A DNA stretch of 64,000 bases from Chthonomonas sp. (GTDB lineage Bacteria > Armatimonadota > Fimbriimonadia > Fimbriimonadales > Fimbriimonadaceae), in NCBI GenBank assembly GCA_016788115.1, contig JAEURR010000003.1:1-64000 (forward strand). The letters are read 5' to 3'. Positions 1 through 64,000 of the stretch are shown here, piece by piece; the stretch's first letter is position 1, and every line of letters starts with the position of its first letter. The position numbers and the translations under genes were made by a program. The notes below the pieces were generated by a model. The model was not told where the DNA came from. It made no database searches and saw only the letters and a list, made by a program, of their open reading frames with translations.

Positions 1-1
1 C

Positions 2-37
2 CTGTTGCCTGCGGTGAGCTGGTTCTTCAACCCCTGA
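2..37 (+). CDS. C-terminal end of an upstream gene (partial)
   Basis: An open frame enters from the left edge and ends at TGA (35-37). The eleven visible residues are hydrophobic and end Trp-Phe-Phe-Asn-Pro. Too little is present to name a family. The tRNA-Arg promoter begins immediately after it. Confidence 0.35.
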   Translation: MLPAVSWFFNP

Positions 38-49
38 ACCCGCGAGGGA

Positions 50-55
50 TATACT
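50..55 (+). promoter_or_regulatory. -10 box for tRNA-Arg
   Basis: TATACT lies 10 bases before the first base of the mature tRNA. A weak -35-like TTCAAC sits at 26-31. tRNA-Pro downstream has a comparable TATAGT 12 bases before its 5' end. Confidence 0.5.
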
Positions 56-65
56 GGGGCCTCGC

Positions 66-141
66 GGCCTCGTAGCTCAGTGGATAGAGCGCCTCCGTCC
101 TAAGGAGGGCGTCGGGGGTTCGATTCCCTCCGGGGCCGCCA
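66..141 (+). tRNA. tRNA-Arg(CCT)
   Basis: A complete cloverleaf of 76 bases with encoded CCA. The acceptor stem pairs 66-72 with 131-137, and the T-loop is TTCGATT. The anticodon loop is GTCCTAA, giving anticodon CCT. The 3' part from the anticodon loop onward (98-141) recurs at 5959-6002, 6921-6964 (decayed) and 8130-8173. That is the usual footprint of elements that integrate into a tRNA gene and rebuild its 3' end. Confidence 0.97.
98..141 (+). repeat. attL-like repeat inside tRNA-Arg
   Basis: These 44 bases, from the anticodon loop to the CCA end, match 5959-6002 at 43 of 44 positions (C128 corresponds to A5989). The intact copy belongs to the working tRNA and the others are fragments, so this is the natural left attachment site of the island downstream. 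Confidence 0.8.
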
Positions 142-319
142 CTATTTTGAACCACGACCCGCCCCAGTCAGAGCCGTACTTCAGGCGGTCAACCCGTGAA
201 AACTTCAAAAACGGTCCTACGGGCGCAATACTAGAGGTGAAAGCTCCGACCGTATAGGCATGACAACAACCGAGGCCAGTCAACCTGCCAATCAATAATA
301 GTGTAGCATTACAGGCAGT

Positions 320-1477
320 ATGGTAAAACTTTCCTCGCACATGGAGGGCATCGAGCCTTCTGACATTCGCAAATGGACCTCAATCATAGAGAAAGCTCAG
401 GGTATTAACCTGGCACAGGGGAACTGCTTCATTGAGCCCGCTCCTTACTTTGATCGCCTTGCCGATGCCGCCCGCGAAGCAATGGACACAGGAAAGTCAA
501 AGACGTCATACAATACGTACTCTCCGACCGCGGGAGTCCCAGCACTCCGAGAAGCGATAGCAAAGAAGTCTCTAGAGTTCAACCGCGTCATGGTCGATCC
601 TGATCCACTGAGTGGAACCCTGGTTGTCACTGCCGGAGCTACTGGTGCATTGCATTGCACTCTTCACAGCCTCATGGATCCGGGTGACGAAGTGATCCTC
701 TTCGAGCCTTTCTATAACTACCATTTGAAAGCTGTCTTGATGCTCGGGGGAGTTCCCAAGGTCGTTCCGCTACGCCGCCCGGACTGGCACTTTGACCCAG
801 ATGAACTTCGCGCCGCAATCACGAGCCGAACAAGGGCCGTAATCGTCAACACACCAAACAACCCAACAGGAAAGATCTTTACAAACGAAGAACTGCTCGC
901 AATTGGGAGAATTTGTCTGGAACATGACATCCCGATGATTTCAGATGAAGTCTATGAGTTCATCACATTTGACGGAAAGGAGCACGTAAGCCCGGCATCC
1001 ATCGAAGAGATCGCCTCAAATGTCGTAACCATCTCCGCATTCAGTAAAACTCTCGCTATTACAGGTTGGCGCATCGGATATGCGATTGCGCCTCCCGAGA
1101 TCGCTCGCCGTATCCGAATCGCGAATGAAATGAACTATGTTTGCGCACCAACTCCCTTGCAACACGCGGTTGCTGATTTGACGAATGACTGGCCGCTATT
1201 CCTAGAACTCAAGGGTCGGTTTCAATCAAAGCGCGAAATTCTCTGCAATGCACTTTCAGGCATGGGCTTCGTCCCCACTTTCCCTGACGGAGCTTACTAT
1301 GTACTAACAAACTGCGAATGTCTCGGGCTGCCGAACGCTGTAGCAATCAACGAGCACTTGATCGAGACACATAAAATCGCCGGGGTACCTGGTAGCGCGT
1401 TTTTCGCAAACGACCCGAATAGTCAGTACGTAAGATTCTGCTTCGCTGTCACCGACCGCGAACTGGCATCACTGTAA
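320..1477 (+). CDS. PLP-dependent class I/II aminotransferase (island cargo)
   Basis: A full-length fold-type I aminotransferase of 385 residues. Visible active-site elements are NTPNNPTG near residue 180, ISDEVYE (Asp209, Tyr212), SAFSKTLAITGWRIGY with the PLP lysine at about 243, and the carboxylate-binding arginine in YVRF near the C-terminus. It resembles aspartate, kynurenine or methionine aminotransferases and the substrate cannot be told. A second Met at 341 is an equally good start, and neither has a strong ribosome-binding site. The gene ends 9 bases before the TIR-like gene, so the two are probably co-transcribed. No amino-acid biosynthesis genes are near. The DNA is visibly richer in A+T than the core genes, which suggests transfer. 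Confidence 0.88.
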   Translation: MVKLSSHMEGIEPSDIRKWTSIIEKAQGINLAQGNCFIEPAPYFDRLADAAREAMDTGKSKTSYNTYSPTAGVPALREAIAKKSLEFNRVMVDPDPLSGTLVVTAGATGALHCTLHSLMDPGDEVILFEPFYNYHLKAVLMLGGVPKVVPLRRPDWHFDPDELRAAITSRTRAVIVNTPNNPTGKIFTNEELLAIGRICLEHDIPMISDEVYEFITFDGKEHVSPASIEEIASNVVTISAFSKTLAITGWRIGYAIAPPEIARRIRIANEMNYVCAPTPLQHAVADLTNDWPLFLELKGRFQSKREILCNALSGMGFVPTFPDGAYYVLTNCECLGLPNAVAINEHLIETHKIAGVPGSAFFANDPNSQYVRFCFAVTDRELASL

Positions 1478-1486
1478 TGAAAAACA

Positions 1487-3340
1487 ATGAGTAATTTTCA
1501 AGAATCCGTTAGTGAGGCGAATGGAAAGTACTTTCTTGATGACAAGAAGTTCCACATTTTTCTGTCATTCGCTGGCCCCGTAGGAACCCGAGTAGCTCAG
1601 GAACTGAAGACCTTGATCAAAGATGATGAGTATGCCGCTTACGTTTACTCGGAAGTTTCTTTTTCGACAGACCGTTCACTTGCCGATACAAACCGCGAAG
1701 CGGTCCGGGACGCAGATGTTATCATAGTGCTTCTTGATGATATCGCAGGACAATCTCCAAACGTAGCAACGGAAATTGGGTACGCACGCGCTTATCATAT
1801 TCCAGTGATTCTCGTTAGGTTTAAAGTAAATGAAAAACTCGAGATGTTCGAGACTCTCGCAACTCAAGGATTTCTGGAAGTGCACAATGATTGTTCCTTG
1901 GATCAATGCAAGGCAGAACACCTGGCGCATGTATGGAAGCAGTGCTTAACGGAAATCAATCAACAGTTTGACGGAGATCATTACCGCTTAGTGTTGTCGA
2001 GGCTGCATCGTGCCGAGAGCTTACTTATTGAACACTCACTCGATACCCATACTCCAAAGTTTGTAAAACGCGCGTTCTCCCAAGCCATGTTAGACGCGAT
2101 AGAAAGAGCAAGCGACTTGAAACTCCTCGGTGGCAGCAAAGTAGGGCATCACTTCGTCTCAAAGGTGTCCCATGAAGCTAGTTTCCTACGAGTGGCTTCT
2201 GCGTTCTTTTATGAGGCAGAGGCAATCTACGGTATATCTGTAGAATCCGTAAGCAGTTTCTGGACCGATGAAGAGAGCAATCAACTGACCGATGTTTATC
2301 TTAAGTTGCACAATGGCAAAGAGGCTGGACGGCTTTTCGTTTTCCAAAGCAAAGATGGACTCAGGCAACACTTAGAGCGCGGCGTTTTTAAAAGGCAACT
2401 CGACACTTTTGGACCTGGCGGAAAGGTCTTGTTGACTTCGCTAACAAAATATCGACAAGTTGTGTATGAAGCGTTATTCGACTCCGAAATAATGAGTCAA
2501 CAACCAGATTTCTTGTTTGCTCTCCCTACGTTTGACATGGCGTTCGTTAAGTATTCTCAGAGCGGGAAAGAGCAGTGGTATTTAGCGATACTAACTCCGA
2601 ACCGCTTCTATCACATCAAAATCCTGGGACAGAATCAAGGCTCTAATTCGAAGAAATTCGCGGGAGACCTGGCGGTCAAGATCGATCTAGTTAAAGATCT
2701 TTTCAGTACGCAGAGCACGCATGAGACAACGGGGAACGTCATAAAATTCTATGAACACGAAACGCACGACAATCTAATCAATAAAGTGTTGCCAAAAAAC
2801 GTCGACCAGGATGTTCTACATATGGTACGGCTAGTATGGCCCGACGCAGATTCTTTGCTTCCTAAAGCCTTGGATTCCTTACACAAGAAGCTCGATGAAC
2901 TAGTCAAGACGGGAGGCAATGATGCCCCAAAACGATATTCTCTCTGGCACGGCGCGACGGATCTAAATAAGAAACGCTTTGACCATCATACAGGTGTAAA
3001 AATAGAGTCTGAGGAAAGTAGCCCTAGGCACATACTCATTGTATTGGTTTACGATAATATAGAATTTGCGAACAAGGCATACGAATCGGACACATTCTCA
3101 GATCTTCGCGACGAGATGATACGAAATTATCTTGCAGACAGCGGATTCCAACTAAGCGGTGTTGATCTTGACGACCATTCAAGCGAAGATACAATTGTAA
3201 AGGCACTGATTCAAGCTTACGGTCAGGCAACAATGATCGCGTCGGGGCACCTTAAACGTGAAGATTTATTGTTGTACTCCGAGAGTCGGAGGCGACCCGA
3301 CTCAGCAATCTTGGACAAGCTTTTGCAACCCCGCCCCTAA
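1487..3340 (+). CDS. TIR-like domain protein with uncharacterised C-terminal region
   Basis: Residues 20-115 look like a TIR or nucleoside-deoxyribosyltransferase-like Rossmann fold. There is a first strand FHIFLSFAG, a second strand VIIVLLDD, and QSPNVATEIGYARA where Glu96 occupies the catalytic glutamate position of NAD-cleaving TIR domains. Residues 200-617 match no family I recognise; they look globular, mixed alpha/beta, without membrane segments. TIR domains in bacterial immunity degrade NAD or make cyclic ADP-ribose signals. The setting in a tRNA island next to an aminotransferase and two membrane proteins fits a defence system, but that role is inferred. The stop overlaps the convergent membrane gene by 4 bp (CTAA at 3337-3340). 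Confidence 0.7.
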   Translation: MSNFQESVSEANGKYFLDDKKFHIFLSFAGPVGTRVAQELKTLIKDDEYAAYVYSEVSFSTDRSLADTNREAVRDADVIIVLLDDIAGQSPNVATEIGYARAYHIPVILVRFKVNEKLEMFETLATQGFLEVHNDCSLDQCKAEHLAHVWKQCLTEINQQFDGDHYRLVLSRLHRAESLLIEHSLDTHTPKFVKRAFSQAMLDAIERASDLKLLGGSKVGHHFVSKVSHEASFLRVASAFFYEAEAIYGISVESVSSFWTDEESNQLTDVYLKLHNGKEAGRLFVFQSKDGLRQHLERGVFKRQLDTFGPGGKVLLTSLTKYRQVVYEALFDSEIMSQQPDFLFALPTFDMAFVKYSQSGKEQWYLAILTPNRFYHIKILGQNQGSNSKKFAGDLAVKIDLVKDLFSTQSTHETTGNVIKFYEHETHDNLINKVLPKNVDQDVLHMVRLVWPDADSLLPKALDSLHKKLDELVKTGGNDAPKRYSLWHGATDLNKKRFDHHTGVKIESEESSPRHILIVLVYDNIEFANKAYESDTFSDLRDEMIRNYLADSGFQLSGVDLDDHSSEDTIVKALIQAYGQATMIASGHLKREDLLLYSESRRRPDSAILDKLLQPRP

Positions 3341-4470
3341 AATTGGTGCTCCGCTGCGTCCATATCCAAGACAAATCGATGATGCTCCTGAAGTCCAAGC
3401 GTCTCGCCTTCAATTGCCAACTCAACCCATGCTTCCAATTCAGCCGAAGTATTCAAGGATGTTCTTCCAGCTTGGTCCCACTTAGAGGTCAGTCCTTCCC
3501 ACTTCTTTAGGTATTCGACGTTCCGGACGATGTTTGCTTTTGCTCCCGTGGCATTGAGCCGCATCCTCATCAACCCGCTCCATGCCAAGCCAAACATCGC
3601 GATCTTCTTTAGGACCTCCCCTGAATGCTCTTTGAGTCCTGCTATGCTCGTGCTTGTTAAATACGTGCCCGATACCTCCCACAGTTCTGGCTTCCAAGAG
3701 CAAATGAGAGCAAGAACTCCGAAGCCTAGTGATCCAAAAAAAATGACTTTGCCGTAAGCGGTACGAACTGCTACCCGTCTTTGAGCTTCTTCGAGTCCGT
3801 TATTCAAGTAAGCAATCTGAACAGTAGGGCGGTGTTCGTAATAGAACTGCGCTGCCTGCAAGAATTCGGGAGTTGCACTTAGTCTGCCACGGTTCCGCTC
3901 AAGCTCCGACTTCAGTGCATGCAGCCCAACGGCATGGTCAAAAATTTTCGGGTTTGTCCGAAATGCGTCCTTTTCCTGTGAACCGTCAACGAGAGTCACT
4001 TTGAGAGCATCCCAGTCCCGATCAAGGTCCGAGACTTCTACGAGCGCGGCCCTACCCAGCATCCAACGAGCGGTCTGTACACCGAGCCAAGCCCGAGTAA
4101 TCTCGGTGCTGATTCGCACTCTAATCCAATCGTCCTTAAACGGCCGAAGTCGTCGAATGAGAATGTACCCAAGCGAAAGGACACCAATGCCGAGCCAAAG
4201 ACTGATCAAGAATGAAATTGATAGAATGACAATTGCGGCGTAAAAAAACCAGGACGCATCGCGCTGGTGCTTACGTTTTAGCTCATTTGCCTGACGGTCC
4301 CACAAGAAAAATTCTGTCCTGGCAGGTAGCGTCTGCTCCTTCAACTTCTTCAAAGATACGGAGTCGTAAGCAAAGACTGTGGCGGGAGACCAAACATCCC
4401 GATTCCATTTTCGCTCTCCTTCGGTCTTTGGCGAGGCCTCCTGCCAATTTTGTTCGGATGCTGCGTTCAT
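3337..4470 (-). CDS. Multi-pass membrane protein, SLATT/S-4TM-like
   Basis: A 377-residue protein with two transmembrane hairpins. The first is at about residues 73-107, beginning WFFYAAIVILSISFL. The second, weaker one is in the C-terminal half (VIFFGSLGFGVLALI and a following segment). Between and after them are charged helices, including FYYEHRPTVQIAYLNN. The layout recalls the small SLATT or S-4TM pore-type effectors paired with nucleotide-signalling proteins, but I cannot confirm homology. It is convergent with the TIR-like gene and lies downstream of a second membrane gene on the same strand, 130 bp away. Real coding is supported by length, hydrophobic periodicity and tight packing. Confidence 0.6.
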   Translation of the reverse strand: MNAASEQNWQEASPKTEGERKWNRDVWSPATVFAYDSVSLKKLKEQTLPARTEFFLWDRQANELKRKHQRDASWFFYAAIVILSISFLISLWLGIGVLSLGYILIRRLRPFKDDWIRVRISTEITRAWLGVQTARWMLGRAALVEVSDLDRDWDALKVTLVDGSQEKDAFRTNPKIFDHAVGLHALKSELERNRGRLSATPEFLQAAQFYYEHRPTVQIAYLNNGLEEAQRRVAVRTAYGKVIFFGSLGFGVLALICSWKPELWEVSGTYLTSTSIAGLKEHSGEVLKKIAMFGLAWSGLMRMRLNATGAKANIVRNVEYLKKWEGLTSKWDQAGRTSLNTSAELEAWVELAIEGETLGLQEHHRFVLDMDAAEHQF

Positions 4471-4600
4471 CTCGCTTTATACTGACATGAAACGATTGTT
4501 CGGTGCAAGTTCGTATTCTATACGAACCGTACAGTCGGGCCGTTCACATATCTTGCGTGTTAATCGGCGGGCCATCATAGGCTCGGATTGAGCTGAGGCA

Positions 4601-5620
4601 CTACCCGAACTTTGCCGCATAGATCGCCTTTCGTTTTGCGTGTCCGTATGCAAGGATTTGAATCGACATCCCGGTTAGGCTCCCAGCGACAACGCTTAGA
4701 AGTACAACAACAACCTCGGGTGCGCCGTGTTGAGAATACTCCCAGAAGGTAAGCCCACATCCCAAGCAAATCAGCAACATGCATAGCGCGCTAGCCTTCG
4801 TACGTTGCTTTTCGAGAGATCCTATTTGTTCGGATAGGACTCTGGCATTTTCCAGAGCACGATCCGCCTCCGAGAAATGGCCAAGCAGCCGAGCAGGGTC
4901 GAGTTCAGATGAACTCGCCGCTAATGCGTTCTGTGCCATTTCATGACCCGTTCTTACTGATTCGGCAACACTTTGACTCTCTTCGCGTGCCCGCTCCTTA
5001 AGTCGCTTCAATCGCGAAAAAAGAGATGCCAAGTAAACAACACTTGCCGATGAAACTGCGGTCCCAACGGAAGCGAATGCGTCTCCGACGAACATAACTG
5101 GCAAAAGTGAGCCGATTACTAGGATATACAACCCGTAGTTAGACAAAGTTCTTGCGTGCACAACGTCCGTTTGGTAGTTTTTGTTCGTGTGCCAGCAGGG
5201 AATATTTAGCCCTCTTAGACAAGCATATGCCTCTAACTCAGCTAAATGGCAATACAGCAATCGGGTTGCAATCGCGTGATAGTTGTACCACAGCAAGAAA
5301 ACGATAGATAGGATCGGCAGTGTAAGGACCGCGGGAACCACTACGACCAGAGAGGTTTGTTGTGCTTTCGCAAATATACTGGTAATTAGTCCAATACCAG
5401 CCAGGCTAACAGTTGCGTACTGAGATCGTGTTGCATGAGCCAACTGAGCACGCGTATTTGCTTCTAGCCAAGCGCTTGAGATCCTTTGCCCCACGGCGGT
5501 CAAAGTCTCAGAGTTCGATGCTTCGACCCTTTCATTCGAGTGATCCATCGCTACCGCCGCCGCCTCTGCCGGTGCAGCCTGAGCTTGGGATGAGTCAAAT
5601 TGTGCCTCTTCGTTTGTCAT
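4601..5620 (-). CDS. Multi-pass membrane protein of unknown family with coiled-coil middle
   Basis: A 339-residue protein. An Ala-rich soluble N-terminus (1-65) is followed by a hydrophobic pair at about 73-110, a second pair at about 155-195, a charged helical stretch at about 200-270 rich in Glu, Arg and Lys (likely coiled coil), and a final hairpin at about 275-325 (ALCMLLICLGCGLTF and VVVVLLSVVAGSL). No family was recognised. It is upstream of and co-oriented with the other island membrane gene. Together they could form the membrane-acting part of a TIR-linked system, which is inference from position only. Confidence 0.6.
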   Translation of the reverse strand: MTNEEAQFDSSQAQAAPAEAAAVAMDHSNERVEASNSETLTAVGQRISSAWLEANTRAQLAHATRSQYATVSLAGIGLITSIFAKAQQTSLVVVVPAVLTLPILSIVFLLWYNYHAIATRLLYCHLAELEAYACLRGLNIPCWHTNKNYQTDVVHARTLSNYGLYILVIGSLLPVMFVGDAFASVGTAVSSASVVYLASLFSRLKRLKERAREESQSVAESVRTGHEMAQNALAASSSELDPARLLGHFSEADRALENARVLSEQIGSLEKQRTKASALCMLLICLGCGLTFWEYSQHGAPEVVVVLLSVVAGSLTGMSIQILAYGHAKRKAIYAAKFG

Positions 5621-5919
5621 CTCCTAGTCATTCTAACCAACCCTACAGCAAGTTTGCCCAGAACTCAGTGAAGCGGGTGGTTTAGCTAAACGGGGTCTAA
5701 GGGCGACCGTTGTTTGGGTCTAACTCAATCCTCTTTTCGCGAAGTCTGCCAAGCAAATTGTTGGCTAAGCATTGCAAGACCCGCTCCAGTGTTTGGAAAG
5801 GGATGGTTCGACGGGACCAACTGGCTCCCTAGATCACACTAGAAATGTGTACGGACCTTGTCCTCATTTACGGAACCAACTGGTCAGTTTAATATGGCGG
5901 CCGCAACGGAAGACGCCGG
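5621..5919. other. Non-coding stretch before the att-like repeat, with a short direct repeat
   Basis: No convincing gene is seen. A 12-base motif GGRACCAACTGG occurs at 5813-5824 and again at 5872-5883, 59 bases apart, just inside the island boundary. Direct repeats there are typical of arm-type binding sites for tyrosine recombinases, but this is only a positional analogy. Confidence 0.4.
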
Positions 5920-6002
5920 TAGACTCAGATCAAAATTTTTCAACCGTATTTTCTTCAATCCTAAGGAGGGCGTCGGGGGTTCGATTCCATCCGGGGCCGC
6001 CA
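5920..6002 (+). repeat. att-like copy of the tRNA-Arg 3' half plus conserved left arm (attR 1)
   Basis: Bases 5959-6002 repeat tRNA positions 98-141 with one mismatch. The preceding 39 bases (5920-5958) are not tRNA but are recognisably similar to 8090-8129, which precedes another copy. So the mobile-element end as well as the tRNA target is duplicated. The 5' half of a tRNA is missing, so it is not a functional tRNA. Confidence 0.85.
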
Positions 6003-6025
6003 AGGGTACGCTCGGAAGGAAGGAA

Positions 6026-6898
6026 ATGGCCGATCATCCCAAGGAAAAGGACCTTCCGAAGGCGTGGACCACGATAAGAACAACCGCTCGGTTGCACATT
6101 CTGCGCGCTCACAAGGCCCCCAAGGCCGTGGTCATCCGGCGCAAGCCCACCAAACTCTTCCACATCATTTCGTGGGGAACCCTGACGGACAGTATCGAGT
6201 ACGGGTCTTGGTTCAACGGTCGCATTTATGCCGAGCGGTGTGACCTCTCTTGGGATGGTGCGTGGATGGTCTACCTGGCCCTGGGCGGAGGGGGAGAGAC
6301 GTGGAACGGAATCTGCATGCCGCCACGACTAAAAACCGTCGTAGACGTTCCTAACTTGGGAACGTGGGCCGGCGGTGGATTTTTCTCGGATCCCAAGACG
6401 CTTCGGGCTAATGATATGACCAGCTACAATCGCTCGCTCAGCGAGTTCAACGGGTCGGGCAAGGTCCCATTTTCAATTGAAAGAAAGGATTCTGGTGGTG
6501 AAGTATTTCCAATTCTATTCTACAGGCTCGAGCGCGACGGGTGGAAGCGCGAGGGACCGTGCGGGAAAGAAGTCCGGATTGCTTTGAAAAAAAGCACCTA
6601 TTCCACGGTCTGTCTGGACGATCCCGGATGGTCGTGGCAGCCCACTCCTCAACATCCTCGCCTTCGAATGTTCTATCGCGGCTACTTGATCGGAGGCTAC
6701 ACCTTCGAGTTTCAGCTCGAGGGGTCCGACCTTTTGGATCCGGAGGTGGATTGGGCTACCTGGGACTCCAAGGGAGACCTGCTCGTCGCGAGGCGAGGGG
6801 CGATCGAACGTTATTCGCTCGCAGCTATCCGTCGGGGTACGCCGGACTTCGTGATGGACTTTGAGCATCTCCAACCTCCCGAGAAGCCGCCGCAATAG
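6026..6898 (+). CDS. Hypothetical protein of island module 2
   Basis: The open frame extends upstream through the att repeat, but ATG 6026 is the likely start because a strong purine-rich GGAAGGAAGG lies just before it and outside the repeat. The 290-residue product is soluble, rich in Trp and Gly, and has no signal peptide or membrane segment. Phrases such as ISWGTLTDSIEYGSWFNGRIY and WATWDSKGDLLVARRGAIERY suggest a beta-rich, propeller-like fold, but no family is recognised. It is the only gene between two tRNA-derived repeats, so it looks like single-gene cargo. Confidence 0.65.
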   Translation: MADHPKEKDLPKAWTTIRTTARLHILRAHKAPKAVVIRRKPTKLFHIISWGTLTDSIEYGSWFNGRIYAERCDLSWDGAWMVYLALGGGGETWNGICMPPRLKTVVDVPNLGTWAGGGFFSDPKTLRANDMTSYNRSLSEFNGSGKVPFSIERKDSGGEVFPILFYRLERDGWKREGPCGKEVRIALKKSTYSTVCLDDPGWSWQPTPQHPRLRMFYRGYLIGGYTFEFQLEGSDLLDPEVDWATWDSKGDLLVARRGAIERYSLAAIRRGTPDFVMDFEHLQPPEKPPQ

Positions 6899-6920
6899 AC
6901 ACCCAACGTGCTTGCTCGAG

Positions 6921-6964
6921 AGGAGGAGGGGCGATCCCTTCCGGGGCCGCCACTCTTTTGAACC
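6921..6964 (+). repeat. Decayed third copy of the tRNA-Arg 3' end
   Basis: GAGGAGGGGCGATCCC followed by a clean CCGGGGCCGCCA (6941-6952). The match then continues into the tRNA's own downstream flank: CACTCTTTTGAACC here against CACTATTTTGAACC after the real tRNA. Unlike the copies at 5959 and 8130, this one preserves the native flank. Confidence 0.65.
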
Positions 6965-7050
6965 TGGATTCATCTTAACTTGACGCCTGATCCCCGAATC
7001 ACACTCGACACGACGATCATAAAGTCGTACAGATTTGGCGGAGGCGGAGG

Positions 7051-7971
7051 CTACTTCAAGTTCACCTTCAAGAACGAGATGACTTTCGCAGAGGTTTTGC
7101 GCTCCTCCTGCTCCTGTGTTTCAGACTTCTGGGTTTGTCCGGCTCTGGCACCCTCCACACGCCCCCAATAGAAGCCGTGAGGTGACTTGGCGACCGTGAA
7201 CATCTCTACCCGCTGCCCCTGGTTCTTCATCCGCGTGCAAAGAGGTTCGACAAGAACGTGCGGCACACTTTCGTCGGCGTGACTGGTGAGTAACAAGAGG
7301 GGGACTCGAATTTTGGATGACTGTTCCAATGCCGAGTGTTCGCGTAGGAAAGCTTGGGCCTTGTCCTCAGTACCTTCTCGCCTCAATATTTGCTTGTAGA
7401 GTGCTTTCCCCTGTTCGGCCAGGCTACTTCGCACATCGGGAGAAATGAGGGAGAACGGAGGCTTCAAGACATCGCCTTTCATATAGGTGACGGGATCGAC
7501 CATCCACGGCGATCCTGCGGAGACACATCGGACTTCCTTGCCCATCCTGATTGCTGCTTGGAGCACCTTGTATCCGCCTTGACTTCCGCCGACCAACGCG
7601 ACCCGGCTCCTGTCTACGTTGGGGAGGCCCATGCCAAACCGGATTCCCGCGATCACGTCTTCATCGCCGAGGTTCATAATGCCGTTTCGGTAGCTCACGG
7701 CGAGGATTGCCCACGGCTCTTTGTTGAAGTCGTTCACGATTGATGAAACGCGATTCGGCGCCGCCATCGTCCGCAGGTAACCGTAGGACTTCTCCGTGTT
7801 GCCCCCGTGAACGGTCACGATGAGCGGGAAGGGCCCTGCGCCCTTGGGAATCGAAAGGACGGCCTTCGTCTCTCGACCATCGATAGACTTGTAAACAAGT
7901 TCGGAAATGTCGCGTTCTATGGGACCCGAATGCAGCGAGACCAGGCACATCGCGATGAGTAGATTGCTCAT
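7051..7971 (-). CDS. Secreted S9-type alpha/beta hydrolase
   Basis: A 306-residue protein with a short N-terminal signal peptide (MSNLLIAMCLVSLHSG). The alpha/beta hydrolase core has an oxyanion HGG motif, nucleophile elbow GGSQGG, acid residue in TSHADESVPH and catalytic histidine in SPHGFYW. The order matches prolyl-oligopeptidase-like or dipeptidyl-peptidase esterases, and the substrate is unknown. It is the only gene in island module 3, on the strand opposite to the tRNA. Codon use looks close to that of the core genes. Confidence 0.8.
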   Translation of the reverse strand: MSNLLIAMCLVSLHSGPIERDISELVYKSIDGRETKAVLSIPKGAGPFPLIVTVHGGNTEKSYGYLRTMAAPNRVSSIVNDFNKEPWAILAVSYRNGIMNLGDEDVIAGIRFGMGLPNVDRSRVALVGGSQGGYKVLQAAIRMGKEVRCVSAGSPWMVDPVTYMKGDVLKPPFSLISPDVRSSLAEQGKALYKQILRREGTEDKAQAFLREHSALEQSSKIRVPLLLLTSHADESVPHVLVEPLCTRMKNQGQRVEMFTVAKSPHGFYWGRVEGARAGQTQKSETQEQEERKTSAKVISFLKVNLK

Positions 7972-8089
7972 GCCTTCGAAGACGGCTTTTTCCGATCAAT
8001 GTTCGTTGCGACAAATTCCAGTTTCATAATGGGTCTCTCATTAGGTCTCTCTTAGCCCCTGGATTTTGGGAGACCTCCCGAGACCACTG

Positions 8090-8173
8090 TAGACTCAAAT
8101 CAGAGGTTTTTCAACGTATTGTTCTTCAGTCCTAAGGAGGGCGTCGGGGGTTCGATTCCCCCCGAGGTTGCGT
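8090..8173 (+). repeat. att-like copy of the tRNA-Arg 3' half plus left arm (outer boundary)
   Basis: The first 31 bases from 8130 match tRNA positions 98-128 exactly; the acceptor part has diverged at five positions. The 40 bases before it match those before the 5959 copy with scattered changes. This appears to be the outermost and oldest boundary of the tRNA-Arg island. Confidence 0.8.
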
Positions 8174-8334
8174 GACCCCTTGTGCCCCGCGCACCAACGA
8201 GCGCATCTAGCGGAACCAGAGCTCGCAAACGCTCACGACCGGCAGGCCCCGGTGCGAAGAGTGCCTCACAGAGTGCCAAGTGCGTTCACTTCGATGTCCA
8301 ACACTCTGTGGTTCTTGTCTGACTGCGGCACAAG
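8174..8334. other. Intergenic stretch without recognised features
   Basis: Lies between the outermost tRNA repeat and the 3' end of the GH130 gene. No gene, clear terminator or repeat was seen. Confidence 0.4.
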
Positions 8335-9330
8335 TTACGTCGGAGAAGTCCGTTCTGCGGCCTGACCGGCCTCTCCCATGTAGTCGGTTCCGTCGTAATC
8401 TAGCCAGTCGAGTAGAGCTTTTTTGCTACTCTTGGCTAGGCAGATGGACGTGTCTGCAGCTCCGTAGTAAATGAAGAGCGTGTCTCCATCGTCTCCAACC
8501 GTCACACCGGACGGGAAGACGACATTGGGCACATCCCCGACGGTTTCATAGGATTCCTCTGGTCCAAAGACCCAGGATTGGCTACGTCTCACGCAGATCG
8601 CCGGATTTTCGAGGTCAAACAGTGCCAGTCCGATGCGGTAGAGCGACCCAGACGCCGTGGTCCGAACGCCATGGTAAATCACGAGCCAACCCTGATCAGT
8701 TTCAACCGGAGGTGGACCGAGCCCGACTTTGTTTGCGTCCCACCACGCCCCGCGTCGGGCAGGGAGCAAGACGTCGTGTCCACCCCAGTTTCGCAAGTCT
8801 GGCGATGCAGAGAGCCACAAGTGGGCACCCAACGAAGTGGATGGGCGATGGATCAGAAGAAACTCTCCGCCAAAGCGCCTCGGAAACACGGCTGCATCTT
8901 TATCGTCAGCCTGCATCACCAGCCCGAGCCGCTCATAGGTCTCAAAGTCCTTTGTCGTGGCAAGACACACCCCCGGTCCCGTTTTTCCAAAGGCCGTGTA
9001 GGCGATCAGATACTCATCCATCTCCGGGACGTACGTAATGCGGGGATCTTCGATGCCCCAAAGCTCCTCGGGATGCTGATCTGGGTCCGATTCAAATGAC
9101 GGTGCGGGTGCCACGGTCCACTGATCTACTCCGTTCGGCGATCTCGCGACATTGAGGTGGGAGATACCCCGCCGGTCTTCAACCCTGCATAGGAGCAGGG
9201 TGCTTCCATCGGCAAGTCGGGTGGCCCCGGGATTGAAGACGCTATGCGCCGGGTATGGCCAGTCGGCTGCGGTCAGGATAGGGTTGCTGCTGGACCGAAC
9301 AAATAGGTTGGGATAGTGTTGGTGTTTGAT
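8335..9330 (-). CDS. GH130 glycoside phosphorylase (start uncertain)
   Basis: The product contains GH130 hallmarks: NPGATRLADG, CRVEDRRGISHL, WGIEDPRITY, DDKDAAVFPRR, LIHRPS and VIYHGVRTT. These enzymes phosphorolyse beta-mannosides. The first ordinary start codon (GTG at 9114) falls after the first two conserved blocks, although the frame stays open and family-like upstream. AGGAGAG (9336-9342, read on the minus strand) lies 5 bases before an ATC codon at 9330. Starting there gives 331 residues, the usual length. So either a rare AUC start, a frameshift from the overlapping glycosyltransferase gene, or a sequencing error is involved. Confidence 0.8.
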   Translation of the reverse strand: MKHQHYPNLFVRSSSNPILTAADWPYPAHSVFNPGATRLADGSTLLLCRVEDRRGISHLNVARSPNGVDQWTVAPAPSFESDPDQHPEELWGIEDPRITYVPEMDEYLIAYTAFGKTGPGVCLATTKDFETYERLGLVMQADDKDAAVFPRRFGGEFLLIHRPSTSLGAHLWLSASPDLRNWGGHDVLLPARRGAWWDANKVGLGPPPVETDQGWLVIYHGVRTTASGSLYRIGLALFDLENPAICVRRSQSWVFGPEESYETVGDVPNVVFPSGVTVGDDGDTLFIYYGAADTSICLAKSSKKALLDWLDYDGTDYMGEAGQAAERTSPT

Positions 9331-11603
9331 AAGGTCTCTCCTGAGAATCGTTGGTTGTCGCGATCTTCGCTTGCTGTTCGAAGTTCGGTGAAGGCCGTCA
9401 AGTAGGACAAGGTGGACTCTGCGCCCTGGTTTCGGTTGACGCCGTCTCGCTGCAGCCCGTCAAAACAGCCCCCGTATTCCGGGTTCACCAGGGTCAGGCC
9501 GAGAACGTTCCGCCCCAGGAACCACTCAAAGCAGCGGGTTGCATCAGCAAGGAACTGAGGTTGTCCAGACACTCGATAGGCGGTGAGGCAAGCGGACACT
9601 GTGCTGGCCGCTTCGATGGGCTGCTGATCAAACTGAACGCTACCGAACTCCGATGGCCCCGCACCAGCGGACCCGACTGGAGCGAAATCGCCATTCTCAG
9701 TTGTTTGCCGAGCAAGCAACCATTTCAGCGATGCAAGCCCGTCGTTCAGCAACTCTTCACGGTCTAAGACATAGCCAGCCTGGATCATTGCCTGCGGGAT
9801 ACGAGCATTTGCGTAGGCCAAACGCGGCTCAATCCACATCCAATCACGGTGTGCGATTTGTTTAAACAAATTGTGCAAACGACCCGCCATGGACTCCAGC
9901 AAAGATCGGGCTGACTTTTCGTTTGGTTGTCCCTCTAAGAGGGCGGCCGCTCCAAGGATGAGGTAGGCCCACGTCCGAGGGCTGCGTGAATCCTGTAGCG
10001 GTTTGACGGCAGACTGAAAGAGCTTCGAAGCAAAGACAGCGCGCTCAGGGCAACGACTTCGCTTGGCTGTCTCTCCGAGCACCCACATTGTCCGCCCTTG
10101 GGAATCTTCTGATCCAGCTTCCTCAAGCCACTCACGTTGAAAGTTCATGAAGTTCCGGAACCTCCCAGTTCTCTCGTTCAAGGCATCGGCGACGAACGAG
10201 AGGAATCGCGACTGCATCTTGGCTAACTTCGCGTTGGAGCTGTCCCGAGTCTCGAGGAGCAGAGTGAAAAGGAGAGCACGCGAGTTATCGTCGACGCAAT
10301 AGCCTTCTTGGCGATTCGCGATGGTAAAAGTGGCATGCTGGAGGATCCCGGTATCGTCCGTCAGCGTCTCGAAGTGGGACAAGCTGGGCTCGGTGTGCAA
10401 GTATCGTTCCTCAGGAATGGAAGGAGAGACGACAAACTTGGGTGTAAACTCCTGAGTGGCTCGGTTCAACGATTCGACATAGAGCTTTCCCACTAGATCC
10501 CAGTACATTCGAGATCCATACTCTCGGGCCCGGAAGCTCATTTCAAATTGGTCCGCATCGTGCGAGCAACTCGTCAACACGGCGTCGGCGATCGCACCGG
10601 GGTTTCGGAACGGCACGATGACGCCTCTGCCTTCTGCTAACACCTCTTTGGCGTACTCGTAAGGAGTCGAAATCACCACTTTTCCAGCACCCATCGAATA
10701 GGCAAGCGTCCCCGAAGTGATTTGCATTGGATTGTGGTAGGGCGTGATATAGAAATCGGTCGCCGATAGATACTCAACCAGCCGCTCGATCGAAACGAAC
10801 TCGTCGACAAACTCGACGTGGTTCGACACTTCGAGTTCATTCGCGAGCTCAACAAGGCCTTGACGATACTTTTCACCCATGGTCGCCTTGATATGGGGAT
10901 GAGTCGCTCCTACAACTAGATACTTGGTGTCCGGATGTTCGGAAGACAATCGCGGGAGAGCGCGAATCACGTCTTCAATCCCCTTGTCTGGAGACAACAG
11001 GCCAAACGTCAAAAGAATCGGGCCTTTACCGCCGAGCTTGGCTCTTAGTGCCCGTCCCGCAGTCGGTGAGATTTTCGGGATTCCGTGGGGTATGTAGTCT
11101 ACTTTCTTCAGGTCGATACCGTGAACCTCCGATAGCAAATCGCGGGCAGTATGGCTCATGACGACAAGCCGGTCCGAAAGCTCAATAATCTCGTCGAGGA
11201 CCGCCCTTTGGTCATCAGTTGGGTGTCGCAGGATTGTGTGGAGCGTGGTGACAACAGGTATGTCCACTTTCTTCAGTAAGTCGAGAAGATAGGCGCCGCA
11301 TTGGCCACCAAAAATGCCGTACTCGTGTTGGATAGACAACACATCAAAGTGTGAATGGTTAAGAGTTTCGGCGGCTAGGGAGTAAGCTCTGCGGTCTGCG
11401 ACTGGGATGTGGGCAACCACTCCTGGCGGATAATCGTATGCCTCATCCGACATCGCCATCACGTCGACTTGTACTTTCGGAGCCGCTTGCCTGATCGCAG
11501 CCGCAAGGTCTGTTGTGAAGGTGGCGATGCCACATCGTCTTGGCTCGTGGGTCCCGAGGATGGCCACACGGGCAAAATGATTGAGAGGAATTGGGGGGTC
11601 CAT
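9273..11603 (-). CDS. GT4-family glycosyltransferase with helical C-terminal domain
   Basis: Residues 1-385 form a GT-B glycosyltransferase of family GT4: N-terminal HEPRRCGIATFTTDLA, QHEYGIFGG, VMSHTARD, then the donor-binding domain with TFGLLSPDKGIEDVI and the EX7E-like stretch around YSMGAGKVVIST. Residues 420-750 look like an alpha/alpha toroid with repeated helix pairs (DDNSRALLF, GRTMWVLGE). This two-part arrangement is common beside GH130 genes and suggests a role in making or turning over mannose-type oligosaccharides. The 3' end overlaps the GH130 gene by up to 58 bp in another frame. Confidence 0.85.
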   Translation of the reverse strand: MDPPIPLNHFARVAILGTHEPRRCGIATFTTDLAAAIRQAAPKVQVDVMAMSDEAYDYPPGVVAHIPVADRRAYSLAAETLNHSHFDVLSIQHEYGIFGGQCGAYLLDLLKKVDIPVVTTLHTILRHPTDDQRAVLDEIIELSDRLVVMSHTARDLLSEVHGIDLKKVDYIPHGIPKISPTAGRALRAKLGGKGPILLTFGLLSPDKGIEDVIRALPRLSSEHPDTKYLVVGATHPHIKATMGEKYRQGLVELANELEVSNHVEFVDEFVSIERLVEYLSATDFYITPYHNPMQITSGTLAYSMGAGKVVISTPYEYAKEVLAEGRGVIVPFRNPGAIADAVLTSCSHDADQFEMSFRAREYGSRMYWDLVGKLYVESLNRATQEFTPKFVVSPSIPEERYLHTEPSLSHFETLTDDTGILQHATFTIANRQEGYCVDDNSRALLFTLLLETRDSSNAKLAKMQSRFLSFVADALNERTGRFRNFMNFQREWLEEAGSEDSQGRTMWVLGETAKRSRCPERAVFASKLFQSAVKPLQDSRSPRTWAYLILGAAALLEGQPNEKSARSLLESMAGRLHNLFKQIAHRDWMWIEPRLAYANARIPQAMIQAGYVLDREELLNDGLASLKWLLARQTTENGDFAPVGSAGAGPSEFGSVQFDQQPIEAASTVSACLTAYRVSGQPQFLADATRCFEWFLGRNVLGLTLVNPEYGGCFDGLQRDGVNRNQGAESTLSYLTAFTELRTASEDRDNQRFSGETLSNTNTIPTYLFGPAATLS

Positions 11604-12096
11604 ACTGCAGGGTACTCGGATCTGTCCCCTCGTGTTACAAGATGCTCCAAGTTAAACATTTGTTTGGAGAACGGTAAGTTCTCCCAGTGGGTCATCCAAA
11701 AACTCCCACCAAGTGGCCTCTTTGCAAGCGTACTTTCACGAGCTGACAAACTGGCCACTGCCCTCCTCCCCCACCTCCGATCGGATGGTCTCGCATAGTT
11801 CTTTGGCGGTCAAATCAACGGGTCTCGGCATGGAGAGGCGAGCTCTTGCCTCTCCTCTGCAGCGGGAGACAGCCTGGCTGACGGTGTCTCGAAACGTCGA
11901 TTCGTGAATCAGCGCCCGGTGCTTTGGCAGTGGGGACCCCGGCATTTCAGACCGTCCGGGCACGTCGCGTCACGACCGGTGCGTCGACGGCATCTCACCC
12001 GTGGATTTCTTCCGAGTCGAACTCGGGGCGGTTTAGGCCTCCTCCCGGCTGTTCCTGTCTTGATCGGGCTCAGGCGACGTTGCTTGAGCCTCTGTC
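11604..12096. other. Gene-poor, apparently decayed stretch
   Basis: About 490 bases with no convincing gene. A short minus-strand frame at 11736-11963 has no recognisable motif. It lies between the glycosyltransferase promoter side and the Rhs remnant and may be leftover accessory DNA. Confidence 0.4.
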
Positions 12097-12690
12097 TCAA
12101 TTGATCGTCCGCGTGCTCGATTGGAGCTCCCCTAGGCTCTTGGCGGAGTCGCACGGTACCGAGTAAGCACCAACAACGACCGTTGGCACACGAAGTAAGG
12201 TGTCCTTTGACAGATTTCCAATAGAAGTAAACAAGAAGAAGATCATGAATCCGGTGGCGAAGCGTTGCATAGAAAGTTCAATAAGCAATCTCGCGTGTTC
12301 ATCCACACGGTTTACCGAATGGTTACCATGGTACGCGTACCAGTGTTTTCTATCCAACGCGGGGTCATCGCTAATGAACCTCCCATTACAAGGCACATAA
12401 TACTGAGCCCTCATGGAGATTTGGTCAAGCTCAAGATCGCACTTGTGAACCAAGTTTGCACAATAGCGTTCCTGTAGATTCACAAGCCCCGAGCCCATCA
12501 GAACGAGCCCCAAACGTCGCTGTACCCATCGATCGTTAAACCATACGGGCTACCACTCTTCACCAACGTCGCCACTGTGTTTCCGTGGCCATCGAAGAGG
12601 TAGTTGATCATTTCGCCATTAATCTGCGGGTGAGGTCTTAGAACCGCGACTTCGGTTGGCGACCTTGTTGGGCCGCACACCATTCATTTT
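12097..12690 (-). pseudogene. Rhs/YD-repeat core remnant (frameshifted)
   Basis: Two overlapping minus-strand frames together resemble the end of an Rhs protein. The upstream frame (to 12498) reads INYLFDGHGNTVATLV, like the YD repeat phrase. The next frame (from 12513) reads RAQYYVPCNGRFISDDP followed by WYAYHGNHSVNRVDEHA, matching the Rhs-associated core RYYDP..GRF..DP..NPYAY..NNPVN..DP. The frame change near 12500, the missing N-terminal repeats and the absence of the large toxin/shell portion show it is a fragment. The tail after the core would be the variable C-terminal tip. Confidence 0.75.
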
Positions 12691-12873
12691 CCCTCCAGGT
12701 CGTTGCCCATTGTCGGTTGGGCGTTCATGCACTATGCCGCGCAACACGCCTGCCACTTCCTAAGGCGTGCAGCTCGTCATGCACGAGGGAGAACAACTGA
12801 TCCTGAGCAGGTTTCGTGGCCTCCCCACCAACTCAGCTACAATGAGCCAGGGCCCCGAGCCCGCGACCCCACC

Positions 12874-13224
12874 ATGCGCATTGCCATTTACGAAAACAAC
12901 TTGCTCTGGAGCGTGCGCCTCGCGAACGGGGTGACCGCGCTCGGCCACGAGCCGGAGGTGCTTACGACCGCGACCGCTCCTTCGTCCGAAGTGCAGCTCG
13001 CGATCCTCAACCTCGGCGTCGAGTCCTTCCGCGACCCAGGCTTCATCCAGGCGCTCCACGACGCCCACATCGTAACCGTTGGACACGCGGGGCACAAGGA
13101 GTCGGACATTCTGCGCGCGGGCCGCGAAGCGCAGTGCGATCACGTCGTCTCGAACTCCACCCTCACCCACAAGCTCGCCGACATTTTGGCACTCCGCAAA
13201 CTACCAGTCTCAGCCGATTCCTAG
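12874..13224 (+). CDS. Small receiver-like or hypothetical protein
   Basis: A 116-residue protein beginning MRIAIYENNLLWSVRLANG. Alternation of hydrophobic strands and helices (LAILNLGVESF, HIVTVGHAGHKE, QCDHVVSNSTL) is reminiscent of a CheY-like fold. The usual acidic pocket is replaced by Glu7/Asn8 and the phospho-Asp position by Asn, so it is at best a pseudo-receiver. ATG 12874 is chosen over the longer frame because protein-like composition starts there. A TACAAT sequence at 12838 may be its -10 element. Confidence 0.55.
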   Translation: MRIAIYENNLLWSVRLANGVTALGHEPEVLTTATAPSSEVQLAILNLGVESFRDPGFIQALHDAHIVTVGHAGHKESDILRAGREAQCDHVVSNSTLTHKLADILALRKLPVSADS

Positions 13225-13314
13225 CACGATTGCGGTTGCGCGCCAGGGGGCGCGGTTTCATACTGAAGTCGTTCATTCGAAGAGAAATCTTCGTTCAATA
13301 GCTATCATGCGTTG

Positions 13315-13332
13315 GGGTGCTCACGGGCACCC
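13315..13332 (+). terminator. Possible hairpin upstream of the CoA-transferase gene
   Basis: GGGTGC and GCACCC pair around a six-base loop, followed by a T-rich stretch (CTTTGTTTA). It could end transcription of the small gene upstream. Confidence 0.4.
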
Positions 13333-13373
13333 TGCTTTGTTTATAGCACTCTCCGTGAGCTACCATAGGAGGC

Positions 13374-14081
13374 ATGAACAAAGTCGTTTCGACAGCCTCA
13401 GAAGCGCTCGCTGGCCACCTGTTCGACGGCATGACGATCATGGCTGGCGGTTTCGGCCTCTGTGGCATTCCCGAGCATCTCATCCTCGCTTTGCGCGAGA
13501 GCGGCGTGAAGGATATCACCGTCATCAGCAACAACTGCGGCATCGATGAGTTCGGCCTGGGAATCCTGCTCCAAACCCGCCAAATCCGCAAGATGGTCAG
13601 CAGCTACGTGGGCGAAAACGCCGAGTTCGAGCGGCAGTACCTCAGCGGCGAGCTCGAACTGGAGTTCAATCCCCAGGGCACCCTCGCCGAGCGGGTCCGA
13701 GCGGGTGGCGCGGGCATCCCCGCTTTCTACACGCGTACGGGCTATGGCACGCTCGTCGCCGAGGGCAAGGAGACGCGCGAATTCAACGGTCATTGGTACG
13801 TCATGGAGACCGGTCTGGTCGCCGACCTCAGCATTGTCAAGGCTTGGAAGGGAGACCAAGCGGGCAACCTGATCTATCGCCGAACTGCGCGCAACTTCAA
13901 CCCGATGATGGCGACCGCGGGCAAAGTCTGCATCGCCGAGGTCGAAGAGCTCGTCGAGACCGGCGCGCTCAATCCCGACCAAATCCACACCCCAGGGATC
14001 TACGTGAACAAGGTTCTGCAAGGAGTCCATTTCGAGAAGCGCATCGAGCGGGTCACGACGCGTCCGCGCTCGGCGAGCTAA
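13374..14081 (+). CDS. scoA: 3-oxoacid CoA-transferase subunit A
   Basis: A 235-residue alpha subunit of a class I CoA-transferase (succinyl-CoA:3-ketoacid or acetoacetate type). Motifs are [47 protein letters not shown] and the terminal THTPGIYV-like segment. The A subunit binds CoA, while the catalytic glutamate is on the B subunit. Unusually, no B subunit follows; the next gene is an aldolase. AGGAGG (13367-13372) is only one base from the ATG, so initiation may be weak or use a different signal. Confidence 0.9.
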
Positions 14082-14118
14082 ACTCAAAGGAACTCACCGA
14101 GTCGGAGGAAACACAACA

Positions 14119-15201
14119 ATGGCGGCAACAACGATGGGATTCGATCAAATTGTGAAGGTGCTGGGCGACCAGGCCTCGTACTATCTCGACCACAAGTCCA
14201 AGACCGTAGACAAGTCGAGCTTGCACCTGCCCGGTCCAGACTTCATCGACCGAGTATTCGTCAACTCGGATCGTAACAACCAGGCACTGCGCAGCCTGCA
14301 GATGATGGCGAATCACGGTCGACTGGGCGGCACGGGTTACCTCAGCATCTTGCCCGTAGACCAGGGGATCGAGCACTCCGCCGGAGCCAGCTTCGCCAAG
14401 AACCCGATGTATTTCGACCCGGAGAACATCATCCGGCTCGCGATCGAAGGCGGATGCAATGCGGTTTGTTCGACACTTGGTGTGCTCGGCGTGTGCAGCC
14501 GCAAGTACGCGCACAAGATTCCGTTCATGGTCAAGCTCAACCACAACGAGCTGTTGACGTACCCGAACAAGGCGGACCAGATCTTCTTCGGCCAGGTGGA
14601 GCAGGCTTGGAACATGGGTGCGGTGGCGATCGGCGCAACCATCTACTTCGGATCGGAAAACTCCGGCCGCCAGATCATCGAGGTGAGCGAGGCGTTTGCG
14701 CGCGCCCACGAGCTGGGTATGGCCACCGTCCTGTGGTGCTACCTCCGCAACGATGCCTTTAAGCAGGACAAGGACTTCCACCTCTCCGCCGACCTCACCG
14801 GCCAGGCCAACCACTTGGGTGTGACCATCCAAGCCGACATCATCAAGCAGAAGCTGCCTGAGAACAACGGCGGATTCAAGGCCCTCAATACGGGCGGGAG
14901 CAGCTACGGCAAGCTCGATGAGCGAATCTACTCGGAACTGACTTCCGACCACCCCATCGACCTCTGTCGTTACCAAGTCGCCAACTGCTACATGGGTCGC
15001 GCGGGGCTCATCAACTCGGGTGGCGCGAGCGGAGCGAACGACGTGCAGGACGCAATCATGACCGCCGTCGTGAACAAGCGTGCAGGCGGAAGCGGACTGA
15101 TCTCGGGCCGCAAGGCGTTCCAGAAGCCGTTCGAAGTCGGCGTCGAACTTCTCCAGGCGATCCAAGACGTCTACCTTTGCGAGAAGATCACCGTCGCCTA
15201 A
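14119..15201 (+). CDS. fbaB: Class I fructose-bisphosphate aldolase, FbaB/DhnA type
   Basis: A 360-residue Schiff-base aldolase of the DhnA family. Motifs are [16 protein letters not shown] near the N-terminus, [13 protein letters not shown], a TIM-barrel strand [11 protein letters not shown], and the phosphate-binding end [12 protein letters not shown] with [12 protein letters not shown]. It cleaves fructose-1,6-bisphosphate into DHAP and glyceraldehyde-3-phosphate. A good GGAGG (about 14105) precedes ATG 14119. It lies 37 bp after the CoA-transferase gene and ends in a strong terminator, so those two genes may form one unit. Confidence 0.95.
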
Positions 15202-15218
15202 CCCTGTCGTCAGGCGTT

Positions 15219-15251
15219 CGAAAGGCAGGAACCACAAACTCCTGCCTTTCG
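15219..15251 (+). terminator. Strong hairpin terminator after fbaB
   Basis: A perfect 12-bp stem (15219-15230 with 15240-15251) around a nine-base loop, followed by a short T-containing tail. It starts 18 bases after the fbaB stop codon. Confidence 0.8.
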
Positions 15252-15287
15252 TTAGTTCCGTTGTATCCTAGGTATTGGAATATATCC

Positions 15288-15968
15288 ATGAAGACGCTCC
15301 CATTGATCGGTATTTGCTTGCTCGGCCTCGTCACACTCGCCCAGGCCCAGCCTGATCCCAGCGAACGCGGCCTCCGACGCCAGGACGCCGAAGGCACGCG
15401 CAAGCCGGTGTTGCGGTTCGTCGTGCCGACCCCTCGATTCCAACTGGCACTCCGCAGCGATGCTCGTACCGACCTCGGCATGTCCGATGACCAGGCTCGT
15501 AGCGTCGTCACCGCGACCATGAAGGTTCGAAAGGAAGACTGGATGCGATCCGGCGATCCCGAAGGGGCATACCGACGATGGCAACTGAACATGGATGACG
15601 CCATGATGCGCGAGTTGCGACCCGATCAGCGCAAGCGCATGGACCAGATCTTTATGCAGGTCAACGGCTACATCGCCCTGACCGAGTTCGAAATCGCCAA
15701 AGCGGTTGGGCTCGATGATGGCCAACGCGCTTCGATCAAGGCGATGATGAACGCCGCCAACAGGAAGCTGCGCGAGGACTACCAGGCTGCGCTCAAATCG
15801 CCTGACGGTGGGACCAACCCCAGCGACCCGATCAACATGGCCCGCGAGATTTCGACCAAGATCGGAGAAATGCTGTCCGAAGGGCAGAAGGCCGCGTTCA
15901 AGGATCTCGGCGGCCCAGAATTCAAGCAAACCAGCCGCGGGGTACCCGGATCCCGACGGGACGAATAG
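15288..15968 (+). CDS. Secreted hypothetical protein
   Basis: ATG 15288 starts a clear signal peptide (MKTLPLIGICLLGLVTLAQAQ), which is why it is preferred over the upstream extension. The mature part, about 205 residues, is highly charged and helical, with repeated LGMSDDQARS- and LRPDQRKRMDQI-like phrases. These resemble the LTxEQ motif of periplasmic CpxP/Spy-like or Planctomycete-type helical proteins. Function unknown. Confidence 0.75.
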   Translation: MKTLPLIGICLLGLVTLAQAQPDPSERGLRRQDAEGTRKPVLRFVVPTPRFQLALRSDARTDLGMSDDQARSVVTATMKVRKEDWMRSGDPEGAYRRWQLNMDDAMMRELRPDQRKRMDQIFMQVNGYIALTEFEIAKAVGLDDGQRASIKAMMNAANRKLREDYQAALKSPDGGTNPSDPINMAREISTKIGEMLSEGQKAAFKDLGGPEFKQTSRGVPGSRRDE

Positions 15969-15976
15969 CCAGCGTT

Positions 15977-15994
15977 TGGCACCGAAAAGTGCCA
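15977..15994. promoter_or_regulatory. Inverted repeat before thyX
   Basis: TGGCAC and GTGCCA flank a CGAAAA loop, in the 36-base gap before thyX. It could be a small terminator for the upstream gene or an operator. No T-run follows. Confidence 0.4.
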
Positions 15995-16004
15995 GAATTG
16001 ACCC

Positions 16005-16883
16005 ATGGCCCGTTTGATCGTTCCCGAGGCGGAAGCACTCCTCGACGTAGAAATTCCGGTTCTGGATAAGGGGTTCGTCCGTATGGTCGACTACCTCGGG
16101 GGCGACCAACGCATCGTGCAAGCCGCACGCGTGAGCTACGGCGCGGGGACCAAGACGGTCAGACAAGATCGCGGCCTCATCCACTACCTCCTCAAGAACG
16201 AGCACACCTCGCCGTTCGAGCAGGTGGTCCTCACCTTCCACGCTAAAATGCCCATCTTCGTGGCGCGGCAATGGGTGCGCCATCGCACCGCCCGGCTCAA
16301 CGAGATTTCGGGGCGATACAGCGTGATGCGCGATGAATTCTACGTCCCCGAACCCGGACTGATGCGGGGCCAGAGTTCGGACAACAAGCAAGCCCGGAGC
16401 GACGAATCGCTGCCTGCGGACACCGTTTCGGCGATGCTGGACGAGATGCGCGCCGATCAGGCCCTCATCTACCGACACTACGAAGGAATGATCGAGTCGG
16501 GATTGGCCCGCGAAATCGCCCGCGCAAACCTCCCGCTCAGCCTCTACACCGAGTGGTACTGGCAGATCGATCTGCACAACCTGCTCCGGTTTCTCGCCCT
16601 CCGTCTCGACTCGCACGCTCAGTACGAAATCCGGGTCTACGCTGAAGCGCTCGCGCAATGCGCAAAGGCGGTCGCGCCGCTGGCGTACGAAGCGTTTGAG
16701 GAGCACATCCTCGGCAGCGTGCGGTTCTCACGAGCAGAGTGCGAAGCGCTTTCTCAAATGCTCACCGGCGGTGCGCATTCGCTCGAAGGTCGCGCACTGG
16801 ACGCCTTCGAGACAAAGCTCAGCAAGCTGCGGGCAGCCGTGCCGACCGAACAGCCCGACGAGCCCGAGCCAGTCCAAGCCTAA
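16005..16883 (+). CDS. thyX: Flavin-dependent thymidylate synthase
   Basis: The ThyX signature RHRTARLNEISGRYS is present, with upstream HTSPFEQVVLTFH and downstream RANLPLSLYTEWYWQIDLHNLLRFL. It methylates dUMP to dTMP using methylene-tetrahydrofolate, FAD and NADPH. At 292 residues it is somewhat longer than typical because of an acidic C-terminal tail (EQPDEPEPVQA). Its stop overlaps the ruvC start as TAATG, so translation is probably coupled. Thymidine kinase is also present in this window, so both routes to dTMP exist. Confidence 0.96.
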   Translation: MARLIVPEAEALLDVEIPVLDKGFVRMVDYLGGDQRIVQAARVSYGAGTKTVRQDRGLIHYLLKNEHTSPFEQVVLTFHAKMPIFVARQWVRHRTARLNEISGRYSVMRDEFYVPEPGLMRGQSSDNKQARSDESLPADTVSAMLDEMRADQALIYRHYEGMIESGLAREIARANLPLSLYTEWYWQIDLHNLLRFLALRLDSHAQYEIRVYAEALAQCAKAVAPLAYEAFEEHILGSVRFSRAECEALSQMLTGGAHSLEGRALDAFETKLSKLRAAVPTEQPDEPEPVQA

Positions 16884-17362
16884 TGCGGATTCTCGGCATT
16901 GATCCCGGCCTGGAGCGCATGGGGTTCGGAATCATCGATCGCGAGGGCTCGCGACTCATTCCCGTCGAATACGGTCTCATCAAGACGCCCACGATCTCGC
17001 TGCCTGACCGACTCCTGCTCATTGAGCAACAACTCACGGACCTGTGCGCTCGGCTGAAACCGGACATGATTGCCACCGAGCGGCTGTTCTTCACGAACAA
17101 CAAGACCACGGCTCTGGACGTCAGTAAGGCGCTCGGGGTTGCACTCCTAGTCACCGCCCAACTCGGCATTGAGTGGACCGAGTACACGCCGCCGGAGATC
17201 AAGCTCTCGGTCGTCGGCAACGGGGCCGCCGAGAAATTGCAGGTTCAGTTCATGGTCACCAAGCTCCTGGGCCTAACCGAGAAGCCGAAACCGGACGACG
17301 TCGCCGACGCACTGGCCATCGCCATCACCCACGCTCTGCGGATCCGCGCGGCCGTACGCTAG
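16883..17362 (+). CDS. ruvC: Crossover junction endodeoxyribonuclease RuvC
   Basis: 159 residues, standard length. MRILGIDPGLERMGFGII carries the first catalytic Asp. ATERLFF carries the conserved Glu, and KPDDVADALAIAITH the C-terminal acidic pair. It cuts Holliday junctions as a dimer in RuvABC. The start at 16883 fits the family N-terminus and overlaps the thyX stop. The stop is shared tail-to-tail with the convergent acetyltransferase in a CTAG tetramer. Confidence 0.96.
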   Translation: MRILGIDPGLERMGFGIIDREGSRLIPVEYGLIKTPTISLPDRLLLIEQQLTDLCARLKPDMIATERLFFTNNKTTALDVSKALGVALLVTAQLGIEWTEYTPPEIKLSVVGNGAAEKLQVQFMVTKLLGLTEKPKPDDVADALAIAITHALRIRAAVR

Positions 17363-17811
17363 TCCAGCTCGAGCCGGTACTCGATCATCGCGTTATCCTG
17401 TTCCCAGCCGCAATCTTCGTACAGCGACTGCGCGATCATGTTGTCGCTTGCAGTCTGCAGGATCATCCGCGCCGCACCGGTCTGCCTCCCAAACTCTGCA
17501 GCGGCGACCATGAGCGTTCGCCCCACCCCGCGTTCCCGGGCTTCGGGCGCAACAAACACGTCGTTCAGAATCCAGATCCGACGCATCCCGACCGACGTCC
17601 AGCTCGGAAAGAGGTGCGCGAATCCGACGGGGACGTCGCCCGCGAGCGCGATCAGCACCATCGTATCGAGGTTCGCCAGCCGTTCGGAAAGAAACTCGCG
17701 CCCGCCCGCGAGGTCACTGGGCTGACCATAAAACTGTCGATACCCATCGAACAGCCTGGCCAATGCTTCCAGGTCATTCCCGGTCGCTATCCGAACACTC
17801 ACGTCACTCAT
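17359..17811 (-). CDS. GNAT-family N-acetyltransferase
   Basis: 150 residues from Met 17811 (MSDVSVRIATGNDLEALARL). A longer form from 17850 is possible but adds an atypical N-terminus. Acetyl-CoA-binding motif: VFVAPEARERGVGRTLM; followed by ARMILQTASDNMIAQSLYEDCGW, the usual last strand and helix. Substrate unknown. Confidence 0.85.
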   Translation of the reverse strand: MSDVSVRIATGNDLEALARLFDGYRQFYGQPSDLAGGREFLSERLANLDTMVLIALAGDVPVGFAHLFPSWTSVGMRRIWILNDVFVAPEARERGVGRTLMVAAAEFGRQTGAARMILQTASDNMIAQSLYEDCGWEQDNAMIEYRLELD

Positions 17812-17893
17812 TGGGTGGGAGACTACCGAACGGGCGAAACAAATGGTCACCTGAAAATCCTCCGGCGGCCATTTGACGAACTTCCAGGTGGAG

Positions 17894-19363
17894 TTACGGG
17901 TTCGGCGTACCGCGCCCTTCGATGTAGTCCATGGACTTCTGGTAGACCGCTGCGCCCACAGAGCGACCCAGTACGCGCGACCGCAAGTCGCCGTCCTCGA
18001 AGTGGATCCCGCCGTAGCGTCGCGAGATGCCCGCCTGGTCCGCTGCTTCGCTCAGCGTCGCCCACGATAGGGTGATCGGTCGCGAAGGCGTGACTCCGGG
18101 TTCAGTCTCCGAAGATCCTGGCGCAAAGGTCACGGACATCCCCAGCGAGTCGCTCCCCGTGAACCGCTTGATGACTTCGGCGGCGGCAGCGCTGAAGGCG
18201 CTGTGTCCACTGGTGTACTCGGGGAATGGCGGTGTGATGAAGCTTGCAGGCTGATAAGGCAACCAGTTCTCGCCCTTCATCACGATGTTTCCCTTGCCTG
18301 GCCCGCCCCAAGACGTAATGTCCTGCCCGCGATAGAGCTCACGGATCGCGGTGATCGGGCGCACATAGTCGTAGAAGCGCTTCGATTCCCAGCAGCAGAT
18401 GCCTGCATCCATAACGGCATTGCCGACCATGAAGAACATCTTGATATCGTCATCCAGCGAGTGGTTGTCGCGCGCTGAGATCCTCGCCGCGAAGCCACCC
18501 CACTGACCCGGAGGAAACTCGGTTCCGCTCCCCTTGGCCCAGTACTCGGCGATCATCTTTTGCTCATCGGTCAGGTTCGCTGTGGTAGCGAGAATCTCGT
18601 CCGCCTGCTGCTGAAACTCGGGCGTGCCTACCGCTGCGGGAGCTACAGGGCGAAGCGCCGCCGGGTTGGTGATGGCAAACGTCTTCACGTTGCCCCAGTG
18701 CGGCGTAAGATACGACGGGCGGCGGATCGATCCGTCCGGCATCACGAATGTCGGGGGCTGCCAGTGGCCAATATCGTTCACCTGGGTCGCGGTATTCACC
18801 GGGGTGTAACCCGTGTAATCTTTGTAAGCTCCACCGCCGCCCAAGTTGCCGAGCTGGTTGGAACCGTCGGCATGGCGATAGGTCAAAATGGCTTGCGCTG
18901 CGCGAACGCCGATGTCGCCAGCGCCGTCGGTCGGCCCCATGTCCATTGGATCGTAACCATAGGAGGACATCACCGCGTCAAACCGGGACTTCTGAGTCGG
19001 GAACAGATCGACTAGAACTGTGTATGCGGCGTAGCTTGCAGCCTTCTGCTTGTTCGAAACCGTGAATTCGTTGGCGGGTCGTCGGAGCGCCCCCCCCAGC
19101 CGAGTGCCGACTGCGACCGGATCGTACGCTGCCCACGCATCGTACATGGCGGTGTAGGTCATGCCCATTGCCCGTGACGTCACCGTGGGACCCGGCGCAG
19201 TCACCTTGACCGCGTCGAGAAGACTGTTATTGAACGCGACCACCGCGGTCTGCGCTCCACCGGACGAGCCTGTGACACCACCACCTGCACATCCAGACAG
19301 GACCAGCGCCGCTGCGGCGGCCATTACATAGGTCCGAGAACCCAAAGTTAGCTTAACATTCAT
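17894..19363 (-). CDS. Vanadium-haloperoxidase/PAP2-like lipoprotein
   Basis: Lipoprotein signal with lipobox LSGC near residue 25. The all-helical core has the VCPO/PAP2 phosphate- or vanadate-site motifs: ESKRFYDYVRPITAI (Lys and Arg), PEYTSGHSAFSAAAAEV (SGH) and GIHFEDGDLRSRVLGR (His). Family members are vanadate haloperoxidases or acid phosphatases; which applies here cannot be told. At 489 residues it is similar to the bacterial vanadium-dependent haloperoxidase group. GGAGG lies about 9 bases before ATG 19363. It is divergent from citrate synthase. Confidence 0.85.
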   Translation of the reverse strand: MNVKLTLGSRTYVMAAAAALVLSGCAGGGVTGSSGGAQTAVVAFNNSLLDAVKVTAPGPTVTSRAMGMTYTAMYDAWAAYDPVAVGTRLGGALRRPANEFTVSNKQKAASYAAYTVLVDLFPTQKSRFDAVMSSYGYDPMDMGPTDGAGDIGVRAAQAILTYRHADGSNQLGNLGGGGAYKDYTGYTPVNTATQVNDIGHWQPPTFVMPDGSIRRPSYLTPHWGNVKTFAITNPAALRPVAPAAVGTPEFQQQADEILATTANLTDEQKMIAEYWAKGSGTEFPPGQWGGFAARISARDNHSLDDDIKMFFMVGNAVMDAGICCWESKRFYDYVRPITAIRELYRGQDITSWGGPGKGNIVMKGENWLPYQPASFITPPFPEYTSGHSAFSAAAAEVIKRFTGSDSLGMSVTFAPGSSETEPGVTPSRPITLSWATLSEAADQAGISRRYGGIHFEDGDLRSRVLGRSVGAAVYQKSMDYIEGRGTPNP

Positions 19364-19546
19364 AGACAGAATCCTCCAAGCACTATCTTCGGCCCCTATT
19401 GCCGATTTCCTTCCCAGGGCGGCGAGCGTTCTACACTCAACTAGGGTGCCTCAATGGGTATTCTATAGCAATTGTCTGGGCCATTGTGATGGCCTTTACT
19501 CCCTGCCTTCTTACACTGATGTGAGCAAGGAATCGGTACGAAATTT

Positions 19547-20692
19547 ATGAGCGCCACAACGACTTACCCTAACTACAGCCCTGGTCTCGAAGGAGTGATC
19601 GGCGGCATCACCACCATCAGCGACATCATCAGCGAAACGAGCACCCTCGTTTACCGTGGGTACAACGTCCATGATCTCGCCAGTCAGGGCAGTTTCGAAG
19701 AAACGGCTTACCTGCTCATCATGGGCAAATTGCCCAACCGCAACGAGCTGGACTCATTCAAGCTCCTGCTCGCCCGGGAGCGACAGGTCCCCGAGGCCGT
19801 CTACACCGCGCTGAAAGCAATGCCGAAGGAGACGCACCCGATGGATCTGGCCAAAACCGGATTCGCCGTCTACGCTCCGTTCGACCCCGACTACGAAGCG
19901 CCAGCGACGGACCCCGATGCTAACGTCCGCAAAGCCGTCCGCATCATCGCCAAGGCGAGCACCATCGTCGGCAACAGCCACCGCATCCGCAAGGGCCTGG
20001 AGCCGCTTGCACCCCGTGCCGAGCACAGCATCGCCCAAAACTTCCTCTACCTCGTGACCGGTGAAGAGCCCGTCGCCGAGACCGCGCACGTTCTCGACAG
20101 TTCGCTGACCCTCTACGCCGAGCACGGATTCAACGCATCAACCTTCGCTTGCCGCGTGACGGTCGCCACTCTGAGCGATCTGTACAGCGGCATCAGCTCA
20201 GGCATTGGCACTCTTCGCGGCCCGCTCCACGGCGGCGCAAACGAAGAAGCCATGCACATGCTGATGGAGATCGGTTCGGAAGACAACGCTGACGCCTGGA
20301 TCCGCGACGCCCTCGCAAACAAGAAGAAAATCATGGGCTTCGGCCACCGCGAGTACAAGAAGAGAGACCCGCGCGCGATCTACCTCTCGAAAATTGCCAA
20401 GGAGCTCGCCGAGCGCAAGGGCCAGGGCAAGTGGAGCCGCATCGCGGACATCCTCGAGGGAGTGATGGAATCGGAGAAGAGCATCTACCCGAACGTGGAC
20501 TTCCCTGCTGCTTACGCATACTACGTGCTCGGCATCCCCATCGACCTCTACACCCCGATCTTCGTGATCGCTCGCGTCTCCGGTTGGAGCGCGCACATGA
20601 TCGAGCAGTTGGACAACAACCGACTGATCCGACCGAAGTGCATCTACGAAGGACCGACGAGCGAGGCCTTTATCCCTGTCTCCGAGCGCTAA
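19547..20692 (+). CDS. gltA: Citrate synthase (or 2-methylcitrate synthase)
   Basis: A 381-residue short-form citrate synthase. Motifs are GLEGVIGGITTISDI, RGYNVHDLA, the catalytic-His segment GPLHGGANEEAM, the second catalytic His in MGFGHREYKKRDPRA, and the terminal catalytic Asp region. It condenses acetyl-CoA with oxaloacetate. The short type also includes 2-methylcitrate synthases, and no prp genes are nearby, so citrate synthase is favoured. The gene has its own 180-base upstream region and a strong terminator, so it is probably monocistronic. Confidence 0.94.
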   Translation: MSATTTYPNYSPGLEGVIGGITTISDIISETSTLVYRGYNVHDLASQGSFEETAYLLIMGKLPNRNELDSFKLLLARERQVPEAVYTALKAMPKETHPMDLAKTGFAVYAPFDPDYEAPATDPDANVRKAVRIIAKASTIVGNSHRIRKGLEPLAPRAEHSIAQNFLYLVTGEEPVAETAHVLDSSLTLYAEHGFNASTFACRVTVATLSDLYSGISSGIGTLRGPLHGGANEEAMHMLMEIGSEDNADAWIRDALANKKKIMGFGHREYKKRDPRAIYLSKIAKELAERKGQGKWSRIADILEGVMESEKSIYPNVDFPAAYAYYVLGIPIDLYTPIFVIARVSGWSAHMIEQLDNNRLIRPKCIYEGPTSEAFIPVSER

Positions 20693-20707
20693 TCGCGCCC
20701 CAATCCC

Positions 20708-20745
20708 AAGCCGTGCGTTCTGGTTTCAGCGCGCACGGCTTTTTT
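20708..20745 (+). terminator. Rho-independent terminator after citrate synthase
   Basis: A ten-base stem (20708-20717 with 20732-20741) followed by six T residues. It is a textbook terminator, placed 15 bases after the stop. Confidence 0.92.
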
Positions 20746-20752
20746 GGCTCTG

Positions 20753-21346
20753 ATGAACCACAACCTTCGATCTGTCTGCGTTTTCTGCGGATCTAGCCCC
20801 GGTCTCGATCCGGCCTACTCTCAAGCAGCGACCCTTGTGGGACAGTTGCTCGCGGAGCATGGTATCACCCTTGTCTACGGCGGAGGTGGGCTCGGGCTCA
20901 TGGGCACGACCGCGCGTGCGGCGCTCGCGGCGGGAGGCGAGGTCGTCGGCATCATCCCCGGGGCGATGCAAGAGCGCGAAGGAGTCGCAGAGTCTGTCAC
21001 CGAGCTGATCATCGTCCCGAGCATGCACGCGCGGAAGGCGCTCATGGAGCGTCGGTCGGACGCGTTTCTAGCCCTACCAGGTGGCTTCGGAACCTTCGAA
21101 GAGCTGTGCGAAATGATCACGTGGCAACAGCTTGGGATCCACCGTAAGCCCATAGTACTGCTCAACACAAACGGCTACTACGACCCGATGCTCGCAATGT
21201 TCGACCAAGGAGTCACGGCCGGGTTCATCTCGCCCGCGAACCGCACTTCAGTGATCTCAGTCTCCAATCCGGATGAGGTCCTCCAGGCGCTACAAGGCGC
21301 AGAGTTGCCTCCTGCTCACGCCTTCCTCTGGCCCGATCAGACTTAG
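20753..21346 (+). CDS. LOG-family protein (nucleotide 5'-monophosphate phosphoribohydrolase)
   Basis: 197 residues. The LOG fold is seen in [65 protein letters not shown] and the PGGxGTxxE signature itself. LOG enzymes hydrolyse AMP-type nucleotides to base plus ribose-5-phosphate and make free cytokinins in some bacteria. ATG 20753 lies only seven bases after the citrate synthase terminator and has no ribosome-binding site, so it is either leaderless or poorly expressed. The stop is shared with proS in a TTAG overlap. Confidence 0.93.
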
Positions 21347-22917
21347 TACGCCTTCGCGAAGATCACGCGCTGTTTGCTCGGCTTGCCCGTCATCACGCAC
21401 AGCCCCGGTTCGTTGTCGGCAGGGTCCATCGGCGTGAGCGGTATGCACCGTATCGTCGCCTTGGTTCGTTCGGCAATCAGGTTCTCAGTCTCGTCGGTGC
21501 CGTCCCAGTGGGCGAGAATGAGTCCGGCCCCGCCTTCGCCCTCGAACGCGCTCTCAAACTCCGCCCACGTATCCACTCGGCGGGTCTGCTCATGGCGCAG
21601 GGCGAGCGCACGCTCATAGAGCGCGGTCTGCATCGCGGTGAGTTGCTCCGATACGATCTGCGGCACCTGGGCCATCTCAACGGTGAGCTTCTCGCCAACG
21701 TCGCGGCGAACCACGATGCATGTACCCGCCTCTAGGTCGCGCGGACCGAGCTCGATCCGGATACAAGCCCCCTTCAGTTCCCAGTCGTTGAACTTGAAAC
21801 CGGGCGATTCCTTGGTGCGCTTGTCGACTTTCACGCGCAGACCGGACGGCGTCGCCTCGCCGAGCGTCGGCACCACGCGCTGTGCCCGGCTCATTGCGGG
21901 GCCGCTCCACAGGGTCTTCGTCAGTGCTGCCGCTAGAGCGTCGGCGGCGGCATAAGTCTGTTCGCGGGTCGCGTCGTCCTTACCCATCGGCACGATCACG
22001 ACTTGGATCGGCGACAGTCGCGGCGGAGCGATCAGGCCCTTGTCGTCCGAGTGCGCCATGATGAGCGTTCCGATAAGTCGCGTCGAAACTCCCCACGACG
22101 TTGCATACACGTACTCGCGCACACCTTCCGAATTGGTGAACTGAACGTCGAACGCCTTGGCGAAGTTCTGACCGAGATGGTGGCTCGTACCCGCTTGAAT
22201 CGCCCGACCGTCTTGCACCAAAGCCTCGATGCAGTACGTGCGGTCGGCCCCAGCAAACTTTTCGACTTCGGTCTTGATCCCGGTGAGTACCGGTACGGCC
22301 AACCAATCCTCGGCAAAGCGGCGGTAGACCTCAAGCATCGTGAGCGCCTCTTCGGTCGCCTCTTCGTAAGAGGCGTGCGCGGTGTGACCTTCTTGCCACA
22401 GGAACTCGGTGGTGCGCAGGAAGAGTCTGGTTCGGCGCTCCCAACGAATGATGTTCGCCCACTGGTTGACCAGCACTGGCAGGTCCCGGTAACTCTGGAT
22501 CCAACCTCGGTATGCATCCCAAATGATCGTCTCACTCGTCGGTCGCAGGATCAACTCTTCTTCCAGCTTGGAATCAGGATCGACAATCACGCCTCCATTC
22601 GGGTCGGTCTTGAGCCGGTAGTGGGTGACCACCGCGCACTCTTTCGCGAAACCCTCGACGTGCTGCGCCTCCTTGCTTAGGAACGATTTCGGGATCATGA
22701 GCGGGAAGCAGGCGTTGGAGTGGCCCGTCGCCTTGAACATGTCATCGAGCGACCGCTGGATCAGCTCCCAGATCGCGTAACCGTGCGGCTTGATGACCAT
22801 GCAGCCGCGGACCGGCGCGTGCTCTGCCAAGCCAGCGCGTTCGACAATGTCGTTGTACCAGTCGCTGAAGTTGGTCGCGCGCGACGTGATCCCATCTTTT
22901 GTGCTCACAGAGGTCAT
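21343..22917 (-). CDS. proS: Prolyl-tRNA synthetase, type 3 (archaeal-like)
   Basis: 524 residues from Met 22917. Class II synthetase motifs: motif 2 region [26 protein letters not shown], motif 1 region around PLMIPKSF, and [18 protein letters not shown]. Motif 3 lies in the [26 protein letters not shown] segment. It lacks the INS editing domain of the E. coli enzyme and ends in a Zn-binding-like C-terminal domain, as in the archaeal/eukaryotic type. The longer frame to 23091 is unsupported because it would overlap the divergent gene. Confidence 0.95.
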
Positions 22918-22972
22918 TTTGGCATACCCGACTGCCGCGTGCCGGACATACTCGCGGGTAACCTCAAGTTCC

Positions 22973-23353
22973 GTGAGTCGACAGTTCCAACTGGCCGCAG
23001 TCGTCGGAGCGCTCGGAGTGATCTTCGGGGCGTTCGGAGCCCATGCGCTTCGAGATTCGCTCTCGACCGCCAACATGGCGATCTTTATCACCGGGACTCA
23101 CTACCACCAGCTCCACGCTTTGGCGGCGCTCGTAACCGCGGCGCTCGCCGACCGCTTCGACTTCAAACCTGGCCGAATAGCGGCGACGCTCTTCCTTGTC
23201 GGGATCCTCGTGTTCTCCGGGTCGCTCTATCTGCTCGCCATCACCGATACACGTTGGCTCGGGGCCATCACCCCCCTCGGTGGCGCGTGCTTTATTCTCG
23301 GCTGGCTCTGGCTTGCCATTCCCGCGCGCAAGAAAGAGGTTTCGTCCGCATGA
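22973..23353 (+). CDS. DUF423 small membrane protein
   Basis: 126 residues from GTG 22973 ([28 protein letters not shown]), which matches the conserved DUF423 N-terminus. Four transmembrane helices; conserved FGAHAL and [12 protein letters not shown]. Function unknown in all members (YgdD/YwdK type). First gene of an operon in which each gene overlaps or nearly abuts the next; its stop overlaps the next start as ATGA. Confidence 0.88.
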
Positions 23354-23886
23354 AGTGGTCGATCTGGGTCGCGCTGTTGCTCGTAGGCTGCGCCAAGCCC
23401 CTCACGAACCCCGCTGCACCGTTTAAGGGCAAAGAGCCGATCTCGCTATTGCACTACTCGCTGCTCGACTCGCTACGACAGGGACCCGTGCTCGTGCTCT
23501 TTCTGCCGCGCGACTGCGTGGGCAGCGCAGAGGTTAAGCCATTCGTAAACCTAGTCTCGAAGGGGTACAAGGACCGGCTGCAAGTGCTCGCACTTTACGC
23601 TGGCACCGACCTCCAGACCGCCGAGTGGATCAAAGCCCAAAGGCCGGACTTCGTCACCATCCCCGATTGGGACGCGACCTTCACCAAGCGGTACTCGCTC
23701 ACCGCAGGTCCGGCCGCCGCACTCGTTGACCGCGATAGCAACATCATCAAGCAGTGGCCCTCGCTTGCGCGAACCCAGTGGCTTGAGATCAACACGGAAA
23801 TCGCACGTTTGCTCAAGTCCGAGCCTGCCAAGATCGACCTGAACTCTGCCCCCGAGCAGCCCCCGACCCCCTGCGCTTACCCCTAA
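23350..23886 (+). CDS. Thioredoxin-like lipoprotein
   Basis: 178 residues. [14 protein letters not shown] is a lipoprotein signal. The rest resembles a thioredoxin/AhpC fold (GPVLVLFLPRDCVGSAEVKPF), but the CxxC pair is reduced to a single Cys at the first strand-helix turn, so an ordinary disulfide-oxidoreductase role is doubtful. The C-terminal tail is Pro-rich. Start fixed by ATGA overlap with DUF423. Confidence 0.65.
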   Translation: MKWSIWVALLLVGCAKPLTNPAAPFKGKEPISLLHYSLLDSLRQGPVLVLFLPRDCVGSAEVKPFVNLVSKGYKDRLQVLALYAGTDLQTAEWIKAQRPDFVTIPDWDATFTKRYSLTAGPAAALVDRDSNIIKQWPSLARTQWLEINTEIARLLKSEPAKIDLNSAPEQPPTPCAYP

Positions 23887-23888
23887 CC

Positions 23889-24653
23889 ATGCCCTACTCC
23901 GAGCGGATGCGATTCGCGATAGAGACCGCCCTCATGGCCGGTCGCTCCACTCGCGCACATTTTCAGTCCTCGGTCACCGTCGATCGCAAACGCGACATGA
24001 GCCCTGTCACCGTCGCCGATCGACACGCCGAAACGCTCATTCGCGACGCGATCCGGGAGCGTTACCCCGAGGACGGGATCTATGGCGAAGAGCACGGGAT
24101 CTCCGGCACCGCCGATCGCCGCTGGGTCATCGACCCCATCGACGGCACCAAGTCGTTCATCTGTGGCGTCCCGCTCTACGCAACGCTCCTCAGTTACGAA
24201 ATCGAAGGTGAAGTGAAGCTCGGGATCGCCTACTTCCCTGCGCTGGACGAGCTGGTTTGCGCCGAGCTAGGCGGCGGAACGCATTGGAACGGCCGCCCGG
24301 CACGCGTCTCTTCGAACACGCAGCTAGAGAACGCGACCCTGTGCATTGGCGGGCATAAGACTGCTGCGGAGCGCGGCGTGAGTCAGGCGTTCGAGAAGCT
24401 GAGCTACCAAGTCCTCGCGACCCGCACCTGGAGCGATGCCTATGGGCATGCGCTCGTCGCCACCGGCCGGGTGGACGCGATGATCGATCCGCGCGTGGAG
24501 CACTACGATATCAGTGCCATGAGCATCATCGTCAGCGAGGCGGGAGGCACGTTCACCCGGCTCAATGGCGATCCGACGCTGGGCACCGATGCGATCAGCA
24601 GTAGCGGTGTCTTCCACGACCAGTTGGTGGCCGCGTTTCGGGGACCCGCTTGA
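23889..24653 (+). CDS. hisN: Inositol monophosphatase-family phosphatase, HisN-like
   Basis: 254 residues. Metal-site motifs are GEEHG, WVIDPIDGTKSFI and the C-terminal WSDAYGHALVATGRVDAMIDP. The DPIDGTKSFI form is typical of histidinol-phosphatases of the HisN type, though inositol monophosphatase remains possible. It starts three bases after the preceding stop, and its stop overlaps the next start (TTGA). Confidence 0.88.
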   Translation: MPYSERMRFAIETALMAGRSTRAHFQSSVTVDRKRDMSPVTVADRHAETLIRDAIRERYPEDGIYGEEHGISGTADRRWVIDPIDGTKSFICGVPLYATLLSYEIEGEVKLGIAYFPALDELVCAELGGGTHWNGRPARVSSNTQLENATLCIGGHKTAAERGVSQAFEKLSYQVLATRTWSDAYGHALVATGRVDAMIDPRVEHYDISAMSIIVSEAGGTFTRLNGDPTLGTDAISSSGVFHDQLVAAFRGPA

Positions 24654-25066
24654 GGGTTCTCGGCATCGATTTTGGACGTGCGCGCATCGGGGTTGCCGTC
24701 GGCGAAACGTCCGGTCATGTCGCTTCCCCTCGCAGCCCCATCGCTCCCACCGGCACACTCAAGCGGGACGCGGCCATGATTGCCGATCTAGCGCGGCAAG
24801 AGGAAGCTCGAACCGTTGTGCTCGGCGTGCCGTATCACGAAGAGGATATGCGGATGGAGCGAATCTGCCTCATGCTGGCCGATCATATCCGTGCCCTGGG
24901 CCTCAACGTTGAGACCGTGGACGAATCGCTCTCGAGCGTCGAAGCGAACCAGAATCTTGCAGAGATGGGATTCAAGGCCGCGGCAAGACGGAAACGCATC
25001 GACAGCGAGGCTGCTTGCGGCATACTCGAACGATACTTTCTGCAATGCGAACCAGGAAACCTCTGA
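24650..25066 (+). CDS. ruvX: RuvX/YqgF Holliday junction resolvase-like, pre-16S rRNA nuclease
   Basis: 138 residues, typical. The RNase H-like fold shows LGIDFGRARIGVAV at the N-terminus, VVLGVPYHEE and VDESLSSVEAN, then a C-terminal IDSEAACGILERYF. The usual Asp-His pair in DxxAAxxIL is partly altered (DSEAACGIL) but retains Asp. The start codon is TTG inside the hisN stop, so translation is coupled. It matures the 5' end of 16S rRNA in E. coli. Confidence 0.9.
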   Translation: MRVLGIDFGRARIGVAVGETSGHVASPRSPIAPTGTLKRDAAMIADLARQEEARTVVLGVPYHEEDMRMERICLMLADHIRALGLNVETVDESLSSVEANQNLAEMGFKAAARRKRIDSEAACGILERYFLQCEPGNL

Positions 25067-26034
25067 TCTTTGCTTCGCTCCTATTCGGCAGCGCTATCGC
25101 GATGTCCGTCTCTTGGTACATCCGCGGCAGCGATCCCGCGCCGAAGGCTGACCCCGTGCTCATCAAGGTCGCGCAAGGCGATGGGCTCAGCGCGGTGCTC
25201 ACCAAGCTAGAAGACAAGCGGGCCATCAACAGCGCCGCCGCAGTCGGCTTGATGGTTCGATTCAAAGGCCTCAAGCCAAAGTTGACCCCCGGCACGTACC
25301 GCGTCATTCCCGGCTCAGAGATCCCGACCATCTTTACGCAACTGCAGACCCCTTTCCAAATCGCAGTGCGCGTCCCCGAAGGCTGGTGGATCCGCCGGGT
25401 GGCCGAACGCCTAGAATCGCAGGGATTCTGCAAAGCCGAAGACTACATTGCCCTCGCCAACGATCCGGCCCGCTTCCAAAAGCAGGTGAAGTTCAAACTT
25501 CCCGCAAAGACGCTGGAGGGTTATCTCTTCCCGGACACCTATCACTTGGACCCAGATGACGGGGCGGAGCAGCTCATCGCCAAACAGCTCGCATCGTTTG
25601 GGAAGCGGGTCATTCCGCTCGTAAACGAACCGAACAAGGTGCACCGCGCTCTCGTCATTGGTTCGATGGTGGAGGCCGAAGTCGCAAAGAGTCACGAACG
25701 ATCCAAAGTCGCAGGCATCATCGAGAATCGGCTGCGCATCCGAATGCCGCTCCAGATCGACGCAACGGTGCTCTACGCACTCCAGAAGTGGCAGGTGCTG
25801 GGTCCCGGCGTCGTCAACAAGGTCGATTCCCCCTACAACACCTACCGGATTCCGGGGCTGCCCCCCGGGCCAATCGGATCACCCGGGCTGGCCAGCATCG
25901 AAGCTGCGCTCAAACCCGCAACAACGGATAAGCTTTACTATGTAGCCTTGCCGGATCAGAGCCACCTGTTCGCACGCACCTACGCCGAGCACTTGGCGAA
26001 CATCCGCAAAGCACGCGCCGCAACCCGAGGCTGA
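25045..26034 (+). CDS. mltG: Endolytic murein transglycosylase MltG
   Basis: 329 residues. The N-terminal anchor MRTRKPLIFASLLFGSAIAM sets the start at 25045, inside ruvX. A LysM-like region is followed by the YceG catalytic domain: VPEGWWIRRVAERL, LEGYLFPDTYHL, the catalytic Glu in GSMVEAEVAKSHER, PLQIDATVLYAL and SPYNTYRIPGLPPGPIGSPG. It cleaves nascent glycan strands in the periplasm. ruvX-mltG adjacency is common in bacteria. Confidence 0.94.
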   Translation: MRTRKPLIFASLLFGSAIAMSVSWYIRGSDPAPKADPVLIKVAQGDGLSAVLTKLEDKRAINSAAAVGLMVRFKGLKPKLTPGTYRVIPGSEIPTIFTQLQTPFQIAVRVPEGWWIRRVAERLESQGFCKAEDYIALANDPARFQKQVKFKLPAKTLEGYLFPDTYHLDPDDGAEQLIAKQLASFGKRVIPLVNEPNKVHRALVIGSMVEAEVAKSHERSKVAGIIENRLRIRMPLQIDATVLYALQKWQVLGPGVVNKVDSPYNTYRIPGLPPGPIGSPGLASIEAALKPATTDKLYYVALPDQSHLFARTYAEHLANIRKARAATRG

Positions 26035-27128
26035 TGGAGAACTTTCGAACTGGACGATTTGAGCGAGACGATGCGCCGGGCGTACTCCGGCCGATGTGTC
26101 CTGCCGAAGCATTCCAGTCGATCCTCGATATCGACCTCGCCAAGCTCGCCGGTGAGGGTTTTCGCCTCATCCTCATCGATGTCGATAACACCCTTCTCCC
26201 CTGGCGAAGCGAGGAGATGCCCCAATCCAGCATCGACTGGATCGCGCACGGCAAAGAGCTCGGCCTGAACTTCTGCATCATCAGCAATACGCGCAACCCT
26301 GAGCGGCTGGAACGTCTGGCCAACAAGCTCGGGATCGACTACAAGTTCGGCAAATTCAAGCCCAGTCGCGCGATGTTCTTGGAGGCGATGAGCGATTTCC
26401 AAACGACCCCGGACCACACGGTGATGATCGGGGATCAGCTCTTGACCGACATTCTTGGCGCAAATCGCTCGGGTGTCACCGGCTTGTGGGTCAACCGCAT
26501 CCACAAGCGAGAGTTCATTGGCACCCGCGCCAACCGCGTCCTTGAGAAAGCCATCCGCAAGAATCTGTACCGGGTCATCGAAGAGGAAGAAGACGACCTA
26601 CCAATCGTCCGGCCCGAGGGCATCTTCCAGCGGCGCATTGTCCGACAGCTCTTCAAGTTCTGCCTGGTGGGCGGATCGTCGTTTATGATCGATGCCGGGC
26701 TCCACAAGCTGCTGATGTTCTACATCCCGTACGGCAGCGACCGGTTCAGTCACGCGTTCGGCGTTTGGCTCCAGACGATTTTGCACGGCACTGCGCCCAC
26801 CCCCTGGCAAGCGCACAACGCCTCATTTCAAGTCTTCAAGGTCTTCACCGCGGGGCTCGCCATCCTCAACAGTTTCTACTGGAATCGCAAGTGGACCTTC
26901 GGGATTCGTGGGCAAGAGGATCGGAAAGAGCAGCTCGTCAAGTTCCTCGTTGTGTCGTTCATCGGTATGGCCCTGAACGTCCTCATCGCGAGCTTCATCA
27001 ACCGCGTGGCCAAGGGCAACGAGCAACAGTCGTGGTGGCTCGCCACGATCGTCGCCACCCTCGTCGTCGCGATCTGGAACTTTACGGGTCAGCGATTGTA
27101 CGCTTTTCGCCGGAGAGCTCCCCAATGA
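26034..27128 (+). CDS. Fusion of YqeG-type HAD phosphatase and GtrA-like membrane domain
   Basis: Residues 20-190 are a YqeG/Gep4-type HAD phosphatase: nucleophile motif LIDVDNTLLPW, ISNTRN, KPS and IGDQLLTDILGANRSG, a family that includes phosphatidylglycerophosphate phosphatases. Residues 200-360 are a GtrA-like four-helix membrane domain (LFKFCLVGGSSFMIDAGLHKLL ... FYWNRKWTF ... NFTGQRLYAF), a family linked to polyprenyl-phosphate sugar flipping. This combination is unusual. Its start overlaps the mltG stop (TGATG) and its stop overlaps aroE (ATGA). Confidence 0.88.
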   Translation: MENFRTGRFERDDAPGVLRPMCPAEAFQSILDIDLAKLAGEGFRLILIDVDNTLLPWRSEEMPQSSIDWIAHGKELGLNFCIISNTRNPERLERLANKLGIDYKFGKFKPSRAMFLEAMSDFQTTPDHTVMIGDQLLTDILGANRSGVTGLWVNRIHKREFIGTRANRVLEKAIRKNLYRVIEEEEDDLPIVRPEGIFQRRIVRQLFKFCLVGGSSFMIDAGLHKLLMFYIPYGSDRFSHAFGVWLQTILHGTAPTPWQAHNASFQVFKVFTAGLAILNSFYWNRKWTFGIRGQEDRKEQLVKFLVVSFIGMALNVLIASFINRVAKGNEQQSWWLATIVATLVVAIWNFTGQRLYAFRRRAPQ

Positions 27129-27934
27129 ACCCCGGGGTGGACTGGCGGAAGGCGCCGCGTGCACAGTTTGCCGTGGTCGGAGATCCGATCAGCCACTCCT
27201 GGTCGCCCGTGATGCAAACCGCCGCGCTCCGATCGCTGGGGCGCCCCGACGACTACCTGCCAATCCACATCCCACTTGACGATTTCGCAGAAGCCATCGA
27301 GCACCTGCGCAACCTCGGATACTACGGGGTCAACTGCACAGTCCCGCTCAAGGAAGCTGCCTGGCGATGGGCCCAGATCATGGATCCGGAGAGCCACGCG
27401 TACGGTGCGATCAACACCTTGCGCCTCCCGGACCGCGCAGGGACCAACACCGACGCTCCCGGATTCATCGATACCCTCGATGAGCTCAACATCCCTCCCC
27501 CTGGTCCCGTGCTCGTGCTCGGGGCGGGCGGCACCGCTCGGGCCCTCTGCCGGGCGCTTTATCGCGCCGGCTACGCCATTCGAATTCACAATCGAACCCG
27601 GTCCAAAGCCGAGCGGCTGCTGGACGAAATCTCGGTCGCTGCCGAAATCCTCGATCACCCGGCGGTGAGAGACCACCGGCTCATCCTGAACACTACGAGC
27701 GCAGGGCTCTCGGGGGAGACGCTCGACATTGCCTGGGGCAAACCGGCAAAGGGAGTGGTTGCTTACGATGTTGTCTACCGGCAAGAGCTCACGCCGTTCC
27801 TCTCCGATGCCAAACTCGCGGGTTGCCGCGTGATTGATGGGCGGGCAATGCTCGTGGCCCAGGGAGCTCGGTCACTGGAGTGGTGGCTGGACGTCATCGC
27901 CCCGCGCGACGTGATGCTTCGGGCCTTACCCTAA
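27125..27934 (+). CDS. aroE: Shikimate dehydrogenase
   Basis: 269 residues. Substrate loop VVGDPISHSWSPVMQ, the catalytic lysine in CTVPLKEAAW (the usual His of PHK is Leu here), NTDAPGF with the catalytic Asp, the Rossmann loop VLGAGGTARALC and NTTSAG. It reduces 3-dehydroshikimate with NADPH. YqeG-aroE neighbourhood is also known from Bacillus. Last gene of the overlapping operon. Confidence 0.94.
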   Translation: MNPGVDWRKAPRAQFAVVGDPISHSWSPVMQTAALRSLGRPDDYLPIHIPLDDFAEAIEHLRNLGYYGVNCTVPLKEAAWRWAQIMDPESHAYGAINTLRLPDRAGTNTDAPGFIDTLDELNIPPPGPVLVLGAGGTARALCRALYRAGYAIRIHNRTRSKAERLLDEISVAAEILDHPAVRDHRLILNTTSAGLSGETLDIAWGKPAKGVVAYDVVYRQELTPFLSDAKLAGCRVIDGRAMLVAQGARSLEWWLDVIAPRDVMLRALP

Positions 27935-27936
27935 CC

Positions 27937-28470
27937 TTACTTTTCGAGAACTGTGCCGTCCACCGTGATCGCCAGACCCTCGCGGTCGCTTGCTGGATCG
28001 CCCGTGCCATCCTTGGTCCGGGCCTTCGACTCGTAAAGCAGGATCGCACTCCCCTTCTGCTTCAGGTCGTCTTTGTACTTGCCCAGCACGGCCGAATTCA
28101 GCGCGTAGCCGTATTGGCCCGTCTGCAGCCCTGGGCGGTGGAGCTTCTTCAGCGACTCGCCGTCTTTGAGCTCACCGGTATCGAGGAATGGCCGGATGGC
28201 ATCCATCCAGCCCGCGCCCTTGGGGAACACCTGCTCGCTGTCGTGGTAGCGCATGATGGCAGCATGGAGCGCAACGAGGTTCTGCTTTCGGTCCGCCGAA
28301 TACGCGACCTTCTCCGGAGGTGCCTCAAAGAAGCCTGCGCGATAGGCGCTCAGCAGATCGGGGCCCAAACGCACGGCAAGATAGCCTAGCCCGACCAGTA
28401 CAAGCAAAAGGAAGATGAGGACAGCACGTTTGACTTTTCCGGCCCTGCGGGAGGAATGTGGCGGGAGCAT
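27937..28470 (-). CDS. Single-pass membrane protein of unknown function
   Basis: 177 residues if started at ATG 28470, which has GGAG 5 bases upstream; a longer form from 28551 would run close to rnpB. One N-terminal transmembrane segment (KRAVLIFLLLVLVGLGYLAV), then a soluble domain with ADRKQNLVALHAAIMRYHDS and a C-terminal ITVDGTVLEK. The layout resembles pseudopilin-like or DUF1559-like surface proteins, without certainty. Convergent with aroE. Confidence 0.65.
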   Translation of the reverse strand: MLPPHSSRRAGKVKRAVLIFLLLVLVGLGYLAVRLGPDLLSAYRAGFFEAPPEKVAYSADRKQNLVALHAAIMRYHDSEQVFPKGAGWMDAIRPFLDTGELKDGESLKKLHRPGLQTGQYGYALNSAVLGKYKDDLKQKGSAILLYESKARTKDGTGDPASDREGLAITVDGTVLEK

Positions 28471-28577
28471 CCCTGCTCCGTCCTCCGTTACCACCGGATC
28501 CGTGGTGACATCCACTAGGTCATTGAACCAGCAAAAGGCCCCAAAAAACAAGCTTCAGCCTCAAAGCAAGTATCATG

Positions 28578-28905
28578 GTGGGTGAGTTGGCCGGGTGACG
28601 GCTCGCGGTTTCGACCTCGAGAGGAAAGTCCGGACTTCGCAGAGCGCAGCGCCCTCGGAAACGGGGGACGGGGTGACCCGATGGAAAGTGCCACAGAAAC
28701 TAAACTGCCTCGGCTTGCCGGGGTGAGGGTGAAACGGTGAGGTAAGAGCTCACCAGCGCTTCGGGTAACCGAGCGGCTGGGCAAACCCCGCTGGAAGCAA
28801 GGCCAAATAGGGAGGCGTTGACGTGGCTCGCTGAGCCTCCGGGTTGGCCGCGCAGATAAATCGTCACACAAAAACAGAATCCGGCTTATAGGCCAACTCG
28901 ATCGA
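28578..28905 (+). ncRNA. rnpB: RNase P RNA, bacterial type A
   Basis: Conserved elements appear in order: GAGGAAAGTCCGGAC, ACAGAAACTAAACT, GGTAAGAGCTCACC, GCAAACCCCGCTGGAAGCAA, CAGATAAATCGTC and ACAGAATCCGGCTTATA. The 5' GAGTTGGCC (28584-28592) pairs with GGCCAACTC (28891-28899) to close the molecule. The catalytic RNA matures tRNA 5' ends. Exact ends are approximate. Confidence 0.95.
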
Positions 28906-28961
28906 AGAATTAGAAGATTCAGGACCCCAACGAGCCGCAACAATCGTACTACTGTCCACCG

Positions 28962-30662
28962 ATGCCGCCAAACATTGAGCCCCTCGTGACTCACCTGAGG
29001 CAGAACCCTCAGGAGCGAAACCGCAAGCCGGCCGAGCTTGCGCGACAGTTTGACCTACCCGAAGATTTCGTTCGGGACATGCTCTCCAGTCTCCCTCAGC
29101 AGCTTGGCGCGATCCGATCGACGCCGGTCGCCCCGCCCAGCGCAACGCTCGGCTGGATCATAAACTTGTGGCGCCGCCTCACTCACAATCCTGTCAAGTT
29201 CGTTGCGCTCACCACGCTCATTGTCCTTGCGGTATCGGCAATCGGTGACATATTGAAAGCGGTGCACGTCACCTCGCCATGGTGGGTGATCGCACTAAGA
29301 ATCTTCGTAGGCTTCGGCACCATTGGGCTGCAGTTCCTCTGTATCTTCCGCCATGGGATGGTGCGACATGCCGTGTATGCGGCGCTCACCTTTGCAGCCA
29401 TCTACAGTCTCGATGGGTTCATCGCAATCAATCCGTTCAGATTCAACTTCTGGGAAGGCATGATCGTGTTCTTCATCCTCGGTCCCATGTACGCGTTCAT
29501 CGCCGTCCCTACCGCCGTGCTCGGAGGCTACCAGCGCGTGCGCAATGATGAGCGCGCAAAGGCGTCCATGACGCGCCAGGAGTCTCTAGAACGGTTGTTC
29601 CAACTCCGAACCAAACTACAAGAGTCGCCTGAAGTCCAAGCCGCTGCTCCCACGAGTGGCTTACGCGGGTTCCTGGCCGCCGCCAGTCGTCAGGCGGTTC
29701 AAATCACCATCGGATCCGCGGTAACCCTGCAAATCGCTTCCGCGGTCGTTGGACTGATCTTGGACCCCGAAGGGAGAGTCTTGCGGCCACGCGCGGGCGA
29801 GGTGAACCCGGTGGCATTCGTGATGCTTGGCCTGGCGTTTCTCACCATCGTTGTCCACTTTTTCATTGGGTTCATTGCTGGGAATCCCAAGCGCGCACTC
29901 CTGCTCGCCCTCCTCTTCACCGGGGTGGGGCTGACGATCCAATTCATCCCGATTGGACCGTACTCGTTCTACCGGGTTCCACACTCGCAGCAAATCAATG
30001 GGCTCGTGTCCGCCGTTTTCATGGCACTGATCTCGATGGCAGGCGCACTGGCCGCCCTCATCGAATCGAACGCCGCGAAGCAGCGACGTCTGAAGGAGAA
30101 CGACCCCTCCGTCGTTCTCGCGGAGATCCTCGAAATCGAATGGAAACTCCGACCGCAGTCGCAGCACGTGTGCGTCATGGTCGTCGATGCGGCACGGAGT
30201 AGCGTCATGAAGTCCAACGCGGACCCGTTCGAAGCCGAATGGTCGTTCCGCGAGTACCAAGTCTTCTTGGATCGTGTCGCCGCGCGATTCCTCGGTTCGG
30301 TCCAATCAACGGCAGGCGACGGCGCGATCATCGAGTTTCCATCCAGCGACTCAGCAATGCAGGCCGCGCGCGCCATCCAGTCTGAGATCGCCATTTTTAA
30401 CGCCCATGTCAATCGACTGAAAGCACCGTTCGAACTGCGCATCGGGCTACACGCAGGCGAGATACAGGGCGCGCTTCGTCAGGTCGAGTTCACCGAAGTG
30501 ATCGACATCGCCGCGCACGTGGAAGCGGCGTGTCCCCTTGGAGGCATCGCCGTCACGGAACCGGTCAAGGCCGACCTCCCGAGCGTTGTCTTCGACTCCC
30601 TGGACCGCATCGTCGATGGGTTTCCGGTCTATGCGGTGGCCGAGGCGAAGTTCGAGATTTGA
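28962..30662 (+). CDS. Membrane protein with class III cyclase-like C-terminal domain
   Basis: 566 residues. N-terminal 50 residues form a helical, winged-helix-like segment (RNRKPAELARQFDLPEDF). Two membrane blocks lie at about 80-190 and 245-368, six to seven helices in all. Residues 400-560 are a class III nucleotidyl cyclase-like domain: metal Asp409 in VMVVDAARSS, Asp453 in STAGDGAIIEF, and IGLHAGEIQG. The lysine before GDG is Ser, and the transition-state Asn and Arg of VNxAAR are Asp515 and His519. It may therefore be catalytically inactive or act on another substrate. Stop overlaps lipB (TGATG). Confidence 0.82.
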   Translation: MPPNIEPLVTHLRQNPQERNRKPAELARQFDLPEDFVRDMLSSLPQQLGAIRSTPVAPPSATLGWIINLWRRLTHNPVKFVALTTLIVLAVSAIGDILKAVHVTSPWWVIALRIFVGFGTIGLQFLCIFRHGMVRHAVYAALTFAAIYSLDGFIAINPFRFNFWEGMIVFFILGPMYAFIAVPTAVLGGYQRVRNDERAKASMTRQESLERLFQLRTKLQESPEVQAAAPTSGLRGFLAAASRQAVQITIGSAVTLQIASAVVGLILDPEGRVLRPRAGEVNPVAFVMLGLAFLTIVVHFFIGFIAGNPKRALLLALLFTGVGLTIQFIPIGPYSFYRVPHSQQINGLVSAVFMALISMAGALAALIESNAAKQRRLKENDPSVVLAEILEIEWKLRPQSQHVCVMVVDAARSSVMKSNADPFEAEWSFREYQVFLDRVAARFLGSVQSTAGDGAIIEFPSSDSAMQAARAIQSEIAIFNAHVNRLKAPFELRIGLHAGEIQGALRQVEFTEVIDIAAHVEAACPLGGIAVTEPVKADLPSVVFDSLDRIVDGFPVYAVAEAKFEI

Positions 30663-31285
30663 TGCAAGTCGCCGACTGGGGACGCCGCTCTTATCGCCAA
30701 TCGTGGGACGACCAGTTGCAGGTCCTTGGCGCTGTCCAAAGCGGTACGCAGCCCGACACCCTCATCTTCGTCGAGCACGATCCCGTCCTCACCCTCGGTG
30801 CCAGCTTCCACCCCGAGAACTTGCTTCTCAGCCCAGAGGCTTACGCCGAACGTGGGATCGCGATCGAGAAGACCGATCGCGGGGGTGACGTGACCTATCA
30901 CGGCCCCGGGCAACTGACCATCTACCCGATCTTTGACCTCCAGAATCACGGGCGTGACCTCCACCGGTGGATGCGCGATCTGGAACAAACGATGATGCTC
31001 GTAGCCATTCAGTTCGCGCTCACCCCGCGGCGGTTCGCTCCCCACACGGGCGTCTGGATCGGCGACCGCAAGCTCGCGGCCATCGGCGTCAAGATCAAGC
31101 GTTGGGTGAGCCTGCACGGCATCGCCCTGAACGTCAACAACCCTCTCCACGAGTTTGACCTGATCGTGCCCTGCGGAATCCAGGGGTACGGCGTGACGTC
31201 CCTCGCGGAGGAGCTTGGCCGAGAGGTCAGTCTGGAAGAGGCCAAGGCCGCGACCCTCACCGCATTTCAATCGGTCTTCGGCTGA
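30662..31285 (+). CDS. lipB: Lipoyl(octanoyl) transferase
   Basis: 207 residues. FVEHDPVLTLGASF, RGGDVTYHGPGQLTIYPIF, the binding lysine in KLAAIGVKIKRWVSLHGIALNVN and VPCGI match LipB throughout. It moves octanoate from acyl carrier protein to lipoate-dependent enzymes. ATG 30662 overlaps the preceding stop. The 3' end overlaps the convergent cca gene by 19 bp. Confidence 0.95.
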   Translation: MQVADWGRRSYRQSWDDQLQVLGAVQSGTQPDTLIFVEHDPVLTLGASFHPENLLLSPEAYAERGIAIEKTDRGGDVTYHGPGQLTIYPIFDLQNHGRDLHRWMRDLEQTMMLVAIQFALTPRRFAPHTGVWIGDRKLAAIGVKIKRWVSLHGIALNVNNPLHEFDLIVPCGIQGYGVTSLAEELGREVSLEEAKAATLTAFQSVFG

Positions 31286-32658
31286 GTCTCGACCCACGCC
31301 ATCAGTGCAGCGATCGCCGCCTCTCGGTCGGAGGGGTCAAGCGTCCCCTCCAGCACCATCTCCACCAAGTGAGCCTTTGCCACGCCGATCTTGTGACCGG
31401 GAGCGATCCCGGTGAGCTGCATGATCTCGCCGCCGGACAACGGGCTGTTCAGGCTTGCCGCAGGGGTGGTTGCATTGACTTCTTCGAAGCGTGCGCGGAG
31501 GGCGTCCATGTTCAGCGCGCGGACTCCCGGCTTCAACGCTGCGGCATCGGCATCCATCAACTGGAACAAGCGCTCCAGTTGGTCCCCGAGGTCTCGCATG
31601 GCCCGCCGGATCCCGCTCGCCGAGAACTTGCTCGCGGTGCCCAGCCGCATGTGATTGCGTACGAGCAGCTTCACCGCGCCGATCTCGTCATTCGAACACC
31701 GCAGCCGACGCATGAACTCCGCCGCAATGTCTGCCCCGACGACCTCGTGCGACAGAAACCGTACCCGGCCATCCGGCTCGACCGAGCGCGTCGTCGGCTT
31801 GCCCACGTCGTGCAGCAGCGTGCTTAGGCGCAGCAGCATGTCCGGGGCCGAGTTCTTGACGGCCAGCAACGTGTGCTCCCACACATCCAGGTGGTGATAC
31901 TCGTTCTGCGTGCAGCCATCCATCGGTACCAGTTCCGGCGCGAACTCGCGGATGAGTCCGAGCCGCATCAGGTCTCGCATCGCCCCCGTTGGGTCCGCTG
32001 CAAGCAGCATCTTCAGGAACTCTTCGCGTATGCGCTCGGCGCTCACGATCTGCAAGCGCGGTGCGTGCGCCTCGATCGCGTCCTCAAGGCCGGGGGCGTA
32101 GCCAAGGCCGATCTTCCACCGAAACCGGACCGCACGCAGCATCCGCAAGGGGTCGTCGTCGAACGTTTTGCCCGGCTCCTTCGGCGTGCGCAGCACGCCC
32201 ATGTCCAGATCGGCTTGCCCTCCGGTCGGGTCGAAGAGCTCCCCCGTACTCAAATTTAGATACACCGCGTTGACTGTGAAATCACGGCGCAGGGCGTCTT
32301 CGGCGAGAGTCGCCGCCTTCACCTCCGGCTTGCGGCTGTCCCGGCCGTAGCTCTCGGTTCGTGCCTGCACGAACTCCAACTGCAGGCCCTGGATCTGGAC
32401 CATGGCGGTTCCAAACCGCTCGAACCGCGCGGGAGTCGAGCGGGTTACCCCCCGCTCCACCAGCAACTCGACCAGAGGCCACGGGTCGGCTTCGGTCACC
32501 AAGTCCAGGTCCGCATTGGTTCCGCGCCCCTGTAAAGAGTCCCGGACAGCTCCGCCCACGATCCACACCCTATCGGCAAAGCTCGTCCCCGCCGCGATCT
32601 CGCGGACCGCCTGCAACGCCGGGTGAGCTAGGAGTTCGGCCACCGCCACAGAACCCAT
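31267..32658 (-). CDS. cca: CCA-adding enzyme / poly(A) polymerase-like nucleotidyltransferase with HD domain
   Basis: 463 residues from Met 32658. Nucleotidyltransferase head: VWIVGGAVRDSLQG, ADLDLVTEA, RRDFTVNAVYLN and DDPLRMLRAVRF. C-terminal HD domain: TLLHDVGKP. It completes or repairs tRNA CCA ends. The tRNAs in this window already encode CCA, so a repair role is likely. A longer frame to 32793 would overlap the divergent fmdB gene and is rejected. Confidence 0.93.
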   Translation of the reverse strand: MGSVAVAELLAHPALQAVREIAAGTSFADRVWIVGGAVRDSLQGRGTNADLDLVTEADPWPLVELLVERGVTRSTPARFERFGTAMVQIQGLQLEFVQARTESYGRDSRKPEVKAATLAEDALRRDFTVNAVYLNLSTGELFDPTGGQADLDMGVLRTPKEPGKTFDDDPLRMLRAVRFRWKIGLGYAPGLEDAIEAHAPRLQIVSAERIREEFLKMLLAADPTGAMRDLMRLGLIREFAPELVPMDGCTQNEYHHLDVWEHTLLAVKNSAPDMLLRLSTLLHDVGKPTTRSVEPDGRVRFLSHEVVGADIAAEFMRRLRCSNDEIGAVKLLVRNHMRLGTASKFSASGIRRAMRDLGDQLERLFQLMDADAAALKPGVRALNMDALRARFEEVNATTPAASLNSPLSGGEIMQLTGIAPGHKIGVAKAHLVEMVLEGTLDPSDREAAIAALMAWVETQPKTD

Positions 32659-32683
32659 TATGCAGCCGGGCCACCGGAGCACA

Positions 32684-32689
32684 CATAAT
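32684..32689 (+). promoter_or_regulatory. -10-like box directly before fmdB
   Basis: CATAAT ends 8 bases before ATG 32698, and no Shine-Dalgarno sequence is present between them. If it is the promoter, the mRNA would be leaderless or nearly so. Confidence 0.4.
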
Positions 32690-32697
32690 GGCGATGA

Positions 32698-33015
32698 ATG
32701 CCGCTGTACGAGTATCGTTGCCAGTCCTGCGGTCGAAAGGTCACAGTGCTGGTTGGGATGACGGCCGATGCACAGGAGCTGCGTTGCGAGCACTGCCAGA
32801 GCACCGACTTGCGCAAGCTCGTGAGCCGTTTCGTCCGTGGACGCGATGAAGACACGCGGATCGACGAGTTCGTGGATCAGCTCGACGTGATGGGCGAACC
32901 CGATTCGGCGAGCCGCGCGCGCGACCTGCTGCGCGAGGCTGGCAAAGCGATGGATGACGATATGTCCGACGAGATGGAAGAGATGTTTGAAGCTGACCAG
33001 GAGGGTGAGGATTGA
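32698..33015 (+). CDS. FmdB-type zinc ribbon protein
   Basis: 105 residues. [14 protein letters not shown] and [12 protein letters not shown] supply the two CxxC pairs of the FmdB putative regulatory family; the C-terminal part is strongly acidic ([15 protein letters not shown]). Role unknown. Its stop overlaps the tdk start as TTGA. Confidence 0.85.
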
Positions 33016-33614
33016 AGCACTGCGGCAGTTTGATCACGATCTGCGGCAGCATGTACGCCGGTAAGAGCGAAGAGCTGATCCGTCGGGCTCGTCGCGCGCT
33101 CTATGCCAAGAAGCGGGTCCAAGTCTTCAAACCGAGCATCGACAAGCGGTACGACGAGTCGAGTGTGGTGACGCACATGGGCGTACGACACGAAGCGGTA
33201 CCTGTGCGGACCAGCGACGAACTCTACGCAGCCGTCGATCCGGACGTCGAAGTGCTCGTCATCGAAGAGGTTCAGTTCTTCGACATGGACATCGTCGAAC
33301 TTTGCATCGCGCTCGCCGATCGCGGGGTTGAAGTGATCGTCGGTGGCCTGGATCAGGACTTCCGCCGCAAGCCGTTCGGACCCATGCCCCAGCTCATGGC
33401 CGTCGCGGACGAGGTCGTCAAACTGCGGGCCATCTGCATGTGTTGCGGCGCAACCGCCAGCCACACCTACCGCATGATCGACGGCAAACCCGCCCACACC
33501 CACGACCCGATCGTTCTCATCGGTGCGACGGAAGCATACGAGGCGCGATGCCGTCGGTGCTACAAGCTCCGTGGCGAACGCAAAAGTCGATTCGGCCCTA
33601 AGGCAAACGTTTGA
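33012..33614 (+). CDS. tdk: Thymidine kinase
   Basis: 200 residues. P-loop [21 protein letters not shown], the acidic [20 protein letters not shown] and a Zn site of two Cys pairs (CMCC, CRRC). It salvages thymidine to dTMP. The start codon is TTG inside the fmdB stop. The 3' end overlaps the convergent acetyltransferase by 17 bp. Confidence 0.95.
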
Positions 33615-34029
33615 CCATCCGGCGGTGGGCGATCCCCACCTCCATGAATGGGTCACCTTCGGCGTGGTAACCGAGCGATTCGTAGAACGCGACCACCGTG
33701 CTGCGCGCATGCAAGACGATGGACTCGTACCCCTGGCGGACTGCCCACCGTTCGCTCTCCGTGATGAGCGCTCGCCCGATCCCCTGTCCCTGGTCCGATG
33801 GCTCCACCGCGACCTGACGCATTTTGACGTGCGCCTCGCTGCTCGGCACCATGTGCAGACAGCCTAGCAGCTTCCCCTCATCAATCGCGACAAAAACCAC
33901 TTCGTGCAGTTCGTGGGCAAGCTCGTGCGCAGTGAAGTCCAGCCCGAGTGGGGTGCGCAGCACCTTACGGCGCAAATCGACGGCACGCCAGTAGTCTGCC
34001 GAGTTATGAGCGACGGTGCGAATGTTCAT
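33598..34029 (-). CDS. GNAT-family N-acetyltransferase, ElaA/YjcF-like
   Basis: 143 residues. [14 protein letters not shown] at the start, [22 protein letters not shown] as the acetyl-CoA loop, and [33 protein letters not shown] at the end match the ElaA/YjcF-like group. Substrate unknown. Its ATG overlaps the stop of the upstream gene (ATGA). Confidence 0.88.
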
Positions 34030-34526
34030 CCGCCCAGCTTGTTGCTCGTGTGGTAGCGGATCTGGTCGGGCGAGAGGATCACCACGTTCGGCTGCGCAAT
34101 CCGCAGGAAGTCCTCGAAGCTCACTTCGGCGACTTCCCCGTTCTCCATGAATTCATCGTAGAGATTGTTCAGCACCTCTTGCACGGTCGGCTCTTTGGGA
34201 TAGGCATCCATCCAGACCCCGGCTCGCCTCTCACCGCTCTCGTACCCGACCGCCGCGACGTGCACCGTCCCCAAATCCTGCGTGCTGTCATCCAGTGCTC
34301 CGTCCGACCATGCGCCATGCTCCACCGTAATTCCGGCCGCCAGCAGTTTCGCATCGAGCTCAGCGCGAGCGAGCCCGGATTGGGCTCGAAGGATCATCCC
34401 TGTTTCCGCCCGACTTGCGGTGAGCAAAACCACGCCCCCGTGCTCGCGCAAGTAAGCGCGCTCCTTGGGCATGCGTTCCTTCAGCTCGATCACGAACTGT
34501 TCCAGGCTGACTTCAAGGGTAATCAT
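34026..34526 (-). CDS. Hypothetical soluble protein
   Basis: 166 residues from ATG 34526. No signal peptide, membrane segment or recognised motif. The N-terminus is rich in Glu and Leu; the middle contains VHVAAVGYESGERRAG and the end [21 protein letters not shown]. It is translationally coupled to the acetyltransferase gene, so the two products probably work together. Divergent from acs. Confidence 0.65.
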   Translation of the reverse strand: MITLEVSLEQFVIELKERMPKERAYLREHGGVVLLTASRAETGMILRAQSGLARAELDAKLLAAGITVEHGAWSDGALDDSTQDLGTVHVAAVGYESGERRAGVWMDAYPKEPTVQEVLNNLYDEFMENGEVAEVSFEDFLRIAQPNVVILSPDQIRYHTSNKLGG

Positions 34527-34593
34527 GTGTGATGTCGGCAATTTTACGCTAAAATGCCTGCACGCTCAGCGCTCTGCTGAAATGAGGTCAACG

Positions 34594-36660
34594 GTGTCCG
34601 ATACCATTCAAACCCTGCTCCAAGAGTCTCGCATCTTCACTCCGTCCGAGTCGTTTTCCAAGCTGGCAAACGTGAACGACCCGGCCGTGTATGCCGAGGC
34701 ACTTGCGGATCCGCTCGCATTCTGGGAGCGGTGGGCTGAGAAACTCGACTGGGTTGAGCGCTGGCATACCGTGCTCGAGTGGAATCGACCCAACGCCAAA
34801 TGGTTCCTGGGGGGCAAGTTGAACGCGTGCTACAACTGCCTGGATCGCCACGTCCAGGCTGGGCTGGGTGCGAAGACATGCGTCGTCTTCGAAGGCGAAC
34901 CAGGCGACATCCGCCACATCTCCTATACCGAGATGCTGGAGTCGGTCAGTCGGCTCGCCAATGCGCTCAAGGGACTCGGCGTGCAGAAGGGAGACCGCGT
35001 CTGCATCTACATGCCGATGATCCCCGAGCTCGCCATGACCATGCTCGCCTGCGCCCGCATCGGAGCAGCGCACAGCGTCGTTTTCGGCGGATTCTCAGCG
35101 GACTCACTCCACGAAAGGATCAACGATGCCGGAGCCAAAGTCGTCGTGACTGCCGACGGTGGCTGGCGTCGCGGGGCGATCGTCCCGCTCAAGGCCGCCG
35201 TCGATGAGAGCATCAGCATGGGCGCGCCGACGGTCGAGAAGGTGCTCGTCTTCCGCCGGGCCGGTGAGCCCGGCACCTCCGACCACGGTTGGACTGTCCG
35301 TGACTACGACCAAGGCACTTGGGTCGAGGGCCGCGACGTCCGCTGGGCCGACATCGTTCCCCCCCAGAGCACCGAATGCGCTTGCGAGCCCATGGACAGC
35401 GAAGACCTCCTGTACATCTTGTACACCAGCGGCTCGACCGGCAAGCCCAAGGGGATCATGCACACCACCGGCGGGTACATGACCGGGGTGACCGCCACCG
35501 CGAACTGGGTGTTCGACCTGAAAGACACCGACATCTACTGGTGCACCGCCGACTGCGGATGGGTGACTGGACACAGCTACGTGGTCTACGGCCCCATGGC
35601 CAACCACGCCACTGTAATGATCTACGAGGGTGCGCCCGACACGCCGGACAAGGACAGATTCTGGAGGATGGTCGAGCGGCACCAAGTGACGATCCTGTAC
35701 ACCGCCCCCACAGCCATCCGCGCCTTCATGAAGTGGGGCGCGGAGTACCCCGCCCAGTGCGATTTGAGCTCGCTTAGGCTGCTGGGATCGGTCGGCGAAC
35801 CTATCAACCCCGAAGCCTGGATGTGGTACCACGAGCACATCGGCCGCGGCAACTGCCCGATCGTCGATACCTGGTGGCAGACTGAAACCGGCGCGATGAT
35901 GATCACGCCTCTGCCGGGCATTACGGCGACAAAGCCCGGTTCCGCCACCCAGCCATTCCCTGGCGTCCAACCCGTGATCCTGGACGATAACGGCAATGAA
36001 GTCACGCCAGTCCACGGCGCGCTTGGCTACTACGCATGCGCGACTGGCGGCGAAGCCCCCGCCACCGGCGAAGCGCGCGGCGGGTACTTGGCCATCCAGC
36101 AACCCTGGCCGTCGATGCTCCGCGGTATCTGGGGCGATCCGCAGAGGTTCCAAGACACCTACTGGTCGCGCTTCCCCGGCTACTACTTCGCGGGCGACGG
36201 CACCAAAGTGGACGAGGAAGGCTACTTCTGGCTGCTGGGCCGCGTGGACGACATCATGCTCGTCGCGGGCCACAACATCAGCACCATGGAGGTCGAGAGC
36301 GCGCTCGTCGACCACCCGGCGGTGGCCGAAGCCGCCGTGATCGGCAAGACCCACGACCTGAAGGGTCAGGCAATCGCCGCGTTTGTCATCATCCGCTCGG
36401 GCTACATCGAATCACACAACATCGGTCCCGATGCACTGGTGGCGGAACTCAAGAACCATGTGGCCCATAAGATCGGCCCCATCGCGCGACCCGACGACAT
36501 CATCATTTCGGGCGACCTACCCAAGACGCGCTCAGGAAAGATCATGCGCCGACTCCTGCGCGACGTGGCCGAAGGCCGCGCGCTGGGAGACACAACCACG
36601 CTCGCCGATCCCGCCGTCGTCAACTCGCTGAAGGACAAGTACGAGAGCTCGGAAGGTTAG
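34594..36660 (+). CDS. acs: Acetyl-CoA synthetase
   Basis: 688 residues from GTG 34594, chosen because GAGGT (34585-34589) sits properly upstream; ATG 34582 is the alternative. AMP-binding motif LYTSGSTGKPKGIMHTTGGY, DTWWQTETGAMMITP, the hinge region FAGDGTKVDEEGYFWLLGRVDD and the catalytic lysine in PKTRSGKIMRRLLRD (target of regulatory acetylation in many bacteria). It converts acetate, ATP and CoA to acetyl-CoA. A Gly/Ala-rich stretch of about 20 residues near ATGGEAPATGEARGG appears inserted before the conserved WPSMLRGIWGD. Confidence 0.96.
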   Translation: MSDTIQTLLQESRIFTPSESFSKLANVNDPAVYAEALADPLAFWERWAEKLDWVERWHTVLEWNRPNAKWFLGGKLNACYNCLDRHVQAGLGAKTCVVFEGEPGDIRHISYTEMLESVSRLANALKGLGVQKGDRVCIYMPMIPELAMTMLACARIGAAHSVVFGGFSADSLHERINDAGAKVVVTADGGWRRGAIVPLKAAVDESISMGAPTVEKVLVFRRAGEPGTSDHGWTVRDYDQGTWVEGRDVRWADIVPPQSTECACEPMDSEDLLYILYTSGSTGKPKGIMHTTGGYMTGVTATANWVFDLKDTDIYWCTADCGWVTGHSYVVYGPMANHATVMIYEGAPDTPDKDRFWRMVERHQVTILYTAPTAIRAFMKWGAEYPAQCDLSSLRLLGSVGEPINPEAWMWYHEHIGRGNCPIVDTWWQTETGAMMITPLPGITATKPGSATQPFPGVQPVILDDNGNEVTPVHGALGYYACATGGEAPATGEARGGYLAIQQPWPSMLRGIWGDPQRFQDTYWSRFPGYYFAGDGTKVDEEGYFWLLGRVDDIMLVAGHNISTMEVESALVDHPAVAEAAVIGKTHDLKGQAIAAFVIIRSGYIESHNIGPDALVAELKNHVAHKIGPIARPDDIIISGDLPKTRSGKIMRRLLRDVAEGRALGDTTTLADPAVVNSLKDKYESSEG

Positions 36661-36666
36661 TCGGGG

Positions 36667-36672
36667 TATAGT
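36667..36672 (+). promoter_or_regulatory. -10 box for tRNA-Pro
   Basis: TATAGT lies 12 bases before the first base of the tRNA, right after the acs stop codon. Confidence 0.45.
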
Positions 36673-36684
36673 TTCTGCTGGTCG

Positions 36685-36761
36685 CGGGGCGTGGCGCAGT
36701 TTGGTAGCGCGCTTCTCTGGGGGGGAAGAGGTCATGGGTTCAAATCCCGTCGCCCCGACCA
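36685..36761 (+). tRNA. tRNA-Pro(GGG)
   Basis: 77 bases with encoded CCA. Acceptor stem pairs 36685-36691 with 36751-36757, T-loop TTCAAAT, anticodon loop CTGGGGG giving anticodon GGG. The loop and the stem after it hold a run of seven G residues. Confidence 0.96.
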
Positions 36762-36975
36762 TATTTTCAACCTGGAATGCACTTGTGGGCGACACCGATT
36801 CCCATCGCGCTTGTCAGGCCTGCAAACCAGGATAACCAGGTTCACACCCCTTCACCGGGCCGGCTCTCATGCTCTGATTTGAGCGACTTACGTTACTCGG
36901 GCGGCAAGGTTCAACGTATGGCCAACCGTCTTCCGTTGATCCGACGGCGATAGCTGCCTGGGAACCTGCCCCGCG

Positions 36976-39258
36976 TTAGTCTGCGTTGTTCTCCCGGCGG
37001 CTGCGCCTAAACTCCAGCAAGCTCGTCCCCGCCAGCCGCTCCAGCAGCAGCAGCGTCCCTGCCTTGTCCAGCTCGCGATTCTGACCTTCGCAGCGGCTCG
37101 ACATCAGGCACCTGGGGCACCCCTCCGCGCAGTCGCACTTGGCGATGAGTTCGAACGCAGCCTCCATCCAAGCCGCGCTGGAGCGCAATAACCGCTCGCA
37201 CAGGCCCAGCCCGCCTTCAAACGAGTCAAACAGGAATACCGCGCCCTGCAGCGTGTCCGGGAAGATCGAGTACCATGCCGTGCCCAGGTCGCTCGGGTCG
37301 CATCCTGCAAAGATGGGCGCGAGCGAGCCAAGCGCATGCTCCACCCCGTGGATCGCTTGTGCCAGCCCCATTTCCACCTGCTCGAAGTCGACTGGGATTC
37401 GCAAGTGCAAGCCGACCGTGCGCAGCGTCTGTGCCGGGAGATCCAGGGGATGCACTTGCTCGGGCGCTCCCGTCCGACCGTCCAGCACGCGATACCCGAC
37501 CACTGCTGTGGTCACATCCATCGAGACCAATTCCAGCCGGAACCCGCGAAACTCCTCGAAACCCAAGACGACTCTCGGTTCGACCACGGTCTGGGCCACC
37601 GCCTGGGTGGCGAGCTCCGTGTCCTCGCGGACCAGACGGACCACCGAGGCTCTAAGATCGAGCTCAACCACGCGGTAGCTCTGCCCCTGGTGCAGGTAGA
37701 TGGCGTGCTCATGGGCCTCCATCGTCGCTCGCCAGCGCTCCATCGTCCCCAGCGGCGTCGTCCCCACCAACAGCGTGACCACGTCCGCGCCCCCTCCGCG
37801 CAGGTTCACGTTCCCGGCAGGCGAGTCGTGCGAGGGGTAGAAGTAGCGCCCCGCACTCCATTGCAAGTCGCCGGAGTCCACTAGCTCATCCGCCATCGCC
37901 GGAGCCCCAACCCCCATCGCAACCAGTTCATCAGGCGAGATGGGCCGCTCGTGAGCTGCGCAGCGTAACTGCTGCCTGGCGATGTGCGGGTTCTGCGGGG
38001 CTATGACAACGGGCTCGATGGGCGCGCCAACCATGAGGTCCGGATGCGCCAGGAGAAACTGCTCACGCGGGTCATCGCGCGCAATGGCCACCGAAACGGA
38101 GTCTCGGCCGCCGCGGCCTGCGCGGCCCACCTGCTGCCAAAAGCTCGCAATTGAGGTTGGCAAGCCGTTCATCACCACCGAATCGAGCGCTCCGACATCG
38201 ACACCCAGCTCCATTGCGTTCGTGGTGATCAGCGCGACAAGGTCATCCCGAAAGAACCGCTGCTCGATGGAGCGACGCTGCTCGGCGGTGTAGCCGCCAC
38301 GATACGACTCGACTCGCTCCGCCGCCGGCGATCCGAGCCGCTTCCGCACCATGCGCAGAACCGTCTCGGTCGTGGACCGAGCGCGGCAGAAGACCATCGT
38401 CTTGATACCTCGCTGGGCAAGGCTGGTGACGAGCGCTGCCGTTCGGACGTTCCCAGAGTCCGGGTCGTCCTGCCCCTCCAGCGAGCCCACCAGGAAGAGC
38501 GTGCGCTGCCCCTGCGGGCTCCCATCAATCTCGATGAGTTCGGCCGTGCGCCCAGTAAGCGCCGTGAAAAGCAGCTCCGGCTCGGCGACGGTTGCGCTGG
38601 TGGCGACGATCTGTGGCCGCGTACCGTACCACGCGCACAGGCGCAGGAGCCTCCGCAATACCCAAGCGCAGTGCGACCCGAAGACGCCGCGATAGGTGTG
38701 CATTTCGTCCAGGACGATGTAGCGGAGAGAACGCAGAAACGCACGCCATGTCTCGTGCTGCGGCAAGATACCGAGGTGCAGCATGTCCGGGTTTGTGAGC
38801 ACCACCTGCGCCGACTTGCGAATCGTCGCGCGCTGTGACTTCGGAGTGTCGCCATCGAACGTCGCGACGCGAAAGTCAAGTCCTCGCGACAAGTCGGCCA
38901 GCTTGCCCAGTTGGTCCTGCGCCAGCGCTTTGGTCGGATACAAGTACAGCGCACGGGCGACTGGCTCTTCGCTCAGCCCTTGCAAGATCGGCAAGTTGTA
39001 ACAGAGCGACTTGCCGCTGCTGGTGCCGGTGGCGACGACGACATCCTGGCCAGCCCGAAGCAGCTCGTACGCCTTCCGTTGATGGTCGTACAGATGCGCA
39101 ATGCCAAGCTGGGTCAGTGCGTGGGTGACAGGCGGTGTGAGGTCAACAGGCAGCGGGTTCGATGAGCCCGGTTGGGCCGGAAACGACCGGATGGCTCGGG
39201 TCGAGTTGGCAATCGATTCGACGAGCAGGAACTCGTTGAGCAGTTGTTCGTGGGTCAT
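36976..39258 (-). CDS. MrfA/YprA-type DEAD/DEAH helicase with DUF1998 Zn domain
   Basis: 760 residues. Helicase motifs in order: DHQRKAYELLRAGQDVVVATGTSSGKSLCYNLP (Q motif and Walker A), LYPTKALAQDQL, LDEMHTYRG (DExH), ATSATVAEP, then TNAMELGVDVGALD and QQVGRAGRGG (motif VI). The C-terminus ends in the DUF1998 four-cysteine site CDCAEGCPRCLMSSRC. The Bacillus homologue MrfA acts in mitomycin C lesion repair. The start ATGA overlaps the tatC stop. Confidence 0.93.
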   Translation of the reverse strand: MTHEQLLNEFLLVESIANSTRAIRSFPAQPGSSNPLPVDLTPPVTHALTQLGIAHLYDHQRKAYELLRAGQDVVVATGTSSGKSLCYNLPILQGLSEEPVARALYLYPTKALAQDQLGKLADLSRGLDFRVATFDGDTPKSQRATIRKSAQVVLTNPDMLHLGILPQHETWRAFLRSLRYIVLDEMHTYRGVFGSHCAWVLRRLLRLCAWYGTRPQIVATSATVAEPELLFTALTGRTAELIEIDGSPQGQRTLFLVGSLEGQDDPDSGNVRTAALVTSLAQRGIKTMVFCRARSTTETVLRMVRKRLGSPAAERVESYRGGYTAEQRRSIEQRFFRDDLVALITTNAMELGVDVGALDSVVMNGLPTSIASFWQQVGRAGRGGRDSVSVAIARDDPREQFLLAHPDLMVGAPIEPVVIAPQNPHIARQQLRCAAHERPISPDELVAMGVGAPAMADELVDSGDLQWSAGRYFYPSHDSPAGNVNLRGGGADVVTLLVGTTPLGTMERWRATMEAHEHAIYLHQGQSYRVVELDLRASVVRLVREDTELATQAVAQTVVEPRVVLGFEEFRGFRLELVSMDVTTAVVGYRVLDGRTGAPEQVHPLDLPAQTLRTVGLHLRIPVDFEQVEMGLAQAIHGVEHALGSLAPIFAGCDPSDLGTAWYSIFPDTLQGAVFLFDSFEGGLGLCERLLRSSAAWMEAAFELIAKCDCAEGCPRCLMSSRCEGQNRELDKAGTLLLLERLAGTSLLEFRRSRRENNAD

Positions 39259-40064
39259 CCGTCCAGTGCGTCAAGCACGGGATCGCGCGTGACGTCCTTG
39301 GACGTCCACTTCACGGCCAAAATGGTCAACACGTAAAGCACCGTCATCGGGATGGCCATTACGATCATGCTCAATGGGTCGTTGCTCGGCGTGATGATCA
39401 TCGAGACGAAGAAGATACCTACCGTCGCCTGCCGCCAGTAGGCGAAGAGTCCTTCGACCGTCAGTAGGCCGATCTTCGCCAAGAAGTACACCACCACCGG
39501 CAGCTGGAACGCCAACCCAAAGGCAAGCATCATCTTGACGATGAAGAAGACTAGGGTGCCCGGTTCTTGGTACAGCACTGCCCCGGAGTAGTCGGAAACG
39601 TAGCTTGAGAACCACTGGAGCGCGGTCGGCAAAATCAGATAGCACAGCCCGGACCCCATGGCAAACAGGATGAGGCTCACCGGCACGACGATGCGGAAAG
39701 GACGCTGCTCGCTCGTCTTGAGTCCCGGCTTGATGAAACCCCAAAGTTGCACCGCGACAAACGGAAAGACTAGGATCAGTCCCACGAAGAACCCAAACTT
39801 CATCTTGAGCATGAAGGGGTCCACCAGGTTCTTGAACGCCTCTTTGTACTCGACCCCCTTAGGGATCGTCGATCGCGCCCAACCCATCAGCTGATCATAG
39901 ATGGGAGTCTGAATGTAGTAGCCGATCACCCACCCGACGATGAGGAACGCAAAAATGCGCAGTACTCTCGATCGGAGTTCATCGATGTGCTGCCCCAAAG
40001 GAGCACGAAACTCATCGGGATCGTGTTCCGATGAGTTTCGCTTCTGTAGCCATTCGGTCAGCAT
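39255..40064 (-). CDS. tatC: Twin-arginine translocase subunit TatC
   Basis: About 269 residues, six transmembrane helices. N-terminal LGQHIDELRSRVLRI with the conserved Glu, FMLKMKFGFFVGLILVFPFVAVQLWGFIKPGL, and late helices including FQLPVVVYFLAKIG, MIITPSNDPLSMIVMAIPM match TatC. It binds twin-arginine signal peptides. ATG 40064 is preferred to GTG 40070. No tatA/tatB is beside it. It follows the Gly-rich secreted protein gene by 16 bp and overlaps the helicase gene. Confidence 0.94.
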   Translation of the reverse strand: MLTEWLQKRNSSEHDPDEFRAPLGQHIDELRSRVLRIFAFLIVGWVIGYYIQTPIYDQLMGWARSTIPKGVEYKEAFKNLVDPFMLKMKFGFFVGLILVFPFVAVQLWGFIKPGLKTSEQRPFRIVVPVSLILFAMGSGLCYLILPTALQWFSSYVSDYSGAVLYQEPGTLVFFIVKMMLAFGLAFQLPVVVYFLAKIGLLTVEGLFAYWRQATVGIFFVSMIITPSNDPLSMIVMAIPMTVLYVLTILAVKWTSKDVTRDPVLDALDG

Positions 40065-40080
40065 GGACACCGTTCGGTGC

Positions 40081-41538
40081 CTATTCCAACGTCAGGAGGA
40101 ACTGTTGTCGGCTCTTGATGATCCGGACGCCGCCCCGATTGGCGTTGCCAGCACCGCCGCCCCGACCAGGCTGGCCCTGACCAACACCGCCGCCGCCGCC
40201 GTTACCGCCGCGTCCACCGCGCGGGTCACCGCCGCCCCGTTCGCCGCTACCGTCAGGCGACCGCTGGTTGAGCGTGCCAGGACCTTCCGGCCCCATCGAT
40301 CGGTCACCTTCACGACCCGATGCCGAATCTGTTCCGCGACCACCGCGAGCACCACCACCGGCTGCTCCGCCTTGGCCGCCGCCCTGGGCGGCACCGCCGC
40401 CACCCGCGGTCCGAATACGCTGCGTCGTCACCTGATTGCGCTCAAGCCGCGTGACCATGCCGTCGGCGAGGCTGAACCAATAGATCTCTTCAATCTCCGC
40501 CTGGTTTCCATCGTTCGCCTTGGTTCCAGTCGCGATTCGAGTTCGGATCTTGGCGCAGGGTCTGCCGCCTTCCCACTCAATCGATTCCAGGACGCCTCGC
40601 GCTGGCTGCGGATTCGAGATTTTCTCTTGCGAGTAAACAGTCTCGATGTTCATCCCGCTTTGCACGATCGCGCCCGACCAGGCATCGCCAGTCTTGACGC
40701 CTGTCGTCGGCAGAATCGGCAGCGGGAAGTTGCCGAAGATGTACTGCTTCTCATTCGCAGTCGAAGAGCCTTCCATCGGGATGTATGCGGGAGAACGACC
40801 GAAGATCTCACGACCCGTGTCGGTCACCCGCATATAGATCGGATAGAACTGATTCTTCGGACGTCGCTTGATCTCGGGGTCGCCCTGCAGCGGGAGCATG
40901 GCGTAGTCCTTGCCCTTGTCAGGCAAGATCTCCATCCGGACAAGCCCTTCGCGCTTGCCGTTGCCCATGTTGTAGGCGTTGTCGAAGGTGTAGCGATACC
41001 GTGTGCTAAAGCCGCCCTGCGGGAGGTCAGGAGCACGACCCCCAAGCTGAGCCTGAGCCTCGCTCATCATGCTGACGCTCTGACGGATCTCCAGCTTGTA
41101 GGTGTACTGGGCGCCGGGCGTCATCTTGTACCGCAGCTTATAGCCGCCAGCGGGGGGTGCCAAACTGTTGCGATTGTCCAAGCGAAGGCGCACCGAGGAG
41201 CGGTTGAGAGCGCGCGAAGCATCGCCAAAGTCTGCATAGAGGACCGCTTCGATGTTCAGATTGCCGTCCGGAAGCTGGCGACCCTTCGTGTCTAGCTTGT
41301 ACACGAAGTCATCGCCTTCGTAGTCTTCTTTGCCGACCGGGGTCACTGCCTCCAAGAACTTGCCGTTGACCATGATGCCAACGTAGCCCGTGGGTGGGAT
41401 CGCTCCCTTCGGAATCCGTACTTTGACCACTTCGCGAACGATCGAACCGCTCGCGGGGCGCCGGATAGTAAAGGTGCTCTGGGCAAAGGCGACCGCGCCG
41501 ATGCTAAAGCATAGTCCAATAACACAAAATCGCTTCAT
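40081..41538 (-). CDS. Secreted protein with Gly-rich C-terminal low-complexity tail
   Basis: 485 residues with a signal peptide (MKRFCVIGLCFSIGAVAFAQ). Residues 25-380 look beta-rich (TFTIRRPASGSIVREVVKVRIP; YIPMEGSSTANEKQYIFGNFPLPILP). Residues about 385-470 are low-complexity Gly, Ala, Arg, Ser and Asp (GGGGAAQGGGQGG, RGGRGGNGGGGG), visible in the DNA as GCC/CCG-type repeats. The last part (VRIIKSRQQFLLTLE) is ordered again. Function unknown; a surface or matrix role is possible. Confidence 0.78.
   Translation of the reverse strand: MKRFCVIGLCFSIGAVAFAQSTFTIRRPASGSIVREVVKVRIPKGAIPPTGYVGIMVNGKFLEAVTPVGKEDYEGDDFVYKLDTKGRQLPDGNLNIEAVLYADFGDASRALNRSSVRLRLDNRNSLAPPAGGYKLRYKMTPGAQYTYKLEIRQSVSMMSEAQAQLGGRAPDLPQGGFSTRYRYTFDNAYNMGNGKREGLVRMEILPDKGKDYAMLPLQGDPEIKRRPKNQFYPIYMRVTDTGREIFGRSPAYIPMEGSSTANEKQYIFGNFPLPILPTTGVKTGDAWSGAIVQSGMNIETVYSQEKISNPQPARGVLESIEWEGGRPCAKIRTRIATGTKANDGNQAEIEEIYWFSLADGMVTRLERNQVTTQRIRTAGGGGAAQGGGQGGAAGGGARGGRGTDSASGREGDRSMGPEGPGTLNQRSPDGSGERGGGDPRGGRGGNGGGGGVGQGQPGRGGGAGNANRGGVRIIKSRQQFLLTLE
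40130..40410. repeat. GC-rich low-complexity tract encoding the Gly-rich tail
   Basis: Irregular GCC/CCG triplet-rich DNA with no fixed period, within the gene for the secreted protein. This is a low-complexity repeat and not a CRISPR array. Confidence 0.6.
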
Positions 41539-41638
41539 GTTCTACAGTACCTTACCCCGTCCAAGGGGTGCTTCGATGGTGAAATCTAACCATTCAGACG
41601 CAAATCAAGTTCCGAACGTTACGAGGGCCAACATAAAA

Positions 41639-41668
41639 GCGCGCGCCTGGACGAATCCGGGCGCGCGC
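41639..41668 (-). terminator. GC-rich terminator of the PEP-CTERM gene (minus strand)
   Basis: A nine-base stem (41639-41647 with 41660-41668) of GC alternation. On the minus strand it is followed by a four-base T run. It resembles the hairpin at 48122-48151 downstream of the other PEP-CTERM gene. Confidence 0.75.
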
Positions 41669-41691
41669 AGTGCTTTGGGGTGACGTTGAAC

Positions 41692-42408
41692 TTACTTCTT
41701 GGACCGGCGGCGAAGCATCAGTGCTGCGCCAATCCCAACGGCCACGAACGATGCAGGCTCGGGGACGACGGTACCGATCATCTGGACGTTGTCCAGGCGG
41801 CTGGCACCGCTTGCACCCGTGCCACCAGTGAACGTGTAGATGAACTCAACGGTCGTCGCGTTCACGACGGCGATCGTCGAGCTGACTGCAGTAAACGTGC
41901 TCGCTGTCGAGTTCCAACCCGTTGCAACTAGCGTCGCGGCGCCGCCGTTGACCTTCATCGAAAGCGTCGAGGTCAAGAAGCCCGTCGACGAGTGGCGATA
42001 ATCAAACGCGACTCGGGTCAGATTGATCTTCTTGCCACCAGTTGCGGTGAGCAGGAAGTTGATCGTCTGACCGTTCACGATCGGCGAACCCGAACCGGAG
42101 TTCGTTCCGCGCATAACGATTGCCCCGGTAGCCGCCGGGACGGCTCGCGGGTCGCTCAGTACGGTGCCAGTAAAGGTACCGACCTGACCGTTGGTCGTTG
42201 CACTGTTAATGACCGTGTTGAATGTCGCGCTCGAGGTAAGGCTTGACGAAACGTTCGCCGCGAGGAACGTTGCAGCTGTGCTGTCGAGTCGGCCGACGCC
42301 TGACGAGTTTGAGTTGGTCGTGAACTGGTCAAACGTCCAGTACGCCACGTGCTGGGCGTGCGCTGCACCCGCAGCAACGACTAATCCTAAGATTACAAAT
42401 TTTTTCAT
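41692..42408 (-). CDS. PEP-CTERM-like secreted protein
   Basis: 238 residues. [19 protein letters not shown] is a signal peptide, fixing the start at 42408. The central domain is Thr/Ser/Ala-rich and beta-predicted, and carries phrases typical of the secreted PEP-CTERM class. The tail [24 protein letters not shown] is a PEP-CTERM sorting signal (PEP, hydrophobic helix, basic end), normally processed by an exosortase. No exosortase gene is in this window. GAAAGG directly abuts the ATG, so its spacing is unusually short. Confidence 0.85.
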
Positions 42409-42560
42409 CCTTTCAAATAACACTCCTACAGACATTGGACCCACCGGTACTCCCCAGCGTGACCATAGCAATATCGTCAGATCAGCGCCGAAATGGGACA
42501 GTCCGGCGAGAAGGATCACGATTTCTTAACTCCCCGGTGGCGCGCTACGAATCTGATGTG

Positions 42561-42566
42561 TATACT
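42561..42566 (+). promoter_or_regulatory. -10 box just before the half-UvrA gene
   Basis: TATACT ends 9 bases before ATG 42576, with no ribosome-binding site between. The likely transcript start is at or next to the start codon. Confidence 0.5.
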
Positions 42567-42575
42567 TACGTCCAC

Positions 42576-43610
42576 ATGTCAAGCAACGGCTGGCTCGTGC
42601 TCCGGAACGCCCGAGGAAACAATCTGCAGGGCGTCGATGTCTCCATCCCCCTTGGGCTAATGGTGTGCGTCACCGGCGTGAGCGGCAGTGGCAAGAGCAC
42701 GCTCGTCCAGGACACCCTGTTCCCCCGGCTGATGTACGAACTCTTCGGCACTCGCTCGGTTTGGGAGCCCCACGACGGACTCGACGGGCACGAGCAACTG
42801 GACAAGGTCATCGACATCGACCAATCACCCATCGGGCGAACGCCGCGCTCGAATCCGGCGACCTACACGGGTACGTTCGACATGATCCGCGACCTCTTCT
42901 CAATGACTCCCGATGCCAAGATCCGGGGCTACAAGACCGGGCGATTCAGCTTTAACGTCAAGGGTGGACGGTGCGAGGCGTGCAAAGGTGACGGCATCAT
43001 CAAGATCGAGATGCACTTCTTGCCCGACGTCTACGTCCCATGCGAAGTCTGCAAGGGCAAGCGCTACAACCGCGAGACGCTTGAAGTCAAGTACAAGGGT
43101 AAGTCGATTTCTGAAGTCCTTGAAATGACCATCGAGGAGGCGTGCGAGTTCTTCCAGCCGATCCCCAAGATCTACCGAAAGCTCGAAACGCTTGAGCAAG
43201 TCGGTCTCGGCTACGTTCGCCTTGGACAACCCGCTACAACTCTTTCGGGAGGCGAAGCACAGCGAATCAAGCTCGCCGCCGAACTCAGCAAACGCGCCAC
43301 CGGTAACACGATATACATCTTGGATGAGCCCACGACCGGCCTCCACTTCGCCGATGTCCGCCGACTCCTTGCCGTGCTGCAACGGCTGGTGGACCAGGGG
43401 AACTCCGTCCTCGTCATTGAGCACAACCTCGACGTCATCAAGACGGCAGACTGGATCATCGACATGGGGCCTGAAGGCGGCACCGGAGGGGGTCAAGTCA
43501 TCGCATCAGGACCGCCGGAAGCCATCGCCGCAACCGCGGGCAGCTACACGGGCAAATTCCTGAGGGAGTTGCTTGCCCGTGAAGACGCGAAGCCGGCGGT
43601 CGTCTCCTAG
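42576..43610 (+). CDS. Free-standing C-terminal half of UvrA (UvrA-like ATPase)
   Basis: 344 residues covering only the second ABC module of UvrA: Walker [13 protein letters not shown], zinc module CEACKGDG and [24 protein letters not shown] signature [18 protein letters not shown], Walker [16 protein letters not shown] and [23 protein letters not shown]. Full UvrA has about 940 residues with two modules, and the first is absent. A clean start at the module boundary and an own promoter-like box suggest a genuine half-size gene. A deletion remnant remains possible. Confidence 0.85.
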
Positions 43611-43615
43611 CCCGC

Positions 43616-45301
43616 TTACGCGAGCTTGGACTCGATGAGATCAACAGCCGACTGGACCGTATCCACGTCGAACGCGAACCGCGCACCCGCTGCCGAGAAC
43701 AACTGCGGCAAGGTCACCGTACCGCCGAGGGCCAGCGCGCTACGGTAGTTTGCGATCGCCTTGGGTGCGTCCTCGAGCGAATTGCGCCAGACCTGGACCG
43801 CACCCAACTGCGCCAAGCCGTACTCGACGTAATAGAACGGAATCTCGAAGATGTGGAGCTTGCGGTGCCAGCCGGTCTCCTTCTCGGCCTGCAACCCGCT
43901 CCAATCCTCAAAGCCCATGAACCGATCCCAAAGCTCGGACCAAGCGCGGTCACACTGAGCACTGTCCCGTGCCCGCTGCGGATCGGCATAGACCCAATGC
44001 TGGAATCCGTCCACCACCGCCATGTACGGCCAGAAAAGCACGAGCTTCTCGAGGTGCTCCTGGCGCGCTCGCTTGGCGTCCTCAGCAATGTAATAGCCGC
44101 CGTACGACTCGTCCAGGTACGGTCCGGCGAGCAACTCCATGCTCATCGAAGCCACCTCGGCGAATTCCGTGTTGACCTCGTGCTGCTGGTGATAAGGCAG
44201 CACCGCCGACTCGAAAACGTGGAACGCATGGCCGCCCTCGTGGAGCAACGTCTGAACGTCTCCGTGCTTCCCGACTGCGTTCATGTAGATGAACGGTCGA
44301 CGCGATACGGGGAACGCGGTGCAATAGCCGCCCGGTGCCTTGTTCTTGCGGTTGCCCAGGTCCAAAAGGTCCTCAGCAAGCATCGCGTCGTAGTAGCCTC
44401 CGAGCACCGGGTCCACCTGCCGGAAGATCGCACTTGCCTTCTGCTCCAGGTCCGCAACCTGGGAGAAAGGCTTGAGCGGCTGCTGTCCATGCTCGGGGCA
44501 TCCCAGATCCCATGGCCGAACGCTGTCCAGCCCGAGCCTCGCCCGTCGGCGTTCAATGATCCGCTTCGCTGCCGGAACAACCGACTTCTCGATCGCGTTG
44601 CGAAACGATTCGCAGTCGGCTTCCGTGTAGTCAAACCGTTGCATTTCTTGCCAGCGCAACTGCGTGTAAGTCTCAAATCCCGCGTTCTTGGCCTGAGGCA
44701 CGCGCAGGTCCAACAGCTCTGCCCACAACGCGTTGAGCTTCGATCGATCTTCCAGCCGCCGGTCCATCCCCAATCGCCAAGCTCGCTCGCGAACCTCGCG
44801 GTCGGAGTTCAGTTGGTTCATCTCCAGCTTGGTCAGGGTGATCTCTTCGCCCTCCCAGCGGACGGTCTGCGCACCGACGATCTCGCCGTACTCGGTCGAC
44901 TTCTCGGATTCCTTGGCCTTAAGCTCGACGTTCTTGGCACGGAAGATCGCCGCCTCGCAACGCATATTGCGCAGCGGAATCTCGAAGTTCGCAGGCGTGA
45001 CGCCGCTGGCCAGAAGCTTCTCCTTCAACGCCTGGCTCGCGCGCTGCTGCTCAGGAAAAATCTGCTTGTAGAACGTGCTGTAAGCCGAGGTCGCGACTTC
45101 GTCGGCGGTGTTGGCGGTCATGGCCACGTAGATGCGGCTGAGCAAGTCCGAGATTAGGTTCTCGATCTTGGTCCATTCCGCCAGCCACGCATTCACATCC
45201 TCGCCGTTCAGGTCCGTATCGAGGAGGGCATCAAATGCGGGCGCATAGGTCGGCCAGCTAAGGTCGCGCGCTGCGTCAAAATTCTCGGGAAGGGCTTGCA
45301 T
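43616..45301 (-). CDS. M3-family oligoendopeptidase (PepF-like)
   Basis: 561 residues from Met 45301. The metal site is LLHEGGHAFHVF with the third ligand in EVASMSMELL, typical of the M3B family. Long helical N-terminal half, and GGYCTAFP and PFIYMNAVGKHGD around the substrate cleft. It cleaves short peptides in the cytosol. Convergent with the half-UvrA gene and downstream of a small gene in the same orientation. Confidence 0.92.
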   Translation of the reverse strand: MQALPENFDAARDLSWPTYAPAFDALLDTDLNGEDVNAWLAEWTKIENLISDLLSRIYVAMTANTADEVATSAYSTFYKQIFPEQQRASQALKEKLLASGVTPANFEIPLRNMRCEAAIFRAKNVELKAKESEKSTEYGEIVGAQTVRWEGEEITLTKLEMNQLNSDREVRERAWRLGMDRRLEDRSKLNALWAELLDLRVPQAKNAGFETYTQLRWQEMQRFDYTEADCESFRNAIEKSVVPAAKRIIERRRARLGLDSVRPWDLGCPEHGQQPLKPFSQVADLEQKASAIFRQVDPVLGGYYDAMLAEDLLDLGNRKNKAPGGYCTAFPVSRRPFIYMNAVGKHGDVQTLLHEGGHAFHVFESAVLPYHQQHEVNTEFAEVASMSMELLAGPYLDESYGGYYIAEDAKRARQEHLEKLVLFWPYMAVVDGFQHWVYADPQRARDSAQCDRAWSELWDRFMGFEDWSGLQAEKETGWHRKLHIFEIPFYYVEYGLAQLGAVQVWRNSLEDAPKAIANYRSALALGGTVTLPQLFSAAGARFAFDVDTVQSAVDLIESKLA

Positions 45302-45324
45302 GGCGGCAAGCTTACCCACGCGGT

Positions 45325-45744
45325 CTACTCACGCCGGGACGCTTGGCGGGGTCCGAACCACTTCGTGTTTTCTTCTTCGCTAAGCTCGTTGATGAACTGG
45401 TCGACGTATTGCATGGCTTGCGCGGCGAACTGGAACGATCCGTCCACCTCGCCTTGCCATATGGTTTGCACCACCCAATCCGGAACGGGCAGGAACACGA
45501 TCCGGTCCGGCGCGTCGAGTGTCACCGGCACGATCATCGTCGAACCTCCGGTCCCTGAATAGATGAACTCAAGCGTCATCGTGTGAGGAGTGAAGGACGC
45601 CTTGCCGATCTGCGGCTGGACTCCAAGCGCCCGAGCCTCAGACAGCACAGAAGACTCGAACTCCCCCTCGCTGGGATCACGACCCTCAAGCAAATCGTTC
45701 CACAGCGCACGTTTCTTCTGGGCTACGAATTCGTTCAGGGTCAT
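45325..45744 (-). CDS. Hypothetical small protein
   Basis: 139 residues, soluble, mixed alpha/beta, without recognised motifs; includes VVQTIWQGEVDGSFQF and a Glu-rich end. It lies 23 bp before the oligopeptidase gene on the same strand and is probably co-transcribed with it. Confidence 0.6.
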   Translation of the reverse strand: MTLNEFVAQKKRALWNDLLEGRDPSEGEFESSVLSEARALGVQPQIGKASFTPHTMTLEFIYSGTGGSTMIVPVTLDAPDRIVFLPVPDWVVQTIWQGEVDGSFQFAAQAMQYVDQFINELSEEENTKWFGPRQASRRE

Positions 45745-45836
45745 AGGACCATTTTACTGGGTCGGGAACCGCCAGCTCACGGTCGAGGTTAGCAAGGACG
45801 GACCTGGACAAGGCCACGTCCGACACTCTGAGTTCG

Positions 45837-46445
45837 ATGAACCTGACAGGTAAACTGCCCGCCGTGATGCTGTTCCGAAAGGGAAATCCCCAAAGAGATC
45901 GCTTTGAGCGGTTGGCCGAAGAAGTTTTCCCTTCGCTCTTCGGGACGGCACTGCGATTGACCCGCGACCGCGAGGACGCCCAAGACCTCACTCAAGAGGC
46001 GATCGTCCGGGCGTACGACGCCTTCGACCGGTTCGACGGACGCAACTTCAAGGCCTGGATCCTCCGGATCCTCACCAACCTCTACATCAACCGCTACCGA
46101 CAAAAGCTGCGATCCGGCAGCACCGTTTCGTTTGAAGACGAGAACACCGCCGAGCCGGTCGCGGACCCGAGCGAATCGCCCGAGCGGTTGGTCTTCGACC
46201 ACCTGATGGGCGGCGAAGTTCAAGAGGCCCTGGAAAAAGTACCGGCAGATTTTCGCATGGCAGTCTTGCTCAGCGATGTGGAGGGTCTCTCATATGAGGA
46301 GATCGCCGAAGCCACTCAGGTTCCAATCGGTACCGTCCGCTCCCGAATTGCACGGGGAAGAGCGATTTTGCGCCGCGAGCTGGAACCACACGCCCGCGCC
46401 GAAGGTTATTTGAAAACAGAAGCACTCTCCGAGGACTCCGACTAA
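45837..46445 (+). CDS. ECF-type RNA polymerase sigma factor
   Basis: 202 residues. Region 2: RDREDAQDLTQEAIVRAYDAFDRFDGRNFKAWILRILTNLYINRYRQ. Region 4: VPADFRMAVLLSDVEGLSYEEIAEATQVPIGTVRSRIARGRAILRRE. It recruits RNA polymerase to a set of envelope or stress genes. It is followed at once by a membrane anti-sigma factor and then by a PEP-CTERM gene, a possible target. Start codon 45837; 45867 is an alternative. Confidence 0.93.
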   Translation: MNLTGKLPAVMLFRKGNPQRDRFERLAEEVFPSLFGTALRLTRDREDAQDLTQEAIVRAYDAFDRFDGRNFKAWILRILTNLYINRYRQKLRSGSTVSFEDENTAEPVADPSESPERLVFDHLMGGEVQEALEKVPADFRMAVLLSDVEGLSYEEIAEATQVPIGTVRSRIARGRAILRRELEPHARAEGYLKTEALSEDSD

Positions 46446-46449
46446 CGCA

Positions 46450-47163
46450 ATGAAAGATTTTGAATTGATGCATAGCTTGGCCGATGGCCAACTCGAAGGA
46501 GAAGAGCGCAACGCCGCGCTCGCCAAGATGTCCGCCGATCCCCGACTCGAAGCCGAGTACCAACAGGCACTCGCTCTCAAGTCGACCCTGAAGCGGTGCG
46601 TCAAGGGCGAGATGTGCAACGAGACTTGGTCCCTTTGCAAGTCGCGCCTCGATGAGATCGACCGAGCGTCGAACGCGCAGCACTTTGTCAGCAAGTACTC
46701 CTGGCAAATGGCAGCGTGTCTCTTTTTCCTCCTCGTCGGGGCTGGCATCATGAATCGTGTGGGCAGCCAGAACACCCTCCACACGAGCGATGTCGCCAGC
46801 TACGCCGCGGGCCTTAACACCAGCAGCATCGTCCCGGAAAGCGTCCGTTCATGGTTTTCCGACCGACTCGGCAACCACGAAGCCAAGACTCCACTTGAAC
46901 TCGTCGGTTTCGTCGAGCAGCGCATGCAAGATGGCCGGATCGTGCAGGTTTACGACATCCGTGACGAGCGCGGCCAGATGCGACTGCTCCGGGTGAGTGG
47001 TGCAGTCGCCGTGGACGGAACTTGGCGCGACCCACGCACGAACTCTCGGCGCGGCGTCATCGGCTCGAACAACTGCCTGTTCTGGACTGAAGACAACGCT
47101 GCATTCCTGTTGCTAGGCAACCGGTCCCACGACGAGCTGCAGCGCGTGGTCGACGAACTCTAA
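46450..47163 (+). CDS. Membrane-anchored anti-sigma factor
   Basis: 237 residues. An N-terminal cytoplasmic ZAS-like part with LMHSLADGQLEGEERNAALAKM (no clear Zn ligands), one membrane segment at about 83-101 (SWQMAACLFFLLVGAGIMN) and a periplasmic C-terminal domain (LLRVSGAVAVDGTWRDPRTN). Four bases after the sigma gene, so a regulator-antagonist pair. Ends in a strong terminator. Confidence 0.85.
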   Translation: MKDFELMHSLADGQLEGEERNAALAKMSADPRLEAEYQQALALKSTLKRCVKGEMCNETWSLCKSRLDEIDRASNAQHFVSKYSWQMAACLFFLLVGAGIMNRVGSQNTLHTSDVASYAAGLNTSSIVPESVRSWFSDRLGNHEAKTPLELVGFVEQRMQDGRIVQVYDIRDERGQMRLLRVSGAVAVDGTWRDPRTNSRRGVIGSNNCLFWTEDNAAFLLLGNRSHDELQRVVDEL

Positions 47164-47196
47164 CCCTCTCCTCCAACAAAGCTCCTTTCATAACGG

Positions 47197-47234
47197 CCTG
47201 ATCGCAACGCCAACGCGATCAGGTCAATTTTTTT
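47197..47234 (+). terminator. Rho-independent terminator after the anti-sigma gene
   Basis: A nine-base stem (47197-47205 with 47215-47223) followed by seven T residues (47228-47234). Confidence 0.93.
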
Positions 47235-47348
47235 GTGCTTCCGCCTCCGAAGTGTCACAAGTCAAGCCTTGCGGGCAGATAGGAGATTGGAACATTTGGC
47301 GCGCCCGAAGGGGGTGCGTCTTGAGCAACCACAGGGAGTAAAGAGCAA

Positions 47349-48089
47349 ATGAATTCTCAGCACAAAGCGCTGTTGATCGTTGTGGCCATGTGCGCCGCAG
47401 CGGCGAGCCAAGCCATCATCATCGCGTCCGATAACGCCGACCACCCGACGTACAACGACGGCTGGCAGCTTACGGACAATAGCATCACCGGCTACAATCC
47501 GTGGGTGCAATTCCAGGCAGGCGGCGGACGCTACATCGGCCCCAGCGTCGACGGCGACAGCCGTTCCTTCGGCCTGTTCAACGGCGGCGGTTACTCTGTC
47601 GGTCGCCCGCTCCAGGTTGGTCTAAGCGCTGGCTTCTACACGGTCATCGGCCGACATAACGTGGACAACTCCCAGGGTTTCTCGGGGTTCAACGTCAAGT
47701 CGTCCGTTGGCTCCACGTTCGGTGCAGGCCAAATCCTGGCCTGGGGTCTGACGCCCTCCACCGGCAACCAGAAGGTCTATCTCAGCGACGGTAACACGAT
47801 CAACCTTGGGGTCGAGCTTCGCGGTCGAACCCTCAGCTACTCGCTGCAGTTCGGTGGTGGAAACTACACTCTGCGCGTGGTCGACGTGAACAACCTCTCG
47901 ATCAACGGCCTGGTTAGCGGTTCGTTCTCAGGTTCGATCTACTCGGTGGGATTTGCCCAGTTTAACAACGGCAGCTTCCAGGATCTGCTATTCGATCGAC
48001 CGACGTTCGATGCCGTTCCTGAACCGGGCACCATGGCCGCTATGGCTGCGGCCCTCGGCGCATTCGCGCTGCGACGCCGCAAGCGATAA
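47349..48089 (+). CDS. PEP-CTERM-like secreted protein
   Basis: 246 residues. Signal peptide MNSQHKALLIVVAMCAAAASQA, then a beta-rich Gly/Asn-rich domain (YNDGWQLTDNSITGYNPW). The C-terminal sorting signal is VPEPGTMAAMAAALGAFALRRRKR. AGGGAG lies just before the ATG. It follows the sigma/anti-sigma pair after a terminator, so it has its own promoter and could be controlled by that sigma factor. Confidence 0.88.
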   Translation: MNSQHKALLIVVAMCAAAASQAIIIASDNADHPTYNDGWQLTDNSITGYNPWVQFQAGGGRYIGPSVDGDSRSFGLFNGGGYSVGRPLQVGLSAGFYTVIGRHNVDNSQGFSGFNVKSSVGSTFGAGQILAWGLTPSTGNQKVYLSDGNTINLGVELRGRTLSYSLQFGGGNYTLRVVDVNNLSINGLVSGSFSGSIYSVGFAQFNNGSFQDLLFDRPTFDAVPEPGTMAAMAAALGAFALRRRKR

Positions 48090-48121
48090 GTCTTCCTTAG
48101 ACACGTCAGCGCAAACGGAAC

Positions 48122-48151
48122 CGCGCGCCTGAGCCTAGTGCTCGGCGCGCG
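48122..48151 (+). terminator. GC-rich terminator after the PEP-CTERM gene
   Basis: An eight-base alternating GC stem (48122-48129 with 48144-48151), extended by a GAG/CTC step, followed by TTCTGG. Similar in shape and sequence to the minus-strand hairpin at 41639-41668. Confidence 0.6.
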
Positions 48152-48204
48152 TTCTGGTGACGCAACCCTCTGAACCAGCGTAAGGTAAAATAGAGGTCTT
48201 CCGC

Positions 48205-48280
<76 letters not shown>

Positions 48281-48340
48281 TTTCCCTCTCGCACGCATTT
48301 TCGCCAGCAATTTTGAACCTGCTTCGGCCAAAATTGACGA

Positions 48341-49198
48341 ATGCGCGTTCGTGTTCTAGTTGCGCTCCTCGGTTGTCTCATCGCCCTTGCCGGGTGCGCG
48401 GAGCCGACAGTACAAGGGGGGAAGCCAAACCCCAAACCGGTCAAGAAGCTGGTCTCGCTGAGCCCGAGCGTCACCGAAATCGTCGCGATGAACATGCCGC
48501 AAATGCTGGCCGGACGGACCGCCGCGTGCAACTTCCCGCCCACCGGCTTGGAGCAGGTGCCCGTCCTCGCGACCGTCAAGCCGGACTACGAGAAGCTCGC
48601 CAAAGTTGCACCGGACCTCGTGGTCTACGATGCCAACCTGTTCTCGGATGCAGACGTGACGCAGATGAAAGCCGCTGCGCCCAAAGCCAACTTCTTACCG
48701 TTCGCCGCGCAGACTGTTCAGGGGTACATCGACTGGCTCCTTGAGCTCGGCAAACTGACGGGCACCGAGACGGCCATGTCCGAATACAGCGACAAGGTCT
48801 ACGGCGCGCTTGAGCGAGCCCGTGGCGCCGCGCCAACACCCCTCGTTCGCACCCTCGTCCTTTCAGGTGACGGACCCGGCGCGCTCTTTGCAGCGGGCAA
48901 GAAGTCGCTGCTCGCCGACGTCATCCGCCAGGGTGGTGGCGAACTCCTCGGCGACGACAGCAATCGCTTTACTGCCCTCAAGCCCGAAGCCATTGTTTCG
49001 GGCGATCCAGAACTCATCCTCGTCGCTGGCGAAGCAAGCACGGTTCTGAAGGACCCACGATTCGCCGCGACCTCCGCCGTCAAGCGGAACCAAGTTTATG
49101 GTCTCAACGCTGACGTGCTTCTGCGCGCTGGCTCCCGATTTGACAAACTGATCGAAGGGATTAGCCGCATTCTGCCCGCTGCCCGCGCGGCCAAGTAA
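48341..49198 (+). CDS. BtuF/FecB-type substrate-binding lipoprotein
   Basis: 285 residues. Lipobox ALAGC within the signal peptide. Two-lobed fold of the TroA/BtuF group: LVSLSPSVTEIVAMNMPQMLAGRT, APDLVVYDANLF, VLSGDGPGALFAAGKKSLLADVIRQGGGELL. It would bind a cobalamin-, haem- or siderophore-type ligand in the periplasm. No permease or ATPase is nearby. It precedes mtnP by 32 bases, so possibly one transcript. Confidence 0.82.
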   Translation: MRVRVLVALLGCLIALAGCAEPTVQGGKPNPKPVKKLVSLSPSVTEIVAMNMPQMLAGRTAACNFPPTGLEQVPVLATVKPDYEKLAKVAPDLVVYDANLFSDADVTQMKAAAPKANFLPFAAQTVQGYIDWLLELGKLTGTETAMSEYSDKVYGALERARGAAPTPLVRTLVLSGDGPGALFAAGKKSLLADVIRQGGGELLGDDSNRFTALKPEAIVSGDPELILVAGEASTVLKDPRFAATSAVKRNQVYGLNADVLLRAGSRFDKLIEGISRILPAARAAK

Positions 49199-49230
49199 CT
49201 CATCAACCCAGGAGAAACACACCAACTAGC

Positions 49231-50076
49231 ATGGCAAACGCACCGCTCGCCGAGATCGGCATTTTCGGAGGCTCAGGCTTCTACAGTCTTCTTGATAATG
49301 TCAAGGAGGTCAAAATCGACACTCCTTATGGCCCCCCGAGCGACTCGCTGTTTCTGGCCGAGCTGAACGGACGTAAGGTCGCCTTTCTTCCCCGCCACGG
49401 TCGCCGCCACACGATCCCGCCGCATAAGATCAACTACCGCGCCAACGTGTGGGCCATGCGCCGCGTAGGCGTCAAAGCCGTCATTTCGCCGTGCGCTGCA
49501 GGCTCACTCCAGCAGCACGTCAAGCCAGGCGACTTCGTCGTTTGTGACCAATTCGTCGATCGCACCACCGGCCGCATCGACACTTTCTTTGATGGTCCGA
49601 TCGTTTCCCACGTTTCTCCCGCCGACACCTACGATCCCGTCCTGCGCAAGCTGGCAGTCGAGACCATCCGGGCCCACGGCATCGAGTGTCACGACGGCGG
49701 AACTGTGGTCGTCGTTCAAGGCCCGCGATTCAGTACCAAGGCGGAGAGCAAGTGGTTCACCGACGCCGGATGGCAGGTCATCAACATGACCCAGTACCCT
49801 GAGGCGTATCTCTGCCGAGAACTGGGCATGGCGGTCGTCAACATCGCATTGATCACCGACTACGACGCGGGTCTGGTTGCCGATACCGAGGCCGTGAATG
49901 CACACAGCGTCCTGGAAATCTTCAATCAGAACTCGGAGAGGATCCGCAACGTGGTCATCGATCTGGTTGGCAAGTTCCCCAAGGACCTCGACGCACTCGG
50001 AGCTCGAGAGACACTGCAGTTCAGCCGCGGCGATGGACATGCGGCTTCTGAGTTCGATATCCGTCTCTTTGAATAA
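49231..50076 (+). CDS. mtnP: S-methyl-5'-thioadenosine phosphorylase
   Basis: 281 residues. EIGIFGGSGFYSLL, LPRHGRRHTIPPHKINYRANVWAMRRVGVKAVIS, the substrate loop NMTQYPEAYLCRELGM and ALITDYDAGL match MTAP. It cleaves methylthioadenosine to adenine and methylthioribose-1-phosphate for methionine salvage. First gene of a closely spaced run ending with two S41 proteins. Confidence 0.95.
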   Translation: MANAPLAEIGIFGGSGFYSLLDNVKEVKIDTPYGPPSDSLFLAELNGRKVAFLPRHGRRHTIPPHKINYRANVWAMRRVGVKAVISPCAAGSLQQHVKPGDFVVCDQFVDRTTGRIDTFFDGPIVSHVSPADTYDPVLRKLAVETIRAHGIECHDGGTVVVVQGPRFSTKAESKWFTDAGWQVINMTQYPEAYLCRELGMAVVNIALITDYDAGLVADTEAVNAHSVLEIFNQNSERIRNVVIDLVGKFPKDLDALGARETLQFSRGDGHAASEFDIRLFE

Positions 50077-50079
50077 GTC

Positions 50080-52998
50080 ATGACAACTCCCTGGTCCATT
50101 CTCGCCGTCTCCAGCATGCTCGCGAGCCAAACGCAGCCCGCTGCGCGATTGGACCTGGGAACCTACAGTGTCGGCCCCGACAAGGTCCCCGTGACCTTCC
50201 CACTCGCCGGACTGGACGGCCCCGGCGGCGCGTACGCCGAGTTCGGGAACCTCCGTTTCCCGCTTCGCGCGGACGGCGCACTCATGGGTGGACGCATGGC
50301 CGACGGCGGCTGGGGCGAGTTTGCCAAGGGGTTCAGCAGCTACCGCGACGCGAGCGAAGGAACGATCACCTGGAAGACGAAGGTCTTCCTCTTTACGCGA
50401 GGCGAGCTCATCGCCAAACGGGGCCCAGCCAATTACAGTTTCCGTCGTGGCGTGATCGAGCCGTTTCAGATCGAGACGATCAAGGAATCGCTTGCACGAC
50501 TGGGCGCAATGGTCAAGGGGCAAACCTTCGGCCGGATCAACCTTGAATTCGACATCACGGTCGATGACGATGCCGAGCGGATGGAGCTCACCAACGACTC
50601 GGGGCCGGCGTTCGGTCGCGCTTTCGTCACCGACGTGCTCGAATCCCGTCTCAACGACTACAACTTCCAGGCAGAAGACGGGATCTACCGCGGACCGTAT
50701 CACGGCGTGCTCTGCATTCACGCCGGGCTCTCCGATCCGGTCCCTCTCATGAGCGTGCGCAGCATGCCCGTCAGCGCGGTCGGCTATTACGTCCGGTCTC
50801 CGCTCGCTGACGGCGATCGTCTCGCGCTCACATTGTACGCAAGCTGGATTCGCCAGCTCACTTGGCGTGCCGCTCGCTCAGGCTACGCGCTGCCCGTCAT
50901 CACAGGCGGGATCGACAATCCGTTCGCCACCCACGCCCGGCAATTCGTCACCGACGCCATGTGGCCCGCGATCATGGACCTCGGTCCGCTCGGCGGGACC
51001 GGCTACTTGGCCCGGAAGTACCCTTCCGGCCAAGCGGCAGGCAGTTGGGCCAGCGTCGCCGACGATCCTTACTCCAAGCTTCCCCGCTTCAACCTTGAGT
51101 CCACCACGAACTGGCTCAAGAACAGTCCAGATCGCGTCAGCGCCCTGCTGGACGGCGCAAGCGAAGACGTGGTCCACGATGGCCGACGGATGCTCGTCCC
51201 GCTCCAGAAGGCCAGCGCCATCACGGAGCTGGCCGCGCCGCAGTACGGTCTCAAGGCGATGGGCCTCGTGGTCGGCAGAACACAAGCCGCCGTCCTCTTC
51301 GAAGCCGAAAGCGCGGTTCCGGCCGACGCGAGTCTCTTTGCTGCGCCCAATGTCCTCGCGCGCATGGCTCAAGCAGACCCCACCCCTGGGCTGCGACAAG
51401 ACGATCAGAAGCGCTGGGTTTTCGTGGGCGACCCGAGCCAGCTGCTCCGGCCCGTTCCGATGCCTCCCGCATTCGATTACGTCGATTCGCTCCCCGAGAA
51501 CATTCGAACGGAAGGCGTGCTCCGAGTCGAGAAGGCGATGGACGCGGACCGCGGTCCGATCCTCGTGGTCAGCGAACGCGGTCTCTACCGTGGCGGCGTA
51601 GTTTGGTTCGCCGGAGGCATGCCGCCGGTCATCAATGGTGCCGCGCGTCCTGTCATCGATTTTTGGTTCCGGGCTTCCGGTCGCGATCCGTTCGCGGTCC
51701 AAATCGACTTCGCCAACGGTCGTCGAGGGTGGCTCGTGCTCGGTCCGCCAGTGGATGTGCCCGTAGGAGCCGAGGAGCGCGGAGAGGTGACCCAGTCGGT
51801 TGCAGTCGAGTCGCTTAACACGTGGCAACGAGTCCGTGTCGATCTCTCTGACATGCTTGAGCGCGTCGGAAGCTCTGCCATCCGTACTCTGGCCATCACG
51901 CCGCAACCCTACTACGAGTACTTCGAGCGGCAGCTGGTCGAGCCAGCCACTTTTGAGATCTCTGCGATCCGATTCGACTCCGACAAATCTAACCTCTCTG
52001 CCCCAGCCGTGCCACCGGACGCTGATCTTCTCTCGATGATCCAGCGGGCAGGTGCGATCGAACCAGGGACCGCGACCGAATCCGATATCAAGTTGTTAGG
52101 TGATCTTCTCGAAGTCCCCAATCGCCGCGGAACTATCGCCGCTGCCGATGTACTCACGCGCGTCAAGGCACCTTCGCTCGTCTCCGGCCTCGTTAGTGCA
52201 CTTCGATCCGGGCAACCGTGGGTTTCGATCACCGCCGCCAAGGCGCTCGCCAACCAAGGCACCGACGAGAGTTGGAGCGCACTCCGCCGTGCGCTGGAGA
52301 TCGGTCCGTTTGATCACACTCGCCTCGGTGCGATTCAAGCGCTCTCCGGCACCAAGGACGCGAGCTACGTCGGGGCGATCAGCTTGGCCTATGCCGCGAA
52401 GAGCTGGCGAGTCCGGCGCGCCGCGGTCGAGGCGCTCGCCTCCATCCAAACACGTGAGGCTAGCATCGTCGCGATCACCTTCCTCCGTGAGGTTGAACCC
52501 AACGTTCGTTTGGCAGTGGTCCGCACCGCCAACGCGGGCTTTGACCTCGCCGCACGGCGCCTTCTTTACGCCGCCGTCAACGATCCCAGCGAAGAGGTCC
52601 GAGCTTCGGCCGCCATCCGCTTGCTCGATGCGGTAGACGAGGAGATCAAGCTTGAAGCCATGAAAGTGGTCCGCGATGAGAGCCCAACCGTCCGTCGCCG
52701 CGTATTGGATGGCCTGGCCGAGAAGCCAAGTCCCGCTGCCCATGCCCTCATCCTTCAGTCACTGGGGGACCGGGTCGCCGACGTTCGCGCTGCCGCGCTT
52801 CGCGCCCTCACCAAAGGCCCCAAGGAGGTCGGCTTGGACGACCTGAGCCCGGTGCTCGACGATCGGGACCCGCGCGTCCAGCTCGAGCTGCTTGAGCTGA
52901 TGGTCGCGCGCAACGTCCCCATCTCCCCAGCGTTGCGCGCCGCATGGAAAACGAGCCCAGCACCCGAAGTGCGCGAGGCAGCGAGGCCCTTGCCGTGA
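50080..52998 (+). CDS. Large exported protein with C-terminal HEAT repeats
   Basis: 972 residues. Probable signal peptide at the N-terminus (MTTPWSILAVSSMLASQTQPAA). Residues 25-660 are beta-rich and unassigned. Residues about 690-970 are HEAT-type helix pairs (VSITAAKALANQGTDESWSAL, WRVRRAAVEALASIQ, EEVRASAAIRLLDAVD, DVRAAALRALT), a protein-binding solenoid. It starts 3 bases after mtnP and its stop overlaps the GTG of rpiB. Function unknown. Confidence 0.82.
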   Translation: MTTPWSILAVSSMLASQTQPAARLDLGTYSVGPDKVPVTFPLAGLDGPGGAYAEFGNLRFPLRADGALMGGRMADGGWGEFAKGFSSYRDASEGTITWKTKVFLFTRGELIAKRGPANYSFRRGVIEPFQIETIKESLARLGAMVKGQTFGRINLEFDITVDDDAERMELTNDSGPAFGRAFVTDVLESRLNDYNFQAEDGIYRGPYHGVLCIHAGLSDPVPLMSVRSMPVSAVGYYVRSPLADGDRLALTLYASWIRQLTWRAARSGYALPVITGGIDNPFATHARQFVTDAMWPAIMDLGPLGGTGYLARKYPSGQAAGSWASVADDPYSKLPRFNLESTTNWLKNSPDRVSALLDGASEDVVHDGRRMLVPLQKASAITELAAPQYGLKAMGLVVGRTQAAVLFEAESAVPADASLFAAPNVLARMAQADPTPGLRQDDQKRWVFVGDPSQLLRPVPMPPAFDYVDSLPENIRTEGVLRVEKAMDADRGPILVVSERGLYRGGVVWFAGGMPPVINGAARPVIDFWFRASGRDPFAVQIDFANGRRGWLVLGPPVDVPVGAEERGEVTQSVAVESLNTWQRVRVDLSDMLERVGSSAIRTLAITPQPYYEYFERQLVEPATFEISAIRFDSDKSNLSAPAVPPDADLLSMIQRAGAIEPGTATESDIKLLGDLLEVPNRRGTIAAADVLTRVKAPSLVSGLVSALRSGQPWVSITAAKALANQGTDESWSALRRALEIGPFDHTRLGAIQALSGTKDASYVGAISLAYAAKSWRVRRAAVEALASIQTREASIVAITFLREVEPNVRLAVVRTANAGFDLAARRLLYAAVNDPSEEVRASAAIRLLDAVDEEIKLEAMKVVRDESPTVRRRVLDGLAEKPSPAAHALILQSLGDRVADVRAAALRALTKGPKEVGLDDLSPVLDDRDPRVQLELLELMVARNVPISPALRAAWKTSPAPEVREAARPLP

Positions 52999-53432
52999 AA
53001 CTCATCTTCGGGTCGGACCATGCGGGCCACACCCTACGCCGCGTGCTCGTCCACACCGCGCGGCGGGATGGTCATGAATGCGTCGAGGTCGGTGCAATGG
53101 GCGAAGACCCGTACGACTACCCGGATGCTGCCGACGATCTCGCACCGAGAATCCTTTCGGGTGAGTTCGAACTCGGGGTGCTGATCTGCGGCAGTGGCAT
53201 CGGCATTTGCATACGCGCAAACCGCCATCCTGGTATCCGCGCAGCCAACTGTTGGAATGTCGAATCGGCAAAACTGGCACGTTTGCACAATCATGCAAAC
53301 GTTTTGTGCCTCGGTGAGCGTTTAGTAGAAGCAGAGCGGGCGGTCGAGATCCTCACCGCGTTCTTGAAGGCTCCGGAAGACCATGCGGAGCGTCACGAGC
53401 GTCGGGTCGGTAAGCTCGATGCAGCCATTTAG
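52995..53432 (+). CDS. rpiB: Ribose-5-phosphate isomerase B
   Basis: 145 residues from GTG 52995. GSDHAGHTLR, the catalytic-Cys region CGSGIGICIRANRHPGIRAA, NVESAKLARLHNHANVLCLGERL. It interconverts ribose-5-phosphate and ribulose-5-phosphate. The GTGA overlap with the HEAT-protein gene implies translational coupling. The upstream in-frame extension to 52944 is rejected. Confidence 0.93.
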   Translation: MKLIFGSDHAGHTLRRVLVHTARRDGHECVEVGAMGEDPYDYPDAADDLAPRILSGEFELGVLICGSGIGICIRANRHPGIRAANCWNVESAKLARLHNHANVLCLGERLVEAERAVEILTAFLKAPEDHAERHERRVGKLDAAI

Positions 53433-53447
53433 GTTATCGGAGTCTTC

Positions 53448-54743
53448 ATGCAGAAAGGAACTTCAAAGCTATTTGCATTCGCGCTGGGATTCCTCGCGGC
53501 CGGAGCTATCTTCACCGGCGCGGTCCTGCGGGAGAAATCCACCAACGGATCGATCGACTGGGGCAACTCAGCCAATCACGTCGTGCTCATGGCCGACTCG
53601 CAGTCAAACAGCGTTGACATCCCTGAGTCGGTTTACTTCGCCAAGCTGATCGAGCTTCTGCAAGCCCAGTACGTCGAGAAGCCGGAAGCGACGGAGAAAC
53701 TGGCGATCGGCGCAGTGAAGGGCATGGTCGTGAGTCTGCAAGATCCCCTGGCCACCTTCATGGATAAGACCCAGTTCGAGGCGTTCGCCAACGCCATGCA
53801 CGGCAAGTTCGAAGGGATCGGCGCAGAGCTCAAGTTTGAATTCGATCCGACCGCGCTTGAGAAGCTTAAGAAGCGGCTCAAGGGCGAGGGGGTTGAGGAC
53901 CTGGACTCGGCCACCCTGATTCCGAATGTCGTCGTCAGCGCAATCGTCCCCGGCAGCAACGCGGCAAAGGCCGGGCTGAAAATTGGGGATCAGATCATCG
54001 CTGTAGACGGCAAGACCGTCCTCAGCACGGCCATGGTCGAGTCGCTCCGCTCGGAAATCGAGACGGTCCGCAAGTCGAAGCTCGACGAAAATGCGATGAA
54101 CCTCAGGCTTCGCAGCATCAGCGACCGGTTCACCAATAGTACGACCCCGCTGCGAGTAAAGGATCACCTCACGCTCGGCGCGACCGGCGAGTCCACGGTG
54201 GAGTGGGAACGTGGCACAAACGTTTTCAACGCCAAAATCGCCAAAGCACGCCAGACGTGGGAACCGATCCAGGAGCGCGGCGACGCCGTTGAAGTCCGCT
54301 TCTTCGACGGCGCAGACCGCGAACTGGCATCCCGGCTCGATGACAAGAAAGCGCTCACCATTGATCTGCGCAACAGCACGCAAGGAAGTTTCGAGACACT
54401 TCAAAAGATGCTCGACCTAGTCGCCCCCGCGGGTGTCTACGGCGAGATTGTCACCGATAAGAATGCAAAGCCAACACGGCTAGTGTCCCAGGGACAGCGC
54501 ACCACGCCGCTCGACCTGACACTGATCGTCGATAAGTCCACTCGCGGAGCAGCCGAGGTGTTTGCCCTCGCACTCCAATCACGGAAGCTCGCCAAGATCG
54601 TCGGCGGCCCAACTGCTGGCGAGAAAGCAATCATCAAAACCGTTTTGTTGCCGGACGGAAGCGGATACACGCTCCCGGTGGGCGAATTCCATCCGGTGCT
54701 CGACACCAAAGTTGCCCGCGCCGAAAGGGAGGTGCGCCCGTGA
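53448..54743 (+). CDS. S41/CtpA-family protein lacking the catalytic serine (pseudoprotease)
   Basis: 431 residues with an N-terminal membrane anchor (FAFALGFLAAGAIFTGAVL), a PDZ-like region (ATLIPNVVVSAIVPGSNAAKAGLKIGDQIIAVDGKTV) and an S41 core. Where active CtpA proteins read SASASE, this one has TRGAAE, so the serine position is Gly367. The lysine is displaced (Glu392-Lys393). It is therefore probably inactive, and may regulate or partner the active protease encoded next, whose start overlaps its stop. Confidence 0.85.
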   Translation: MQKGTSKLFAFALGFLAAGAIFTGAVLREKSTNGSIDWGNSANHVVLMADSQSNSVDIPESVYFAKLIELLQAQYVEKPEATEKLAIGAVKGMVVSLQDPLATFMDKTQFEAFANAMHGKFEGIGAELKFEFDPTALEKLKKRLKGEGVEDLDSATLIPNVVVSAIVPGSNAAKAGLKIGDQIIAVDGKTVLSTAMVESLRSEIETVRKSKLDENAMNLRLRSISDRFTNSTTPLRVKDHLTLGATGESTVEWERGTNVFNAKIAKARQTWEPIQERGDAVEVRFFDGADRELASRLDDKKALTIDLRNSTQGSFETLQKMLDLVAPAGVYGEIVTDKNAKPTRLVSQGQRTTPLDLTLIVDKSTRGAAEVFALALQSRKLAKIVGGPTAGEKAIIKTVLLPDGSGYTLPVGEFHPVLDTKVARAEREVRP

Positions 54744-55990
54744 ATCCGGTCCTCAAAACTGTAACCGTCCCTCTCGTGATCGCTTCAGGACTCTTCCTCG
54801 GCTATATGGGCCGTGACTTCCAGAAGGGCGATTTTACGATGTCTGCGCTCACCTCGGCACTCCGCAAGCAGGAGCCGACCAAGGTCGATCCGGCCGAGCT
54901 CTTTAAGGGTGCATATCAGGATATTGAAACGAGCTACTACCGCTCGCTAGACCCGATCGAATTGAAGTACCACGCCATGGAAGGGGCCATGGCCTCGCTT
55001 GGAGATCCCCACACCGTCTTCATGAACCCTAAGTTCACGGAGGACTTTCTGAAGGAGACCCGTGGTTCCGCCACGTACGCGGGCATCGGCGCACGGCTCT
55101 CAGGCGATACCCAAGGGGCGAAGCTCGCCACAGTTTTCAAAGGCAGCCCGGCTTCGGCGGGCGGACTCCAGCCCGGTGACATCATCGTTGCCGTCGGCGC
55201 GACAAAAGTCGCGGGCATGGAGATTGACAAGATTGTCGGGCTCATCAAAGGGCCCGAAGGAACTCGGGTCAAGCTGACCATCTTACGCCCGAGCAGCGGC
55301 AAAACCCTGCAGCTGGAAATTCGGCGCGAACGGATCAACATTCCGACCGCCGACGGGCTCATTTTGCCAGGCACTCGCGTGGCCTATGTGATGGTCTACG
55401 GCTTCGCCGAGACGACCCCCAAGCAGTTCCGGTCTCAGATCCAAGACCTGGATGCCCAAGGGATCGACGGGCTCATCATTGACCTCCGCGGCAACCCCGG
55501 CGGCCTGCTCGATTCCGCCGCCGAGATGCTCGGGATCTTCACCGAGAACAAGCTCGTCGTCCGAACCGTCGGTCGCGATTACAAGGAAGAGCCGGTGTAC
55601 ACGCCGATGAACGAGCGCATGGACCTGGCTTATCCCGTCGTTGTACTGGTCAATGAGGATTCCGCAAGCGCCAGCGAGATCTTTGCAGGAGTTCTCCGCG
55701 ACTACCGCCTCGCGACGCTCGTCGGCGAACACACCTACGGCAAGGCCTCGGTCCAGCGGATGTTCAACCTCCCCGATGGAGCCGCTGCCAAGGTCACTAT
55801 CGCGAAGTACTTCTTGCCCAGCGGGCACGACATCATGCGCAAGGTCGATGATGAGGGCGGCTACATCAGCGGCGGACTCAAGCCAGATGTGGAAGTGAAG
55901 CTCAACCTCGGGCCAAACACCATGCTGGGCAACCCCGAGCGGGATAATCAGCTTCAGAAGGCACTTGAGGTCATCGCCAGCAAGCGCTAA
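54740..55990 (+). CDS. ctpA: C-terminal processing peptidase, S41 family
   Basis: 416 residues from GTG 54740, with GGGAGG about 8 bases upstream. N-terminal anchor, PDZ domain (TVFKGSPASAGGLQPGDIIVAVGATKV), then the protease core with LIIDLRGNPGG and catalytic VNEDSASASEI (Ser310), HTYGKASVQ (Lys335, Gln339). Active-site spacing matches CtpA/CtpB. It trims C-termini of envelope proteins. Paired with the serine-less paralogue by a GTGA overlap. Confidence 0.93.
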   Translation: MNPVLKTVTVPLVIASGLFLGYMGRDFQKGDFTMSALTSALRKQEPTKVDPAELFKGAYQDIETSYYRSLDPIELKYHAMEGAMASLGDPHTVFMNPKFTEDFLKETRGSATYAGIGARLSGDTQGAKLATVFKGSPASAGGLQPGDIIVAVGATKVAGMEIDKIVGLIKGPEGTRVKLTILRPSSGKTLQLEIRRERINIPTADGLILPGTRVAYVMVYGFAETTPKQFRSQIQDLDAQGIDGLIIDLRGNPGGLLDSAAEMLGIFTENKLVVRTVGRDYKEEPVYTPMNERMDLAYPVVVLVNEDSASASEIFAGVLRDYRLATLVGEHTYGKASVQRMFNLPDGAAAKVTIAKYFLPSGHDIMRKVDDEGGYISGGLKPDVEVKLNLGPNTMLGNPERDNQLQKALEVIASKR

Positions 55991-55993
55991 CGA

Positions 55994-56377
55994 TTAGTAG
56001 ACCGGGAGCTTTTCCTGCAGTTCGGTGCGGAAGGGCTCCAGGTGCTTGACGATGCGGTTCTCCTCGTCCAGCAGGAGCATCTTGGGTTCAATCGGCTCAT
56101 CGGTCAAATCGAAGGCCGCGATGATCACCCGGTCGCCCGGCTGGAAAAACCGCGCTGCGCCGCCGTTCAACCCAACGACCCCGCTAACGCCCCCGAAGAC
56201 GTAGGTGATAATCCGAGCGTCGTGATCGACAGCCCACACGTGCACCAATTCGCCATCCACGATGCCCGCAGCATCGAGAACCGCACGATCGACCTCAATG
56301 CTGCCCACGTAGTCGGGGTTTGCATAGGTTACGCGCGCGTGATGAAGCTTCGCCTTAAGAATCTGTGAGAGCCGCAT
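55994..56377 (-). CDS. panD: Aspartate 1-decarboxylase
   Basis: 127 residues. The self-cleavage site Gly-Ser in NPDYVGSIEVD, SGVVGLNGGAARFFQPGDRVIIAAF and the tail typical of PanD. The serine becomes the pyruvoyl cofactor. It makes beta-alanine for pantothenate. It overlaps the 3' end of ccmF by 23 bp, an unusual partner. Confidence 0.93.
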   Translation of the reverse strand: MRLSQILKAKLHHARVTYANPDYVGSIEVDRAVLDAAGIVDGELVHVWAVDHDARIITYVFGGVSGVVGLNGGAARFFQPGDRVIIAAFDLTDEPIEPKMLLLDEENRIVKHLEPFRTELQEKLPVY

Positions 56378-58775
56378 TTGTGTTTGAAGTGTGTCCTTCG
56401 CCTGCCCTATCTTGGGGCTCTATATTCGAACCCACATCTTTATTAGCGCCGGAGCCGGCCGCTCCGTTGCGACGGCGGTACCAAGCGGACCAAAATCCGC
56501 CTAAGGTCATGATACCAGCCCCTACCCACACCAACAAGGTCATGGGCTTGTAGTACACGTCGAGCGGGAACAGCGGATTCTGGTAATAAACCTGGAGTGT
56601 GACGTCTTGCGTGGCCGCATCCATACGGTCCAGAGCGATCGTCAAGCCGCCTACGTCGGCTCGGAAATGCTCCGGTCCCTGATCGGTGATCGCCATTCCC
56701 GGGCTGACCTTGACGGCGTCGCTCCCCTTGGTCTGCACCAAGAGGTCGGCAAAGAACTTGGTCCCCATCACCCCCGCCTCACCTTCGCGTCGGAAGTTTT
56801 GGTAGGTCACCGTCGTGTCATCCACCTGCAAGCTTTGACCCTTCTTGAGCGTTGTGGGTTCCCCGGCCTCAAACTGCATGGGATAGACGGCCACGTAGAT
56901 GTCGTGCGTCCCGTTCACATGGATCGCCGGGTGGACCGTCGGCGTCGGCTCGCCCTCTCCTGAGAAGGAGTAGTACAGCTCGGGGCTGGAATCAAACCTC
57001 TCGCCACTCAAGCTCTTAAACTCGAAATCGACTTTGTTCCCGCGCTTGGAATAGTCGCGGGCATCGCCATCCTTGAGGTTGATGACATAGCCCAGTGCAA
57101 AGCCGGGTGTTCCTGCTTGGATGACCGTCTGCTCCTTGCGTTGGAGCCCACGGCTTACGATGAGGCCCAGAACCGCCACGACCACGCCAACGTGCGTGAG
57201 CATGCTCCCGATGCCACCCTTCGAGCGCCGCCCTAGCTCAAGCAACTTGGACATATTCGCGCATAGCGTGAACAAACAAAGCCACGACAAGAACAGAATC
57301 CAGTTGGTAACTGGGATGGTGAAACCGAACGGGGCCCAAAGCGAATCCTCTGGCGCAGGCTTGAACTCGTTGTGCACGCCGTATTTCAGCCATAGGATCA
57401 TGCCTGCGAGCAGCACCAACGAAGCCTGAAGAGATCGACCAATACGGTTCAGTACGACCTTCAGCGAGGACCCTCGCCAGCTCAAGAACGGTCCAATCGC
57501 CATCCCCAGGAGCAATGGAATCAGAATCCAGACGAGGATCCGGTTGTACATCGCCTCCTCGACTGCCTTCGGCGCTTTCCCTTGCAGCACGAACAACGCC
57601 GGGATACTCATGCCGACGCCCGCGCCGATCGCCATCGCCAGCAACAACCACTGCGCGGAGACGAACGCGCCCGCACGGCTGAGAAACGACGACGGCTCGG
57701 TCTCCGGCTGCAACTCTTGCCATGAGCGGATGCGCTTGAGCCACATTCCCAGGTAGCCCAACCCAAACACGCCGAGAATGCCGATCAAGACCCAACGCGC
57801 ACCCGCGTCCATCTCGGCAAAGCTGTGCACGCTCTGGTCACCGTACACTCCGGAACGGGTCAAAAACGTGCCGTAAATGAACGTAAGTAGCCCGGTGCCG
57901 GCCAAGAACAGGTTCGAATTCCGACCGGTACCGCGGGTGGTCTGAAGAAGAAGCCCGTGGATCAGCACCACGGTCCACAGCCAAGGGACAAAGCTTGTGT
58001 TCTCGACTGGATCCCATGCCCAGAATCCGCCCCACCCGAGCGTCTCGTAAGCCCAAAATCCGCCCATGCACAGGCCGATTCCCAGCAGCGTGGCGGAAAC
58101 CAGCGCCCAGGGACGAGCGAAGCTCACCCACTTGCTCGAGTCACCCTGGGCCAGCGCCGCAAATCCCAGCGAGAACAAAACGATCAGCGAACCGAAGCCG
58201 AGGAAGATCACCGGCGGGTGAATGGTGATCCAGTAGTTGATCAGCGCGGGCGTCATGCCGCTCCCTTCCGGGGGCATCAGCCGATTGTCGATCATCTCGA
58301 CTTTGAACGGGGACTCGTACGCGAGAATCCCCGCGAGCGCGGCGAGAAACATCGCCGAAGAAACGCTAAACCACCGCCGGTAGTCCGGGAGCTTGCGCAC
58401 CGCCAGCATCGCGAAGAGCGCGCTCGTCAGCGCCCACAGCAGGAAACTTCCCTCCTGCCCCGCCCACATGGCGGCGATCAGGTACGGCTTCTCCAGCGTG
58501 GTATCGGTGTGCCGGAAGACATAGCTGTACTGAAACTGATGGGTCTGAATCAGAATCCCGAGCACTGCGAACGCGGCGAAAAATGAACTGCCGCCGAGCG
58601 TGAAGCTCCAAGCGGCCCAGCGCGCCAAACTCGGGCGCTTGCCCTGGAGCAGCCACAGCACCGTAGACAGCACGAGGACCCCCAGCGAAAGAGTGATGAA
58701 CCCGCGGCCCACTAGCCCCAAGGTCATGGCCCACTGCGCAGGGGCATGCAGTTCAACGTGATTGTGGGGATCCAC
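56355..58775 (-). CDS. ccmF: Cytochrome c haem lyase subunit CcmF
   Basis: 806 residues, about 15 membrane segments. The WWD domain GGFWAWDPVENTSFVPWL is clear, as are conserved haem-ligand histidines (TIHPPVIFLGFGS and HGLLLQTT). It attaches haem to apocytochrome c in system I. Only ccmE and ccmF of that system are here, so the remaining ccm genes are elsewhere or different. It follows ccmE by 5 bp. Confidence 0.95.
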   Translation of the reverse strand: MDPHNHVELHAPAQWAMTLGLVGRGFITLSLGVLVLSTVLWLLQGKRPSLARWAAWSFTLGGSSFFAAFAVLGILIQTHQFQYSYVFRHTDTTLEKPYLIAAMWAGQEGSFLLWALTSALFAMLAVRKLPDYRRWFSVSSAMFLAALAGILAYESPFKVEMIDNRLMPPEGSGMTPALINYWITIHPPVIFLGFGSLIVLFSLGFAALAQGDSSKWVSFARPWALVSATLLGIGLCMGGFWAYETLGWGGFWAWDPVENTSFVPWLWTVVLIHGLLLQTTRGTGRNSNLFLAGTGLLTFIYGTFLTRSGVYGDQSVHSFAEMDAGARWVLIGILGVFGLGYLGMWLKRIRSWQELQPETEPSSFLSRAGAFVSAQWLLLAMAIGAGVGMSIPALFVLQGKAPKAVEEAMYNRILVWILIPLLLGMAIGPFLSWRGSSLKVVLNRIGRSLQASLVLLAGMILWLKYGVHNEFKPAPEDSLWAPFGFTIPVTNWILFLSWLCLFTLCANMSKLLELGRRSKGGIGSMLTHVGVVVAVLGLIVSRGLQRKEQTVIQAGTPGFALGYVINLKDGDARDYSKRGNKVDFEFKSLSGERFDSSPELYYSFSGEGEPTPTVHPAIHVNGTHDIYVAVYPMQFEAGEPTTLKKGQSLQVDDTTVTYQNFRREGEAGVMGTKFFADLLVQTKGSDAVKVSPGMAITDQGPEHFRADVGGLTIALDRMDAATQDVTLQVYYQNPLFPLDVYYKPMTLLVWVGAGIMTLGGFWSAWYRRRNGAAGSGANKDVGSNIEPQDRAGEGHTSNTNAALTDS

Positions 58776-58780
58776 TCAGC

Positions 58781-59170
58781 TTAGGCCTTGTTCAAGCTCT
58801 CGGGCTTGCCCGATTCATACTTGGACGGACACTTGGTCATCAGCTTCTCTGCCTTGAACGACCCGTCATGGTACGAACCGACGGCTACCACCCGAGTGGT
58901 CGTGCCCATATTTGCGGGAGCGTGCCCCTCGTGAAAGACCGTGACGAGCTTCCCGTGGTCATCTCTCAAGGTGAACGTGATCGAGCGCGCGCGCGGTTTT
59001 GAGATCATGGAGCCGCTGACGATCTCGCCGGCGAGATAGACCTTCTCGCCCTTCGATCGGACCGCCTGATCGACGGTGACCGTAGGGTTCGCGGTCATCA
59101 AGAATGCGGAGACCATCGCTGTGAGGGCGACGCTCGCCAGTACGGAGCTCAAGATCACGCTTTTCTTCAT
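58781..59170 (-). CDS. ccmE: Cytochrome c haem chaperone CcmE, CxxxY type
   Basis: 129 residues with an N-terminal anchor (MKKSVILSSVLASVALTAMV) and an OB fold (YLAGEIVSG...ITFTLRDDHGKLVTVFHEG). The haem-binding position in the conserved end GSFKAEKLMTKCPSKYES is Cys114 with Tyr118. In E. coli it is a His-xxx-Tyr site. The CxxxY form occurs in system I* of some archaea and deltaproteobacteria. Confidence 0.93.
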   Translation of the reverse strand: MKKSVILSSVLASVALTAMVSAFLMTANPTVTVDQAVRSKGEKVYLAGEIVSGSMISKPRARSITFTLRDDHGKLVTVFHEGHAPANMGTTTRVVAVGSYHDGSFKAEKLMTKCPSKYESGKPESLNKA

Positions 59171-59217
59171 GAATTCCTAGGCTATTGTACGCGATCAGAC
59201 CTCTCCCCTGGATGAGA

Positions 59218-59223
59218 TACAAT
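59218..59223 (+). promoter_or_regulatory. -10 box just before the gene at 59234
   Basis: TACAAT ends 10 bases before ATG 59234, with no ribosome-binding site between them, so the transcript is probably leaderless or nearly so. Confidence 0.45.
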
Positions 59224-59233
59224 AGGGCTCTTC

Positions 59234-59797
59234 ATGACGTGGACCCCGAGGATATTTGCAGTGTTGCTTGGCGCAGCGTTGGTGGCGCTCGCCGCGACCC
59301 AGCCCGCGCCCGAAGCGTTTCGCTCCGGAGTGCCCGGGACGACGGACCCCCAAGGGACGCTCCACTTTGAGACTCAAGTGGGCAGTTTCAAGCTGCTGGA
59401 CGGCCAGGGTCGCGTCGATATGACGTTTCGCGGAACGGTCATGCTCAACCTCAAACCGGGCGCAAACGTCCAGACCTTCGGCAAGATCCGCAAGCAGTAC
59501 GAAGGCCGCGGACGCGTCGTCTACTTCGGCGAGGGGCGCATGGTGTTCGTCGGGAAGTGGCGAAGTGCACAATTTTTCGGCAAGAATTTGAAGGCCACGT
59601 GGTTCGGTCACGGACGGGTCCGCATCATTAGCGAATTCTTCAAGGACCCCAAGACTGGCGAACTTGTCACCGGGCAGTTCTGGTACGACGACCCGAGCGA
59701 CAAGGAATATTGGTTCACCGGAGGCACACAAGAGATTCCGCTGCCTCGGCCCAAGGAGGAATCGATTAGCCCAACTCCACGCGAGCGCAAGGATTAG
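59234..59797 (+). CDS. Secreted hypothetical protein
   Basis: 187 residues. Signal peptide MTWTPRIFAVLLGAALVALA. The mature part is beta-rich with repeated Gly-Arg phrases (GQGRVDMTFRGTVML, YEGRGRVVYFGEGRMVFVGKW, WFGHGRVRIIS). No family recognised. Two bases separate it from the next gene, with which it is probably co-transcribed. It is divergent from ccmE. Confidence 0.75.
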   Translation: MTWTPRIFAVLLGAALVALAATQPAPEAFRSGVPGTTDPQGTLHFETQVGSFKLLDGQGRVDMTFRGTVMLNLKPGANVQTFGKIRKQYEGRGRVVYFGEGRMVFVGKWRSAQFFGKNLKATWFGHGRVRIISEFFKDPKTGELVTGQFWYDDPSDKEYWFTGGTQEIPLPRPKEESISPTPRERKD

Positions 59798-59799
59798 GT

Positions 59800-60567
59800 T
59801 TGCTCAGGCAGACGTTCTGCCATATCCCGGGCATCGGCCGCGAGACTGAACGAAGTCTGTGGTCCCAAGGCTGTTCGGACTGGGACAGTCTGTTGGCGAC
59901 CCCGGATCAGTTCTCGCTGGGCACCGCTGGCACCGAGCCCACCCTGCAAGAGCTACGCAAGTCGGTCCGGGCGCTGGAAAACCAGGATGCCAACTACTTT
60001 CGTAAGTGCCTGGGCCAACAAGAAGCCTGGCGAGCCTGGCCCGATTTTCGAGATTCCTGTGTCTATCTGGACATCGAGACCGACGGTGGACGGTTTGGCC
60101 AATCAGTCACCGTCGTGGGGCTCTACGATGGCAAAGAGTTCACCGCGCTGATCAAGGACGACAACCTCGACTCGTTCCTCGACATCATCGAGCAGTTCAA
60201 GATGATTGTCACCTTTTTCGGTACCGGCTTCGACCTACCGATGCTGGAGCGACGGTTCAAGGGATACCGCTTCAAGCAGATTCATCTCGACCTGTGCTAT
60301 GCCCTCAAACGCATCGGCTATTCCGGCGGGCTCAAGAAGATCGAACGACAGTTGGGCATCGCACGCGGCAGCGAAGTCGACGGCATGAATGGCCGCGACG
60401 CCATCCGCTTATGGAGCGAGTACCGCCGCGGCTATGAGGAGTCTCTCAAAGTCCTTGTCGATTACAACCGTGAAGACGTCGTAAACCTGGAGCGGCTCGC
60501 ATCGGTCGCCTACGAAGGACTCAAGCAACACGCCCTCACCGGACAAGCTGCCGCGCCACGGTCTTGA
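59800..60567 (+). CDS. YprB-like RNase H-fold exonuclease
   Basis: 255 residues from TTG 59800. An N-terminal helix-hairpin-helix-like segment (FCHIPGIGRETERSLW) and an RNase H-like/DnaQ-type core: YLDIETDGG with the first acidic pair, TFFGTGFDLPML (Asp), LIKDD and LVDYNREDVVNL (final Asp). It fits the predicted 3'-5' exonuclease YprB family. YprB is a neighbour of the YprA/MrfA helicase in Bacillus; here the helicase is 20 kb away. The 3' end overlaps the threonine aldolase gene by 32 bp. Confidence 0.82.
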   Translation: MLRQTFCHIPGIGRETERSLWSQGCSDWDSLLATPDQFSLGTAGTEPTLQELRKSVRALENQDANYFRKCLGQQEAWRAWPDFRDSCVYLDIETDGGRFGQSVTVVGLYDGKEFTALIKDDNLDSFLDIIEQFKMIVTFFGTGFDLPMLERRFKGYRFKQIHLDLCYALKRIGYSGGLKKIERQLGIARGSEVDGMNGRDAIRLWSEYRRGYEESLKVLVDYNREDVVNLERLASVAYEGLKQHALTGQAAAPRS

Positions 60568-61573
60568 ACCCGGTAACGCACCGTTCCAGCGATTTGTCGG
60601 TAATGTGGTGATGCAGGACAAGCCGGATGCGACGCTCCGCAGGGAGCATCGTCCAAACGCCCAGTTCGCGTAGCCGGTTCATCCATTCCACGGCGGGCCC
60701 AGGGGTTTCGACCATCACCATGTTGCTCTCGATGCGATCCGTCCAAACGCGAATGCCCGAGACGCCCTGAAGCGCCGCGCCCAGCCGTTTCGAGCGGTCG
60801 TGATCTTCCGCGAGACGGTCCACCATGGTACGGACCGCCACCTGACCTGCGGCTGCCAAAATGCCTGCCTGACGCATTCCACCGCCGAACCGCTTCCGCC
60901 AGTTCCGCGCCTCGGCGATGAACTCGCCGCCACCACACAACACCGACCCCACCGGTGCCCCGAGTCCCTTGCTGAGGCATAGGGTCACGGAGTCCACCGT
61001 CGAGGTCAGTTCCGCCAGCGTAACTCCTAGCGCGACGTGAGCATTCCAAGCGCGCGCACCATCCAAGTGAACCTTCATGCCCGATTCGTGGGCCAATCCG
61101 CTCAAAGCCGCCATCTGCCCCAATGAAGTCAGGGTCCCGCCCGCGCGATTGTGCGTGTTCTCGATGCACAGCAGCGTCGATCCCGGTGTGACGAAGCTCT
61201 TCTTGGTGATCCGCTTTCGGACCTCGTCGAGGTCCAGGACTCCGCGTTCCGAGGCGATCCCACGGCTCATGACTCCCGCGAACAGCGCAGGCGCGCCGCC
61301 TTCGTAGAAGAACACGTGCGAGTCTTCCTCGGCAATCACCGCATCGCCCGGAGTCGTCCAAGTCGCGATCGCCATTTGGTTCCCCATGGTCCCGCTCGGC
61401 ACGAAGACTCCGGCCTCCATCCCCGCCATCGCTGCAACCTCGTTCTCCAGCTCGATCACCGTGGGGTCATCGCCAAGGACGTCATCGCCCACTTGCGCCG
61501 ACGCCATCGCGTCCAACATCTCGGGCGTCGGACGTGTTACGGTATCACTTCGAAAGTCGTCGATCGGGTTCAT
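60536..61573 (-). CDS. ltaE: Low-specificity L-threonine aldolase
   Basis: 345 residues from Met 61573. [46 protein letters not shown] and the PLP lysine in [13 protein letters not shown] are typical. It splits threonine or allo-threonine to glycine and acetaldehyde. Convergent with the exonuclease gene. Confidence 0.94.
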
Positions 61574-61768
61574 AGGTCCTAGGATTTGCATTGCGCTCTT
61601 TATGTCAAGAAAATGTCGCCATGAGAGTAAAGAACTCTATGCGCATTCCGAGAACATAGAAGAGCGTGCAGGTGGGCGCATGTTACACCGATTTCGTAAG
61701 AGCTGGCCTCCACACTGCGCCGCTGCATCCGCTACCCAACGGGCGTTCTTGATCGCCCTAGAGCACGC

Positions 61769-62632
61769 ATGATCTCTATTGACCGCCTAAAGCTTATGGC
61801 GCGACGACCGCCGGAGTTGCTCATCGCACCTCGGACGATCAGCGTGTTACGCCATCTAGCTCAAGCGTCTGCGCCCAGCGAGTTGTATGTTCGGGCACTC
61901 CAGGCGGACCTCGTCGCGGGCGTCCGATTCTTGCGAACTCACGGGATCCTCGACCGGACGACTGAGACCCGGATGATGTCTTTGGAAGCAGCCGTGCGGG
62001 GTGCCAAGACTGCGGGGATTCTCCAGTTCATTTCGCAAGCGCTCTTACAGCGAGGCGTGGGCGAGGACCTACCAGGCATCCCGTTCTCTCGCGCCCGGTT
62101 CTTGCGGCACTGCGCGTTTGTCGGCAGCTTTTGCCGCACGTATGCGACGATACGCCCACTCCCTGGCGTCTCTCCCGATACCGCCTACATGTTCGGGGCC
62201 GCCCACGATATCGGAACGATTGAGCTTGCCAAGCTCGCTCCGGAAGTGTTCACCTCCGTCTCCAGTTTCGCCCGCCAATGCGGTACGTCGTTCGATGTCG
62301 CGTTTTCTTGTTCCTTCCCCGAGTCCATCCACTCCCTCGGGGCCATTTTCGCAACTAACTGGCGTCTGCAACGCGAGTTCTCTGGGATGCTCGCCCGGTT
62401 CGATCAGGACACTCTGGAACCCGACGATGATCTGCTGGCGGTCGTGCTGATTGCCGACTGGCTATCCAGCCAAAACAACGCCACCTGGGAGCAGTGGCCC
62501 GCCATGTCGGTCCTGCCTCTCGCCATCGCCGAGCGATACACCGCCGAGCGCGAATTCTACGACGACGTCGCGCAGCAGACCCTGGAGTACTTGCAATCCC
62601 GGTTCGCGGGAGTCGCCCGCCCGGCAGCCTAG
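61769..62632 (+). CDS. HDOD-like domain protein
   Basis: 287 residues, all-helical. [42 protein letters not shown] matches the HDOD output-domain core. Most metal ligands of true HD phosphodiesterases are missing, which is normal for HDOD. Such proteins act in signalling, often with cyclic-di-GMP. No other domain is attached. Its stop shares a CTAG with the convergent aminotransferase. Confidence 0.7.
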
Positions 62633-63885
62633 ACCAACGAAGCGAGGAGATCGGCCGTCTCCGCCAGCGCTTCACCAAAAATACGCACGGCAAAGTCGAC
62701 TTGCTCAGCCGTGATGATGAGTGGCGGCTCAAAGCGAATCACACGCGCATTGTTCAGCGTGTAAGCGGCGATCAGCCCGCGCTTCGTCATCTGCGCAACC
62801 GTCAGTTCGCCAACTTCGTCCTGAGTGAACTCGACCCCGATCATCAAGCTCTCGCCACGAACCTCGTGAATCAGTTCCGAGTAGCGGGCTTGAACTTCTT
62901 TCAGGCCGGACATCAGTTGGGCCCCGCGCTCGCGGCTGCGCTCAACCAATCCTTCCCGCTCGATCACATCCAAGGTTGCCAGGGCAGCGCGGCAAGCGAG
63001 CGGATTGCCGCCAAAGGTACTCGTGTGCATGAGCGGATTCTTTCCGTAGACCGCATCCCATACTGCCTTGGTCCCGAGCGTCGCGCCGATGGGCATGACC
63101 CCACCGCCAAGCGCTTTGGCCAGACACATCAGGTCCGGAGCGACCCTCTCCTTCTCGCAGCCGAACATGTAGCCGCATCGACCGAGTCCCGTTTGCACTT
63201 CGTCTGCGATCATCAGCGCGCCGTGACGGTCGCACGCCTCCCGGATCTTCGTCAAATACCCTTGGGGCGCAACGTGGATGCCGCCCTCGCCCTGGATGGT
63301 CTCAATGATCACCGCCGCGGTTTCGTCATCGACCGCCTGCTCCATCTCCGCGGCATCGCCATACTCCACGAACACTGGGCCCGGCATGAGCGGTCGGAAC
63401 ATATCTTGGTACTTGGATCGGCCTGTGGTTGCCAGCGCGCCTAGCGTCTTGCCGTGGTACCCGCCGTGGGTCGAGACGATCTTGCTGCGTCCGGTCGCGC
63501 CCTTCGCGAACTTCAGAGCGGCCTCAACCGCCTCCGTACCGCTATTACTAAAAAACGTGAACTGCAGATTTCCTGGCGAGATCCGTGCCAGCCGCTCGGC
63601 AAGCTCGGTCGCCACTGCGCCGAAGAACACCTTGCTGCTCAGCGGCATGGTGTCCAGTTGGTCTTTCACCGCGGCAACCACGTGCGGGTGCCGGTGGCCC
63701 ACCGAGAACACGCCGTAGCCACCGAGACAGTCCAGATACTCGCGCCCTTCGTGGTCCCAGATGGTGCACCCTTCCGCCCGCATCTCGACCCCGAATCCGG
63801 CGAAGTTCATGAGCTTGCCCAAATAGGGATTTACGTACTCGGCGAACTGGTCCGCGACGTGCGCGTGAAAGCGATCGGCATCCAT
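62629..63885 (-). CDS. Class III aminotransferase, acetylornithine/putrescine-like
   Basis: 418 residues from Met 63885. LDCLGGYGVFSVGHRHP, FSNSGTEAVEAALKFAKGATGRSKIVSTHGGYHGKTLGAL, the Asp of LMIADEVQTGLGRCG and GKNPLMHTSTFGGNPLA; the PLP lysine is in LAKALGGG. It transfers the omega-amino group of a diamine or ornithine derivative. The PLSSKVFFGAVATELAERLA segment resembles putrescine aminotransferases of the PatA type. Confidence 0.9.
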   Translation of the reverse strand: MDADRFHAHVADQFAEYVNPYLGKLMNFAGFGVEMRAEGCTIWDHEGREYLDCLGGYGVFSVGHRHPHVVAAVKDQLDTMPLSSKVFFGAVATELAERLARISPGNLQFTFFSNSGTEAVEAALKFAKGATGRSKIVSTHGGYHGKTLGALATTGRSKYQDMFRPLMPGPVFVEYGDAAEMEQAVDDETAAVIIETIQGEGGIHVAPQGYLTKIREACDRHGALMIADEVQTGLGRCGYMFGCEKERVAPDLMCLAKALGGGVMPIGATLGTKAVWDAVYGKNPLMHTSTFGGNPLACRAALATLDVIEREGLVERSRERGAQLMSGLKEVQARYSELIHEVRGESLMIGVEFTQDEVGELTVAQMTKRGLIAAYTLNNARVIRFEPPLIITAEQVDFAVRIFGEALAETADLLASLV

Positions 63886-63931
63886 GCGATTGAGGATACC
63901 AACCCGGGGGCCGGAGGACCGGGACGTACGG

Positions 63932-64000
63932 TTACTTCTCGGAGAGCAGTTTGAGTAATTCCGTCCACGAGCGCCTGTCCGCATCGGCGTTGTAGCCGAC
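63932..64000 (-). CDS. C-terminal end of a gene running off the right edge (partial)
   Basis: An open minus-strand frame ends at TAA (63932-63934). The visible 22 residues (VGYNADADRRSWTELLKLLSEK) resemble the end of alpha/beta or dienelactone hydrolases, where a helix with a Trp precedes the last strand. This assignment is weak. Confidence 0.45.
   Translation of the reverse strand, partial: VGYNADADRRSWTELLKLLSEK

Follow-up and report, generated by a model that had tools for sequence, protein, structure and literature searches.

The S41 gene pair and its locus

The window, by which we mean the whole stretch of 64,000 nucleotides analysed here (contig JAEURR010000003.1 of Chthonomonas sp.), carries two adjacent genes of the S41 protease family, A and B (Table 1). 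An earlier note on this DNA had described them as an active and a serine-less S41 gene that overlap by GTGA, and our coordinates and bases agree with that description.

Table 1. Features of the A–B locus, in window positions
Feature	Position	Strand	Remark or basis
rpiB (ribose-5-phosphate isomerase B)	52944..53432	+	stop 15 bases before A
CGGAG, Shine-Dalgarno-like site for A	53438..53442	+	5 bases before ATG; sequence, inferred
Gene A, predicted catalytically dead S41/CTP homologue	53448..54743	+	431 aa; predicted membrane anchor at the N-terminus, then CtpB-type N-terminal domain, PDZ domain interrupted by a helical insert, and S41 core
A-specific helical PDZ insert, residues 192-233	54021..54146	+	in all aligned A, in no B
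Codon Gly367 of A, at catalytic serine position	54546..54548	+	alignment
Codon Glu392 of A, at catalytic lysine position	54621..54623	+	alignment
GGGAGG, Shine-Dalgarno-like site for B, inside A	54727..54732	+	7 bases before GTG; sequence, inferred
GTGA stop/start overlap, 4 bases common to A and B	54740..54743	+	sequence
Gene B, predicted S41A C-terminal processing protease of the active type, with a predicted membrane anchor at the N-terminus	54740..55990	+	416 aa
Codon Ser310 of B, nucleophile	55667..55669	+	alignment
Codon Lys335 of B, general base	55742..55744	+	alignment

PDZ and Peptidase_S41 domains were found above the Pfam cut-off in both proteins, with Peptidase_S41 (PF03572) scores of 54.6 bits for A and 169.7 bits for B against a cut-off of 24. 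The CtpB N-terminal domain PF22694 was also matched in both, above the cut-off in A and just at it in B. The two differed in the NCBIfam model of the C-terminal processing peptidases, TIGR00225, which B passed with 282.9 bits against a cut-off of 218.6, whereas A reached only 106.7 bits and failed. With its Ser-Lys dyad and Gln, its PDZ domain and its TIGR00225 match, B is by sequence an S41A C-terminal processing peptidase. Because A has no Ser-Lys dyad, it is to be classed as a predicted non-peptidase homologue outside the active S41A family, despite its S41 domain and fold. Both proteins have a hydrophobic helix at the N-terminus; most probably this helix anchors A and B in the inner membrane and the remainder lies outside the cytoplasm. 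A gave no match to a TPR domain and is thus not a TPR lipoprotein of the LbcA or NlpI kind; its parts are PDZ, S41 and the hydrophobic N-terminal anchor instead.

The rpiB family match starts only at residue 19 of the called frame, and the true start of rpiB is therefore probably near 52998. The stretch from 52700 to 56400 gave no promoter-like site of the sigma-70 type, which weakly suggests that rpiB, A and B are probably carried on one transcript. Between the MTAP gene and rpiB, upstream of the pair, lies a gene for a 972-aa protein with C-terminal HEAT repeats (50080-52998), which recurs at the same place across much of the class. The 2.4-Mb genome of the window has six S41 domains. Three of these, further to those of A and B, lie at G000:C3:68913 (about 4.9 kb beyond the window), C3:399841 and C9:11812, in open frames of 1031-1101 aa, a size that resembles that of tricorn-type proteases.

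Residues lost and regions kept in A

The motif S308-A-S310-A-S-E of B is replaced in A by T365-R366-G367-A-A-E370, and G334-K335 of B corresponds to G391-E392-K393 of A, in which the lysine K393 is displaced by one position. The earlier note had read the same changes from the window (TRGAAE in place of SASASE, serine to Gly367, a displaced lysine) together with the retention of Ser310, Lys335 and Gln339 in B, and the alignment bears out both statements. The loss in A is larger than stated there, since Ile396 occupies the position of B Gln339. Among the B copies whose alignment reaches the position, Ser is kept in 110/110, Lys in 109/109 and Gln in 109/109. The A alignment contains 115 copies, 114 of which have letters at both the Ser and Lys positions; in these, Ser is replaced in 104 (mostly by Gly or Asn) and Lys in 112 (mostly by Asp), and no copy has Ser and Lys together (0/114). 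A third position has been discussed in Pseudomonas aeruginosa CtpA (PaCtpA), where His84 may be the acid of a triad (PMC11021448). It corresponds to His91 of B and to Leu101 in the A of the window, and is variable across A. As the catalytic residues are missing, A is predicted to be catalytically inactive. Chance mutation or sequencing error as the source of the change is ruled out by its recurrence in more than 110 genomes.

Ten A copies of other Armatimonadota families (loci L135, L138-L140, L142, L143, L145, L151, L159 and L163) keep the Ser and have lost the Lys. Loss may have begun with the lysine; alternatively, a structural role may have preserved the serine.

Conservation within A differs from domain to domain. 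The N-terminal dimerisation region is as conserved in A as in B (2.04 vs 2.08 bits per column), whereas the cap (1.74 vs 2.22), the end of the PDZ domain (1.64 vs 2.29) and the core (1.84 vs 2.41) are relaxed in A. The carboxylate-binding loop of the PDZ domain is kept, with A172, G176, G180 and D181 each present in 111-113 of the 115 copies, and the hinge before the PDZ domain is also kept. In Bacillus subtilis CtpB, Arg168 senses the substrate (PMC12749690). The equivalent position, 170 in B, is R or K in 110/112 B and mostly T or S in A, so that retention of a substrate-sensing arginine by the PDZ domain of A is ruled out. The helical insert in the PDZ domain of A comprises about 38 residues. 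In the family of the window, the tail after the core is mostly lost from A (median 14 residues vs 72 in B), and the C-terminal helix that B has is absent from A.

Conservation, origin and gene neighbourhood

In the own family and order of the window, 61/61 genomes matched. Across the class Fimbriimonadia, the A profile at 1e-8 matched 113/113 genomes, about 105 of them at full strength, and most of the remaining genomes are less complete or have gene A in pieces. A lies directly upstream of B in the 56 class loci in which both genes could be measured, and 37 of these have the 4-base overlap. Beyond the class, the order of A immediately followed by B on one strand recurs in 54 more loci, often with a few to tens of bases between the genes in place of the overlap. 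Because the spacing varies elsewhere in the phylum, the trait conserved across the phylum is the adjacency and not the overlap itself. The coupled synthesis proposed in the earlier note is thus plausible within the class, given these 37 overlaps and the Shine-Dalgarno-like site before the GTG of B, but the overlap on which it was based is not consistently kept elsewhere in the phylum. The conservation of the partner, which the same note had named as a check, held up: A is present in nearly all genomes of the class and widely in the phylum, is under purifying selection, and stands beside an active B wherever the contig lets this be seen. Essentially all class genomes of adequate completeness have the A–B pair, and it also occurs in many other Armatimonadota families. 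At 1e-40, 192/291 genomes of the phylum matched. The pair itself can be no more frequent than this, since the threshold is also reached by some single active proteases, L176 and L179 being examples. A contig scan with two short motifs, directed at the pair outside Armatimonadota, matched only Armatimonadota/Fimbriimonadia records. From their sequences, B and A are, respectively, an S41 C-terminal processing protease and its dedicated, predicted dead paralogue, present across much of the phylum.

In many families of Armatimonadota, one active S41 gene is present with no A within the stretch that was fetched; such loci in several families are L184-L188, L212-L218, L220-L237 and L239. At some loci, such as L210, L211, L219 and L238, the apparent lack of A reflects an A at the contig edge or below the threshold. 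In the metagenome-assembled genome G025 (L063:6615-7787), A is split into two open frames, through assembly error or recent loss.

A forms one clade with support of 100 in a FastTree phylogeny of 232 sequences with some long branches, and is therefore most simply traced to a single ancient duplication. Comparisons of close relatives gave a dN/dS of 0.09-0.21 in A and of 0.02-0.19 in B. A is under purifying selection and is not decaying; these values rule out a decaying pseudogene. A evolves faster than B, with mean identities of 27% and 38%, respectively.

The gene neighbourhood of the pair differs among families. The order ftsE-ftsX-M23 peptidase-A-B occurs in five loci, which belong to three families (f26, f27 and f32), and the M23 peptidase of these clusters has a PcsB-type coiled coil. 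A polysaccharide deacetylase then follows in four of the five, and a gene of this deacetylase cluster follows B in twelve loci in all. In the family of the window the neighbours are MTAP, the HEAT-repeat protein and rpiB, and in family f2 rpiB comes after B. The ftsX gene and the only M23 gene detected in the genome of the window lie together on another contig. The cell-wall link of the pair is therefore drawn from other families and from the known substrates of C-terminal processing proteases (CTPs), not from the class of the window: wall hydrolases, M23 enzymes among them, are degraded by CtpA and Prc (PMC11021448).

Two further arrangements were seen. In family f19 (L126, L127, L128 and L158), motA-motB-like genes stand directly before A, and in family f5 (L070, L071, L073, L074, L078, L084 and L093), a protein of about 880 aa, which matches F5/8 type C weakly at most, is encoded after the pair on the same strand.

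Possible role of A in the protease

The closest solved relatives of A and B are CtpB, CtpA of Pseudomonas and Helicobacter, and the D1 protease. AlphaFold models were built from 17-sequence alignments, with one best model each (pLDDT 80.5 for A and 82.1 for B). The model of A matched the chains labelled B of the PaCtpA-LbcA structures with TM-scores of 0.49-0.51 and those labelled A with 0.37-0.38; against the chains of Helicobacter pylori CtpA described as resting it gave 0.41-0.49. The model of B showed the opposite preference, with 0.66-0.68 for the A chains of PaCtpA and 0.45-0.47 for the B chains, the active PaCtpA chain being inferred from these same matches. Against CtpB, it gave 0.53-0.54 for the active and 0.44 for the resting state. 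A thus models as resting-like and B as active-like, a fit to the reading given below that is weak because the alignments are shallow, each protein has one best model and VIA-align Z-scores do not separate the resting and active states for A. Mutual information between A and B over 107 pairs gave a signal above shuffles that is confounded by phylogeny, as the strata (69, 37 and 1) were too broad to remove it.

Our data lean slightly towards a reading in which A and B together make up a single envelope-anchored protease, with A as the permanently resting partner of B. A would pair with B through the common N-terminal helical dimerisation region, and B would be the sole catalytic subunit, A being unable to become active. 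The PDZ domain of A could bind the C-termini of substrates, or keep B closed by fixing its PDZ domain and cap in place, so that A would set when B opens and would present substrates to it. The resting role of a CtpA dimer would have been handed to a separate gene, which would genetically fix a dimer with one active and one resting subunit. The presence of the pair in the ftsE-ftsX-M23 cluster of several families makes peptidoglycan hydrolases or other envelope proteins the likely substrates. Against this reading count the families that lack A and have one active S41, as this type of protease can work without A.

It is also possible, though distinctly less probable, that A acts on its own as a PDZ receptor or adaptor for substrates. 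In the manner of LbcA or NlpI, it would bind envelope proteins by their C-termini, deliver them to a homo-oligomer of B and replace no subunit of the dimer. Adaptors of CTPs are known (PMC11021448, PMC12749690), and the strong conservation of the peptide-binding loop of the PDZ domain, in a protein that has lost the sensor arginine and catalysis and has its own helical PDZ insert in all copies, would suit such a role. An adaptor, however, leaves unexplained why the N-terminal dimerisation region of A is as conserved as that of B, and why the whole S41 core is retained in more than 110 species.

A decoy or protector, which would shield substrate tails also bound by B and act as an antagonist set by the ratio of the two proteins, appears improbable. 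A has the same fold and the PDZ loop without catalysis, and co-translation would fix the ratio of A to B, but in a simple competitor there would be no need for strict adjacency or for conservation of the N-terminal dimerisation region. That A catalyses some other, unrecognised reaction via other residues is more doubtful still. Two positions by the old active site, D306 (115/115) and T365 (110/115), are near-invariant in A; D306, however, belongs to a DLR motif common to B, and there is no consistent polar substitute for the lysine (D, E, L, N, S, Q, H and R all occur). That A is a functionless duplicate kept only by its operon hardly deserves belief, because the loss and variability of its catalytic residues and its faster evolution are outweighed by its low dN/dS, its single ancient origin and its retention in essentially all adequately complete class genomes and in many families beyond.

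The reading of A as the resting subunit of a protease shared with B has parallels in known systems. B shares domain order, the Ser-Lys-Gln triad and fold with CtpB of B. subtilis (S41A; PDB 4c2c-4c2h), and A shares its fold and N-terminal domain. Both subunits of the CtpB homodimer can act (PMC12749690), whereas one of the two genes of the A–B pair is predicted to encode a dead protein, which lacks an Arg168 equivalent and carries a PDZ insert. In the CtpA-LbcA complex of P. aeruginosa (PDB 8sxe-8sxh), one subunit of each CtpA N-dimer is active and the other resting (PMC11021448). This is the same asymmetry as proposed for A and B, there seen in solved structures, but there a single gene encodes both subunits and the activator is a TPR lipoprotein, whereas A is an S41 paralogue. 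In H. pylori CtpA (PDB 9jr1, 9ksp and 9ku0), only one subunit per N-dimer can be active, which parallels the proposed A–B dimer, and activation is self-contained without an outside adaptor (PMC12749690). Unlike A–B, H. pylori CtpA is a homo-hexamer in which both states come from one gene. Prc-NlpI of E. coli resembles A–B as an S41 protease with a dedicated partner that controls wall hydrolases (PMC11021448), but this partner is an unrelated TPR lipoprotein. Dead protease homologues serve as regulators in iRhom-ADAM17 and in CspC:CspA of C. difficile, as may A, although those proteases have other folds. We found no description of an S41 pseudoprotease pair of this kind in the open-licence literature searched.

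The conserved dead twin suggests a built-in regulatory or substrate-binding subunit. More tentatively, the pair may be an obligate hetero-oligomeric CTP at the scale of the phylum, in which duplication and loss of the active site fixed the resting half as a gene of its own, and A would gate B and serve as its PDZ receptor during peptidoglycan remodelling; we hold this wider form to be somewhat short of an even chance. The known modes of CTP control are substrate, TPR lipoproteins or asymmetric homo-oligomers, and a dedicated dead paralogue would be a different one. If the proposal is true, it becomes testable why a CtpA dimer has just one active subunit, since with a separate gene for each state the two could be mutated one at a time, something hard to do in a homodimer. 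The pair would also be a candidate regulator of wall hydrolases in Armatimonadota, a poorly studied phylum.
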